Shown in pieces: positions 1 to 44,093 of a stretch of DNA of 44,093 bases. Source of the DNA: Gemmatimonadota bacterium (GTDB lineage: Bacteria > Gemmatimonadota > Gemmatimonadetes > Longimicrobiales > Gaopeijiaceae); NCBI GenBank assembly GCA_022826025.1, contig JAJDVR010000045.1:1-44093 (forward strand), written 5' to 3'. The notes beneath the pieces were generated by a model, which worked only from the letters and a program-made list of their open reading frames with translations, ran no database searches and had not been told where the DNA came from. Numbering within the stretch: the stretch's first letter is position 1; each line of letters opens with the position of its first letter. The position numbers and the translations under genes were made by a program.

Positions 1-1635
1 TTCGCCGACGGCTTCCGCATCGGCCTCCCCTACTTCCTCCCCATCGATCCGAGCTACGACGACCGTGTGCAGTTGGTCGACAACGTCTCCTGGCTGTCCG
101 GCGGGCATCTCTTCAAGGCGGGCATCGAATACAACCGGACCTCCGTGCAACAGCAGTTCATCGGCTTCGCCAACAGCCGCTACATCTTCGATTCCGTGGA
201 TGGCTTCATCGGCTTCGCGACCCACGGCAGCAGCTACGTGACCTGCTCCGACGGCTCGGCGAGCACCAGCGGCGCGTGCCCGGGGGGGAGCTCGGTCACG
301 GGCCCGGTGCTTCTCTACCTGCAGTCGGCGACCGTTCCCGGCGTGCCCGCCGACCAGCTCGGCCTCCAGGCCATGACCACCCACGAGCTGGCCTTCTTCG
401 TCCAGGACACCTGGAAGCCGACCGACCGCCTGACGCTGAACCTGGGCGTGCGCTGGGAGGGCGCCTGGCATCCCGACGTCTTCATCCGGCCCGGGGAGAC
501 CTTCCACGCGCCCTACCTGAGCGACCCGCGATTCCCTTCGGACGGCACCATCCCGGACGACCTCGACAACATCCAGCCCCGCTTCGGCCTCGCGTGGGAC
601 GTGGACGGCGGGCGAACCGTCGTGCGGCTCAACGCCGGGGCGTACAACGCGCGCATCCCCGGCCTCGTCTTCGCCCAGTACCGCACCACCAACGGCGCCT
701 TCCAGCAGATCCTCTTCCGGAGCAGCGCCGATGCGGCGGTGCTGGGGCCGGTGCCCGCCATCGACGAGCAGATCGACGGGTCCGCGGCCACACCCTTCCT
801 GCCCGACATCCAGGTCGCCGACCGGAACCTGGAGCTGCCGCGCACCTGGTCCTTCGGGGCGGAGGCGACCCACGCCCTCAGCTCCGTAGTGACCGCGAGC
901 GTCTCCTGGCAGCACGCGCGCACCGACGGCCTCTTCCGCTTCGTGGATCGGAACGCCGCCGCGCTGGGGTCGCCGTTCGGGATCGGGACGCATCCGTCCG
1001 GCGGGGGCATCAACGCGCTCACGGTGGGCGAATCGAGCGCGCGCTCACGCTATCACGGGGTGACGCTGGGGCTGCGCGGCCAGGACGCCGCCAGCGGCTT
1101 CGCCTACGACTTCAACTACACCATGGGCTTCGACCGCTCCGACGACGACAACGAGCGCGACCCGTTCACCTACCGCTACGCGGAGCCGCGCAACCTGGAG
1201 GCCGAGTACGGCTGGTCCGACCGCGACCGGCGCCACCAGTTAAACGGCTACTTCGTCTTCTCGCTGCCGGGCGGCGTCAACGCATCGCACATGTTCCGGC
1301 TGCTGAGCGCGTCACCGGTGTCGGAGAAGTGCGCCAGCCCCGGCGAGCGCGCCGCCGAGCCCGCCGACCGCATCTGCCCCGACGGCTCCGTGCTCCAGCG
1401 CAACACTCTGCGCCGCGACAACGCCTTCTTCACCTGGGACTTCCGCGTCTCCCGCGAATTCGCGCTGAGCAACGGAATGGTGCTCGAGCCCGTGTTCGAG
1501 GTCTTCAACGCCACCAACGAAGACAACTTCCTCGACACCGCCCACGGCTCCCTGCTCTTCAACTTCGACGGCACCATCAGGAGCGGCCTGGGCGATACCC
1601 GGAGGGCGCAGGTGGGGGTGAGGATGAGGTTCTGA
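1..1635 (+). CDS. TonB-dependent receptor, Oar-like (5' truncated by window edge)
   Basis: The reading frame is open from the first base, so the N-terminus (signal peptide, carboxypeptidase-like domain and plug) lies outside the window; 544 residues remain. The visible part is beta-barrel: alternating aromatic and polar strands, the segment FFVQDTWKPTDRLTLNLGVR typical of Oar/OmpA-related TonB receptors, and a C-terminal strand ending in VRMRF with the terminal Phe that the outer-membrane assembly machinery recognises. Known role of the family: energised uptake of large substrates across the outer membrane using TonB-ExbBD. The substrate cannot be told. A GTG at position 67 is in frame but is internal, since coding sequence continues upstream of it. 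A ribosome site for the next gene begins directly after the stop codon. Confidence 0.9.
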   Translation, partial: FADGFRIGLPYFLPIDPSYDDRVQLVDNVSWLSGGHLFKAGIEYNRTSVQQQFIGFANSRYIFDSVDGFIGFATHGSSYVTCSDGSASTSGACPGGSSVTGPVLLYLQSATVPGVPADQLGLQAMTTHELAFFVQDTWKPTDRLTLNLGVRWEGAWHPDVFIRPGETFHAPYLSDPRFPSDGTIPDDLDNIQPRFGLAWDVDGGRTVVRLNAGAYNARIPGLVFAQYRTTNGAFQQILFRSSADAAVLGPVPAIDEQIDGSAATPFLPDIQVADRNLELPRTWSFGAEATHALSSVVTASVSWQHARTDGLFRFVDRNAAALGSPFGIGTHPSGGGINALTVGESSARSRYHGVTLGLRGQDAASGFAYDFNYTMGFDRSDDDNERDPFTYRYAEPRNLEAEYGWSDRDRRHQLNGYFVFSLPGGVNASHMFRLLSASPVSEKCASPGERAAEPADRICPDGSVLQRNTLRRDNAFFTWDFRVSREFALSNGMVLEPVFEVFNATNEDNFLDTAHGSLLFNFDGTIRSGLGDTRRAQVGVRMRF

Positions 1636-1652
1636 GGGAGGGGAAGGGAGCG

Positions 1653-2717
1653 ATGTCGCGACCCGCCAGTCTGCTGCTGACAGCTTTCCTGCTGACGACT
1701 TGCGAGTCCCCCGACTGTGCAACATGGAATACTGAAGCCTTCTTCAGGCTGGCAACTCCTGGCGATACGAGGACTTGCCTGCAAGCGGGGGCAGATGTGT
1801 CGGCCCGGGATTCCGCCGATCTGACTCCGCTGCATCTCGCTGCGGCCTGGAGTGAGGACCCTGCGGTCTCCCTGGCCCTGATCGAGGCCGGGGCCGACAT
1901 CCACGCCATGGACAACTACTTCGGCACAAGCGCCATGCATCGGGCACCCCTGGACATGGCTGCGCGGTACAACGGGAATGCCCAGGTGGCTCTCGTCCTT
2001 CTCAGAGCCGGCGCACCCCCCGAAACCGGACACCTGCTCGGCGCGGCAATATTCAACGAGAATCCGGAGGTGGCCTTGACCTTCGTCCGCGCCGGAGTGG
2101 ACGTGAACTCCACCAACCCCGGAGGACCAACAGCCCTTTCACTCGCGGCACGGTCCAATGAGAACCCCGAGATGGTCCTGGCGCTTGTGCGGGCCGGAGC
2201 CGATCTCGACGCTCGTGCGAGCGACCTCGACGAGACACCGCTCCACCTGGCGGCGGCAAACAACGAGAACCCGGAAATAGCGTTGGCTCTTGTAAACGCG
2301 GGATCCGACGTAAACGTCGAGAACGGGCATGGGGATACGCCTCTCCTGAGGGCGTTGTACGCCAACGAGAACCCCGAAGTAGCTCTTGCCCTTGTCGAAG
2401 CCGGGGCGGACGTGAACGCCCGGGAGTTGGCGACGTCCGCAACACCGCTGCATCACGCGGCAGCTTTCAGCCGTGGCCCGGAGGTCGCCGCGGCGCTCAT
2501 CCAGGCCGGAGCCGACCTGAACGCCAGGAACGCAAGGGGTGCGACACCCCTGCATTGGGCGGCGAATGCGGAGAATACGGACATCCTGAACGTCCTGATC
2601 GAGGCCGGCGCCGATGTGTCGGTCCGTGACTACATCGGCCGGACACCTCTGGAAACCGCGGAGCAAAACGGCAGTTCAGAGGCGGCTGCGATGCTCCGCC
2701 GCGCGGGCGGCGAGTAG
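1653..2717 (+). CDS. Secreted ankyrin-repeat protein (probable lipoprotein)
   Basis: 354 residues from the ATG at 1653, which follows a purine-rich GGGAGGGGAAGGGAG ribosome site; the frame is open far upstream but that part is a shadow of the receptor gene. The N-terminus is a short hydrophobic signal (MSRPASLLLTAFLLTTC) with Cys17 in a lipobox-like place; Thr at -1 is not the usual Gly/Ala/Ser, so lipidation is uncertain. The rest is about eight to nine ankyrin repeats of roughly 33-36 residues. Each carries an unusually regular helix, NENPEVALALVEAGADVN or a close variant, with TPLHLAA-type turns. Ankyrin stacks bind proteins; the partner is unknown. It lies 17 nt behind the receptor and may be cotranscribed with it. 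The repeats are very similar in protein but differ in codons, so they are not a recent DNA amplification. Confidence 0.85.
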   Translation: MSRPASLLLTAFLLTTCESPDCATWNTEAFFRLATPGDTRTCLQAGADVSARDSADLTPLHLAAAWSEDPAVSLALIEAGADIHAMDNYFGTSAMHRAPLDMAARYNGNAQVALVLLRAGAPPETGHLLGAAIFNENPEVALTFVRAGVDVNSTNPGGPTALSLAARSNENPEMVLALVRAGADLDARASDLDETPLHLAAANNENPEIALALVNAGSDVNVENGHGDTPLLRALYANENPEVALALVEAGADVNARELATSATPLHHAAAFSRGPEVAAALIQAGADLNARNARGATPLHWAANAENTDILNVLIEAGADVSVRDYIGRTPLETAEQNGSSEAAAMLRRAGGE

Positions 2718-2741
2718 ACTCACGCGCATCCTTGCGCCGTC

Positions 2742-4283
2742 CTATCCGCTTCGTGGACCGGAACGCCGCGGCGCTGGCGAGGAGTCCTCCATGGCCTCCC
2801 GGGCAGCGGCCTCGATCTCCCACGGGATAGCTGAGTCGCGATAGAGGGCAGCCCCGTTCGACAGGATGGTCCCCTTGCCCTTCGCCGGGGCGCCCGGATG
2901 AACCGATGGGACCGGCGGCAGGCCCGAGTCGGCTCGCGTGTCCACCCACGATGGCCTCCTGGGCGCGTCCACCAGCATCCTCCCTTTCGGCGTGAAGAAC
3001 AGGACCGTCCCGTCATTGTTCACCGATACCTTGACCCGCCCTTCGTGAACGGCGCGGTGGTGCCGCCGGCAGAGCAGCAGCGTGTTCCCGAGGCTCGTCT
3101 CGCCCCCGTCGGCCCAGTGCTTCACGTGGTGCGCTTCTGTAAACCGGCACCCGCACCCGGGAAAGCGGCATCCCCGGTCCCGCTCCTCCAGCGCCCGCCG
3201 GATGTGCGGCGGGATGGTGCGCGTCCGGCGCCCCACGTTCAGCAACGAGCCGTCCCTCGCGTGGACCATCGCGACCACCGCCGCATCGCACGCCATGCGC
3301 CGCGACGTCTCCGCGGAAACGCGAATCCCGTCCAGATCCGAGCGTCCAGGCTCGCCCTCCGCCGCGAGCGTCGCGGCATCACAATGGACCATGACCTGGT
3401 AGCGCTCGGCCCGGGTTCCGGACTCGACGCGGGGTGCAGTCAACGGCTCGCCGTGGGATGAAGTCCGTCCTTCGCCACCAAAGCCCGCCGTCAGCGCCCG
3501 CTCCGCCAGGAGACCCACCGCATCCGCCCGGCGCTGCTTCGGCTCGGGGCGCGGATTGCCGTTTTCGCTCTCACGACTCCCGACACCCGCATCATCCTCG
3601 CCCCGGAACAGCGCATCCGACGCCGCCTCCACCGCGCGCATCAGCATCGCCCCGACCTCGGGCTCGAGCCGCCCCTTCACCACGTACATTCCGTCGCCGT
3701 CCACGAAGACCGAGAAGGTGCGGCTGCGGTGCCGGGCCTGCTCGGCGGTCAGCTCTGCGTCGCGCGACAGCTTCTTCCACATGCGCACCGTCCGCTCCAA
3801 CTTCGCCGCCGAGCCCGCGCGCGCGAACTCGAGCAGTTCCGCCTCGTGCTCGGGGGTCGCAACCCGGGTGAGCGCCCGCACCTTGGCGTACGAGATGCTC
3901 CCCTCGCGCAGAGCATCGGCGGTCTGGGGCAGGTGCTCCAGTGCCCGAGCGGTCCGCACCCGTTCGCGAGCCGTGCCGATCCTGGTGCCGGTCCTCCAGG
4001 CCAGCCACTCGGCGCAGGAGGAGAATCCGCCGTCCTTCCACCCGCCCCGCCGGTCGAAGTCGGCGATCAGGGTCATCATCCGCGCCTCGGCGGAGTTGAT
4101 GCAGGCCGCCAATTCGGCGATGCGCTCGCCCAGTTTGTGGAGCTCGTCGTCATCTCGCGAGGGCTCGCGACCGGACGGCGCGGGGTCGGCGTCGAGTGGA
4201 ACACCCATCGGTTCCCGTACCACCGCGGGCCACGGGGAGGGCCTCCGACGAGTGTCGTAGAGAATGTCTGCAGGCGCGACCAT
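2742..4283 (-). CDS. DUF222 / HNH endonuclease-domain protein (13E12-repeat type)
   Basis: About 513 residues. The N-terminal two thirds are the helical DUF222 region (ELAACINSAEARMMTLIADF, WLAWRTGTRIGTARERVRTA). The C-terminal part is an HNH nuclease fold: CRFPGC, EAHHVKHWADGG, then N and CRRHH, the Cys pairs and His residues of a zinc-stabilised beta-beta-alpha metal site. The family is often found in many copies per genome and its physiological role is not settled; nicking or cutting of DNA is presumed. I place the start at the ATG at 4283 (or the adjacent ATG at 4286), because GGAGG sits 4 nt upstream; the open frame extends 9 more codons to a TTG with no ribosome site. Its 3' end runs into a fragment that matches the TonB receptor gene (see 2745-2777). 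The HNH and DUF222 calls are firm; the function is not. Confidence 0.85.
   Translation of the reverse strand: MVAPADILYDTRRRPSPWPAVVREPMGVPLDADPAPSGREPSRDDDELHKLGERIAELAACINSAEARMMTLIADFDRRGGWKDGGFSSCAEWLAWRTGTRIGTARERVRTARALEHLPQTADALREGSISYAKVRALTRVATPEHEAELLEFARAGSAAKLERTVRMWKKLSRDAELTAEQARHRSRTFSVFVDGDGMYVVKGRLEPEVGAMLMRAVEAASDALFRGEDDAGVGSRESENGNPRPEPKQRRADAVGLLAERALTAGFGGEGRTSSHGEPLTAPRVESGTRAERYQVMVHCDAATLAAEGEPGRSDLDGIRVSAETSRRMACDAAVVAMVHARDGSLLNVGRRTRTIPPHIRRALEERDRGCRFPGCGCRFTEAHHVKHWADGGETSLGNTLLLCRRHHRAVHEGRVKVSVNNDGTVLFFTPKGRMLVDAPRRPSWVDTRADSGLPPVPSVHPGAPAKGKGTILSNGAALYRDSAIPWEIEAAAREAMEDSSPAPRRSGPRSG
2745..2777 (+). repeat. Fragment resembling the upstream TonB receptor gene
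   Basis: These 33 bases match 935-967 of the receptor gene at 31 of 33 positions; both differences are at codon third positions (gat/gac and gcc/gcg). In the receptor they encode the segment FRFVDRNAAAL. Here the copy lies just behind the ankyrin gene and overlaps the last codons of the opposite-strand HNH gene. Third-position-only differences suggest a piece of a related receptor gene left behind by a rearrangement, rather than chance. Too short to be certain. Confidence 0.5.
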
Positions 4284-4321
4284 CATTCCTCCCAACGTTG
4301 GATTGCACAATGACTTACGTA

Positions 4322-4329
4322 CAAATATA
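4322..4329 (-). promoter_or_regulatory. Possible -10-type promoter element for the DUF222-HNH gene
   Basis: Read on the minus strand this is TATATTTG inside a conspicuously AT-rich island of an otherwise GC-rich region, 39 nt upstream of the ATG at 4283. It fits the TAnnTTTG pattern of primary promoters in Bacteroidota; whether this organism uses that pattern is an assumption. No convincing -33/-35 partner is visible. Confidence 0.3.
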
Positions 4330-4330
4330 A

Positions 4331-4764
4331 CGGCGCTGGAATCGGCCTCTCAGGATGCCCCGCAGTGGCCGAAGTGAAGTCGGAAGACCATCGGAGGAGG
4401 AAGCCGCCTGCGAATGCCGTCAGCGAGTCCGCCGGTGCCTCTGGCGGGCAGGAAAGCGCTGGGTCTCGGACTCCGCCGGATCGAGAGCCCCAAATTCGTC
4501 AATGGCAGAATGGGACATGCGAATGTGAATTCGGGACGCGCCGCGGGCATGCCGCTGACCCTTGGGGAACAACCCTGCCCATGACGCGAGCGACCGCCCA
4601 TCAATGGCCGAAGCCGCCCGTCAATGGCAGAATGGGACGCCCGGATGTCCTTGCGCCGTCCCGGCTGGCGACGCGCACGCGGTTGACGAGCTGCCCGCAA
4701 TCCGTACCCTATGGGAGCAGGCCATCTCGCGCTTCCCGAACCGTCCGCGGGACCCGGAGGATCC
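4331..4764. other. Gene-poor gap with degenerate repeats, upstream of the oxidase genes
   Basis: No reading frame here looks coding. The stretch contains an exact 20-bp direct repeat (4497-4516 and 4619-4638), a related degraded copy (4599-4618) and the promoter side of both flanking genes. The oxidase ribosome site GGAGG lies at 4756-4760. The repeats may be the remains of an insertion-sequence end, but no transposase is present. Confidence 0.5.
4497..4638 (+). repeat. 20-bp direct repeats (two exact copies plus one degraded)
   Basis: The 20-mer CGTCAATGGCAGAATGGGAC occurs at 4497-4516 and again at 4619-4638. A variant with the shared core TCAATGGCMGAA begins at 4599, 20 bp before the second copy, so the second and third copies are in tandem. 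A weaker TGGCCGAAG match occurs near 4373. Multiple short same-direction repeats are typical of terminal transposase-binding sites, for example at ends of IS21-type elements, but this link is a guess. Confidence 0.6.
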
Positions 4765-4950
4765 ATGAGCGACGATCAACGCAATCATCCGGACGACCGA
4801 CTCGATCCCCCGGCCGAGGAGTCCGTCGATGTCGGGGGCCACCCGAAAGGCACGCTCGCCATCGTCGGTATCTACGGGCTGCTGTTCGTTATCGGCTGGC
4901 TGATCATGTACTTCGGGGTGTTCGTGCCCCGGGGTCCGCTGACCGAGTGA
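4765..4950 (+). CDS. cbaD: Cytochrome c oxidase subunit IIa-like small membrane protein
   Basis: 61 residues from the ATG at 4765, 4 nt after GGAGG. A charged N-terminal tail of about 30 residues is followed by one transmembrane helix (LAIVGIYGLLFVIGWLIMY) and a short VPRGPLTE end. Size, single helix and position directly before subunit II match subunit IIa (CbaD) of ba3-type oxidases, which occupies the place of a subunit II helix. Order IIa-II-I is the same as in the Thermus cba cluster. An in-frame ATG at 4711 exists, but its extra residues look non-coding and lack a ribosome site. Identification rests mostly on context, because such small subunits diverge fast. Confidence 0.75.
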   Translation: MSDDQRNHPDDRLDPPAEESVDVGGHPKGTLAIVGIYGLLFVIGWLIMYFGVFVPRGPLTE

Positions 4951-4957
4951 GGCGGCC

Positions 4958-5437
4958 ATGCACGTAGACCTCTACGAGAGGATCTGGATGTACGCCGCCG
5001 GGGCGATCATCGTGGTCTTCCTGGCGTCGATGGGCTACACGACGCTCGGAAGCGCCATGCAGCCGCCCAGCCACGTCGAGACCATCGATCCGGCTTCCGT
5101 CCGCACCGACGAGGAGTTCGGCAGCCCGGGAGTCACGATCCATGAGGACGGCAGCGTCACGGTCGTGATCCAGGCGTTCATGTTCGCCTTCCTGCCGCTG
5201 GAGATCCGGGTGCCGCGGGGACGCGACATCACCTTCCGCATGACGAGCCCCGACGTCATCCACGGGTTCCAGATCGTGCAGACCAACGGCAATACGATGG
5301 TCGTGCCCGGCTACGTCAGCCAGTTCACCACCCGGTTCGACACGCCCGGCGAGTACCTCATCGTGTGCAACGAGTACTGCGGCGTGGGTCACCACGTGAT
5401 GTCGGCGACGCTGATCGTCGAGGAAGGTGACCGATGA
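4958..5437 (+). CDS. cbaB: ba3-type cytochrome c oxidase subunit II
   Basis: 159 residues. One N-terminal membrane anchor (about 11-30) is followed by a periplasmic cupredoxin domain. The dinuclear CuA site is complete: His102 (DVIHGF), then Cys137, Glu139, Cys141, His145 and Met148 in the order CNEYCGVGHHVM. It takes electrons from a periplasmic cytochrome c or small copper protein and passes them to subunit I. The short length and lack of a second helix are typical of B-family oxidases. It starts 7 nt after cbaD, and its stop codon overlaps the start of subunit I (ATGA), so the two are translationally coupled. Confidence 0.93.
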   Translation: MHVDLYERIWMYAAGAIIVVFLASMGYTTLGSAMQPPSHVETIDPASVRTDEEFGSPGVTIHEDGSVTVVIQAFMFAFLPLEIRVPRGRDITFRMTSPDVIHGFQIVQTNGNTMVVPGYVSQFTTRFDTPGEYLIVCNEYCGVGHHVMSATLIVEEGDR

Positions 5438-7056
5438 TCCACAGCAGAAGGCTCACGCTCGCCAACTTCTGGGTCGCCATCGGCGCCTTCGCGGTGGCAT
5501 CCGGGATGGCGTTCATGCAGTCCCTCTCACGGGCGAACCTCGACCTGCCGTTCCGCACCGCGAGCGTCTACTACATGTCGGTGACGGCGCACGGCGTGCT
5601 GATGGCGCTCGTGTTCACCACCTTCTTCATCATGGGCTTCGGCTACGTGGTGGCCGAGCGCGCGCTGGACCGGCCCATCGTGTCGAAACGGCTCGCCTGG
5701 GGTTCGTGGTGGGTGGCGCTGATCGGCACCGGGATGGCCGCCGCGGTGATCCTGTGGGGCAGGGCGACGGTGCTCTACACCTTCTATCCTCCGCTGATGG
5801 CGCACCCGCTGTTCTACATCGGCGCCGCGCTGCTGGTCGTCGGGTCATGGGGCTGGTGCTGGGTGATGGCGCGCACCTGGATGGTCTGGAGGAAGGAGAA
5901 TCCGGGGGTGCGCACGCCGCTCCCGGTGCACGGCATGCTCGCGACCATCATCGTCTGGGTGCTGGCCACCATCGGCGTGGCGGCCGAGGTGCTGATCCTG
6001 CTGATTCCGTGGTCGCTGGGCCTCGTCGAGACCATCGATCCCCTGCTGGCCCGCACCCTTTTCTGGTGGTTCGGCCACCCGCTGGTGTACTTCTGGCTCC
6101 TGCCGGCCTACGTCATCTGGTACACGATCACGCCGAGGATTGCGGGCGGGAAGCTGTTCAGTGATCCGCTGGCCCGGCTGGCGTTCGTACTGTTCATCCT
6201 GCTGTCCACGCCCGTGGGCTTCCACCATCAGCTCGTCGACCCGGGAGTGGAGGCCGGCTGGAAGCTCTTCCACACCTTCAACACCCAGCTGGTTCTGTTC
6301 CCGAGCTTCGTCACCGCCTTCACCGTCATCGCCTCGTTCGAGATCGCCGGCCGCATGAAGGGCGCCAGGGGCCTGCTCAACTGGCTCGAGGAGCTGCCCT
6401 GGGGCGACCCCGCATTCTCGAGTGTCGCGCTGGCCATGCTCATGTTCGCCGTGGGCGGATTCGGCGGCGCCATCAACGCGGCCTACGGCATGAACGCCAT
6501 GGTGCACAACACCGCGTGGATCCAGGGACACTTCCACCTGACGGTGGGGACCGCGGTCGCGCTCACGTTCATGGGCACGTCGTACTATCTCATTCCCCGG
6601 CTGACCGGCCGCGAGCTCGAGCTCTCGCTCCTGGCGCGCATCCAGCCCTACCTGTGGTTCGGGGGGATGCTGCTCTTCTCCATCGCCAATCATCTGACGG
6701 GGCTGGCCGGCATGCCGCGGCGCGTCTACGATGCGAGCTACGGAGGCAGCGAGATCGCCCAGCAGTGGGTCGCCGGGACGGGCATCTCCGCGGTCGGCGG
6801 CATCCTCCTGTTCATCAGCGCGGCGTGCTATGTAGCCGTGATGCTGGGAACCGGCCTGGCGGGAAGGAGAATCGACCCCGAGCCCATCGAGTTCGCCGAA
6901 CCGCTCCAGGGCGAAAACGGCAAGGCCCCCATCCTCGACCGGTTCGGGCTGTGGTTCGTCGTGGCCGCCATCTTGGTCATCGCGGCCTACGCCTGGCCGA
7001 TCTTCGAGCACCTCCGGATGGAGCGCTTCGGCTCACCGGGGTTCGCGCCGTTCTAG
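5434..7056 (+). CDS. cbaA: ba3-type cytochrome c oxidase subunit I
   Basis: 540 residues and about 13 hydrophobic segments. Heme and copper ligands are visible: His53 (TAHG, low-spin heme), His215 and Tyr219 (GHPLVY, CuB ligand with the cross-linked Tyr), His264-His265 (CuB), and His366 and His368 (GHFH, high-spin heme and low-spin heme). It reduces oxygen to water and pumps protons. The TAHGVLMAL and FWWFGHPLVYFW forms and the lack of the Glu/Asp residues of A-family channels place it with B-family (ba3) enzymes, which suit low oxygen. The start overlaps the stop of subunit II by 4 nt. Its stop codon overlaps that of vapC on the other strand (the CTAG at 7053-7056). No heme-insertion genes follow. 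Confidence 0.95.
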   Translation: MIHSRRLTLANFWVAIGAFAVASGMAFMQSLSRANLDLPFRTASVYYMSVTAHGVLMALVFTTFFIMGFGYVVAERALDRPIVSKRLAWGSWWVALIGTGMAAAVILWGRATVLYTFYPPLMAHPLFYIGAALLVVGSWGWCWVMARTWMVWRKENPGVRTPLPVHGMLATIIVWVLATIGVAAEVLILLIPWSLGLVETIDPLLARTLFWWFGHPLVYFWLLPAYVIWYTITPRIAGGKLFSDPLARLAFVLFILLSTPVGFHHQLVDPGVEAGWKLFHTFNTQLVLFPSFVTAFTVIASFEIAGRMKGARGLLNWLEELPWGDPAFSSVALAMLMFAVGGFGGAINAAYGMNAMVHNTAWIQGHFHLTVGTAVALTFMGTSYYLIPRLTGRELELSLLARIQPYLWFGGMLLFSIANHLTGLAGMPRRVYDASYGGSEIAQQWVAGTGISAVGGILLFISAACYVAVMLGTGLAGRRIDPEPIEFAEPLQGENGKAPILDRFGLWFVVAAILVIAAYAWPIFEHLRMERFGSPGFAPF

Positions 7057-7424
7057 GGGCTACGGTACTCCACCCCATCCATCCCCTCGAAGTCCGAGTC
7101 CTGAGTCCACAGGGTTGCGTCCGCGTCCCGGGCGGTGGCCAGCACCACGCTGTCCGCCATGGCCAGCCCGGTCTCGGCGCTCAGGGCCGCCGCGGCGACC
7201 GCCAGCTCGGAATCCAGTTCGACGACGCGGCCGCGCATCATCTGGGCCACGGCGTACAGGGCTGCCGCGGGATCCCGTTGAACGCGCACGCACTTGAACA
7301 CCTCGAAGAGCGTGATGCCGGGCACGACGAGGCGCTCGGTGTCGGCGATGGCCTCCGCGAATTCACCCGCGTTGGGGCCGTCTGCGAAGTACTCGAGCCA
7401 CGCCGAGGAGTCGACGACGTTCAC
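7053..7424 (-). CDS. vapC: PIN-domain ribonuclease toxin, VapC family
   Basis: 123 residues, a complete PIN fold. The acidic metal-binding residues are in place: Asp5 (VVDSSAWLEYF), Glu41 (ITLFEVFK), Asp91 (AMADSVVLATAR) and Asp109/Asp111 (WTQDSDF). VapC toxins cut tRNA or rRNA when freed from their antitoxin. The start is GTG at 7424, overlapping the stop of vapB by 4 nt (GTGA), the usual toxin-antitoxin coupling. The 3' end meets cbaA tail to tail with overlapping stop codons. No change in a catalytic residue is seen, so the toxin is probably active. Confidence 0.92.
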   Translation of the reverse strand: MNVVDSSAWLEYFADGPNAGEFAEAIADTERLVVPGITLFEVFKCVRVQRDPAAALYAVAQMMRGRVVELDSELAVAAAALSAETGLAMADSVVLATARDADATLWTQDSDFEGMDGVEYRSP

Positions 7425-7627
7425 AGCCTGTCCCTGTCGCGCGGCACGGTCGTGTCGATCCCGCGCAGAAATCCGCGTGACGCCTCGATGGGCTCGACGG
7501 GAATCAGCTCGATCCGTCCCTTGTACCCGATGACTTGAAGCTTCTGGCCCGGCTCGAGGTCGAGATGCTCGCGCACATCCTTGGGGATCACCACCTGGAA
7601 GCGCGGGGACAGGGTGACGATGGTCAT
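7421..7627 (-). CDS. vapB: AbrB/MazE-type antitoxin, VapB family
   Basis: 68 residues from the ATG at 7627. The N-terminal swapped-hairpin DNA-binding fold is clear: VTLSPRFQVVIPKDVREHLDLEPGQKLQVI, then a C-terminal tail (about 45-68) expected to wrap the VapC active site. An upstream extension of 26 codons is open but runs through the repeat array and is unlikely to be translated. The family represses its own operon by binding inverted or repeated sites; the 31-bp unit array at 7646-7800 lies immediately upstream and is the obvious operator candidate. Confidence 0.9.
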   Translation of the reverse strand: MTIVTLSPRFQVVIPKDVREHLDLEPGQKLQVIGYKGRIELIPVEPIEASRGFLRGIDTTVPRDRDRL

Positions 7628-7645
7628 GGGGATCCTGGTCGGTGG

Positions 7646-7800
7646 CGTCTTACGGTTTGGCGTTCGATCGACTGTGCGTAAAACGATTAGTTGATCGATG
7701 CACACTTCGCAAGACGATATCGCGTTCGATGATCGAATCGCAAGACGATATGATCATCGATGCGGATAACGTAAGACGACTAGACGTCCGCTTCCCGTTT
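7646..7800. repeat. Array of five 31-bp units upstream of vapBC
   Basis: Units begin at 7646, 7677, 7708, 7739 and 7770, exactly 31 bp apart. The three central units share a 13-bp head, CGyAArACGATwt, then five variable bases, then an invariant TCGATG at unit positions 19-24, then seven variable bases. Unit 7646 keeps 8 of 13 head bases and TCGATC; unit 7770 keeps the head (CGTAAGACGACTA) but not the TCGATG. 31 bp is three DNA turns, so all units face the same side. The array starts 18 nt upstream of the vapB ATG and its far end covers the stop codon of the next gene. Most likely a multi-site operator; an unrelated tandem repeat is possible. Confidence 0.8.
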
Positions 7801-7995
7801 CCCCTGCAGGAATCCCTCGAACCAGCCTTCGAGCCTCCCCATTCGCTCCTCCAGCCGACTCATGCCGTCACCGAGCTTGCCTATTTCCTGCCGCATCGCA
7901 CGCTGGCCCGGTACCAGAAGGGCACCCAGCGTAACAGCGGCCGTGATGATGGCAAGGATGATCGTGACAACCCCGAGAACGGAATCAAGACTCAT
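7780..7995 (-). CDS. Small single-helix membrane protein with coiled-coil tail
   Basis: 71 residues from the ATG at 7995, with AGGAG 10 nt upstream; ten further in-frame codons upstream begin with an ATG lacking a ribosome site. The sequence has an N-terminal membrane helix (LGVVTIILAIITAAVTLGALL) followed by an amphipathic heptad segment, IGKLGDGMSRLEERMGRLEGW, which suggests a short coiled coil facing the cytoplasm. I do not recognise a named family. It points the same way as vapBC, and its stop codon lies within the last 31-bp unit, so part of the array is transcribed with it unless a terminator intervenes. Confidence 0.65.
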   Translation of the reverse strand: MSLDSVLGVVTIILAIITAAVTLGALLVPGQRAMRQEIGKLGDGMSRLEERMGRLEGWFEGFLQGKREADV

Positions 7996-8102
7996 CGTCG
8001 GTGCGCTCCTGATCGGGATGGGCACTCGAGCCCCGTTGTGGCGAGGCGAGGCGCTTCAACATCAAACATAGAGGGCTCGCGAGGGCATTCAAATGGTGTT
8101 TT

Positions 8103-8134
8103 GCGCCGATCCGTAGTGAAATCGCGCCGATCCG
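8103..8134. repeat. Two 11-bp direct repeats, 21 bp apart
   Basis: GCGCCGATCCG occurs at 8103-8113 and 8124-8134, a spacing of two DNA turns, about 110 bp upstream of the small membrane protein gene. The position suits a regulator binding site in its promoter region. The stretch 7996-8154 holds no gene. Confidence 0.45.
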
Positions 8135-8154
8135 GCTTAAGGTCGCCGCCCCCC

Positions 8155-8913
8155 TCAAACCTCGATTACCATCCCGTCGTCCGCCGCCTCGAAGCCTTCG
8201 ATAGGCAGCGCCGCCAGCACGTCTTCCCCCATATGGGTGAGCACGATGCGTTCGCAGTCGATGTCCGCGCGGCGGGCCCGCAGGGTCTCGATGTCCAGGT
8301 GGACAGGGGCACGCGGACGCATGCTCCAGGCCTCGCAGATGAAGATATCGGCCCCGGCGGCAGCATCGACGAGGTGGTCATCCCAGGCCGTGTCGCCGGA
8401 GAAGACGATGACTTTGCCCTCCAACTCGATGCGCAGCGCGTGCGGATTGGTGGCGGGGACGTGGGTCACGGGATAGCCGGTGACGGTCACGCCGCCGGGC
8501 CAGGCGTGTGCCAGGGTCGTGGGGCGGAAGGATGCGTATTCGCGAATTGCGAGGTTGAAGCGGTCTGGACGCGGCGATGCGCTCGGGAAAAGGTGGTTGG
8601 CCAGCCGTGGCAGACGTCCGGCGCTGCCCTTGGGGCCCAGGACTCCAAGCGGGCGTCTCACCCCGGCGGCCGCCCGCTGGAGGGCCAGCCAGGGGATGCC
8701 GGCGTAGTGGTCGCCGTGCATGTGGGTGAGGAGGACGGTGTCGATGGCGTTCGGATCCACGCCGAACTTTCTGAGCCCCACCAGGGCCGAGGCGCCGCAG
8801 TCGACCAGAAAGCGGTGGGTGTCGGACTCGACGCAGAGACAGGTCTGCAGCCGTCCGCCGCTGCCGAAGGCGTCGCCGCAGCCGATGAAGCGGATGCGGA
8901 TGGGAGCTACCAT
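8155..8913 (-). CDS. Metallo-beta-lactamase-fold hydrolase (RNase Z-like group)
   Basis: 252 residues from the ATG at 8913, which follows a strong GGAGGAGAG ribosome site; the longer open frame upstream is the tail of the helicase gene. The zinc site is complete: THMHGDH (His64, His66, Asp68, His69), a later His in PVTHVP, Asp in FSGDTAWDD and His in LTHMG. The opening RFIGCGDAFGSGGR and FLVDCGAS strands are those of RNase Z and arylsulfatase/phosphodiesterase-like members. The substrate is unknown: tRNA 3' ends, a cyclic nucleotide or a small ester are all possible. It overlaps the end of addA by 7 nt, so it is translated from the same message. Confidence 0.85.
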   Translation of the reverse strand: MVAPIRIRFIGCGDAFGSGGRLQTCLCVESDTHRFLVDCGASALVGLRKFGVDPNAIDTVLLTHMHGDHYAGIPWLALQRAAAGVRRPLGVLGPKGSAGRLPRLANHLFPSASPRPDRFNLAIREYASFRPTTLAHAWPGGVTVTGYPVTHVPATNPHALRIELEGKVIVFSGDTAWDDHLVDAAAGADIFICEAWSMRPRAPVHLDIETLRARRADIDCERIVLTHMGEDVLAALPIEGFEAADDGMVIEV

Positions 8914-11900
8914 CTCTCCTCCTTTTCCATGGTCGTGAACAGGAGCGCCTTCTCCTTGACGGGCTCGCCGGTGACCCTTTCCCAGCACTCCGCGTACAGG
9001 TCCACCTGGCGGCGATAGGCGCGGCGGCGGCGCGGGAAATCGGGGTCGTCGCCCACGTCAGTCTTGTAGTCCACGATCACCCAGCCGTCGGCCTCGCGGA
9101 AGGCCAGGTCGATCACGCCTTCCACAAGGCGGGGGATGCCGCCGTTCTCCGCCGGGCGATCGACCGCGAAGGGCACTTCGGGCAGGCGCATGTCGGCGCG
9201 CTCGGCACGGCGCCAGAGCGCGGAAGCGCGCACACGCCCGACCAGCGACATGAGTTCATCCAGCTCGGCGGGTGCGCCGCGTTCGTCCAGCGGACGCTCG
9301 TGCTCCACCAGGAGCGCCCGTGCCACGAACTCGAGCGCTTCGCCTTCGACTCCCTGGGCCGCGGCCGCCAGGGTACCGTGCACGGCGCTGCCCCACGCGT
9401 AGCCGCGAAGGGTCGTGCGATCCGGCACGCGCGGAGTCGCCGGTTCATCGGACTGCGCCGGCTCCGCCCCGTGATCCTCGCCCTGCACCCCGGCGGCGTC
9501 CTGCACCCCGGCAGCGTCCTCCACCGCGGCTTCCCTCGCTTCCGCCTCGTCGGCCTTGGCCAGCTCGGTGATGGACGCGAACTCGTACGATGGCCGGGCC
9601 CCCGCTGTCATTCCGGCCTCGGCCGCCGCCGTCTCCGCCAGCAGGTCCTCGGCGCTTCGGGCCATGCGCTCCCGCGACTGCGGCACGTCGGGCGCCAGGT
9701 GCAGCGTTTCGGCGTGCCGGTCCAGCCACCCGTCGAAGATGTCCCAGCAGGACTTGCCGCTCTTGCGCGCGACGACCAGTTCCTCCCGCGCCCGCGTGCA
9801 GGCTACGTACAGGATGCGCTGCTCCTCGGCCTCCAGGAACCGCACTTCCTCCTGCGCGAGCCTGGACCATTCGAGCGGTTGCGCGAGCGTCCAGGATCTG
9901 TAGGGGCCCGCGGGCGCGGTGACGGCGGCAAACGCTTCCGCCCGGCCTCTCGCGTCGCGGCGGGTGTGGGCATCCAGCCGTCGTGTGTGAGAGACGGTCT
10001 GCACGGGGTTGGCGAGCACGACGACGGTGGCCTGGAGCCCCTTGGCCTTGTGCAGGTTCATGACCTGCACGGCATCGCCGGGGCCCGGATCGAAGGGTGC
10101 CTCCGCGTCCTCCCAGGCCAGCGCCGCCTGCAACGCCTCGACCGCTCCCGCGAGCGATGCGTTGCCCCGCAGGGCCTCCGCCCGCACCGAGTCCAGGGCG
10201 TAGGCCAGAATCCCCGCCCGCAGCGTGCCCAGGGTGCTGCTCGCGACGAAAGGCATCAGCCCCAGCCGGTCCACCAGGCGGCCGATGACGATGTCGGCGG
10301 GTTCCCGGCGGCTCTCCTTCCACCACTCGTGCATCACGGCGAGCGCCTCCGCCACCTTCGAGTCGGGCATGCCGCCGGTGGAGCCATCCCCATCCCCTTC
10401 CCGACCCCGCTCCCGGGGCCTGGAGGTGAAATCGAATCTTCCTCCGGCCAGGGCATGCTGCGCCAACTGCTCGTGGTCGAGGCCGAAGAAGAGCCCGGTG
10501 AGCACCGCCACGACGTTCACGGGGTTCCCCGGGTCGATGAGGGTCTCAAGCAGGAGGGCGAGCTCGTGCAGTTCCTCTTCGGGCCCCGCCTGCGCCCCGG
10601 AGACCTCGATGGTCACGTTGCGTTCCTCGAGCGCGCGGGCGTAGAGGTCCAGGTGGGCCTTCTTGCGGGTCAGCACCAGGAAGTCGCCTGCCGCGCGCTC
10701 CCCACTGTCGATCCGGGCCTGGATCCAGCTTGCGAGCATCGCCGCTTCGAGGCGGGCCGCGTCCGCATTGCGCCGCGCCTTGGGCACGTAGTAGTCGAAC
10801 ACCCCCTCCGGCCCGTTGGGCGCCCGCGGGTAGGGCACCATCGGCGCGAAGCACGCCTGGCGGTCGGTTTCCTCCCGCGGAAAGCAGGCGGGATCGTCGA
10901 AGACGTCGTTGACCAGGTCGGCGACCGTCTGGCGCGAGCGGAAGTTGGTGATGAGCCGGAGAACCGCGCCGAATCCCCGGAAGCGCGCGCGCACCTGGTT
11001 GTATACGGCGATGTCGGCGCGCCTGAAGCGATAGATGCTCTGCTTCGGGTCCCCGACCACGAAGAGCGCGCCGGGGCGCGGAACCACGGTGCGCCAGTCG
11101 GCCGGCCGGGATCCGGCATCCCCCGCGCGCGGCTCGGGCTCGGATGCGAGGAGAAAGAGCAGCTCCGCCTGGATGGGATCGGTGTCCTGAAACTCGTCGA
11201 TGAGTACGTAGCGGTACCGTTCCCCCAGATCTCGCCGCACCTCCGGATGTTCGCGAAGCAGTTGCGCCGTCAACATCAGAAGATCGTGGAAGCTGAGCAG
11301 CCCGATGCGCAGGCGCTCTTCGGCGAACTCGAGGGCCGCCCGCCGCACCAGCCTGATCGCCATCGAGTAGCGATGCGCCAGCCAGCGGTCGAGATGCTTG
11401 CGGATCGGGCCGTCCTCGCCTCCCAGGGCAACCAGATCGTCCCTCAGCCGCTTGACCTCGGCCCCTCCTTCCCGGCTCGGTTGCGGCCATCGGTTGAGCG
11501 TGAAGCCTTTTCTCGAGGACATCTTCTCGGCGGCATCGAAGAGCGCCGCGAGGTCGTCCCATCCGCGGAAACGGCGCGTGTATCGGAGCGAGCGCACCAT
11601 CTGCTGGGTCGGATCCCATCCGCGTTCAGGCTCATCATCCGGAATCAGAGCCAGGGCTCGGTCCAGCAGCTTCTCCAGCACGCGGCGCACCCCGCGCGCC
11701 TCCTCGGGCCCCGGCGCGGCGACGGGATCGGCCGGATACTCGACGTCGAGGTTCTCGACCATCTGGTCGAACGCCTTGCGCAGCTGATCCACCCGGAGCC
11801 CTGTGCGCGCCAGTTCCTCGACCAGGGGATCCGAGTCGGAGATGACGCGCTCGACGAAGCTCTTCCAGAAGCGTTCCTGCAGGAGCTGGGTCTCGGCCTC

Positions 11901-12341
11901 CTGCGCCTCCTGGAACTCCGGGTCGAGGCCGGCTTCGATGGGGCGCTCGCGAAGCAGACGCGCACAGAAGGCGTGGATGGTGCCGAGAAACGCGCGGTCG
12001 ATGCCGTCGATGGCGTCGCGGAGCCGGGCCGCCCTCTCGGCTTCGGCCGGATCGGGACGGGTCTCGCGGTAACGCCGCTCCAGCGTCACCTGGAATCGTT
12101 CCCGCAGCTCCGCCGCCGCCTTGCGCGTGAAGGTGACGGCCGCGATCCGGGCCACTTCCGCTTCACCGCTCTCGACCAGCGCCACCATCCGGTCCACGAG
12201 GAGCGTGGTCTTGCCGGAGCCGGCGCCGGCCTCGACCAGGAAGCTGGTCCGGAGTTCGGTGCGAACGCGCTGTCGCTGGTCCTCGTCGACGGGCGGGGGT
12301 CGCTGGCCCTGGTCCGCGCCGGAGGCTTCCGGCGCACTCAC
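8907..12341 (-). CDS. addA: AddA-like UvrD helicase / exonuclease
   Basis: 1144 residues from a GTG at 12341 whose GTGA overlaps the stop of addB. UvrD/Rep superfamily 1 motifs are in order: Walker A EAGAGSGKTTLL near the N-terminus, TFTRKAAAELRERF (Ia), DEFQDTDPIQ (II), VVGDPKQSIYRFRRAD (III), NFRS (IV) and MNLHKAKGLQ (V). The C-terminus is a RecB-family nuclease with VIDLAFREADGWVIVDYKTD, containing the catalytic Asp and DYKT. With AddB it would resect double-strand breaks and load recombinase. The partner gene is directly upstream, which supports AddAB over a solitary UvrD. Chi recognition cannot be judged from sequence. An upstream start 42 codons earlier is only open frame inside addB. 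Confidence 0.92.
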   Translation of the reverse strand: MSAPEASGADQGQRPPPVDEDQRQRVRTELRTSFLVEAGAGSGKTTLLVDRMVALVESGEAEVARIAAVTFTRKAAAELRERFQVTLERRYRETRPDPAEAERAARLRDAIDGIDRAFLGTIHAFCARLLRERPIEAGLDPEFQEAQEAETQLLQERFWKSFVERVISDSDPLVEELARTGLRVDQLRKAFDQMVENLDVEYPADPVAAPGPEEARGVRRVLEKLLDRALALIPDDEPERGWDPTQQMVRSLRYTRRFRGWDDLAALFDAAEKMSSRKGFTLNRWPQPSREGGAEVKRLRDDLVALGGEDGPIRKHLDRWLAHRYSMAIRLVRRAALEFAEERLRIGLLSFHDLLMLTAQLLREHPEVRRDLGERYRYVLIDEFQDTDPIQAELLFLLASEPEPRAGDAGSRPADWRTVVPRPGALFVVGDPKQSIYRFRRADIAVYNQVRARFRGFGAVLRLITNFRSRQTVADLVNDVFDDPACFPREETDRQACFAPMVPYPRAPNGPEGVFDYYVPKARRNADAARLEAAMLASWIQARIDSGERAAGDFLVLTRKKAHLDLYARALEERNVTIEVSGAQAGPEEELHELALLLETLIDPGNPVNVVAVLTGLFFGLDHEQLAQHALAGGRFDFTSRPRERGREGDGDGSTGGMPDSKVAEALAVMHEWWKESRREPADIVIGRLVDRLGLMPFVASSTLGTLRAGILAYALDSVRAEALRGNASLAGAVEALQAALAWEDAEAPFDPGPGDAVQVMNLHKAKGLQATVVVLANPVQTVSHTRRLDAHTRRDARGRAEAFAAVTAPAGPYRSWTLAQPLEWSRLAQEEVRFLEAEEQRILYVACTRAREELVVARKSGKSCWDIFDGWLDRHAETLHLAPDVPQSRERMARSAEDLLAETAAAEAGMTAGARPSYEFASITELAKADEAEAREAAVEDAAGVQDAAGVQGEDHGAEPAQSDEPATPRVPDRTTLRGYAWGSAVHGTLAAAAQGVEGEALEFVARALLVEHERPLDERGAPAELDELMSLVGRVRASALWRRAERADMRLPEVPFAVDRPAENGGIPRLVEGVIDLAFREADGWVIVDYKTDVGDDPDFPRRRRAYRRQVDLYAECWERVTGEPVKEKALLFTTMEKEERW

Positions 12342-15300
12342 GATGACGCGTCTCCGGACCTCGCCTGAGCCTCGAGCGCGTTGAGGAACCCGGCCCCCTC
12401 GTGGTCCCAGTTGCGGATCGCGCGCAGTCCTGCGAGTTCGGGCGCGTCGCCGATGCGCTCCTTCACCCACTCCGCCAGCTGGGAGGTGGCGCCGAAGTCG
12501 GTCTCGCGCACACGGCAGATCGCCTGGTAGTTGCAGAACCGACAGTCGCCGGAGTCGTCGGTGGGAAGGAAATGGCCTCCGGCGACCCGGTCGAGGAGAC
12601 GGGCCACGAGCTCGGGTCCCGCGACCAGGTCGTCGGCGGAGTACCCGCGGGTCTGGTTCTCGCCTTTGCGGGTGGGGAAGTGGTATTCCATGGCCAGGGT
12701 CCGTGCGTCGTGCAGCTGGCTGGCGACCGCCGAGTAGATGACGTGCTGCAACCGCCTCCCGCCGTCCCAGACGCCCCTCCTGCTGGCGAAACTGAAGGTG
12801 CCGCCGGTCTTGTAGTCCACCACCCGCAACCCGCTCGTCAGTTTGTCGATGCGGTCGATGGCGCCGCGCACCATCACGTCGCCGGTGGGCGTCGGGAAGG
12901 GAAGCGGGTCCTCGCCTCTGAGTCCGAAGGCGCGCTCGGTGGCGATCCAGGCGGGCGGATTGCGCCGGATCATGTCGACGAACGATGCCGCGTCGCCCGC
13001 CAGCCCCTCCAGTTCGCGCGCGCGCACGACATCGCTTGGAGCCGGCACCTCGCGTACCGCGAGGCTCACCTCCTGGTCCAGGATCGCCGCGACCAGGTTC
13101 TCGAACGCCGGTTCGTGGTAGCCGACGCCCTGTTCACGGCCTTCGGTCAGCGCGCGTTCGTACACGCGGTGCAGGATGCTCCCGCGTCCGAGGGCGTCCA
13201 GCCAGCCCTCGGGATCGTAGGCGGGATCGTCGGGAGGCCAGACCCTCGCCACGTATCCGTAGAAGTAGCGCTTCGCGCAGGCGCCCAGCGCGGCCAGCGC
13301 GCTGGCGGATACCGCGAGTTCGGGATTCCTGCGCGGGTCGAGTTCCGGGCGCGGGGTCGTCTGGCCGTGGAAGGCGGTCACCACATCGCCGGCCAGGGCG
13401 TCGCGCGCCAGCAATCCGGCCCCGAGGAGGGGAAAGGCCTCCCGAACCATCTCCTCGCCGTCCAGAAGGCGGCCTTTGCTCTCGAGCGACCCCAGCCAGA
13501 CATCCGTGGCGTCGAGGCGCACCGCGCGGCGGGGGACGAGACCGGCGCGCTCGCGCACGTGCTTTTCCAGGTCCTTGAAGGTGGCCGCGGGATCGTTTCG
13601 CATGAGCCGGAATGCCTGCAGGATCGCCGCGGAGGGCGAGACCGCGCGTGCCTCCGCCGGATCCCAGCCAGCGTAGCTCAGGCAGACGGCGCCACGCAGG
13701 CGGGCGAGAAGCGCCGCCAGCCGGAAGCGTCGCTCCCGGACGCGGTCGGTGGAGAGTGGCAGGTCGGAGGCGGCCAGTTGCATGCGGTCGCGGTCGAGCA
13801 GGTAGGGATCCTGGGCGGCCGAGCCGCCCAGGCGGTGGGCGTCGAGGCCGACCACGAAGGTGGCGCGCCGGCCCGTCCGGCCACCGTTGCCGATGTCGGT
13901 CAGGTAGAGCGCCCCACCCGCCGAACTCCACGGCGCGCTCCCCTCCGCGCGCGGGGCGGGGACGGGAAACGCGATGTGACGGCGCACGATGGCGGCGGCG
14001 GCGCGGTAGTCGGTCTTGCGGACGAGGGCCGCCTCGATGCGCTCGAGGGTGTGGGTCATGCGCTCGAGCGCGGTGTCGTCGACGGAGGTCCCCGGGGATG
14101 TGCGGGCCAGGAAGCGCCGGAGCCCGCGGGCCACCTGCGACGGCGACACCGGGGCGCCTCCCGTCCCGGAGTCCATGGAGACCGGGGGTGTGGCGGCAAG
14201 CGCGGGAGTCAGGAGGCCGCGCAATCCCCGGAGCTCGCGGCGGGTTCGCTGCTTTCGGCATTCCAGTTGCTCGTCCGATTCGTACTTCCCGGCGCGGTAG
14301 TCGTCGACCTCCTTCAGGGCCCGCTCAATGGCTGGCAGGTAGCGGTCGCGTCCCCACCCGATACGCAGCGAACGCAGCCGGCGGGCCAGAGTCGCTCCCC
14401 GGATCCATTCGTTGGGCCGGGGAGCGGTGAGGTCGCTCGCGTAGAGCAGGGTGCGCACCACCCCGGCGTCGAAGCCGCCCTCGATCCAGCGGAAGTACGC
14501 CGCCGCGACTCGGCCGGGCCGGGTCCGTTCCACCGGCAGTCCCGTGGCGAAGGTGACCGGGACGTCCATTCGCTCCGCGAGCGCGTGCAGCGCGGACCCG
14601 TACACGGCCGCATCCGTGGCCACGATCTCGCCCTCGTCCCCCCCCCGGCCGCGCTCCCGCGCCCGCCGCATCCCCTCGCGAAGTTCGGCCTCGACGCTGT
14701 TGGCCACGAAGATGTCCACGGTGGCGCCCGGGTCCTCCGGGCCGGCGGGCGGGGCCTCCTCCACATCGTGCAGGTGGGACAGGCGGCCCGCTCCCTCCCG
14801 GGCCGCGCGCCACACCACGGAACCGGGGACCGCCAGCCCCCGCACCGGATCCGCCTCCAGCACCTCCGCGCCCCGTCGCCGGAGCGCGGCCAGGAAGCGG
14901 CCGGCCAGCCCGCGGCGTTCGATCCCGGGCGCCAGGTAGACGCGCTGGCCCGCGAGCGCACCTGCCCGGTCGGCTTCCTCGCCCGACCGCAGCACCCGGG
15001 CCGCCGCCCGGTAGACGCCCGCCGTATCCGTGAGGTTGCGCCGCCGCAACCGATCCTCGTACGCGGCCAGAACGCCGGACAGGATGCGCGCCTTGGCGGG
15101 GTCGGCCAGCGGCGCGTCGGCGAGCTTCCGGGCCCGCACTCCGGCCAGCCTAAGCGTGGTGACCGCGCGCGCGAGCGCCCTCCGCATCCCCACCCCTCTG
15201 GCCAGGCGGGCGTGTTCGTCCTCCTCGCCCCCGAGCAGCACCTCGTCGATGGCCTCGTCGAGCAGCCCCTCCTCGTCGAAGGCGTCGGTTAGCCGGATTG

Positions 15301-15691
15301 CGCGCGCAGCCAGTGCGGGCCCGGCCACGGCGATCGCGAGCGTGCGGGTGGTGGTGGCCTCGAACCCCACCCACGAGCCGGCGCGGAGCGCGAGCTGGCG
15401 CAGGAGTTCGCGGCCCTCGCCCCCGGTGCGGCACACGATCACCTTGCGGTCGAGGGGGTGCCGGGCGGAGATGCGGGCGAGCGAACGCACCATCGCGGAG
15501 GCGCCCGCGAGGCCGGGGTGGTCGCCGGGGGGGAGATCTACCTGGTCGCGGCTCGGCGTGTCCGCCGGGTCGTAGGCGAGGGTTCCCGCCGGGTCGCCGT
15601 TTCGGGCCTCCCCCCGGTCGCGGCTCGACGCCCGCGCCAACTCCCCCTCCAGATCGAACGAGAACTGTCCGTCCGTCCGTCCTGTGGTCAT
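12338..15691 (-). CDS. addB: AddB-like nuclease subunit with iron-sulfur cysteines
   Basis: 1117 residues. The N-terminal two thirds resemble an inactive helicase scaffold, as in AddB/RecC. The C-terminal third is a PD-(D/E)XK nuclease: RGAIDRIDKL with its Asp, then VVDYKTGG. Cysteines for an AddB-type 4Fe-4S staple are present: one in ALGACAKRYFYGYV before the nuclease core and three in CRFCNYQAIC after it. ATG at 15691 begins the frame; the ribosome site is weak. The first codons contain a tetranucleotide run (GGAC repeated nearly four times at about 15668-15682), a place where slippage would shift the frame. It overlaps addA by 4 nt. The gene is GC-rich with a long open frame on the opposite strand that is only a shadow. 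Confidence 0.88.
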   Translation of the reverse strand: MTTGRTDGQFSFDLEGELARASSRDRGEARNGDPAGTLAYDPADTPSRDQVDLPPGDHPGLAGASAMVRSLARISARHPLDRKVIVCRTGGEGRELLRQLALRAGSWVGFEATTTRTLAIAVAGPALAARAIRLTDAFDEEGLLDEAIDEVLLGGEEDEHARLARGVGMRRALARAVTTLRLAGVRARKLADAPLADPAKARILSGVLAAYEDRLRRRNLTDTAGVYRAAARVLRSGEEADRAGALAGQRVYLAPGIERRGLAGRFLAALRRRGAEVLEADPVRGLAVPGSVVWRAAREGAGRLSHLHDVEEAPPAGPEDPGATVDIFVANSVEAELREGMRRARERGRGGDEGEIVATDAAVYGSALHALAERMDVPVTFATGLPVERTRPGRVAAAYFRWIEGGFDAGVVRTLLYASDLTAPRPNEWIRGATLARRLRSLRIGWGRDRYLPAIERALKEVDDYRAGKYESDEQLECRKQRTRRELRGLRGLLTPALAATPPVSMDSGTGGAPVSPSQVARGLRRFLARTSPGTSVDDTALERMTHTLERIEAALVRKTDYRAAAAIVRRHIAFPVPAPRAEGSAPWSSAGGALYLTDIGNGGRTGRRATFVVGLDAHRLGGSAAQDPYLLDRDRMQLAASDLPLSTDRVRERRFRLAALLARLRGAVCLSYAGWDPAEARAVSPSAAILQAFRLMRNDPAATFKDLEKHVRERAGLVPRRAVRLDATDVWLGSLESKGRLLDGEEMVREAFPLLGAGLLARDALAGDVVTAFHGQTTPRPELDPRRNPELAVSASALAALGACAKRYFYGYVARVWPPDDPAYDPEGWLDALGRGSILHRVYERALTEGREQGVGYHEPAFENLVAAILDQEVSLAVREVPAPSDVVRARELEGLAGDAASFVDMIRRNPPAWIATERAFGLRGEDPLPFPTPTGDVMVRGAIDRIDKLTSGLRVVDYKTGGTFSFASRRGVWDGGRRLQHVIYSAVASQLHDARTLAMEYHFPTRKGENQTRGYSADDLVAGPELVARLLDRVAGGHFLPTDDSGDCRFCNYQAICRVRETDFGATSQLAEWVKERIGDAPELAGLRAIRNWDHEGAGFLNALEAQARSGDASS

Positions 15692-15717
15692 CGGCGGGCG
15701 CTAACGTCCGTCGCGCA

Positions 15718-16524
15718 TCAGCGACGCCACTTCACGAACGGGTACACCAGCCGCGCCGCCAGCGAGCGCGGATACGTCTCCTCCATCCCTTCGAAGCCGA
15801 GCCGCTCGGGCTGCTCCTGGTCCGACGGCCAGTAGGCGGTTCGGAAGAGCCAGTCCCACACGCTCAGGACGATGCCGAAGTTCTGGCCGCCCCTTCCGTG
15901 CTGCACCACGTCGTGGTGCCAGACGTGCATCTTCGCCGAGTTGAACAGGTAACGGAGAGGCCCCCAGTCGATGCGCAGGTTGGAGTGGTTGAGGTCCTGC
16001 ATCAGTGTGCTCACGATGGCCATCAGCAGGATCACGGTTCCATCCACGCCCAGCACCACCAGCGGCAGGTATGAGAGCGTCTTGTAGACCACCACCTCGC
16101 CCCAGTGGAAGCGGAAGTTCCCGATCCAGTCCAGCTCCTCGATGCTGTGGTGCAGCTTGTGGAACTCCCACAGCCACGGGGTCAGGTGCAGCAGCCGATG
16201 GATGTTCCACTCCACGAAATCCTTCACCACGAAGAACACCACGAACTGGAGCCAGAGCGGCTGCGACGTGACCAGCGCCAGCGACTCGGGCACCGGCACG
16301 CCCATCTCGAACAGCATTCCGTTGAAGGCCTGCACCAGCCGGCCCGTCACCATCGCCAGCAGCACCCCGAGGTAATGCCCGTTGAACACCAGCCAGAACA
16401 GATCCTGCCAGATGCCCCGGCGGAGCGCGCGCTGTTCCCTGCGCCAGGGCCAGAGCCTCTCCAGCAGGAAGCAGAACAGCGAGACGGCGATCAGCCAGAA
16501 GTAGTATTGAAGATAGACGGGCAT
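15718..16524 (-). CDS. Fatty acid hydroxylase / sterol desaturase family membrane protein
   Basis: 268 residues from the ATG at 16524, preceded closely by GAGG. Four to five hydrophobic helices surround the eight-histidine di-iron motifs of the family: NIHRLLH, EFHKLHHS and KMHVWHHDVVQH. Family members use oxygen and two irons to hydroxylate or desaturate lipids such as fatty acids, sterols, carotenoids or hopanoids; the substrate here is unknown. It points into addBA with 26 nt between, so it may be the first gene of that transcript, though there is no functional link I can name. Twenty-three codons of open frame upstream have no ribosome site. Confidence 0.85.
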   Translation of the reverse strand: MPVYLQYYFWLIAVSLFCFLLERLWPWRREQRALRRGIWQDLFWLVFNGHYLGVLLAMVTGRLVQAFNGMLFEMGVPVPESLALVTSQPLWLQFVVFFVVKDFVEWNIHRLLHLTPWLWEFHKLHHSIEELDWIGNFRFHWGEVVVYKTLSYLPLVVLGVDGTVILLMAIVSTLMQDLNHSNLRIDWGPLRYLFNSAKMHVWHHDVVQHGRGGQNFGIVLSVWDWLFRTAYWPSDQEQPERLGFEGMEETYPRSLAARLVYPFVKWRR

Positions 16525-16614
16525 GGGCCTCGGTTCCCGGCAGATGATGGGGATGTGGCACACATATTCCGACGAAGCCCGGCGGCACGGCAACCGGTCG
16601 TGCCCATCACTCCG

Positions 16615-17241
16615 TCAGGGCGCCGGCGTGTCGGTCAGCCGCCAGAGCACCCAGCTCGCCACCGACCTGAGCGGCTTCCACACCTCCGAGCGCTCCAGAA
16701 CGGCCTTCGGCGTGGGCCGCTCCTCGAGTCCGTCCAGTCGGCGCAGGCCCTCGCGCACCCCGAGGTCGGTAGCCGGCATCACGTCCAGCCGTCCCAGCTT
16801 GAAGAGGAGGAACATCTGCGCGGTCCAGACGCCGATGCCACGCACCTCGATCAGCCGCTCGACGATCGCTTCGTCGGGCAGCCGCCCGATGCCGCGCAGC
16901 CGGAGCGACCGGGACTCCACCCGGCGCGCGAGATCGGTGAGCGCGAGCATCTTGTTGCGCGACAGCCCCGCGCCCCTCAGCTCCTCCTCCGGCAGGGCCA
17001 GCAACTCCGCCGGGGTGGGGAAATTGCGTCCGGGCGTGAGCGAGCGCACGCGTCCGTAGATGGTCTTCGCGGCGGCTCCGGCGAGCTGCTGGTAGATGAT
17101 CGACCGGCACAGGTAGTGAAACCCGGAGAAGCGGCGGGCAGTCCTGGTGAAATCCGGATACTCGGGGACCCGGGCCATGGCGGCGCCCAGGCGGGGATCG
17201 GCCTCGGCAAGGCGGGTCAGCTGCTCTGAAGTGGGTTGCAT
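16615..17241 (-). CDS. alkA: DNA-3-methyladenine glycosylase II (HhH-GPD family)
   Basis: 208 residues from the ATG at 17241. The helix-hairpin-helix is EVRGIGVWTAQMFLLF (about 132-147), followed by the catalytic Asp159 in MPATDLGV. The conserved YQQLAGAAAKTIY segment earlier in the protein (about 50-62) is characteristic of AlkA-type enzymes. It removes alkylated purines in base excision repair. It lacks the N-terminal domain of E. coli AlkA and the iron-sulfur tail of Nth/MutY, matching the short bacterial form. Ninety nt separate its stop from the hydroxylase start, so the two may share a transcript. Open frame upstream of 17241 is not coding. Confidence 0.9.
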   Translation of the reverse strand: MQPTSEQLTRLAEADPRLGAAMARVPEYPDFTRTARRFSGFHYLCRSIIYQQLAGAAAKTIYGRVRSLTPGRNFPTPAELLALPEEELRGAGLSRNKMLALTDLARRVESRSLRLRGIGRLPDEAIVERLIEVRGIGVWTAQMFLLFKLGRLDVMPATDLGVREGLRRLDGLEERPTPKAVLERSEVWKPLRSVASWVLWRLTDTPAP

Positions 17242-17381
17242 GGGTGACGGTCGGAGAGGAGGGGGCGGCCTGGCGTGCTCCAAGGTAACGCCGCCGCGCC
17301 GGGACGCCCGGCGGGGACCACAATCGGCGCGTCCAGAGTAGGAGACGAACCCGCAGCAGCCGTTCCGGATTCGGAGGTGCC
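17242..17381. promoter_or_regulatory. Divergent promoter region between alkA and the VWA gene
   Basis: 140 bp separate the two starts. Both transcripts must begin here. The plus-strand gene has the ribosome site GGAGGTGCC directly before its ATG. I see no convincing -10/-35 pair or dyad. Confidence 0.4.
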
Positions 17382-19316
17382 ATGCCCGTCCCAGCCCTCG
17401 CCTGGGTTCTCGCCGCAAGCCTGTGGTCCTTCGCTCCCGCGGATGTCGACCTTGCCCCTCCTCATCTCGCGCGCGCGACGGTGTCGGGCCGGGTCACCGA
17501 CGCCGCGACCGCCGAGCCCCTGACGGGCGCCCGCGTGTTCATCTCCGGCCAGACGACCTCCGCCCTCTCCGGCGACGGGGGCGAGTACACCTTCATCCTG
17601 CCCGGCGACGGCTGGGGCGGACGCGAAGTGGAGGTGCGCGCCGAGCTGGCGGGCTATCAGAGCGTCGCGCGCACGGTCCGCCTGTCAGGCGCGACCACAC
17701 GGGTCGATCTGGCGCTTGCCCCGGGCGGCGACAGGGGAATGGAAGAGGCGGTGCTGCGGGCACAGTACGCCCACCCCGCCCCGCCTCCTCCCGCGGGCCG
17801 GCCGCAGGCCGTGCAGGAGGCGGTCGGAATCGACGCCGCGAGACGGGTGTCCGAGGCGGCGCGCGGGGGTGTCTCCCCGCGTCCCCGGCCCGACTTCAAC
17901 ACCGAATCCTACGCCCACATCGAGGAAGCGGACTTCCGCGGCGTCGAAGACAACCCGCTCTCCACCTTCGCGATCGATGTCGACCGGGCGTCGTACTCCA
18001 ACATGCGGCGCTTCATCGACCGGGGGATGCGTCCCCCCATCGACGCCATCCGCATCGAAGAACTGGTCAACTACTTCAGCTACGACTACCCGTCGCCCAA
18101 AGGCGCCCATCCCTTCTCGATCTCCACCGAAGTCGGCACGGCGCCGTGGCAGCCGGAGCACCGGCTGCTGCGCATCGGCATCCAGGGCCGGGACATCGCC
18201 ACTGCGGAGCTGCCCGCGAGCAACCTGGTCTTCCTGATCGACGTGTCCGGCTCCATGCAGCCGCCCGACAAGCTGCCCCTGCTCAAGTCGTCGCTGCGCC
18301 TGCTGGTCGCGCAGATGAGGCCCGCGGACCGGGTCGCGATCGTGGTGTACGCCGGCCATGCCGGGCTCGCTCTCCCTCCCACCTCCGGAGAGAACAGGAG
18401 CGAGATCCTCTTCGCGATCGACAGGCTCGAGGCGGGTGGCTCCACCGCCGGTGGCGCCGGGCTCCGGCTCGCCTACGAGGTTGCGCGCGAGCACTTCAGC
18501 CGGGAAGGGAACAACCGGGTGATTCTCGCCAGCGACGGCGACTTCAACGTGGGGCCCTCGAGCGACGCGGAGATGATTCGCCTCATCGAAAGGGAGCGCG
18601 AGTCAGGCGTCTTCCTCTCCGTCCTGGGGTTCGGCACCGGAAACCTGCAGGACTCGAAGATGGAGCAGCTGGCCAACCACGGGAACGGCAGCTACGCCTA
18701 CATCGACAGCGAGCGCGAAGCGGCGAAGGTGCTCGTGAGCGAGTTCGCCGGCACGCTCTTCACGATCGCGAAAGACGTGAAGGTGCAGGTCGAGTTCAAT
18801 CCCCGGGAGGTGCAGGCGTACCGCCTCATCGGCTACGAGAACCGTGCGTTGCGCGCGGAGGACTTTGCGGACGACCGCAGGGATGCCGGGGAGCTCGGGG
18901 CAGGTCATACCGTCACGGCGCTCTACGAGATCGTGCCGGCCGGCATCGACGGCCCCGATGTGGCGGATGCGCCTCCGCTGCGCTATCGCGGCCGCGCGGA
19001 CGTCACGGGGCGGGCGGCATCCGGCGAACTCGGATTCGTCCAGCTTCGCTACAAGCGGCCCGACGATTCCAAGAGCGTTCTCGTGCAGCAGGCGTTCGTC
19101 GACAGGGGCGGAGACGGTTCCGGCGACATGCGTTTCGCCGCGTCGGTGGCGGCCTTCGGCATGCTGCTGCGTGAATCGGAACATGCTGGCGACTTTTCGC
19201 CCGGCGACGTTCTGGAGCTGGCGCGGGGATCTCTCGGCGACGACGAAGAAGGCTACAGGCGCGAGTTCATCCGGCTGGTGCGCGAGACCCGCGCGCAAGG
19301 GTTGCTGAAGCGCTGA
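17382..19316 (+). CDS. Secreted von Willebrand factor A protein (YfbK-like) with N-terminal beta-sandwich domain
   Basis: 644 residues, ATG at 17382 after TTCGGAGGTGCC. Order of domains: signal peptide (1-20, VLAASLWSFAPA), a carboxypeptidase-regulatory-like beta-sandwich (about 32-113, VSGRVTDAATAEPLTGARVF), a linker rich in Pro/Ala, the VWF_N segment (about 180-245, ADFRGVEDNPLSTFAIDVD), a VWA domain (about 275-465) with an intact metal-ion site DVSGSM, and a C-terminal DUF3520-type region. The YfbK-like family is periplasmic or surface-bound and its role is unsettled, presumably metal-dependent protein binding. The added N-terminal domain is shared with TonB receptors. A weak 6-bp GC hairpin (19351-19374) lies behind the stop. 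Confidence 0.9.
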   Translation: MPVPALAWVLAASLWSFAPADVDLAPPHLARATVSGRVTDAATAEPLTGARVFISGQTTSALSGDGGEYTFILPGDGWGGREVEVRAELAGYQSVARTVRLSGATTRVDLALAPGGDRGMEEAVLRAQYAHPAPPPPAGRPQAVQEAVGIDAARRVSEAARGGVSPRPRPDFNTESYAHIEEADFRGVEDNPLSTFAIDVDRASYSNMRRFIDRGMRPPIDAIRIEELVNYFSYDYPSPKGAHPFSISTEVGTAPWQPEHRLLRIGIQGRDIATAELPASNLVFLIDVSGSMQPPDKLPLLKSSLRLLVAQMRPADRVAIVVYAGHAGLALPPTSGENRSEILFAIDRLEAGGSTAGGAGLRLAYEVAREHFSREGNNRVILASDGDFNVGPSSDAEMIRLIERERESGVFLSVLGFGTGNLQDSKMEQLANHGNGSYAYIDSEREAAKVLVSEFAGTLFTIAKDVKVQVEFNPREVQAYRLIGYENRALRAEDFADDRRDAGELGAGHTVTALYEIVPAGIDGPDVADAPPLRYRGRADVTGRAASGELGFVQLRYKRPDDSKSVLVQQAFVDRGGDGSGDMRFAASVAAFGMLLRESEHAGDFSPGDVLELARGSLGDDEEGYRREFIRLVRETRAQGLLKR

Positions 19317-19442
19317 TCCCCGAGGTCCGCCGCCCGACACCGTACCCGCCGACGGGGAAAACGAACGTCCCGTCTCCTGCGTAGTATCATGTCTGTTTCC
19401 AAGTCCAAGAATCACCCCGGCGCATTTCTGGAGAAGAGAACG

Positions 19443-22208
19443 ATGAAGCTGAAGACGAAGCGTGTTCCCCGATGGGCCGCCACTCTTGCCCTGTGGGGCG
19501 CGGCGGTCCAGACCACAGGGGCGCAGGAGCTGCCGGAGGGCGTCACGGAGGTGGCGTCCGTCGAGGGCATCACCGAGTACCGCCTGGACAATGGCCTGCG
19601 GTTTCTCCTGTTCCCCGACCAGAGCAAGCAGCAGATCACGGTCAACGTGACCTACATGGTCGGATCGCGGCACGAGGGGTACGGCGAGACCGGGATGGCG
19701 CACCTGCTCGAGCACCTGGTCTTCAAGGGGACGCCCGATCACCCGAACATCCCTGACGAGTTGACCGAGCGCGGAGCGTTCCCCAACGGCACCACCTGGT
19801 TCGACCGCACCAACTACTTCGAGACCTTCCCGGCCTCGGAGGACAACCTGGCCTGGGCGATCGACCTGGAGGCCGACCGCATGGTCAACTCGTTCATCGC
19901 GGCGGAGGACCTCGAGTCCGAGATGACCGTGGTGCGCAACGAGTGGGAGTCGGGCGAGAACCAGCCCATGGCGGTGCTGCAGAAGCGCGTCATGTCGGCG
20001 GCCTACGACTGGCACAACTACGGCAACTCCACCATCGGCGCGCGCGCGGACATCGAGAACGTGCCCATCGAGCGGCTGCAGGCCTTCTACCGCAAATACT
20101 ACCAGCCCGACAACGCGCTTGTGGTGATCGCCGGGCGCTTCGAACCCGAGTACGCCATCGAGCTGGTGGCCGACGAGTTCGGCGCCATCCCGCGTCCCGA
20201 TCGGACCGGGGCGAACGAGCTGTTCGCCACCTACACGGCGGAGCCCGCGCAGGACGGCGAGCGCACGGTGACCCTGCGGCGCGTGGGCGACGTGCAACTG
20301 GTGATGGCGGCCTACCACGTCCCGCCCGGCTCCCACGAGCAATACGCTGCCGTGGACGTGCTCACCCACGTCCTCGCGACCAGGCCCGCCGGGCGCCTCT
20401 ACCAGAACCTGGTGGAGCCCGGCCTCGCGGCGAACGCGTTCGCCTTCGGCTACCAGCTCAACGAGCCGGGCGTGCTGATGGCCGCCGCCCAGGTGCGCCA
20501 GGAGGACTCGCTGGAGGAGGCCGCGGCCGCAATGCTCGCCACCCTCGACGAGATGGTTGAAGCGCCCCCTACCGAGGAGGAGGTGGAACGGGCCCGGACC
20601 GACTACCTGTCGGGCATCGAGCTGGCCTTCAACAACCCGCAGGGGATCGCGCTGCAGCTGAGCGAATGGGCGTCGATGGGCGACTGGCGCCTCTTCTTCC
20701 TGCACCGCGACCGGCTGGAGCAGGTCACGCCCACCGCAGTGCACCAGGTGGCGCAGGCCTACCTGAAGCCCTCCAACCGCACCATCGGCTACTTCTACCC
20801 GACGGAGGAGGCGCCGGCCCGGGCCGAAATCCCCGCCCCGCCCGACGTGGCGGCGCTGGTCGCCAACTACACCGGTCGCGAGGCCGTGGCCGAGGGCGAG
20901 GCGTTCGACCCGACGCCCGCCAACGTCGATGCCCGCACGACCACCACGACCCTCTCCAACGGAGTGGAGGTTTCCCTCCTGCCCAAGGAGAACCGCGGCG
21001 ACGCCGTGAACGTGCAGTTCTCCTTCCGCCACGGCACCGAGGCCGCCCTCATGGGCCGGGCCACCGCCGGGTCGCTGGCGGGCTCCATGCTGATGCGCGG
21101 CACGACCCGGCGTTCGCGCCAGGAGATCAGCGACGAACTGGATCGCCTGCGCGCGCAGGGGAGCGTGAGCGGGTCGGCGCTGTCGGCCGGCGGGTCCTTC
21201 ACCACCGTCCGGGAAAACCTGGGGGCCGTCCTCCGGCTGGCCGGCGAGGTGTTGCGCGAACCCGCCTTCGATCCCGACGAATTCGATTTGCTGCGCGAGG
21301 AGAGGCTGGCGGCGATCGAGCAGCAGCAGTCGGAGCCCCAGGCGCTGGTCTTCCAGGCCTTCAATCGGCACCTGAACCGGTTTCCCGAGGACCATCCGCG
21401 CTACTCGACCACCTTCGAGGAGGACATCGAGCGTCTCAACGCCGCGACGGTAGATGAGGCGAGGGCGTTCTGGTCCGAATTCTACGGAGCCGAGGGCGGC
21501 ACCGTCGCCGTGGTCGGGGACTTCGACCCCGACGAGACGCTCGCGGTGCTGGAGGAGGTGTTCGGCGGCTGGGAGGCGCCCGAGCCCTACGAACGCGTCC
21601 CGGATCCGTACGTCGATGTCGAGGCGGTGAGCGTGGACATCGAAACCCCGGACAAGGCCAACGCGTGGATGGTGGCTGTCACCACCTTCCGCATGCGCGA
21701 CGACGATCCCCGCTATCCGGCACTGCGCATGGCCGACTTCATGCTGGGTGGCGGGTTCCTGAATTCCCGGCTGCCGACCCGCATCCGCCAGGAGGAGGGG
21801 CTCTCCTACGGCGTCGGTTCGCAGCTGGCCGTGCCCCCGGTCGACGACGGCGGGCTGTTCCTGACCTATGCCATCTTCGCCCCGGAGAACGGCGACAGGG
21901 TGGTGGACGCGTTCCGCGACGAGCTGCGCAGGGCGCTGGAGGAAGGGTTCACCCAGGAGGAGCTGGATGCCGCGAAGCGCGGGTTCCTGGACGCGCAGCA
22001 GAACGGCCGCTCGAACGACCGCGCGCTCGCCGGCCAGCTCAGCAACAACCTGTTCACCGACCGGACCATGGAGTTCACCGCCGCCCGGGAAGCGGCCATC
22101 GGAGCGCTGACGCTGGAGGAGGTCAACGCCGCGCTGCGCGACTACGTTTCGCTGGAGAACATCTCCGTCTTCCGCGCGGGAGACTTCGCCAACAAGCTGA
22201 TTCCGTAG
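19443..22208 (+). CDS. Secreted M16 zinc metalloprotease (pitrilysin family, two-domain)
   Basis: 921 residues from the ATG at 19443, after GGAGAAGAG; an earlier in-frame ATG at 19389 adds 18 residues without a ribosome site. Signal peptide WAATLALWGAAVQTTGAQ ends near residue 27. The N-terminal M16 domain has the inverted zinc motif His87-x-x-Glu90-His91 (HLLEH) and the third ligand Glu at 160-167 (ESEMTVVRNEW). The second half repeats the fold (LSNGVEVSLLPKENRGD onward) without the motif, so it is the inactive clamp half. It probably degrades peptides in the periplasm. A GC hairpin at 22235-22264 follows. It lies 126 nt behind the VWA gene, in the same direction. Confidence 0.93.
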   Translation: MKLKTKRVPRWAATLALWGAAVQTTGAQELPEGVTEVASVEGITEYRLDNGLRFLLFPDQSKQQITVNVTYMVGSRHEGYGETGMAHLLEHLVFKGTPDHPNIPDELTERGAFPNGTTWFDRTNYFETFPASEDNLAWAIDLEADRMVNSFIAAEDLESEMTVVRNEWESGENQPMAVLQKRVMSAAYDWHNYGNSTIGARADIENVPIERLQAFYRKYYQPDNALVVIAGRFEPEYAIELVADEFGAIPRPDRTGANELFATYTAEPAQDGERTVTLRRVGDVQLVMAAYHVPPGSHEQYAAVDVLTHVLATRPAGRLYQNLVEPGLAANAFAFGYQLNEPGVLMAAAQVRQEDSLEEAAAAMLATLDEMVEAPPTEEEVERARTDYLSGIELAFNNPQGIALQLSEWASMGDWRLFFLHRDRLEQVTPTAVHQVAQAYLKPSNRTIGYFYPTEEAPARAEIPAPPDVAALVANYTGREAVAEGEAFDPTPANVDARTTTTTLSNGVEVSLLPKENRGDAVNVQFSFRHGTEAALMGRATAGSLAGSMLMRGTTRRSRQEISDELDRLRAQGSVSGSALSAGGSFTTVRENLGAVLRLAGEVLREPAFDPDEFDLLREERLAAIEQQQSEPQALVFQAFNRHLNRFPEDHPRYSTTFEEDIERLNAATVDEARAFWSEFYGAEGGTVAVVGDFDPDETLAVLEEVFGGWEAPEPYERVPDPYVDVEAVSVDIETPDKANAWMVAVTTFRMRDDDPRYPALRMADFMLGGGFLNSRLPTRIRQEEGLSYGVGSQLAVPPVDDGGLFLTYAIFAPENGDRVVDAFRDELRRALEEGFTQEELDAAKRGFLDAQQNGRSNDRALAGQLSNNLFTDRTMEFTAAREAAIGALTLEEVNAALRDYVSLENISVFRAGDFANKLIP

Positions 22209-22234
22209 GGGACATCAGCGGGGACAGCGCGCCG

Positions 22235-22264
22235 ACGGGCCGGGGTCGCGAGGCTCCGGCCCGT
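22235..22264 (+). terminator. GC-rich hairpin behind the M16 gene
   Basis: A perfect 9-bp stem, ACGGGCCGG paired with CCGGCCCGT, with a 12-nt loop, begins 26 nt after the M16 stop codon. There is no run of T after it, so intrinsic termination is doubtful; it may only protect the 3' end. Confidence 0.4.
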
Positions 22265-22326
22265 TCGCGTGCGTCCCGCCGGAATGCAGCCGGACGAATC
22301 GCGCGCGGGGCATGGTGGAGGTACTA

Positions 22327-22347
22327 TTTCAGCGGACTCGGCTGAAA
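22327..22347. promoter_or_regulatory. Inverted repeat upstream of the class V aminotransferase gene
   Basis: TTTCAGC at 22327-22333 and GCTGAAA at 22341-22347 form a perfect 7-bp dyad around 7 bases, ending 22 nt before the ATG at 22370. In this position it could be an operator or an mRNA hairpin near the ribosome site, which is itself weak. Confidence 0.4.
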
Positions 22348-22369
22348 CCCCACGACCGCGAGAGCCACC

Positions 22370-23662
22370 ATGTCTGCATCGTCCATGAATCGCCGTGACT
22401 TCGCCCGTCTCTTCGCCGCTGGAGGTTCGGCAGCCCTCCTCGGCCATCCCGCACTCGAAGGTCTGGCGCGGCGGACGCCTGCCGGGCCGCTCGCCGGTCG
22501 CGCCGGCACCGCCCGTGTGGTGGACTGGGACGAGGTGCGCGCCCGCTTCCTCATGCCGCCCGAGTTGTCGGTCATGAACGCGGCCAACCTGTGCCCGTCG
22601 CCCGCGAGCACGCTGCAGGCGGTCTACGACTACACCGAGCGCATGGACCGCGAGCCGGTGCCCAGCTTCCGCGGCGAGATGCACGGCGTGAAGGAGCCCA
22701 CCCGCGACCGCCTGGCCGAGTTTCTGGGCGTCACCCCCGAGGAGATCCTCATCACCCGCAACACCAGCGAGGCGAACAACTGGGTCTCGACCGGCCTGCA
22801 ACTGGGGGAGGGGGACGAAGTCGTGATCGTGCGCGACAACCACCCCAGCAACAACCTCGCCTGGAAGGCAAAGGGGCAGCGCTTCGGCTACACCGTGCGC
22901 GAGATCGAGCCGGCGAGTCCCCACCCCGGCGCCGACTACTACGTGCAGGCGTTCCGCGAGGCGATCACGCCGAGCACCCGGGTGATCTCCTTCACCCACC
23001 TGACCAACACGGCCGGCGACCTCTTTCCCGCGCGCGAACTTTGCGCCCTGGCGCGCGAGCACGGCGTCTTCTCGGTCGTCGACGGCGCCCAGTCGTTCGG
23101 GCTCTTCGACATCGACCTCTCCGAGGTGCAGCCCGACTTCTATACCGGAAGCGCGCACAAGTGGCCCTGCGGTCCCAAGGAGACCGGGGTGCTGTACGTG
23201 AACGCGCGCGTCCACGACCGCTTCTGGCCCACCATGTACAGCGCCTACAGCGGGTCGAGGGGCCTCGCGCGCACCCACGAGGGGCTGGGCCAGCGCGACG
23301 AGCCCGCCATCCGCGCCTTCGGTGCCCAGATCGAGTTCCTGCAGGAGATTACGATGGCCGAGGTCGAGGCCCGCAGCTGCGAACTCGCGACCGCGCTGGT
23401 CGACGAGCTGTCCGCGCTGGACGGCGTGCACATGTGGACCTCACAGGAGCCCTCGCGGCGCGCGGCCGTGGTCACCTTCCGCCCGGGCGAACTCTCACCC
23501 GGAGCCGTGGTGGCCGCCCTGGAGAATGACGGCATCGTGGCCGCCGCGCGCGGGGGCAGCGACCGCACCGGCGTGCGCCTCTCGCCCCACTTCTACAACT
23601 CGCACACGGATGTCGAGCGCGCGGTGTCGGCGATCCGGGGCTATCTGCGGACGGGGCTGTAG
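22370..23662 (+). CDS. Tat-exported class V aminotransferase (isopenicillin-N-epimerase-like)
   Basis: 430 residues. The N-terminus MNRRDFARLFAAGGSAALLG is a twin-arginine signal, so the folded PLP enzyme is probably exported; a start at the ATG at 22385 would give a more usual Tat leader. The fold-type I motifs are clear: TSEANNW after ITRN, the Asp in SVVDGAQSFG that holds the pyridine nitrogen, and the PLP lysine Lys264 in GSAHKWPCG. The family contains cysteine desulfurases, epimerases and lyases acting on amino acids. Export and the neighbouring peptidases suggest amino acid or peptide processing outside the cytoplasm, but the reaction is unknown. The stop lies 2 nt from that of the S46 peptidase, which reads the other way. 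Confidence 0.88.
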   Translation: MSASSMNRRDFARLFAAGGSAALLGHPALEGLARRTPAGPLAGRAGTARVVDWDEVRARFLMPPELSVMNAANLCPSPASTLQAVYDYTERMDREPVPSFRGEMHGVKEPTRDRLAEFLGVTPEEILITRNTSEANNWVSTGLQLGEGDEVVIVRDNHPSNNLAWKAKGQRFGYTVREIEPASPHPGADYYVQAFREAITPSTRVISFTHLTNTAGDLFPARELCALAREHGVFSVVDGAQSFGLFDIDLSEVQPDFYTGSAHKWPCGPKETGVLYVNARVHDRFWPTMYSAYSGSRGLARTHEGLGQRDEPAIRAFGAQIEFLQEITMAEVEARSCELATALVDELSALDGVHMWTSQEPSRRAAVVTFRPGELSPGAVVAALENDGIVAAARGGSDRTGVRLSPHFYNSHTDVERAVSAIRGYLRTGL

Positions 23663-23664
23663 CC

Positions 23665-25905
23665 TCAGCTTCCCCCGCTGCGCAGCTCCTCCACGATGCG
23701 CTCGGCCAGGTAGACCTCCTCGAGCGCCTCCAGGATGCCGCGCACGTCCACCGACACGGCGCGCGCGCGGTCGGTCAGGAAGATGTACTCGCCCGAGAGC
23801 CCCTCGGTGTTGCTGTCGAAGGCCAGCCCCACCAATTCCAGATCGGCATTGACCAGGGGCGAACCCGAGTTCCCGCCGATGATGTCGTTGGTCGACACGA
23901 AGTTCATCGGCGTGGACAGGTCCGGGTCCCCCGGCGGGTCGAGCCAGCGTTCGGGCAGGTCCCACTCCCCGTCCCCGGTCCCCCCCGAGACGTGGGAGTA
24001 GTGCCGGTCGTAAAGGCCGTAGAAGGTGGTCACCACGGGGGCGAAGGTGCCGTTGTACTCGTACTCGGACACTACGCCGTCGGAGATGCGGAGCGAGAAT
24101 GTGGCGTCGGGCGGGACATCGGTCCCGTAGACCTCGAAGCGCGCACGTCCCAGCGCCGCCGCGATCTGCTCCTCCTCGGCGGAAATGGGCCCGAGCGCCT
24201 GCTGGAAGGGGCCGATGCCGGAGATGAGAGCGCCGAAGAGCTGCATCGCCGGGTCGCCCATTCCCACGCCACCGCCCGGGACGGCCTCGACTGCCCGGGC
24301 CGAGTCCGACAACACGCTCTCGGCCACCACCGAGGCGGCGACATCTTCCGGGCTCCGTCCGCCGAGCACGCTGCTAGCCAACGGCGAATCGGCTCCGTAG
24401 CTCGCTTCGATGTCGCGCAGGCGGGCGGCCAGCAGCAGCTCCTGCAGCGCCGCCGGCTGGTCCGGCACTTCCCTCAGCGATTCCATCACCCCCTCGAGCG
24501 CCTCGGCGGGTGCCCCTGCGCGCGATCCGTTGGCGTACTGGAAGGCGAAGAGAGCGCGTGACAGCACCGCGCTCTCGTAGTCGGGGCTGGCGAAGGCCAG
24601 GAACGACCCGAAGCCGCCAGCCACCTCGGCCTTCCGGTCCTGAAGTTCGGCCATCTGCGCGATCAGCCCGCCGTACTCCTCCGCCAGCTCGGGGTCGGCG
24701 TCGAGCGCGTCCTGGAACGCCCGTTCCTGGTCGCGGCGCTTCGCCAGGATCACCGGGTCGTGCAGCCCGCGCAGGATTCCCCCATAGGCCTCCTGCGTGT
24801 TGATCAGCGAGAAGATGGTGTTGCGCAGATCCATCGCCTCGCCCGCCTCCGGGTCCAGGTCGTAGAACGCCTCGAGCGCGTCGATGCGGTTGTTGACGAA
24901 GGCGAGCAGCCCCTTGTCGGAGATGTCGCGCCGGAATTCGAGCTCGGCCACGGTCTGGATGCGGCTGGTCGAGCCGGGGTTGCCGATCATGAACACGGCA
25001 CCGCCGCTCTCCACCCCGGTCTCGCTCCAGCGGAAGAAGTTCTCGCTGGTGTCGAGCGGATCGCCGTCCTCGTAGACGCGCAGGAAGCTGAAGTCGAGGG
25101 CGTAACGCGGGTAGGTGAAATTGTCGGGGTCACCGCCGAAGTAGCCGACGGAGAGCTCGGGCGCCATGACCATGCGCACGTCGGTGTAGCGCCGGAAGAT
25201 GTAGGCCGAGGTGCGTCCGCCGTTGTAGAGCGAGACCATCTCGACCTCGAAACCGGCGTCCTCGCCCCCGTATTCCCCGGAGATGCGTGCCGCGATTTCC
25301 TCCTCGGCCGACTCGCGCGCCTGCGAGCGCGCCTGCGGTTCGTTGATGCCCTCCAGGGCCGCGTCCATCTCCGCGGTCACGTCGCGAATCGCGATGAGCC
25401 GGTCGGCCTCGAATTCCTCGATCGCCCGCTCTTCTTCCATGCTCGCCGCGTAGAACCCGTCGTCCAGCAGGCTCTCCCCCTCGCGGGACACCGCGGATAT
25501 GTGCTCGCGCGCGCAGTGGTGGTTGGTGAGCACCAGCCCGTCGCCCGACACGAAGGACGCCGAGCAGCCGGGGATGCGCAGCGCTCCCAGCCGGGCGCGG
25601 CGGAACCAGACCGAGTCCGCTTCGATGCCGTAGGTCTCGCGCAGGTAGGCGGAGGGCGGGTTCTCGAAGGTCCACATGCGGCCGTTGTCGAAACGCCCTG
25701 CGCGCACCGTGTCGAGCCCCGCGACCTCGGGTGGGGCAGCAGTGGGGGCGGGAGGTGCCGGGGGCGCGGGGGTGTCGGCATCGAGGACGGGTTCGGGCCG
25801 CTCGGGCGCGGGCGGATCGGTGGCCATCCGGGGCATCGGGGCGGCACCGCCGCCGCACGCCAGCACGATCAGGCCCAACAGGGCAGGGCTGTGTCGTATT
25901 CTCAC
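23665..25905 (-). CDS. S46 family dipeptidyl peptidase (DPP7/DPP11-like), lipoprotein
   Basis: 746 residues from a GTG at 25905 with GGGAGG 9 nt upstream; its GTGA overlaps the stop of the small upstream gene. The signal peptide ends in a lipobox, LIVLACGGG. The chymotrypsin-like fold shows the His motif TNHHCARE (His129-His130), a central Asp region (DNFTYPRYALDF) and the nucleophile Ser680 in GGNSGSPLVN. S46 enzymes remove dipeptides from the N-terminus and are common in bacteria that live on protein. Residues that separate Asp/Glu-specific DPP11 from hydrophobic-specific DPP7 cannot be assigned without alignment. It is the last gene of the molybdenum-hydroxylase transcript, an unexpected place for it. 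Confidence 0.9.
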   Translation of the reverse strand: MRIRHSPALLGLIVLACGGGAAPMPRMATDPPAPERPEPVLDADTPAPPAPPAPTAAPPEVAGLDTVRAGRFDNGRMWTFENPPSAYLRETYGIEADSVWFRRARLGALRIPGCSASFVSGDGLVLTNHHCAREHISAVSREGESLLDDGFYAASMEEERAIEEFEADRLIAIRDVTAEMDAALEGINEPQARSQARESAEEEIAARISGEYGGEDAGFEVEMVSLYNGGRTSAYIFRRYTDVRMVMAPELSVGYFGGDPDNFTYPRYALDFSFLRVYEDGDPLDTSENFFRWSETGVESGGAVFMIGNPGSTSRIQTVAELEFRRDISDKGLLAFVNNRIDALEAFYDLDPEAGEAMDLRNTIFSLINTQEAYGGILRGLHDPVILAKRRDQERAFQDALDADPELAEEYGGLIAQMAELQDRKAEVAGGFGSFLAFASPDYESAVLSRALFAFQYANGSRAGAPAEALEGVMESLREVPDQPAALQELLLAARLRDIEASYGADSPLASSVLGGRSPEDVAASVVAESVLSDSARAVEAVPGGGVGMGDPAMQLFGALISGIGPFQQALGPISAEEEQIAAALGRARFEVYGTDVPPDATFSLRISDGVVSEYEYNGTFAPVVTTFYGLYDRHYSHVSGGTGDGEWDLPERWLDPPGDPDLSTPMNFVSTNDIIGGNSGSPLVNADLELVGLAFDSNTEGLSGEYIFLTDRARAVSVDVRGILEALEEVYLAERIVEELRSGGS

Positions 25906-26324
25906 GGGTCGTTGCCTCCCGGAGCGGCGTCCTGGATATCGAGGATCTCGTCGACCAGAAAGAGGTCGGTGAGCAGGGCCCGGAAATGGATGGAGGCGTT
26001 CAGGTTGTCGACGAGCTGGGAGCTGACCCACTTCTGGGCGGATACCAACTGCACGGCCGCCAGGGTGCTCTCCGCATCCCGGCCCAGCACCTCGGCCATC
26101 CCGCGATACGCCGCAGCCGGGGTCAGCCCCGCCGCTTCCGCCAGGGCCGCAACCCCCTCGCCCAGTCCCTCGAGAGCTTCTTCGGTCCTGGCGAGGAACT
26201 GCCGCACCTGACCGCTGGAAGCACCCGGGCCGGTGCCCGCAGCTCCCTGGGCCGCGTAGGCCAGGAAGAACTCGTAGCTTTCCTCGATCGCCTCGATGCG
26301 GGCGCGCAGCTCGCTACGGGTCAA
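25902..26324 (-). CDS. Unknown small helical protein between cytochrome b and S46 genes
   Basis: 140 residues if it starts at the TTG at 26324, whose TTGA overlaps the stop of the cytochrome b gene; its own stop overlaps the GTG of the peptidase (GTGA). Overlaps at both ends make translation likely even though the start codon is weak. The protein is alpha-helical and acidic, without signal peptide, membrane helix or cysteines; motifs such as RIEAIEESYEFFLAYAAQG and ASIHFRALLTDLFLVDEIL suggest a helical bundle. No family is recognised. A role in assembly of the Mo-enzyme or its cytochrome is possible from position only. Confidence 0.65.
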   Translation of the reverse strand: MTRSELRARIEAIEESYEFFLAYAAQGAAGTGPGASSGQVRQFLARTEEALEGLGEGVAALAEAAGLTPAAAYRGMAEVLGRDAESTLAAVQLVSAQKWVSSQLVDNLNASIHFRALLTDLFLVDEILDIQDAAPGGNDP

Positions 26325-27157
26325 GTCTGTTCCGGGAGCTGCCCCTGGGGGCCGTCTCCTGCCCAGCGATCGGGGTCGTGGTGCTCGAGGTAGTCCTTCC
26401 GGTTCACGAAGCCGTTGAACATCGACATCGTGATCCACCACTTGTCGGGCCGAACCGCGAAGTAGATGTGCGCGATCACCAGCGAGATCAGCGCCACCCC
26501 GCTCAATCCGTGCACCACGTAGACCACGCCCCACATCGCATCCGAGAGGATGTACGGGTTGCGCGCCCAGAACCAGGTGTCGACCCGGAACATCATGAGC
26601 ACGCCGGTCACCACGGCGGCGAAGGTCACGACCACGATGACGTGGTGGTACATCTTGTGGTCCAGCGGGTACTTGGCCGCCTTCGGGCCCTCGGGCTGCT
26701 CCTTGCCGAAGAAGCGCTTCACCTCGCGCTTGGCGGTCTCCACATCGTCCTTGCCCACCCACATCGACCAGAAGTCCTGCCAGAAGGTGGAGTGGATGAT
26801 GTGGTAGATCACCGTCAGGATCAGCAGCACCCCCGCCAGCCAGTGGATGGTCACCCACGGAAACTGGATGCCCGCCCACGGGAAGAACGCGGTGACGAGC
26901 AGCGCGAACATGGAGATCGCCATGAGCCAGTGAAACGCCCGCGCGGAGAAGGTGTGGCGCAGGATGCGCATCGGCAGTCCCGGAGGAGCCGGGGCGTCAT
27001 CGCCGTGACCGTTGGCGGTCGCCAGGCTGCGCACCCAGAGGGCGTGCCCGGTCACGAAGACGATGCCCGCTATCAGCGCGGCCCACATCAGGTCGAAGGA
27101 GATCCCGATGAGGACCTCCTGATTCCATGGATTGGCGGCCCTGCGCCAGAGCTCCAC
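26321..27157 (-). CDS. Membrane cytochrome b subunit (FdnI/Ni-Fe hydrogenase cytochrome b-like)
   Basis: 278 residues from a GTG at 27157 with GGAGG 7 nt upstream. About five membrane helices (roughly 17-40, 74-95, 103-121, 171-190, 210-234). Heme-ligand candidates lie in the helices: His76 (AFHWLMA), His105 (TIHWLAG), His119/His122 (YHIIHS), His216 (VHGLSG) and His230 (AHIYFA), matching the di-heme formate dehydrogenase gamma/cytochrome b561 superfamily. Such subunits pass electrons from a periplasmic enzyme to quinone. It begins 2 nt after the FAD subunit gene, so it is almost certainly part of this enzyme. Known PaoABC enzymes have no such anchor in their operon, which makes this linkage notable. 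Confidence 0.87.
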   Translation of the reverse strand: MELWRRAANPWNQEVLIGISFDLMWAALIAGIVFVTGHALWVRSLATANGHGDDAPAPPGLPMRILRHTFSARAFHWLMAISMFALLVTAFFPWAGIQFPWVTIHWLAGVLLILTVIYHIIHSTFWQDFWSMWVGKDDVETAKREVKRFFGKEQPEGPKAAKYPLDHKMYHHVIVVVTFAAVVTGVLMMFRVDTWFWARNPYILSDAMWGVVYVVHGLSGVALISLVIAHIYFAVRPDKWWITMSMFNGFVNRKDYLEHHDPDRWAGDGPQGQLPEQT

Positions 27158-27159
27158 CT

Positions 27160-28158
27160 CTACACCTCCGCGCGCACGGCCCGCCGCACCAGATTCTTCA
27201 TGAGCGGGAGCTTGTACGCGTTGTGGCGCAGCGGTTGCGCGCGGCGGATGGCGATGTCCCCGGCTGCGATGCCGGTGTCGTCGCTCGCCGCCTGACCGAT
27301 GACCGCCCGCTCGGCCTCGTCAAGCCGCATCGGGTAGGGTGCGACCCCGTTCACCGAGATGCGCGCGTCCTGGATCGTGCCGCCCGAGGTGCGGATCGCC
27401 GAAGCAACGGTCACCAGCGAGAAGTCCCACGACTGGCGGTCGCGAATCTTCTCGAAGTAGAAGTCGGCGCCCGCCCAGGTACCGGGGATGCGGATGGAGG
27501 TGAGGAGATCTCCCGGCTCCATGACCGTCATGCGCTCGATGTCGATGCCGGGGCCGATGAAGAAATCTTCGGCGTCGTACACGGTTTCGCCGGACGCGTT
27601 GGTGACCACCATCTGAGCATCCAGCGCGATCGTGGCGGGCGCGGTGTCCGAGGGATTGATCGCCACGCAGCGGCTGGCGCCGAAGACGCAGTGCTCGGCG
27701 TTCATGGCCTTGGGCGCGGACGCGTAACAGATGTTTCCGCCCGCGCGGTAGCAGGGCCATCCGCCCCGGTAGTACCAGCAGCGCGTGTCCTGGGCGAGGT
27801 TGCCGCCGAGGGTGCCCTGGTTGCGGATCTGGGGTGTGGCCACCTCGCCTGCGGCCTGGGCGAGCAGCCCGAAGCGGCCGACGATGTCGGGATGGGTCGC
27901 CACCTCGGTCAGGGAAGTCATCGGCCCGATGACGAGCCCGTCACCGTCGGCGCGGATGCCCGTGAGTTCCTCGATGCCCCCGAGGTCCACGATGGCCTCG
28001 GGCCGCTTGATGCGGTCCTTGAACCAGTCGAAGCTGTCGAGTCCGCCCGCCAGAACCCAGGAATTCTCCCCGTACTGGTCGAGCAGGTTGAGTGCGTCGC
28101 CGATGCTCGCCGGCTGGAAGAGCTCGCACGGCGGGATCATGTCGCGAATGACGGCCAT
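27160..28158 (-). CDS. Molybdenum hydroxylase FAD subunit with extra Fe-S cysteines (PaoB/YagS-like)
   Basis: 332 residues, ATG at 28158 after CGGAGGCTCC. The FAD-binding fold of the CO dehydrogenase medium-subunit family is shown by AGGLDSFDWFKDR and QIRNQGTLGGNLAQDTR. After that motif sits an insert with Cys127, Cys136, Cys144, Cys157 and Cys164. E. coli PaoB and 4-hydroxybenzoyl-CoA reductase carry a 4Fe-4S cluster in the same loop; the HCVFGASRCVAINPSD end closely resembles the PaoB pattern. It would relay electrons between the 2Fe-2S subunit and its acceptor. It starts 15 nt after the Mo subunit gene. Confidence 0.92.
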   Translation of the reverse strand: MAVIRDMIPPCELFQPASIGDALNLLDQYGENSWVLAGGLDSFDWFKDRIKRPEAIVDLGGIEELTGIRADGDGLVIGPMTSLTEVATHPDIVGRFGLLAQAAGEVATPQIRNQGTLGGNLAQDTRCWYYRGGWPCYRAGGNICYASAPKAMNAEHCVFGASRCVAINPSDTAPATIALDAQMVVTNASGETVYDAEDFFIGPGIDIERMTVMEPGDLLTSIRIPGTWAGADFYFEKIRDRQSWDFSLVTVASAIRTSGGTIQDARISVNGVAPYPMRLDEAERAVIGQAASDDTGIAAGDIAIRRAQPLRHNAYKLPLMKNLVRRAVRAEV

Positions 28159-28173
28159 GGTCGGAGCCTCCGG

Positions 28174-30591
28174 TTACACGTGTGTTTCGAGAGGACGGTA
28201 CGGCTGCTCGGTGCCCGTGAGCGCGGCGATCACCACATCGGTGGTGAGCGGCGTCCGGCACAGGCACTGGCCGCCGAGAGCGTCCGCGACCGCCGAAGCG
28301 ATCGCCGCCGCCCCGGCCCCGATGGGTGGTTCCCCGATTCCCTTCGCGCCCACCGGCGTCTGCGGGTCGGGCTCGTCGACGGCGGCCCAGTTCATCCTCA
28401 GCGGAACATCGAGAATGCCGGGCGGGCGGGCCGTGTAGAGGCGCTTGGCGAAGGCCACCCCCCACTGCGGGTCGAAGACCCACTTCTGGCTGCGCGCCTG
28501 GCCGAAGCCCTGCACCGCGCCGCCGTGGATCTGCGCCGCCAGGCTGCGCGGGTGAAGCACGGTTCCGCAGTCGGTGACGCCGGTGTACTCGGTCAGGTCG
28601 ATCTGGCCGGTCTCGACATCCACCTCCACCTGGGCGAAGCCCATCACCCACGACCAGATGCTGCCGTCGCCGCCGTAGTTGTCGCGGGCCACGCCCATCA
28701 GGCCCTCGCCGGCGAGGTTGGTCGCGGACGCCACGGTCATGGGGTTGAGGTCGTCGGGCAGTTCCTGTCCGGTGTACCTGCCGCCCATGTCGATCGCCCG
28801 CCGGGCCGCCTCGGCGAAGGTCATGCCGCGGCCGGGGTTGGAGCTCTGGAAGACGCGCCCGTCCGCGCAGTCGTAGGCGTCGGGAGACCCGCCCAGCGCC
28901 CCGGCCGCGATCTCCTGCAGCTTCGCCTTGGCGTCCAGCGCCGCGGCGTGGTTGGCGCGGGTGTGGGCGTGGGTGGTCTGGCTGCCGGACTGGCTGGAAC
29001 TCCACGGCAGGTTGCGGGAGGTGTCGCCCCACACCACCTCGCAGTCGTTCCAGTCCATCCCCAGCACGTCGCATGCGGCGCGGGCGGTGTCGGCGATGGA
29101 GTGGGTGCCCAGGTTGCCGATGCCCTGGTGAATGTAGAGCCTCCCGTCCGGTCGGATCACCAGCAGCCCGTCCATCCCGCGGCTGCCGCCTACGAACGGG
29201 CTGATGCCGATGCCGACGCCGATGGACTTCGTGCCGCGGCGGGTGGCGCTGAGCTGTGTCCTCTCCTCCCAGCCGAACACCTCCGCGCCCAGATCCAGCG
29301 CCTCGCGCGCGAAGCAGCTCGAAAGCGAACCCTGGTTGGCGCCGAGCCAGCCGTCGTGTCCGGGGGCGTTGACCCTCCGGATGTCGAGCCGGTCGACTCC
29401 CAGCTCGCGTGCCGCCTTGTCCATGATGGGCTCGAGCATGGCCACGATCTGGGCGCCGCCCGGAGCCCGCTGCGCCGAGCGGGGCGGGGTGTTGGTGTAC
29501 ACCGAGACCGCGCGGAAGCGCATGTGCTCGGGCTGGTAGCAGAGCGACGCCACCGTCCCGGCGGTGTTGAAGTCGCCGGAGCTGCCGTAGGAACCGGCGT
29601 CCTGAACGATGTAGAGGTCGATCGCGGTGACCCGCCCGTCGTTCCTGAAGCCCATCTTCGCGAAGGACTGGAACCCGGGCCGCGCCCGGCCGATGTAGGT
29701 CTCCTCGTAGCGGTTGATGCGGAGCATCACCGGGCGACCGGTCTTGCGCGAGAGAATCGCGGCCACGTCGTTGATGGGCGCCCCGGAGATCTTGCTGCCG
29801 AAGCCGCCCCCGCAGTACTCCGCCACCAGCACGACATCGGACTGGTCCATGCCGAGACGGTTGGCCAGCGCGGCGTGGGTGCGCGCCGTGCTCTGGGTGG
29901 AGGCGTGCAGGTACAGCTTCCCGTTCTGCCAGTACGCCATGACGGTGCGCGGCTCCATCGGATGATGGGACAGCGACTGGTGCAGCAGCGTCTCCTCGAG
30001 CACCAGATCCGCATCCGCGAAGCCGTCCTCGACTTCACCGACGTTCCATTCCACCTGCGGCTCGCCCATCGGCAGCCGGTCCGGTCCCGCGGCGTCGAAA
30101 TCCGCGTCGGTCCACTTGAACTCCCGGATCTCGCGGGTCTGGCCCTCGCGCCACTGGATGTTGCCGTCCAGGCGCGCGTTGGGGCCGCCCGGGCGCAGGC
30201 TGTCGAGCGGGTCCACCACGAAGGGCAGGGGCTCGAAGTCGACCCGGATCGCCTCGATGGCGTCCGCCGCCGTGGTCTCGTCCACCGCGGCCACCGCCAG
30301 CACCGGCTCGCCCTCGTAGAGGGGCTCGTTGGTCAGCGCGGCCTCCGCCCCGACCCCGGTGATCTCGGGCATCATCGGGTCGTCGGCGGTCAGAATGTCG
30401 ACCACCCCCTCCATCGCCAGCGCCGCGCTCGCGTCGATCCGGCGCACGCGGCAGTGGGGCATGGGGGAGAGCAGCAGCTTGGCGAAGAGCATGCCCTCCG
30501 CGCGGAAGTCCTCGGCGTACCGGGCCCGGCCGGTGATCTTGGCTCGCAGATCCGGGGGCGCGATGTCTCGTCCAATAGCCCTTTCGGCCAT
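28174..30591 (-). CDS. Molybdenum hydroxylase large (molybdopterin) subunit
   Basis: 805 residues from the ATG at 30591 behind GGAGGAGGATGAA. Xanthine oxidase family signatures: GRARYAEDF at the N-terminus, EYCGGGFGSKISG, RAPGG and, near the end, the catalytic Glu754 in GIGEPPIGAGAAAI. The cofactor is probably molybdopterin cytosine dinucleotide, as in PaoC. It has no signal peptide of its own and would be exported bound to the Tat-bearing Fe-S subunit, as in PaoABC. The substrate is not readable; an aldehyde is favoured because of the adjacent aldehyde dehydrogenase and PaoB-like partner. No PaoD/XdhC-type chaperone gene is in the window. Confidence 0.93.
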   Translation of the reverse strand: MAERAIGRDIAPPDLRAKITGRARYAEDFRAEGMLFAKLLLSPMPHCRVRRIDASAALAMEGVVDILTADDPMMPEITGVGAEAALTNEPLYEGEPVLAVAAVDETTAADAIEAIRVDFEPLPFVVDPLDSLRPGGPNARLDGNIQWREGQTREIREFKWTDADFDAAGPDRLPMGEPQVEWNVGEVEDGFADADLVLEETLLHQSLSHHPMEPRTVMAYWQNGKLYLHASTQSTARTHAALANRLGMDQSDVVLVAEYCGGGFGSKISGAPINDVAAILSRKTGRPVMLRINRYEETYIGRARPGFQSFAKMGFRNDGRVTAIDLYIVQDAGSYGSSGDFNTAGTVASLCYQPEHMRFRAVSVYTNTPPRSAQRAPGGAQIVAMLEPIMDKAARELGVDRLDIRRVNAPGHDGWLGANQGSLSSCFAREALDLGAEVFGWEERTQLSATRRGTKSIGVGIGISPFVGGSRGMDGLLVIRPDGRLYIHQGIGNLGTHSIADTARAACDVLGMDWNDCEVVWGDTSRNLPWSSSQSGSQTTHAHTRANHAAALDAKAKLQEIAAGALGGSPDAYDCADGRVFQSSNPGRGMTFAEAARRAIDMGGRYTGQELPDDLNPMTVASATNLAGEGLMGVARDNYGGDGSIWSWVMGFAQVEVDVETGQIDLTEYTGVTDCGTVLHPRSLAAQIHGGAVQGFGQARSQKWVFDPQWGVAFAKRLYTARPPGILDVPLRMNWAAVDEPDPQTPVGAKGIGEPPIGAGAAAIASAVADALGGQCLCRTPLTTDVVIAALTGTEQPYRPLETHV

Positions 30592-30619
30592 TTCATCCTC
30601 CTCCGTAAAAGGCCGTTCG

Positions 30620-31261
30620 TCAGGCGCGCTGGCCCATCAACTCGACGGCTCGCTCCGCCGAGTCGAGGATCTTGTTGTAGTCGCCGCAACGGCAGAGGTT
30701 GCCGGAGAGCGCCTGCGCGCATTGAGCGCGGGTGGCGCCCGGGTTCGATTCCACGAATGCCGCCATGCTCATGATGAAGCCGGGAGCGCAGAAGGCGCAC
30801 TGGAACCCGCCCTCGTCCATGACCGCCTGCTGCACCGGATGCAGCTCGCCGTCGGGGCTCTCAAGCCCCTCGATGGTGCGGATCTCACGGCCGCGCACCT
30901 GGTGGGTGAGCATCGAGCAGGAGTAGTGCGTGACTCCGTCGATGTGAACGGTGCAGGCCCCGCATTCGGCGCGGTCGCACCCCAGCTTGGTCCCGGTCAG
31001 CCCCAGCTTGTAGCGCAGCGTCATCGCCAGCGTCTCGTAGGGGAGCACGTCCACCCGACGCTGCTGGCCGTTGACGTTGAGCGTCATGAGCCGTTCCACC
31101 CCGCCCCGGGCCTGGCCGGCGGTCAACACGCCGGGACCCCGGAACAGATAGCTGGATGCGGAGACGGTCGCGCCCGCCGCGATCACGCCCTTGATGAACT
31201 TGCGGCGGGAGTAATTGCGGGGACCGCGGTCGCGGATGATCTCGACTTCGGTCACGGTCAT
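30620..31261 (-). CDS. Tat-exported 2Fe-2S subunit of molybdenum hydroxylase (PaoA-like)
   Basis: 213 residues from the ATG at 31261. The N-terminal region NYSRRKFIKGVIAAGATVSA is a twin-arginine signal. The first cluster is bound by CDRAECGAC plus a later Cys (HYSCSML), the second by CAFC and CRCG, the standard two 2Fe-2S sites. AAGGAGGT lies just upstream and overlaps three possible starts: GTG 31264, ATG 31261 and GTG 31255; spacing (about 7 nt) favours the last, but no conserved residue depends on the choice. First gene of the Mo-enzyme set; 103 bp separate it from the aldehyde dehydrogenase stop, so it may have its own promoter or share that transcript. Confidence 0.92.
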   Translation of the reverse strand: MTVTEVEIIRDRGPRNYSRRKFIKGVIAAGATVSASSYLFRGPGVLTAGQARGGVERLMTLNVNGQQRRVDVLPYETLAMTLRYKLGLTGTKLGCDRAECGACTVHIDGVTHYSCSMLTHQVRGREIRTIEGLESPDGELHPVQQAVMDEGGFQCAFCAPGFIMSMAAFVESNPGATRAQCAQALSGNLCRCGDYNKILDSAERAVELMGQRA

Positions 31262-31364
31262 CACCTCCTTCGTGGCGTCGCTGGCCGGGGAGAGCCCGGC
31301 ACGCTTTCACAACGTGCCAAGATACGGAGCAACCCCCGGATATGCGAGTCTCCGGGGGACCATC

Positions 31365-32732
31365 TCAACCTACCCACACCGTCTTCACATTCACGAACTC
31401 GTGGATGCCGAAGAGGGAGAGCTCGCGTCCGTAGCCGCTTTCCTTGACCCCGCCGAAGGGGAGCTGGGGGTCGGAGCGCACGAAGGCGTTCACGAAGCAG
31501 TTGCCCGCATCGATCTCGTCGGCCGCGATGCGCCGCCCGCGTTCCAGGTCGCGGGTGAAGACCGAGGCGCCCAGCCCGTAGCGGGTGTCGTTGGCGACCG
31601 CGATGGCCTCGCGCTCGTCGGCCACCGCCACGATGGAGACGACCGGGCCGAACAGCTCCTCCTCGTACGCGGGCATGCCCGGGCCCACGTCGGCCAGCAC
31701 GGTGGGCGGATAGAACCAGCCCGGCCGGTCGGGCACCCGGCCGCCCACCAGCAGCGACGCGCCCGCCTCGACGCTTCCCCGTACCTGGGCGTGCAGGCGG
31801 TCGCGCAGATCCTCCCGTGCCAGCGGCCCGATGCGGTTGGCCTCGTCGAAGGGATCGCCGAAGGTCGCCGCACCCATCGCCTCCACGACCCGCTCGCGCA
31901 GCTCGGCGAGCACGGGATCGACCACGATGCAGCGCTTGGCCGCGATGCAGCTCTGCCCGGCGTTGATCAGGCGGCTGGTCACGCACAGACGGGTGGCGAG
32001 CTCCAGGTCGGCGTCCTCGAGCACGATGCACGGGTCGTTGCCGCCCAGCTCCAGCACGGACTTCTTGACATGCGCGGCGGCCGTCGCGGCCACCGTCTTC
32101 CCGGCGACCGTGCTCCCCGTGAGCGTCACCGCGCGCACGCGCGGGTCGGCGATCAGCTCGCCGGCGCGCTCGTGGTCGATGAGCAGGGCGCGGAAGAGGT
32201 CGTCGGGGAATCCCGCTTCGCGGAAGATGCCCTCGATCGCCAGCGCGCACCCCGGGACGTTGGGCGCGTGCTTGAGGAGCGTCCCGTTCCCCGCCATCAG
32301 GTTGGGCGCGGCGAAACGGAAGACCTGCCAGAAGGGGTAGTTCCACGGCATGATGGCGAACACGATGCCGATCGGCTGGAAGGTGATGAAGCTCTGGCGG
32401 GCTTCGGTCTCGACGGGTTGCGGAGCCAGGTAGCCGGGGGCCTGCTCGGCGTAGAACTCGCACACGGTGGCGCACTTTTCGATCTCCGCGCGTGCCTCGC
32501 GCACGGGCTTCCCCATTTCGCGGGTCATGAGTTCGGCGAACTCGTCGCGCCGCCGCCTGAGAATGACGGCGAGACCTCCTACCAGGCGCGACCGCTCCTC
32601 CATGGGGGTGTCGCGCCAGCCCAGGAAGGCGTTCTGGCAGCCGGCCACGGCGCGGGCGTAATCCCCGGGGGACATCTCCGGGTAGTCCCTGACGCGCCGG
32701 CCGGTCGCGGGATCTATCGCAGTGAACGGCAT
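31365..32732 (-). CDS. NAD(P)-dependent aldehyde dehydrogenase (succinate-semialdehyde type)
   Basis: 455 residues from the ATG at 32732, 9-10 nt after GGAGG. Motifs of the superfamily: PWNYPFWQVFR, the cofactor Lys in TLLKHAPN, TGSTVAGKTV, catalytic Glu228 (LELGGND) and catalytic Cys262 (GQSCIAAKR), then EELFGPVVSI. FGGVKESGYGRELS at the end fits the GabD/Sad succinate-semialdehyde group, although the true aldehyde is not known. It reads toward the Tat molybdenum hydroxylase, so both may serve aldehyde oxidation, one in the cytoplasm and one in the periplasm. Its start is 66 bp from the divergent thyX gene; the two share a promoter region. Confidence 0.93.
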   Translation of the reverse strand: MPFTAIDPATGRRVRDYPEMSPGDYARAVAGCQNAFLGWRDTPMEERSRLVGGLAVILRRRRDEFAELMTREMGKPVREARAEIEKCATVCEFYAEQAPGYLAPQPVETEARQSFITFQPIGIVFAIMPWNYPFWQVFRFAAPNLMAGNGTLLKHAPNVPGCALAIEGIFREAGFPDDLFRALLIDHERAGELIADPRVRAVTLTGSTVAGKTVAATAAAHVKKSVLELGGNDPCIVLEDADLELATRLCVTSRLINAGQSCIAAKRCIVVDPVLAELRERVVEAMGAATFGDPFDEANRIGPLAREDLRDRLHAQVRGSVEAGASLLVGGRVPDRPGWFYPPTVLADVGPGMPAYEEELFGPVVSIVAVADEREAIAVANDTRYGLGASVFTRDLERGRRIAADEIDAGNCFVNAFVRSDPQLPFGGVKESGYGRELSLFGIHEFVNVKTVWVG

Positions 32733-32797
32733 CGGGTTTAACCTCCAGAGGAGTTGTCCGTCATCGTCCATCCTCAGAAAGCCTAGCCGGAACGCGC

Positions 32798-34930
32798 ATG
32801 GAAACAAGGCGTCCCACCACTCCGGAGGCCGAGGAGATCCTCGGACTCTACTACCCCGTGCTCGACCACGGCTTCGTATCGCTGGTCGACTACATGGGCA
32901 GCGACGAGAGCATCGAGCACGCCGCGCGGGTCAGCTACGGCTACGGCACCCGCAAACGCAGCGCCACCCGCGGCCTTATCCGCTACCTGCGCCGCCATCT
33001 GCACACCACCCCCAGCGAGATGGTCGAGCTCAAGTTCCACTGCGCCATGCCGATGTTCGTGGCCCGCCAGTGGGTGCGGCACCGCACGGCGTGCCTGGCG
33101 GAGGGCACCGAGGTCTTCTTCGACCTGCCTGGCGCGGAGGCGAGGGGGCGCCGCCAACTCTACAAGCTACCCATCGAAGAGATCTGGCGACGCTTTCAAC
33201 CCACCCGGAATCGAACTCGCCCCGACAAGCAGCGGAACCCGTTTCATCGCCGTGATCGCCTGCGCCGGATGAAACTCAGGCAAGTGAACGAGGACACGCT
33301 GGCGTGCCAGCACACCCGCATTGTGGACGTGTACCGGAACGGCCCGAAGCCGGTGTTCAGGATGGTTCTGGAGGACGGCAAGTCCATCGAAGCCACATCC
33401 GATCACCGATTCCTGTTCGGGACCGGTTGGGACACGCTTGGGCGGGCGACCGGGTTGCGGGAAACTGGTGGACGCGCGGTATGGCGGCACGGCGACTACT
33501 TCGTATACGTCAACGGTGCAGCCGAGGAGCGTCCCGCATTCTACCGAGATCCGATCTGGCTGCAGCGCGAGTACCGAGGACACCGGCGGTCGTTGGCCGA
33601 TTTGGCACAGGCGTGTGGTGTGACTGTGCATACGATCCGCAAATGGCTTCGGCACTACCGCCTCACGGAGCCCGGGCGAGGCCGCTTCGAAGGCGGCGCC
33701 AAGCCCTGGAATCACGGCAGAACCTACCAGCTGGGGCCGCGGAAGGCGTCCAGGCGGTTTCTCGACGCGGTCCGGGCCGCCCGCAGCGGTCCCGCGTCCA
33801 ACTTCTGGCGCGGCGGCAGATCCGAGGAACGGGCATCGATCGCCCGATGGACCACTCAGATCGCCGCAAAGATTCATGCACGCAACGGATGGACCTGCCA
33901 GCTGTGCGAGGAAAGGCGACCGGAACTCCACTGCCATCACATTGTGCCCGTGTGGGCGGACCTCGACCGAGCCCGCGATCCCGACAACCTTACAACGCTC
34001 TGCGGGGCCTGCCACCGCTCGATCGCCGGGCGGGAGCTGGGGTTCGTGGAACGACTTGGTGGTCCGCCGGTCAAGTCCGAGTGGGTGCCGCGCCCCCGCA
34101 TCCCCTGGAACCGCCTCGACAAGGCCAAGCTCGTGCGGATCAAACGCATCGAGTTCGTCGGCGAGCGGGAGACATACGACCTCGAAGTCGAGGGCCCATA
34201 CCACAACTTTGTGGCGAACGGCATCGTCACCCACAACTCCATCAATGAATACTCGGGTCGGTACAGCCTGATGCCGCTCCTCTTCTACAGCCCCCACGCA
34301 GAGAACTTCTCGCTGCAGAGCAGCGTCAACAACCAGGGCAGGGAGGCCGACGCCGCCCCACAGCGTCTGTACGGGGATGCCATCCGGCGCTGGGAGGAGG
34401 TACGAGCCTCCGCTTCGCGCGCGTACGCGTGGATGGTACAGGAGGACGTCGCCCGCGAGCTGGCCCGCATCGACCTGCCGCTCTCGACCTACACGCAGTG
34501 GTACTGGAAGATCGATCTGCACAACCTGCTGCACTTCCTCACGCTGCGCGTGGACGACCACGCCCAGTGGGAGATCCAGGAGTTCGGGCGGGTGATGGCC
34601 GGGATGCTCAAGCGCGTGGCCCCGCTGAGCTTCGAGGCGTGGATCGACTACCAGGTGTGCGGCGACAAGCTGAGCCGGATGGAGATCGAAGCGCTGGCGA
34701 GGCTTCTGGAGCCGACGGAAGACGGCGGGCTGGCGGTACGTGGAGATCGCGACAGCCTCGGGTTCGACGAGCTGCGCGGAATGGGGATGGCGCCGCGGGA
34801 AATCCGCGAGCTGACGGGCAAGATCCGGCCGCGCACACCCCCGCATTTCGATCTGGATCTCTCGCGTTTCCGCTCCGCCGAGGAGGTGGCCGCGGAGATG
34901 CACGAGGCGGTGCCCGGGAACTTCGAATAG
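32798..34930 (+). CDS. thyX: Flavin-dependent thymidylate synthase precursor interrupted by an intein
   Basis: 710 codons in one frame, of which 328 encode the enzyme. The ThyX signature RHRxxSxNExSxRY is split: RHRTA ends the N-extein at residue 98, and SINEYSGRY resumes at Ser481. The rest of the C-extein contains the usual helical domain (QEDVARELARIDLPLSTYTQWYWKID, then LLHFLTLR). After splicing the motif reads RHRTASINEYSGRY, complete. ThyX makes dTMP from dUMP using FAD and methylene-tetrahydrofolate and is essential where ThyA is absent, so unspliced protein would be lethal or costly. The ribosome site is weak. The start is 66 bp from the divergent aldehyde dehydrogenase start. Confidence 0.94.
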   Translation: METRRPTTPEAEEILGLYYPVLDHGFVSLVDYMGSDESIEHAARVSYGYGTRKRSATRGLIRYLRRHLHTTPSEMVELKFHCAMPMFVARQWVRHRTACLAEGTEVFFDLPGAEARGRRQLYKLPIEEIWRRFQPTRNRTRPDKQRNPFHRRDRLRRMKLRQVNEDTLACQHTRIVDVYRNGPKPVFRMVLEDGKSIEATSDHRFLFGTGWDTLGRATGLRETGGRAVWRHGDYFVYVNGAAEERPAFYRDPIWLQREYRGHRRSLADLAQACGVTVHTIRKWLRHYRLTEPGRGRFEGGAKPWNHGRTYQLGPRKASRRFLDAVRAARSGPASNFWRGGRSEERASIARWTTQIAAKIHARNGWTCQLCEERRPELHCHHIVPVWADLDRARDPDNLTTLCGACHRSIAGRELGFVERLGGPPVKSEWVPRPRIPWNRLDKAKLVRIKRIEFVGERETYDLEVEGPYHNFVANGIVTHNSINEYSGRYSLMPLLFYSPHAENFSLQSSVNNQGREADAAPQRLYGDAIRRWEEVRASASRAYAWMVQEDVARELARIDLPLSTYTQWYWKIDLHNLLHFLTLRVDDHAQWEIQEFGRVMAGMLKRVAPLSFEAWIDYQVCGDKLSRMEIEALARLLEPTEDGGLAVRGDRDSLGFDELRGMGMAPREIRELTGKIRPRTPPHFDLDLSRFRSAEEVAAEMHEAVPGNFE
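33092..34237 (+). mobile_element. Intein with HTH and HNH homing-endonuclease domains, in thyX
   Basis: 382 residues, from Cys99 to Asn480 of the precursor. Splicing blocks: A, CLAEGTEVFF with nucleophile Cys1; B, EATSDHRFLF with the TxxH histidine; F, YDLEVEGPYHNFVANG; G, IVTHN followed by Ser+1. All chemistry residues are present, so splicing is expected. Between B and F lie a helix-turn-helix (about 259-289, SLADLAQACGVTVHTIRKWL) and an HNH nuclease with Cys367, Cys370, His380-His381, Asn397, Cys402, Cys405 and His406. The nuclease motif is intact and could drive homing. This differs from the common LAGLIDADG inteins. Codon choice is more relaxed than in the flanking exteins, fitting horizontal arrival. 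Confidence 0.93.
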
Positions 34931-35001
34931 CAAAGACTGCGCGACGGCCTCGCGTCAGGTCGCTGGAGCGTGGAAGCAGAAATGAGGCCTGGAGGAGGAG
35001 A

Positions 35002-37110
35002 ATGAACGTACACCACACGTCCCCGTCCCCGATGGCGACGCGCAGCGTCCCCCGGTGGCCCGCCGCCGCCGCGCTCGCCGTGTTTGTCACCCTGTCCGGT
35101 CCGCCGCCGGGGCTGTCGGCGCAGGACGCGGACGCCGCGCCGCGCCCGATGACCATCGTCGACCTCATTGAGGTGCCGACGCTCGGCGACCCGCGCATTT
35201 CCCCGGACGGAACCCGGCTTCTCTTCGTGCGCCGGGACGCCGACTGGGAGGAGAACGGGACCGTCGCCCACATCTGGAGGGTGGACGCAGACGGCGAGAA
35301 CCTGATCCAGGTCACCAACGGCGAAAACGGGGAGACGAGCCCGCGCTGGTCGCCCGACGGAGGCCGTATCGCCTTTCTGGCCCGGCGTGGCGAGGACGAG
35401 CACACCCGGATCTACCTGCTGAACGCCATGGGGGGAGAGGCGAACGCCCTCACCGACCACCCCACGGCGGTCTCGAGCATCACGTGGGCCCCGGACGGGA
35501 GCGGCATCTACTTCGTTGCGGCGGACGAGCTCTCCGAGGAGGAGAAGGCCGCGCGCGCCCTGGGGGACGACGTCTTCGCCTTCGACGAGAACTATCAGCA
35601 ACTTCACATCTGGCGCGCGAGCGTGGACGGAGGCGAAGCGAGCCGGGTCACGGAAGGGGACTACTCGGTCACCGGCTACTCGCTCTCGCGCGACGGCACC
35701 CACATCGCCTTCCACCGCGGGGAGTCGCCGCTCTTCGAGGGCGTGGACCGGCGCGAGGTCTGGGTGATGCGCTCCGACGGCAGCGATGCCCGCCAGCTGA
35801 CCCGCAACTCGGTGCCGGAATACAATGCGCGGCTTTCGCCGGACAACCAGTGGGTGGCCTTCCACGCGGACTCGAACGAGGACTTCGATTTCTACTACAA
35901 CGACAATCTCTTCCTCGTCCCGGCATCCGGAGACGGAGAGGCGCGTCTGCTGCTGCCCGACATGCCGCACGGCGTCGACGCGATCGCGTGGTCGGGCGAC
36001 GGCGAGGCCATCTTCTTCCGCGCCAACACCGGCGTGCGCGAAGAACTGATGCGCGTGGACATCGACGGCGAGCGCCTCACGCAGTTGACGGAGGGCGACC
36101 ACCAGGTCATCAACTGGCAGTACGCGCCCGCGCTGGACACCCACGTCTTCGGGCTCAACCGGGCGGACAACCGGGGCGACCTGTGGATGGTGTCCGGCGA
36201 CGGCTCGCCCGAGCGCGTGACCCGCGTCTTCGACTACCTCACCGAGGACTTCGTGCAGCCGCGCCAGGAGGCTGTCCGATGGCGGGGGGAGGACGGTGTC
36301 GAGGCAGAGGGCCTGCTCTTCTATCCGCTCGGCTACCAGGAGGGCACCCGCTATCCGCTCGTGGTGCAGACCCACGGGGGCCCCGCATCGTCCGACAAGT
36401 TCCAGTTCTCCACCGCGGGCAATTTCGTGCAGGTGCTGAACGGGATGGGCTACTTCGTCTTCAAGCCCAACTACCGGGGCAGCACCGGCTACGGCGACGA
36501 CTTCCTGCGCAACATGGTGGGCAACTACTTCGACCAGGCCCATCTGGATGTGATGACGGGAGTGGACCACCTCATCGGGCTCGGCCTGGTTGACGGCGCG
36601 CGCATGGCCAAGATGGGCTGGAGCGCCGGCGGGCACATGACCAACAAGATCATCACCCACACGGAGCGCTTCAAAGCCGCCGCCTCGGGGGCGGGCGCCG
36701 CCAACTGGGTGTCGATGTACGCCCAGAGCGACATCCGCGTCTACCGGACCCCGTGGTTCGGCGGCACGCCCTGGGAAGAGGATGCGCCCGTTGACCAATA
36801 CTGGCAGGACTCGCCGCTGCGCGAGGTGTGGCGGGTGAGCACGCCGACGATCTTCCTCGTGGGCGAGGAGGACGCCCGCGTGCCCATGCCGCAGTCGGTG
36901 GAGATGTACCGCGGGCTGAAACACAATGGCGTTCCGACGCATCTCTACGTGGCGCCGCGCGCGGGGCATGGCTGGACCGAGCTCCGGCACCAGCTCTTCA
37001 AGGCCAACGTGCACCTGGACTGGTTCGAGCGCTGGGTGCACGACCGCGAGTACGAGTGGGAGGAGGCGCCGGGGGACGAGGAGGAGGCGCGGGCGGCGGC
37101 GATCGATTGA
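35002..37110 (+). CDS. S9 family prolyl oligopeptidase-type peptidase, secreted
   Basis: 702 residues from the ATG at 35002, after GGAGGAGGAGA. A signal peptide (AAAALAVFVTLSGPPPGLSAQ) precedes a seven-bladed propeller of PD40/WD40-like repeats (SPDGTRLLFVR, SPRWSPDGGRIAFLAR, SITWAPDGSGIYF) and a C-terminal alpha/beta hydrolase. Catalytic triad: Ser541 (GWSAGGH), Asp624 (EEDARVPM) and His656 (AGHGWTE). The architecture fits DPP IV / acylaminoacyl-peptidase relatives (S9B/S9C) that cleave short peptides. With the M16 and S46 enzymes it makes three secreted peptidases in this window. It ends head-on against the kinase gene, with a hairpin between them. Confidence 0.93.
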   Translation: MNVHHTSPSPMATRSVPRWPAAAALAVFVTLSGPPPGLSAQDADAAPRPMTIVDLIEVPTLGDPRISPDGTRLLFVRRDADWEENGTVAHIWRVDADGENLIQVTNGENGETSPRWSPDGGRIAFLARRGEDEHTRIYLLNAMGGEANALTDHPTAVSSITWAPDGSGIYFVAADELSEEEKAARALGDDVFAFDENYQQLHIWRASVDGGEASRVTEGDYSVTGYSLSRDGTHIAFHRGESPLFEGVDRREVWVMRSDGSDARQLTRNSVPEYNARLSPDNQWVAFHADSNEDFDFYYNDNLFLVPASGDGEARLLLPDMPHGVDAIAWSGDGEAIFFRANTGVREELMRVDIDGERLTQLTEGDHQVINWQYAPALDTHVFGLNRADNRGDLWMVSGDGSPERVTRVFDYLTEDFVQPRQEAVRWRGEDGVEAEGLLFYPLGYQEGTRYPLVVQTHGGPASSDKFQFSTAGNFVQVLNGMGYFVFKPNYRGSTGYGDDFLRNMVGNYFDQAHLDVMTGVDHLIGLGLVDGARMAKMGWSAGGHMTNKIITHTERFKAAASGAGAANWVSMYAQSDIRVYRTPWFGGTPWEEDAPVDQYWQDSPLREVWRVSTPTIFLVGEEDARVPMPQSVEMYRGLKHNGVPTHLYVAPRAGHGWTELRHQLFKANVHLDWFERWVHDREYEWEEAPGDEEEARAAAID

Positions 37111-37128
37111 CGCGTCGCCCCCGGAGCT

Positions 37129-37173
37129 GCCCGGCGGAAACGCGGAGCGCCGCGCTCCACCGCTACGCCGGGC
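37129..37173. terminator. Nested GC hairpin between convergent genes
   Basis: An outer 8-bp stem (GCCCGGCG at 37129-37136 with CGCCGGGC at 37166-37173) encloses an inner 6-bp stem (GGAGCG with CGCTCC, 37144-37158). It sits 18 nt after the S9 stop and 21 nt before the kinase gene's stop on the other strand, the right place for a two-way terminator. There is no T run on either strand. Confidence 0.45.
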
Positions 37174-37194
37174 GCGGCGACGGTCTTCCCTCGG

Positions 37195-39636
37195 CTACCC
37201 CGCCTGCCCGCGCCCGGGCCGCGGGCCACGGGGGGATGGTCTCGATTCCGGAGGCGCGTCTCGCAAGACCTGGGCAGGCGGTCCCGTGGGGCGGTCGTCC
37301 GCCGCGGGCATCCGGTAGCCCACTCTTCGCTCGTTGACGATGTAGGCCGGCCGGGCTCCGTCCTCCCCCAGTTTGTGGCGGAGCCTCTTCACGACGGCAT
37401 GCACCAGCCTCGGGTTGGCGGAGCCCCGATAGCGAGTGCCCCAGGCGAGGCGCAACAGGGCGCGGTACGTCAACACTCGTCCGTGGTTGGTCGAGAGCAC
37501 GCGCAGCAGCTCGTACTCGGTGGCGGTGAGGTCCAGTGGCCGGCCGCCGAGGGTCACCCGGCGTCGGTCGTAGTCGATGGCCAGCGCTCTCAGCTTGAAG
37601 GATGCGGGCTCGGCGCGGGTACGCAGTGCCGCCCGGATCCTCGCCGTCAACTCCGTCGCCGAGAACGGCTTGACGATGTAATCGGCGGCCCCGGCCTCGA
37701 GAGCCTTCGCGATCGTCTCGTCCCGCCCGTAGGCCGAGATGAAAATGACCGGCACATCGGCCAGGTCGGGAACCTCCTCCATCAGCTTGATGCCGTCGGT
37801 CCCGGGTAACATCAGATCGAGCAGGACCAGGCGGGGCCTTTCCGCGCGAATGATGCGCGACAGTTCGCGAGCCTCGCCCGTCGCCACCACGGAATAGCCT
37901 GCCGTGGTGAGCATATCGCGGACATGGAGCAGGGCATGTGGGTCGTCGTCCACCACGAGGATGGGTGTCACCTCCTGACCTGGACGCGCGCGTCGCTGTG
38001 AGGAGGATTCCGGCGCCGTCACGTCGCCGCCGGCCTTCTCGACGGTAGGGACGGTGAATGTGAACCGGGCGCCCCGGCCCTCCCCGTCGCTCCGCGCCCA
38101 GATGCGCCCTCCGTGCGCCTCTACCAGTCCCTTGCAGATGGCGAGCCCCAGGCCGGTCGCCAGACCGCGCTTTCCCTCGCCCGCGCCGGTCCGCTTGGCG
38201 AACAGGTGCGCGAGCCGTTCGGGCGCGATGCCCTTGCCATGGTCGGAGACGGAGATCGCCACATGGACACCGTCCCGCCGCGCCCTGATCTCGATGGGGG
38301 ATGATGCCTGAGAGTATCTCGACGCATTCGAGAGGAGGTTGCTGAGGACCTGCACGATGCGCTGCCGGTCGACCATCACCTTCGGCAGGTCCGGAGAAAG
38401 GTCGACGCGCACGCTGTGTCGGCCGCCGGCGTTCAGGAACGTGTTCCTCGCCCGGTCGATCAGCCCCCCGACGTCCGAGGCTTGGGACGAGATCGACAAG
38501 GTTCCCGTCGCGATTCGCCCCGCATCCAGCAGGTCGCCCATGAGGACGCTCATGTTGTCGGCATGCTCGTCGATGATCCGGAAGAACTGCAGCATCTCCG
38601 CATGAGCGAGGCGCCTTGAGGCGTCGAGCACCGTGGCCGACGAGCCCTTTATGGCGGCAAGCGGCGCGCGCAACTCGTGGCTCACGATCGCCAGGAACTC
38701 GGTCCGCATCCGCTCGAGTTCGTCAAAGGGCGCCAGGTCCTGCATGGTGACCACGACGGAGTCGACGCTACCGTCGGTCTCATGGATCGGCGTCACGTTG
38801 ACGAGCGTCTTCACGCTGCGGCCATCCGGAACCGAAAGCTCGATCTCCTCGGCACGCAGTGTCTCGGCGCTACTCAGCTCGTGCGCCAGCGGGACTTCCT
38901 TCAAGGCGACCTCACGCCCGTCCCCGAGCCGGCAGGTAAGCGATTCCAGCAGCTCCATCGTGGACCCGCCAGGCATCTGCAGGCTTCGGACGATTCGTTT
39001 CGCCTCCCGGTTGATCGACAGCGGGTTTCCGGTTCTGGCGTCCAGGACCACCACACCGACCGGCGATGTATCGACGAGGGTTTCCACCTTCGCCCGCGCC
39101 CGCTGCTCGTCCCGAAACATGCGGGCGTTGGCGATCGCCGTCGCCGCTTGCGACGCCAACAGCACGAGAACCTCTTCGTCCTCGGGGGTGAACTCGCCGC
39201 CCCCGTCCTTTCCGGCGAGGAAGAAGCTGCCGACGTGGATGCCCCGATGACGGATCGGCGTGCCCTGCAGCGTCCTGGATGGAAGCGCGATTGGCGAAAA
39301 GCCGAGCGACCGGAGCCAGGTCGGCACGTCGTCGACCCGCACGGCACCCGGCAGGTCCCGGAAGTGCTCGAAGACCCGGAGCCCATCTTCCCACTCCTCA
39401 AGCTGCCGCAGCTGCTCCGGTGTCAGGCCGGAGGCGAGGTAGAGCCCGGGTTCGCCCGCGTCATCGACGGTAGCAATCAGGCCATGACGGGCCCCGGTCA
39501 GGGCGCGGGCGCTGTCGACGACATCCTGCAGGACCGTCTCAAGGTCCAGGCTCGCGTTGATGCGCAGGAGCGCGGCGCATAGTCTCGAGATGCGCTCCTG
39601 CAGCGCCTCACTTCGCGCGTCCGGGTGCTCTGTCAC
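37195..39636 (-). CDS. One-protein signalling system: GAF-PAS-histidine kinase-receiver-OmpR DNA-binding
   Basis: 813 residues from the GTG at 39636, which has GGGGAGG 8 nt upstream; an ATG at 39738 adds 34 residues of non-conserved look. Domains in order: GAF (about 10-180), PAS (about 180-300), dimerisation domain with His320 (IVSHELRAPLAAIKG), ATPase with NLLSNASRYS, DHGKGI and GLATGLGLAICKGLVE, receiver with Asp607 (LLDLMLPGTDG) and Lys in YIVKPF, then a winged helix of OmpR type (LTATEYELLRVLSTNHGRVLTYRALL ending VGYRM). It has no membrane segment, so it senses a cytoplasmic signal. Phosphate would pass from His320 to Asp607 in the same chain and change DNA binding. The target genes are unknown. 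Confidence 0.9.
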   Translation of the reverse strand: MTEHPDARSEALQERISRLCAALLRINASLDLETVLQDVVDSARALTGARHGLIATVDDAGEPGLYLASGLTPEQLRQLEEWEDGLRVFEHFRDLPGAVRVDDVPTWLRSLGFSPIALPSRTLQGTPIRHRGIHVGSFFLAGKDGGGEFTPEDEEVLVLLASQAATAIANARMFRDEQRARAKVETLVDTSPVGVVVLDARTGNPLSINREAKRIVRSLQMPGGSTMELLESLTCRLGDGREVALKEVPLAHELSSAETLRAEEIELSVPDGRSVKTLVNVTPIHETDGSVDSVVVTMQDLAPFDELERMRTEFLAIVSHELRAPLAAIKGSSATVLDASRRLAHAEMLQFFRIIDEHADNMSVLMGDLLDAGRIATGTLSISSQASDVGGLIDRARNTFLNAGGRHSVRVDLSPDLPKVMVDRQRIVQVLSNLLSNASRYSQASSPIEIRARRDGVHVAISVSDHGKGIAPERLAHLFAKRTGAGEGKRGLATGLGLAICKGLVEAHGGRIWARSDGEGRGARFTFTVPTVEKAGGDVTAPESSSQRRARPGQEVTPILVVDDDPHALLHVRDMLTTAGYSVVATGEARELSRIIRAERPRLVLLDLMLPGTDGIKLMEEVPDLADVPVIFISAYGRDETIAKALEAGAADYIVKPFSATELTARIRAALRTRAEPASFKLRALAIDYDRRRVTLGGRPLDLTATEYELLRVLSTNHGRVLTYRALLRLAWGTRYRGSANPRLVHAVVKRLRHKLGEDGARPAYIVNERRVGYRMPAADDRPTGPPAQVLRDAPPESRPSPRGPRPGRGQAG

Positions 39637-39738
39637 CGACTCGCCCTCCCCGGATCTCGCCCGGCGTGTCCCAGGCGCGTGTGCCGTCGGCGACCATCGG
39701 ACCCGGCGTTGCCAAATGCGATCCAGAGCTTTCGCCAT

Positions 39739-40288
39739 CTTCGCTCGTGGCTTCGTCTAAAGATAGCCGATAACATGTGATCTGTAAGTTATATCTCCAG
39801 GGAGATTGCTGATTCTTTGGTGACAACACTGAATACATGCATGTCGAGGCTCCATCTCCGAGTGTCCCTGGGTCCCGTACGGCAATATGTGTCGTTGGGA
39901 TTTGCAGCGCGGGGCGCGGTTGCGAGGTCCTGGTGATCGAGTCCCTGGGACAGCACGGCCAGGAAGGGGCATGCCGCCCGGCATCGAACTCGGAGTCCGG
40001 GACGCGACGGGCCGCGGGTGCGGCGCGATCACCTTTGGGGAAGGCTTGTACCGACGCGAGTCCAATATCGCCGACAGATGGCAATAATAACACCATCTGT
40101 CGCCCGCGGATCGCAGGCGAAGTTGTAAGTTTAAGTGAGTAGTTGATGCTGAGTTGGACTCCGGGTTAAGGCCGGCGACGATACCGGCATCTTCCGAGCG
40201 CAGTCACGCACTCGATTTGTCAACACCGCCAGACCGGGAAGAGCGTCGACCGGAGGCGCGCGTTCAGGTGACGGCCAGGACAGGTGTC
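39739..40288. other. Intergenic region between divergent regulator genes
   Basis: About 550 bp separates the kinase-fusion gene (minus) from the proposed start of the LuxR-type gene (plus). The first 100 bp and the part at 40060-40150 are clearly AT-richer than their surroundings, fitting promoters for both genes. A perfect dyad lies at 40072-40102. Short frames on both strands lack ribosome sites and I do not think they are genes. Confidence 0.5.
40072..40102. promoter_or_regulatory. Perfect 10-bp dyad, probable operator
   Basis: CGACAGATGG (40072-40081) and CCATCTGTCG (40093-40102) are exact inverted copies around 11 AT-rich bases. The half-site centres are two turns apart (21 bp), as expected for a dimeric regulator. 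It lies about 190 bp before the proposed LuxR-type start and about 435 bp from the kinase fusion start. The loop is too AT-rich and the downstream sequence too T-poor for an intrinsic terminator. Confidence 0.55.
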
Positions 40289-41440
40289 ATGAGCCCACAG
40301 GATGTGTTCGACCGCGGGGTGGTGTCGCTTCAGGAGGCCGCGCTCGGCAAGGCGGGCTGGTCGGAGGCGGCGTTGCTGATCAACGAGATCAGCGGGACGA
40401 GGGGCAACGCCCTGGCGTTCGCCGACGGTCGCACCCAGGCTGACGCGCACTTCCTGTTCCTGCGGCTGTGCCACGATGGCGAGCACCGCGAGGACCTCGA
40501 GAGGGAGTACTTCAGCGAGTACTGGGCACGGGACGAGAGCATTCCCCGCGTCGGCCGTCTGCCGGATGGAGCGCTGGTGCCCACCGCCGAGCTGTACACG
40601 AAACGGGAGAGGGAGAGGTCGCCGGCGTACACCGAAGCGAGGCGCAAGGCGGGGATGCAGAACGGCCTCAACGTGCGGCTGGACGGGCCGGGCGGATCGA
40701 ACATCGTACTGAGTCTCGCCGACTCCCTGGAACCGGGAGGCTGGACGTCGGCTCAGCTCGCCGCGGTCCGGTGCCTGCTGCCGCATGTGCGCCAGTTCGT
40801 GCGAGTGCGCAAGACCCTCACTGATGCGCGGGCGCTGGGATGCTCGCTCCTCGCGCTGCTCGAGAGCAGCCGCTGCGGCGTCATCCAACTCGACCGGAAC
40901 GCGCGGATCGTTGCGGCGAACGACCGGGCCTCCGGTCTGCTCCGACAGGGCGAAGAGCTGTCGGACCGGGACGGCTTGCTGAGCGCCACGACGCCTCGGG
41001 ACAACGGCGAGTTGCAGCAACTGCTGGCTCGGGCGCTGCCCCGGCTCGGCGGGCCCGGATCGTCCGGCTCGATGACGATCAAGCGCTCGTCGTTCCGCAC
41101 GAACCTGGTGGTGGACGTAACTCCCGTGTCCGGGCACCAGCGGGACTTCCGCGCCAGACAGGTCGCCGCACTTGTCCTGGTCGTCGACCCGGAAAGCCTG
41201 CCCAGGATCGACGCCCGCCTGGTTCAGGCGGCGCTCGACCTGACCCCGGCTGAGAGCCGGCTGGCGGTCATGGTGGCTGCCGGGCAACACGCGCGCGACA
41301 TCGCTGCGCACACGGGACGCAGCGAAGCCACGGTGCGCTGGCACATACAGAACATCTTCCGCAAACAGGGCATCTCGGGTCAGGCGGACCTGGTGCGGCG
41401 AGTATTGTCGCTGGCAGGCTTTCCCGACTTCCGCCCCTGA
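40289..41440 (+). CDS. LuxR-type transcription regulator with central PAS-like domain
   Basis: 383 residues from the ATG at 40289 (AGGACAGG upstream); the frame is open for 45 more codons back to 40154, but those look non-coding. The C-terminal GerE-type helix-turn-helix is clear: LTPAESRLAVMVAAGQHARDIAAHTGRSEATVRWHIQNIFRKQG. A PAS-like segment (about 225-330, CGVIQLDRNARIVAANDRAS) lies before it, and the N-terminal half may be another sensory domain. There is no receiver Asp or membrane helix, so a bound ligand is the likely signal. It is divergent from the kinase fusion and convergent with the TnpB-like gene. Confidence 0.87.
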   Translation: MSPQDVFDRGVVSLQEAALGKAGWSEAALLINEISGTRGNALAFADGRTQADAHFLFLRLCHDGEHREDLEREYFSEYWARDESIPRVGRLPDGALVPTAELYTKRERERSPAYTEARRKAGMQNGLNVRLDGPGGSNIVLSLADSLEPGGWTSAQLAAVRCLLPHVRQFVRVRKTLTDARALGCSLLALLESSRCGVIQLDRNARIVAANDRASGLLRQGEELSDRDGLLSATTPRDNGELQQLLARALPRLGGPGSSGSMTIKRSSFRTNLVVDVTPVSGHQRDFRARQVAALVLVVDPESLPRIDARLVQAALDLTPAESRLAVMVAAGQHARDIAAHTGRSEATVRWHIQNIFRKQGISGQADLVRRVLSLAGFPDFRP

Positions 41441-41452
41441 CGCCGGACCCAT

Positions 41453-41666
41453 GCGGGCCTCGCTGTGCCTTCAGTCGGCGGCCCGACGGGGACGATGCGG
41501 TTCTCGTCCCTCCCTGATTCGTTCCGGCCTTCGCAGACGACTACAGAGCTTTCGGCCTTCGCGTCCGCGATTCGCGTTTCAGCGACCGGCTCCCCGGTCT
41601 CCGCGCGCGTCGGGGATTGCCCGTCCCCGGTTTCGGCGGGCCTCGCCGTACCTTCAGTCGGCGGCC
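41453..41666. repeat. 31-bp direct repeats, 183 bp apart, at the 3' end of the TnpB-like gene
   Basis: 41453-41483 and 41636-41666 agree at 29 of 31 positions. The second copy lies in the TnpB-like gene, where it encodes the segment after EYKAEWHG (GRRLKVRRG). The first copy lies about 57 nt beyond that gene's stop, next to the LuxR gene end. The flanks do not match, so only this piece was copied or kept. Confidence 0.7.
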
Positions 41667-42578
41667 GTGCCACTCCGCCTTGTACTCGAGCTGGCGCAGC
41701 AGCTCGCTGCTCGCGCCCTCGACTTCGATCTCGCGGGCTTCGTGCACGACGCCGGTCGTGGTCTTGTGTTGCAGATCGCCCTGGCGGTTTCTCACTTTGC
41801 GCGCCTGGTTGCGCATGAGGGCCAGGGTGCGCTTGCGGCCTTCGGACCCGAATTCACATCGCTCCAGTTGCCGCTCGAGCCTCGCCAGGCGGCGTCTCGC
41901 ATTCCGCTGCGTCTTGCTCTCGCGGAACACGCGGACGGGCTCTCCGTCGACCGACACCGTGATCTCGTCGGCCTGCTGGCGCACCGATGCCTTGTCCGTC
42001 CCCGGTTCGACGGGGGTAAGCGGTGCGCACTCGAACAAGCACGAGAGCATCCACCGGTGTCCCGCATCCAGCCAGACCCGGCCCGAGAGCAAACCACGTG
42101 TCTTGCGCCCGGGCGGCCCGGAGAGCCGTCCGCGGGGGAGATTCCCGCCCTTCCAGCGCATCCAGCCGTACCTGGGCAGCCGCACCCGGTTGCCTTCGAA
42201 GCGAATGCTCTGGTTGCTCAGGTAGATGCCGGGCTCCCGGCCGAGCGTCTTGATCCGGGGGAATCCGCGTCTGCCGGGCTTCCTGAACCAGTTGCGGAAA
42301 GCCACGTCGAGATCGGCAGCCACACGGTAGATGGCACTTGCGGGGCACTCCGGGCGCGGCGCCTGGCCGCGCCACTCCCGGGTCAGCGCCCGAAGCTCGG
42401 CCATGGTTGGCCGCCGTCCGGTCTCACCGTAGCTGAGCTGCGAGTTGGCGAGCAGCGTATTGGAGAGCTCGCGCAGGCTGTTCCTGCACCGGAGCAGCGC
42501 CGAGTCCCGCGCGGGACTCGGGTAGAGCCTGCAGCGCCAGCCCACGTAGCGCCGGGCAGTTGATGCGTCCACGGTCAC
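41541..42578 (-). CDS. TnpB-like protein lacking zinc finger and last RuvC motif (nuclease-dead or decayed)
   Basis: 345 residues from the GTG at 42578, which overlaps the stop of the AraC-like gene (GTGA) and has GGGGAG 5 nt upstream. TnpB (IS200/IS605 OrfB) features: YVGWRCRLYPSPARDSALL at the start, VAFRNWF, FPRIKT, VRLPRYGWMRWKG, the arginine-rich RRRLARLERQLERC, QARKVRNRQGDLQHK and LLRQLEYKAEWHG. Lesions: the RuvC-I GIDxG site reads PGTDKAS, about 20 residues around the RuvC-II glutamate are missing (EVEGA joins ELLRQ), and after EYKAEWHG the CxxC finger and RuvC-III Asp are replaced by a basic tail. It cannot be an active nuclease. Either a decaying transposon gene or a TldR-type RNA-guided repressor. 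No tnpA is nearby. Confidence 0.75.
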   Translation of the reverse strand: MTVDASTARRYVGWRCRLYPSPARDSALLRCRNSLRELSNTLLANSQLSYGETGRRPTMAELRALTREWRGQAPRPECPASAIYRVAADLDVAFRNWFRKPGRRGFPRIKTLGREPGIYLSNQSIRFEGNRVRLPRYGWMRWKGGNLPRGRLSGPPGRKTRGLLSGRVWLDAGHRWMLSCLFECAPLTPVEPGTDKASVRQQADEITVSVDGEPVRVFRESKTQRNARRRLARLERQLERCEFGSEGRKRTLALMRNQARKVRNRQGDLQHKTTTGVVHEAREIEVEGASSELLRQLEYKAEWHGRRLKVRRGPPKPGTGNPRRARRPGSRSLKRESRTRRPKAL

Positions 42579-43477
42579 ATCGTCTCCCCGAAGGGCGCCC
42601 GCGCGGGAGCCGGATCGTGCCTCTTCGACCCGTTGGCGGGGCGGGGCGCCCACACGGAATCGACCCACTCATTGAATCGCCCGACGACCCGTTCCGGATC
42701 CTCGGCCGCCGCCGCGAGCGTGCAGTCGGCAAACCGCGTGAAGTTGATTTCCAGCGTGCGGCGCCGCAGCCCCACCTGGTCGGCGATCGCGGTCCAGCCG
42801 GCCTTGGCGCGAGCGCGAACGGCCCAGAGGAGGACGGCCCAGTTCATGAACTCCTTCAGACGGCACCGGAGCGGTGCGTCTTCTCTCCAGTATTGCCTCA
42901 ACGTGGAACCGGCCAGGTTGACCTGGCCCGCCAGCCGACGAACTGAACTCGCCGGTACGAACCGGGTCGCGGCAGCGTCGTCGTGCAGGCCGCAAACCCT
43001 ACTGATCGCTTCCTTGACGGACGGCCTGAAGGACGGGTCGGAGAGCAGCTTCAAGCCGAGGCGGCGCATCGGATCCGGGCTCGGCCTCCCGAGTTCCTCC
43101 AGAACTCCCACGAGGCGGCTCTCCACCTCGTCCGCCCATACGACCCGCAACCCGCCGGAGCGCAGCGGTTCCAGGCGTCGCAGGCACTCCACCGAGATCC
43201 GCGCCACGACGACGCAGGGCGGGTTGAGAGGCCCGGAGGCGGACCGCAGCCACTCAACGTCGGCGTCCGAGCAGGTGGCGACCCCGTACACGACCGGGCA
43301 GACGCTCATGGACGGCGCCAGGAGTTCTCTTCTCGAACGCACGCGCTGGATCGATGCACCGGCGAGCGCCCGCTGCAGCAGGTCTCCAAGCTTGCTGTCC
43401 TTGCAGTACAGCGCGTAGATGAGGCGTTCCGATCTGATCCGTGCCTCCCAGTGCAGGACGGGCGATCGCGATGCCAT
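42575..43477 (-). CDS. AraC-like transcription regulator with non-canonical N-terminal domain
   Basis: 300 residues from the ATG at 43477 (AGAGG upstream). The C-terminal part has two helix-turn-helix units as in AraC: SSVRRLAGQVNLAGSTLRQYW (about 178-197) and GWTAIADQVGLRRRTLEINF (about 227-246). The first 130 residues form alternating strands and helices reminiscent of a receiver domain (LIYALYCKDSKLGDLLQ, VVYGVATCSDADVEWL, RVVWADEVESRLVGVLEEL), but no phosphorylatable Asp pocket is evident. It ends in ATGTGA, sharing 4 nt with the TnpB-like start, so both are made from one message. Targets are unknown. Confidence 0.75.
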   Translation of the reverse strand: MASRSPVLHWEARIRSERLIYALYCKDSKLGDLLQRALAGASIQRVRSRRELLAPSMSVCPVVYGVATCSDADVEWLRSASGPLNPPCVVVARISVECLRRLEPLRSGGLRVVWADEVESRLVGVLEELGRPSPDPMRRLGLKLLSDPSFRPSVKEAISRVCGLHDDAAATRFVPASSVRRLAGQVNLAGSTLRQYWREDAPLRCRLKEFMNWAVLLWAVRARAKAGWTAIADQVGLRRRTLEINFTRFADCTLAAAAEDPERVVGRFNEWVDSVWAPRPANGSKRHDPAPARAPFGETM

Positions 43478-43884
43478 GACCTCTTGCCCGTGTGCGCTCG
43501 ACTATCGAAATATGACAGGAATCCGGTTTCGTCGCGCCTTTCAAGAAAATGGGGTCGATCCCATACTTTTTGCAGGGTATCATGCCCAGTTATTTGCAGG
43601 GTGTCCCGCGCACAGCCGAATCACTAACAAGACACATTGGCGGAGATAGTCGTCGTTTTTTTCGTATATATCGCCACGTTTTTTTCGTTTCAGAAAACAG
43701 TGGTCGGTTTCAATAATCCGAGGTTTCTCGTGGAATGTCGGATGCCGTGAAGAAGGCTGATAGTCCGTAACTGATTGAAAAACAAACAGATCTCAAAGTT
43801 GGCACCACTTTTGCGATTCCCGGGGCACGCGACTCTGCCCAGCCACTTCCGGCCGGTATTCATTCCCACCACTCAGGAGGTTCC
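43478..43884. other. AT-richer leader region with spaced short repeats
   Basis: 407 bp without a credible gene. TTTGCAGGGT occurs at 43569-43578 and 43593-43602 (24 bp apart), and CGTTTTTTTCGT at 43654-43665 and 43677-43688 (23 bp apart). Base composition is lower in GC than anywhere else in the window. This must carry the promoters of the AraC-like gene (minus) and the lipoprotein gene (plus); a ribosome site AGGAGG lies at 43875-43880. Confidence 0.55.
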
Positions 43885-44093
43885 ATGAACCGACTCAACC
43901 TCTTTGCCACGGCTACGCTGATGGCCCTGACCTTCACCGCCTGCGACGAGGGCACTCCGCCGCCTGTGGAGCCCCCGCCGCCGCCGACGCCCGTGGGGAC
44001 GATCTCCGGGACGGTGACGATCGAAGGGACGGCCGCCAGCGGCATCACCGCCACCCTGTCGTCGGGTGCGAGCACCACGACGGGGTCGGGTGG
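43885..44093 (+). CDS. Surface lipoprotein with beta-sandwich domain (3' truncated by window edge)
   Basis: ATG at 43885, 4 nt after CAGGAGG. 69 codons are visible. The N-terminus MNRLNLFATATLMALTFTAC is a lipoprotein signal with lipobox FTAC and Cys20; then come an acidic Asp-Glu, a proline stretch (PPPVEPPPPPTP) and the start of a repeat-type beta domain, VGTISGTVTIEGTAASGITATLSSG, resembling Ig-like/SpaA or carboxypeptidase-regulatory folds of exported proteins. Asp at +2 could act as an inner-membrane retention signal if E. coli rules apply. Function cannot be given from this part. Confidence 0.75.
   Translation, partial: MNRLNLFATATLMALTFTACDEGTPPPVEPPPPPTPVGTISGTVTIEGTAASGITATLSSGASTTTGSG

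What the first reader, a model, noticed from the sequence alone, without database searches (positions are those of the whole stretch)
41541..43477. AraC-like regulator translationally coupled to a nuclease-dead TnpB: possible exapted RNA-guided repressor
The TnpB-like protein has lost the zinc finger, the RuvC-III Asp and about 20 residues around RuvC-II, yet keeps a continuous 345-codon frame, a good ribosome site and a 4-nt overlap with a regulator gene. No TnpA or partner transposon gene is present. TldR proteins are known TnpB descendants that lost nuclease activity and repress genes with a guide RNA encoded just downstream. Retained frame plus coupling to a regulator is what exaptation would look like; simple decay is the main alternative.
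Basis: partly seen in the sequence, partly recalled or inferred. Interest (0 to 1): 0.62.

Follow-up and report, generated by a model that had tools for sequence, protein, structure and literature searches.

The report
Nuclease-dead TnpB beside giant lipoprotein gene
Gemmatimonadota bacteria, several of them from sponges, keep a disabled transposon nuclease (TnpB) with its guide-RNA scaffold next to a gene for a giant surface lipoprotein, so an old DNA-cutting tool has apparently become part of a gene-control module, although its target is not yet known.

Summary
Window 41541-42578 (-) encodes a 345-aa TnpB relative that overlaps the upstream regulator gene by 4 nt. It is not decay: 15 near relatives (76-90% identity) carry no premature stops before the scaffold-encoded tail, dN/dS is about 0.25, and no TnpA was found in the genus. 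All are nuclease-dead (RuvC-I Asp replaced, mostly by Arg; RuvC-III and zinc finger gone). A 155-nt RNA scaffold lies across the 3' end of the gene, is kept even where the protein frame has shifted, and is shared with a sister clade only about 54% identical in protein. The deepest partner is not the regulator, which occurs only in the window's subclade, but a divergent giant (~1,500 aa) CarboxypepD_reg/SdrD-like lipoprotein with a sigma-54-like promoter. Relatives at 32-55% identity, including some that still have the zinc finger but have Asp-to-Ala RuvC changes, are still near it. One well-supported clade therefore shows stepwise nuclease loss. The sequence after the scaffold (candidate guide) is variable, and no target was found. 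Best reading: a TldR-like exaptation with a new gene association. RNA-guided repression itself is unproven.

The parts
41541..42578 (-). Nuclease-dead TnpB-like protein, 345 aa; residues about 304-345 are read from the scaffold-RNA region
42575..43477 (-). Partner gene, 300 aa: receiver-like N-terminal half plus two helix-turn-helix units (AraC-like by inference); stop codon overlaps the TnpB-like start by 4 nt
   Evidence: no family hit
41514..41668 (-). Scaffold RNA (reRNA/omegaRNA-like), 155 nt, ending GGCCGGAACGAATCAG; runs 27 nt past the TnpB-like stop codon
41490..41513 (-). Candidate guide region directly after the scaffold (GGAGGGACGAGAACCGCATCGTCC); no target found
41453..41483 (-). 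31-bp partial copy of the scaffold start (also in L004 and L006); probably a duplication remnant
43885..44091 (+). Start of the divergent giant lipoprotein gene (runs off the contig; about 1,520-1,560 aa in L018, L007, L004)
43799..43814 (+). Sigma-54-like promoter of the lipoprotein gene (TTGGCACCACTTTTGC), the only match of that pattern in the window on both strands
40154..41440 (+). LuxR-type regulator, convergent with the TnpB-like gene, in synteny in most window-clade modules
37195..39738 (-). Hybrid histidine kinase (GAF, PAS, HisKA, HATPase, receiver, winged helix), in synteny in most window-clade modules

Best explanation
This is an exapted, nuclease-dead TnpB-guide-RNA unit of the TldR kind, locked to a giant surface-lipoprotein gene and, in the window's subclade, encoded in one overlapping unit with a two-domain helix-turn-helix regulator. 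Shown by sequence: the nuclease is dead, the protein is under purifying selection, the RNA scaffold is conserved beyond what the protein needs, the lipoprotein association is old, and TnpA is absent. Inferred: the protein binds the RNA made from the 3' end of its own transcript and, guided by the nucleotides after the scaffold (perhaps only a short seed), binds DNA without cutting it and modulates transcription, most likely of lipoprotein genes in this multi-copy family with sigma-54-like promoters, with the partner adding a regulatory input. Target and sign of regulation are not shown.
For: 15 intact near relatives, 76-90% identity; dN/dS 0.15-0.38 in 14 of 15 pairs, the exception (0.50) resting on 10 substitutions. 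18 of 121 family genomes have relatives. Relatives at 32-55% identity sit near the lipoprotein gene without the partner. Catalytic series: GVALG and R-A-LNAA in L063/L068, degenerate in L071/L072, lost in the window clade, one clade with 100/100 support against outgroups most of which show GxDxG and RDxNAA. Scaffold: mean p-distance 0.036 in the noncoding part and 0.049 overall against dS up to 0.48; L004 and L006 have a 1-nt deletion that changes the protein tail while the downstream RNA differs at only 3-4 of 82 sites; 16 of 121 genomes have the RNA, nearly always with a TnpB-like gene. Extra RNA copies lie beside a lipoprotein gene in G001 and G010. No Y1 TnpA.
Against: No guide target was found. 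Candidate guides differ between orthologous modules (window, L004, L006) and match lipoprotein upstream regions no better than shuffled guides; the window guide has no near-exact second site in its genome and its weaker matches equal the reversed control. Three loci of the clade are not within 5 kb of a lipoprotein gene in the sequence held (L013, L064, L170). No expression data.
Confidence: 0.55

Rival explanations
1. The protein and its RNA are retained but no longer guide-directed: the protein binds the scaffold in its own mRNA (autoregulation or RNA stability), or acts as a protein partner of the upstream regulator; the sequence after the scaffold is functionless flank.
For: Scaffold conserved, downstream sequence variable and in L016/L018 simply the LuxR 3' end; no targets.
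Against: Conservation stops sharply at the point where a guide would begin, and extra RNA copies without a whole protein gene occur beside lipoprotein genes, which autoregulation does not explain.
Confidence: 0.25
2. RNA-guided silencing of lipoprotein paralogues to choose one surface isoform, as phage TldR silences host flagellin in favour of its own (a special case of the best explanation).
For: Multi-copy lipoprotein family, 2-10 matches per genome, with a conserved promoter type; parallel with fliC- and csrA-linked TldRs (PMC13418256).
Against: No guide match to lipoprotein upstream regions beyond chance; seeds of 6 nt, which suffice in TldR, cannot be tested by sequence.
Confidence: 0.15
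3. Simple decay of an IS200/IS605-type element, open by chance in GC-rich DNA.
For: Truncated, lone copy, no TnpA; opposite strand also open.
Against: Intact relatives, dN/dS about 0.25, conserved RNA and neighbourhood.
Confidence: 0.03

Closest known systems
TldR (TnpB-like nuclease-dead repressors; fliC- and csrA-linked), PMC13418256
   Same: TnpB descendant with an inactive RuvC domain, scaffold RNA at and after the 3' end of the gene, stable association with a non-transposon gene for a surface structure, several loci per genome
   Different: Partner is a giant lipoprotein with a sigma-54-like promoter, plus a two-domain helix-turn-helix regulator in one subclade; zinc finger and RuvC-III entirely lost; no target found
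ISDra2 TnpB (8h1j, 8bf8)
   Same: Sequence and fold of the N-terminal and RuvC regions
   Different: Catalytic Asp residues and zinc finger absent in the window clade
dCas12f with guide RNA (PDB 9n9c, 9n9m)
   Same: Nuclease-dead Cas12f/TnpB-fold protein with a guide RNA
   Different: Distant fold-level match only (11% identity); that dCas12f systems act with a sigma factor is from memory, not checked here; no sigma-factor gene was recognised beside the window's module

Membership tests
TldR | Descends from TnpB | tested here: met
TldR | RuvC nuclease inactivated by loss of catalytic residues, throughout the clade | tested here: met
TldR | Guide-RNA scaffold retained at the 3' end of the gene | tested here: met
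   (sequence conservation; expression not tested)
TldR | Stable association with a non-transposon gene and no TnpA | tested here: met
TldR | Guide matches a genomic target (promoter or gene of the regulated partner) | tested here: inconclusive
   no match beyond chance; 6-nt seeds not testable
TldR | RNA-guided DNA binding and repression | not testable with these tools
   needs ChIP-seq, RIP-seq, reporter assays
Active TnpB of IS200/IS605 | Intact Asp-Glu-Asp triad and zinc finger | tested here: not met
AraC/XylS regulators (partner gene) | HTH_18-type double helix-turn-helix domain | tested here: inconclusive
   no Pfam/NCBIfam hit; helix pattern fits in a low-confidence model; Foldseek best hits are mostly response regulators and receiver-like folds, none at E <= 0.001

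The most novel reading that the evidence does not exclude
A multi-locus, RNA-guided control system for giant surface lipoproteins in sponge-type symbionts, in which a nuclease-dead TnpB works with a co-encoded helix-turn-helix regulator and locus-specific guides to set which lipoprotein genes with sigma-54-like promoters are on.
Probability: 0.25. Interest if true: 0.88.

Novelty: new variant of a known kind. Interest (0 to 1): 0.7.

Why it matters
It adds a TnpB exaptation with a new gene association, and its clade preserves intermediates (active-site loss first, zinc finger and RuvC-III loss later), which makes the route from transposon nuclease to regulator directly readable. If the function holds, it would be a natural RNA-guided control of surface proteins in uncultured symbionts.

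Tried and rejected
Guide targets: exact 12-nt seeds of the guides against all loci then held gave LuxR self-matches, scaffold copies and scattered matches of the kind chance gives, none in a lipoprotein upstream region; guides against 23 lipoprotein upstream regions matched no better than shuffles, apart from self-matches; the window guide genome-wide with up to 3 mismatches gave 99 hits (one of them itself) against 91 for the reversed control. The L007-type guide has a 15-nt match near the 5' end of trpA in G008, G009 and G010; it lies inside coding sequence, about 0.025 such matches are expected per genome, and no trpA was found in G003, which carries the same guide, so it was dropped as probable chance. 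Rfam: no relevant match in four loci. Same family on plasmids (hits below 60% identity only, best rows 25-28%) or in viral contigs (at most 28%): only distant TnpBs. PADLOC: mainly Cas12f-like profiles, as expected for a TnpB. Papers on this association: none seen in the held library; the original TldR paper is not held.

Full report
What is there. The two genes are as described: a 300-aa regulator-like gene (43477-42575, -) followed, with a 4-nt overlap, by a 345-aa TnpB relative (42578-41541, -). Family and structure searches place the second among TnpBs. In GC-rich DNA an open frame proves little, so the case rests on comparison.

It is conserved, not decaying. One scan of the GTDB genome collection gave 15 relatives at 76-90% identity over the full length (L013 from residue 10). 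None has a stop before the scaffold-encoded tail. The TnpB-like body has dN/dS of 0.15-0.38 in 14 of 15 pairs; the fifteenth, L007/L008, gives 0.50 on only ten substitutions. In the window's family 18 of 121 genomes carry relatives, up to six matches each. No Y1 TnpA was found in 11 genomes of the genus, and no second copy in the window's own genome. An unrelated TnpB-like protein with GYDSGI, a zinc finger and DQNAA is present on contig C246 of the same genome. The 4-nt overlap itself is not strictly kept: in L005, L010 and L017 the aligned first codon is not a usual start, so translation there probably begins two or more codons later.

It cannot cut as TnpB does. In the alignment with the TnpB chains of the PDB the RuvC-I Asp falls on Arg in the window; RuvC-III and the zinc finger are absent. 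The RuvC-II Glu is retained, but about 20 residues after it are gone. More distant members show the steps: L063 and L068 keep the zinc finger and the RuvC-II Glu but have Ala at RuvC-I (GVALG) and at the RuvC-III Asp position (R-A-LNAA in L068); L071 and L072 are more degenerate. These members form one clade with 100/100 support against outgroups most of which show the usual motifs. An identical protein (L063 and L171) in two families, and a 77% identical one in Candidatus Palauibacter of another family, point to horizontal transfer, or to contamination of an assembly.

The RNA. A 155-nt region covering the last codons and 27 nt beyond the stop is conserved at the DNA level: mean p-distance 0.036 in the noncoding part, 0.049 overall, against dS up to 0.48. 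In L004 and L006 a 1-nt deletion shifts the protein tail, yet the following 82 nt differ from the window at only 3-4 sites. A sister clade about 50-56% identical in protein shares the scaffold. Helices are mostly invariant, with 4 of 33 pairs showing two-sided changes, all between the two clades, so covariation support is slight; the single-sequence fold is only mildly better than shuffles (z -1.8). Gene conversion between modules could add to the sameness within a genome, but not to that between the clades. The 3' end of the sister clade can pair TTGAGT with ACTCAA; CCCTG with CAGGG in the window clade would be the counterpart (read by eye, not counted). A covariance model finds the RNA in 16 of 121 family genomes, almost always at a TnpB-like gene, with extra copies around L068 (three in all), at L017, and beside a lipoprotein gene in G010, where no TnpB-like gene was recognised in the 2.1 kb read. 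Rfam has no match in the loci scanned.

The partner that matters. In most window-clade modules the order is lipoprotein, partner gene, TnpB-like gene, LuxR, hybrid kinase, with inserts, rearrangements or losses between the TnpB-like gene and LuxR in L010, L011, L014, L015 and L017. In relatives at 32-55% identity the partner is not detected, but a lipoprotein gene is near in eight loci. From I count a lipoprotein gene within about 5 kb in 22 of 24 loci where the contig allows a judgement; with some 60 lipoprotein matches in 11 genomes of about 4 Mb, a few per cent would be expected by chance (my estimate). The protein has a lipobox and repeated CarboxypepD_reg and SdrD_B-like domains and is about 1,520-1,560 aa long. 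All 23 distinct window-genus-type upstream regions examined, and L066 and L073, carry a sigma-54-like TGGCAC/T-N5-TTGC element; L069 does not by the strict pattern. Sigma-54 use is inferred from the motif.

How it may work. The anatomy fits a TldR: dead protein, retained RNA, locked neighbour. Published TldRs need as little as a 6-nt guide (PMC13418256), so failure to find targets is weak evidence against; but the guides differ between orthologous modules, which is not what a fixed shared target would give. Targets were sought in held loci, lipoprotein upstream regions and, for two guides, whole genomes, with no result above chance. I therefore rate exaptation as likely (about 0.85), guide-directed regulation of lipoprotein genes as plausible (about 0.5), and its sign as open.

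Known or new. Same kind as TldR; new in neighbour, lineage, degree of truncation and the added regulator. The original TldR survey is not in the held library, so whether it listed this clade could not be checked. Sponge origin is read from record titles and from my own knowledge of Palauibacter and the BD2-11 clade, not tested for the window's genome.

Noticed in passing
L086, L087, L096 (about 1500-1560): Lipoprotein copies in G009, G007 and G008 have TGA at codon 3 (ATGAACTGACTC); in L086 and L096 the frame is otherwise long, so these may be silent copies or use a downstream start.
   Followed up: no
L017 7071-9249: A second copy of the scaffold (58 TnpB codons plus RNA) lies beyond about 2 kb of inserted DNA between the TnpB-like gene and LuxR.
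   Followed up: partly
L068 4065-6004 and L127 498-659: Three scaffold RNAs around one TnpB-like gene in G001, and a lone one beside a lipoprotein gene in G010.
   Followed up: partly
window 32798-34930: ThyX (thymidylate synthase) frame interrupted by an intein-like splicing domain with an HNH domain.
   Followed up: partly
window 2742-4310 (-): DUF222 protein with an HNH endonuclease domain.
   Followed up: partly
L061 4767-10579: Two paralogues of the partner gene (38-41%) near a homologue of the hybrid kinase in the window's own genome, without a TnpB-like gene beside them.
   Followed up: partly
L007, L008, L009, L016, L018: The partner gene matches only from about residue 119 (135 in L009): it has lost or changed its N-terminal half while the helix-turn-helix half is kept.
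   Followed up: partly
L007, L008, L009, L011, L012, L017, L018: Records titled Gammaproteobacteria carry the module; in the genome search matching loci lie in genomes of the window's genus (e.g. L007 corresponds to G009:C73:99157-100200), so the record titles look wrong.
   Followed up: partly
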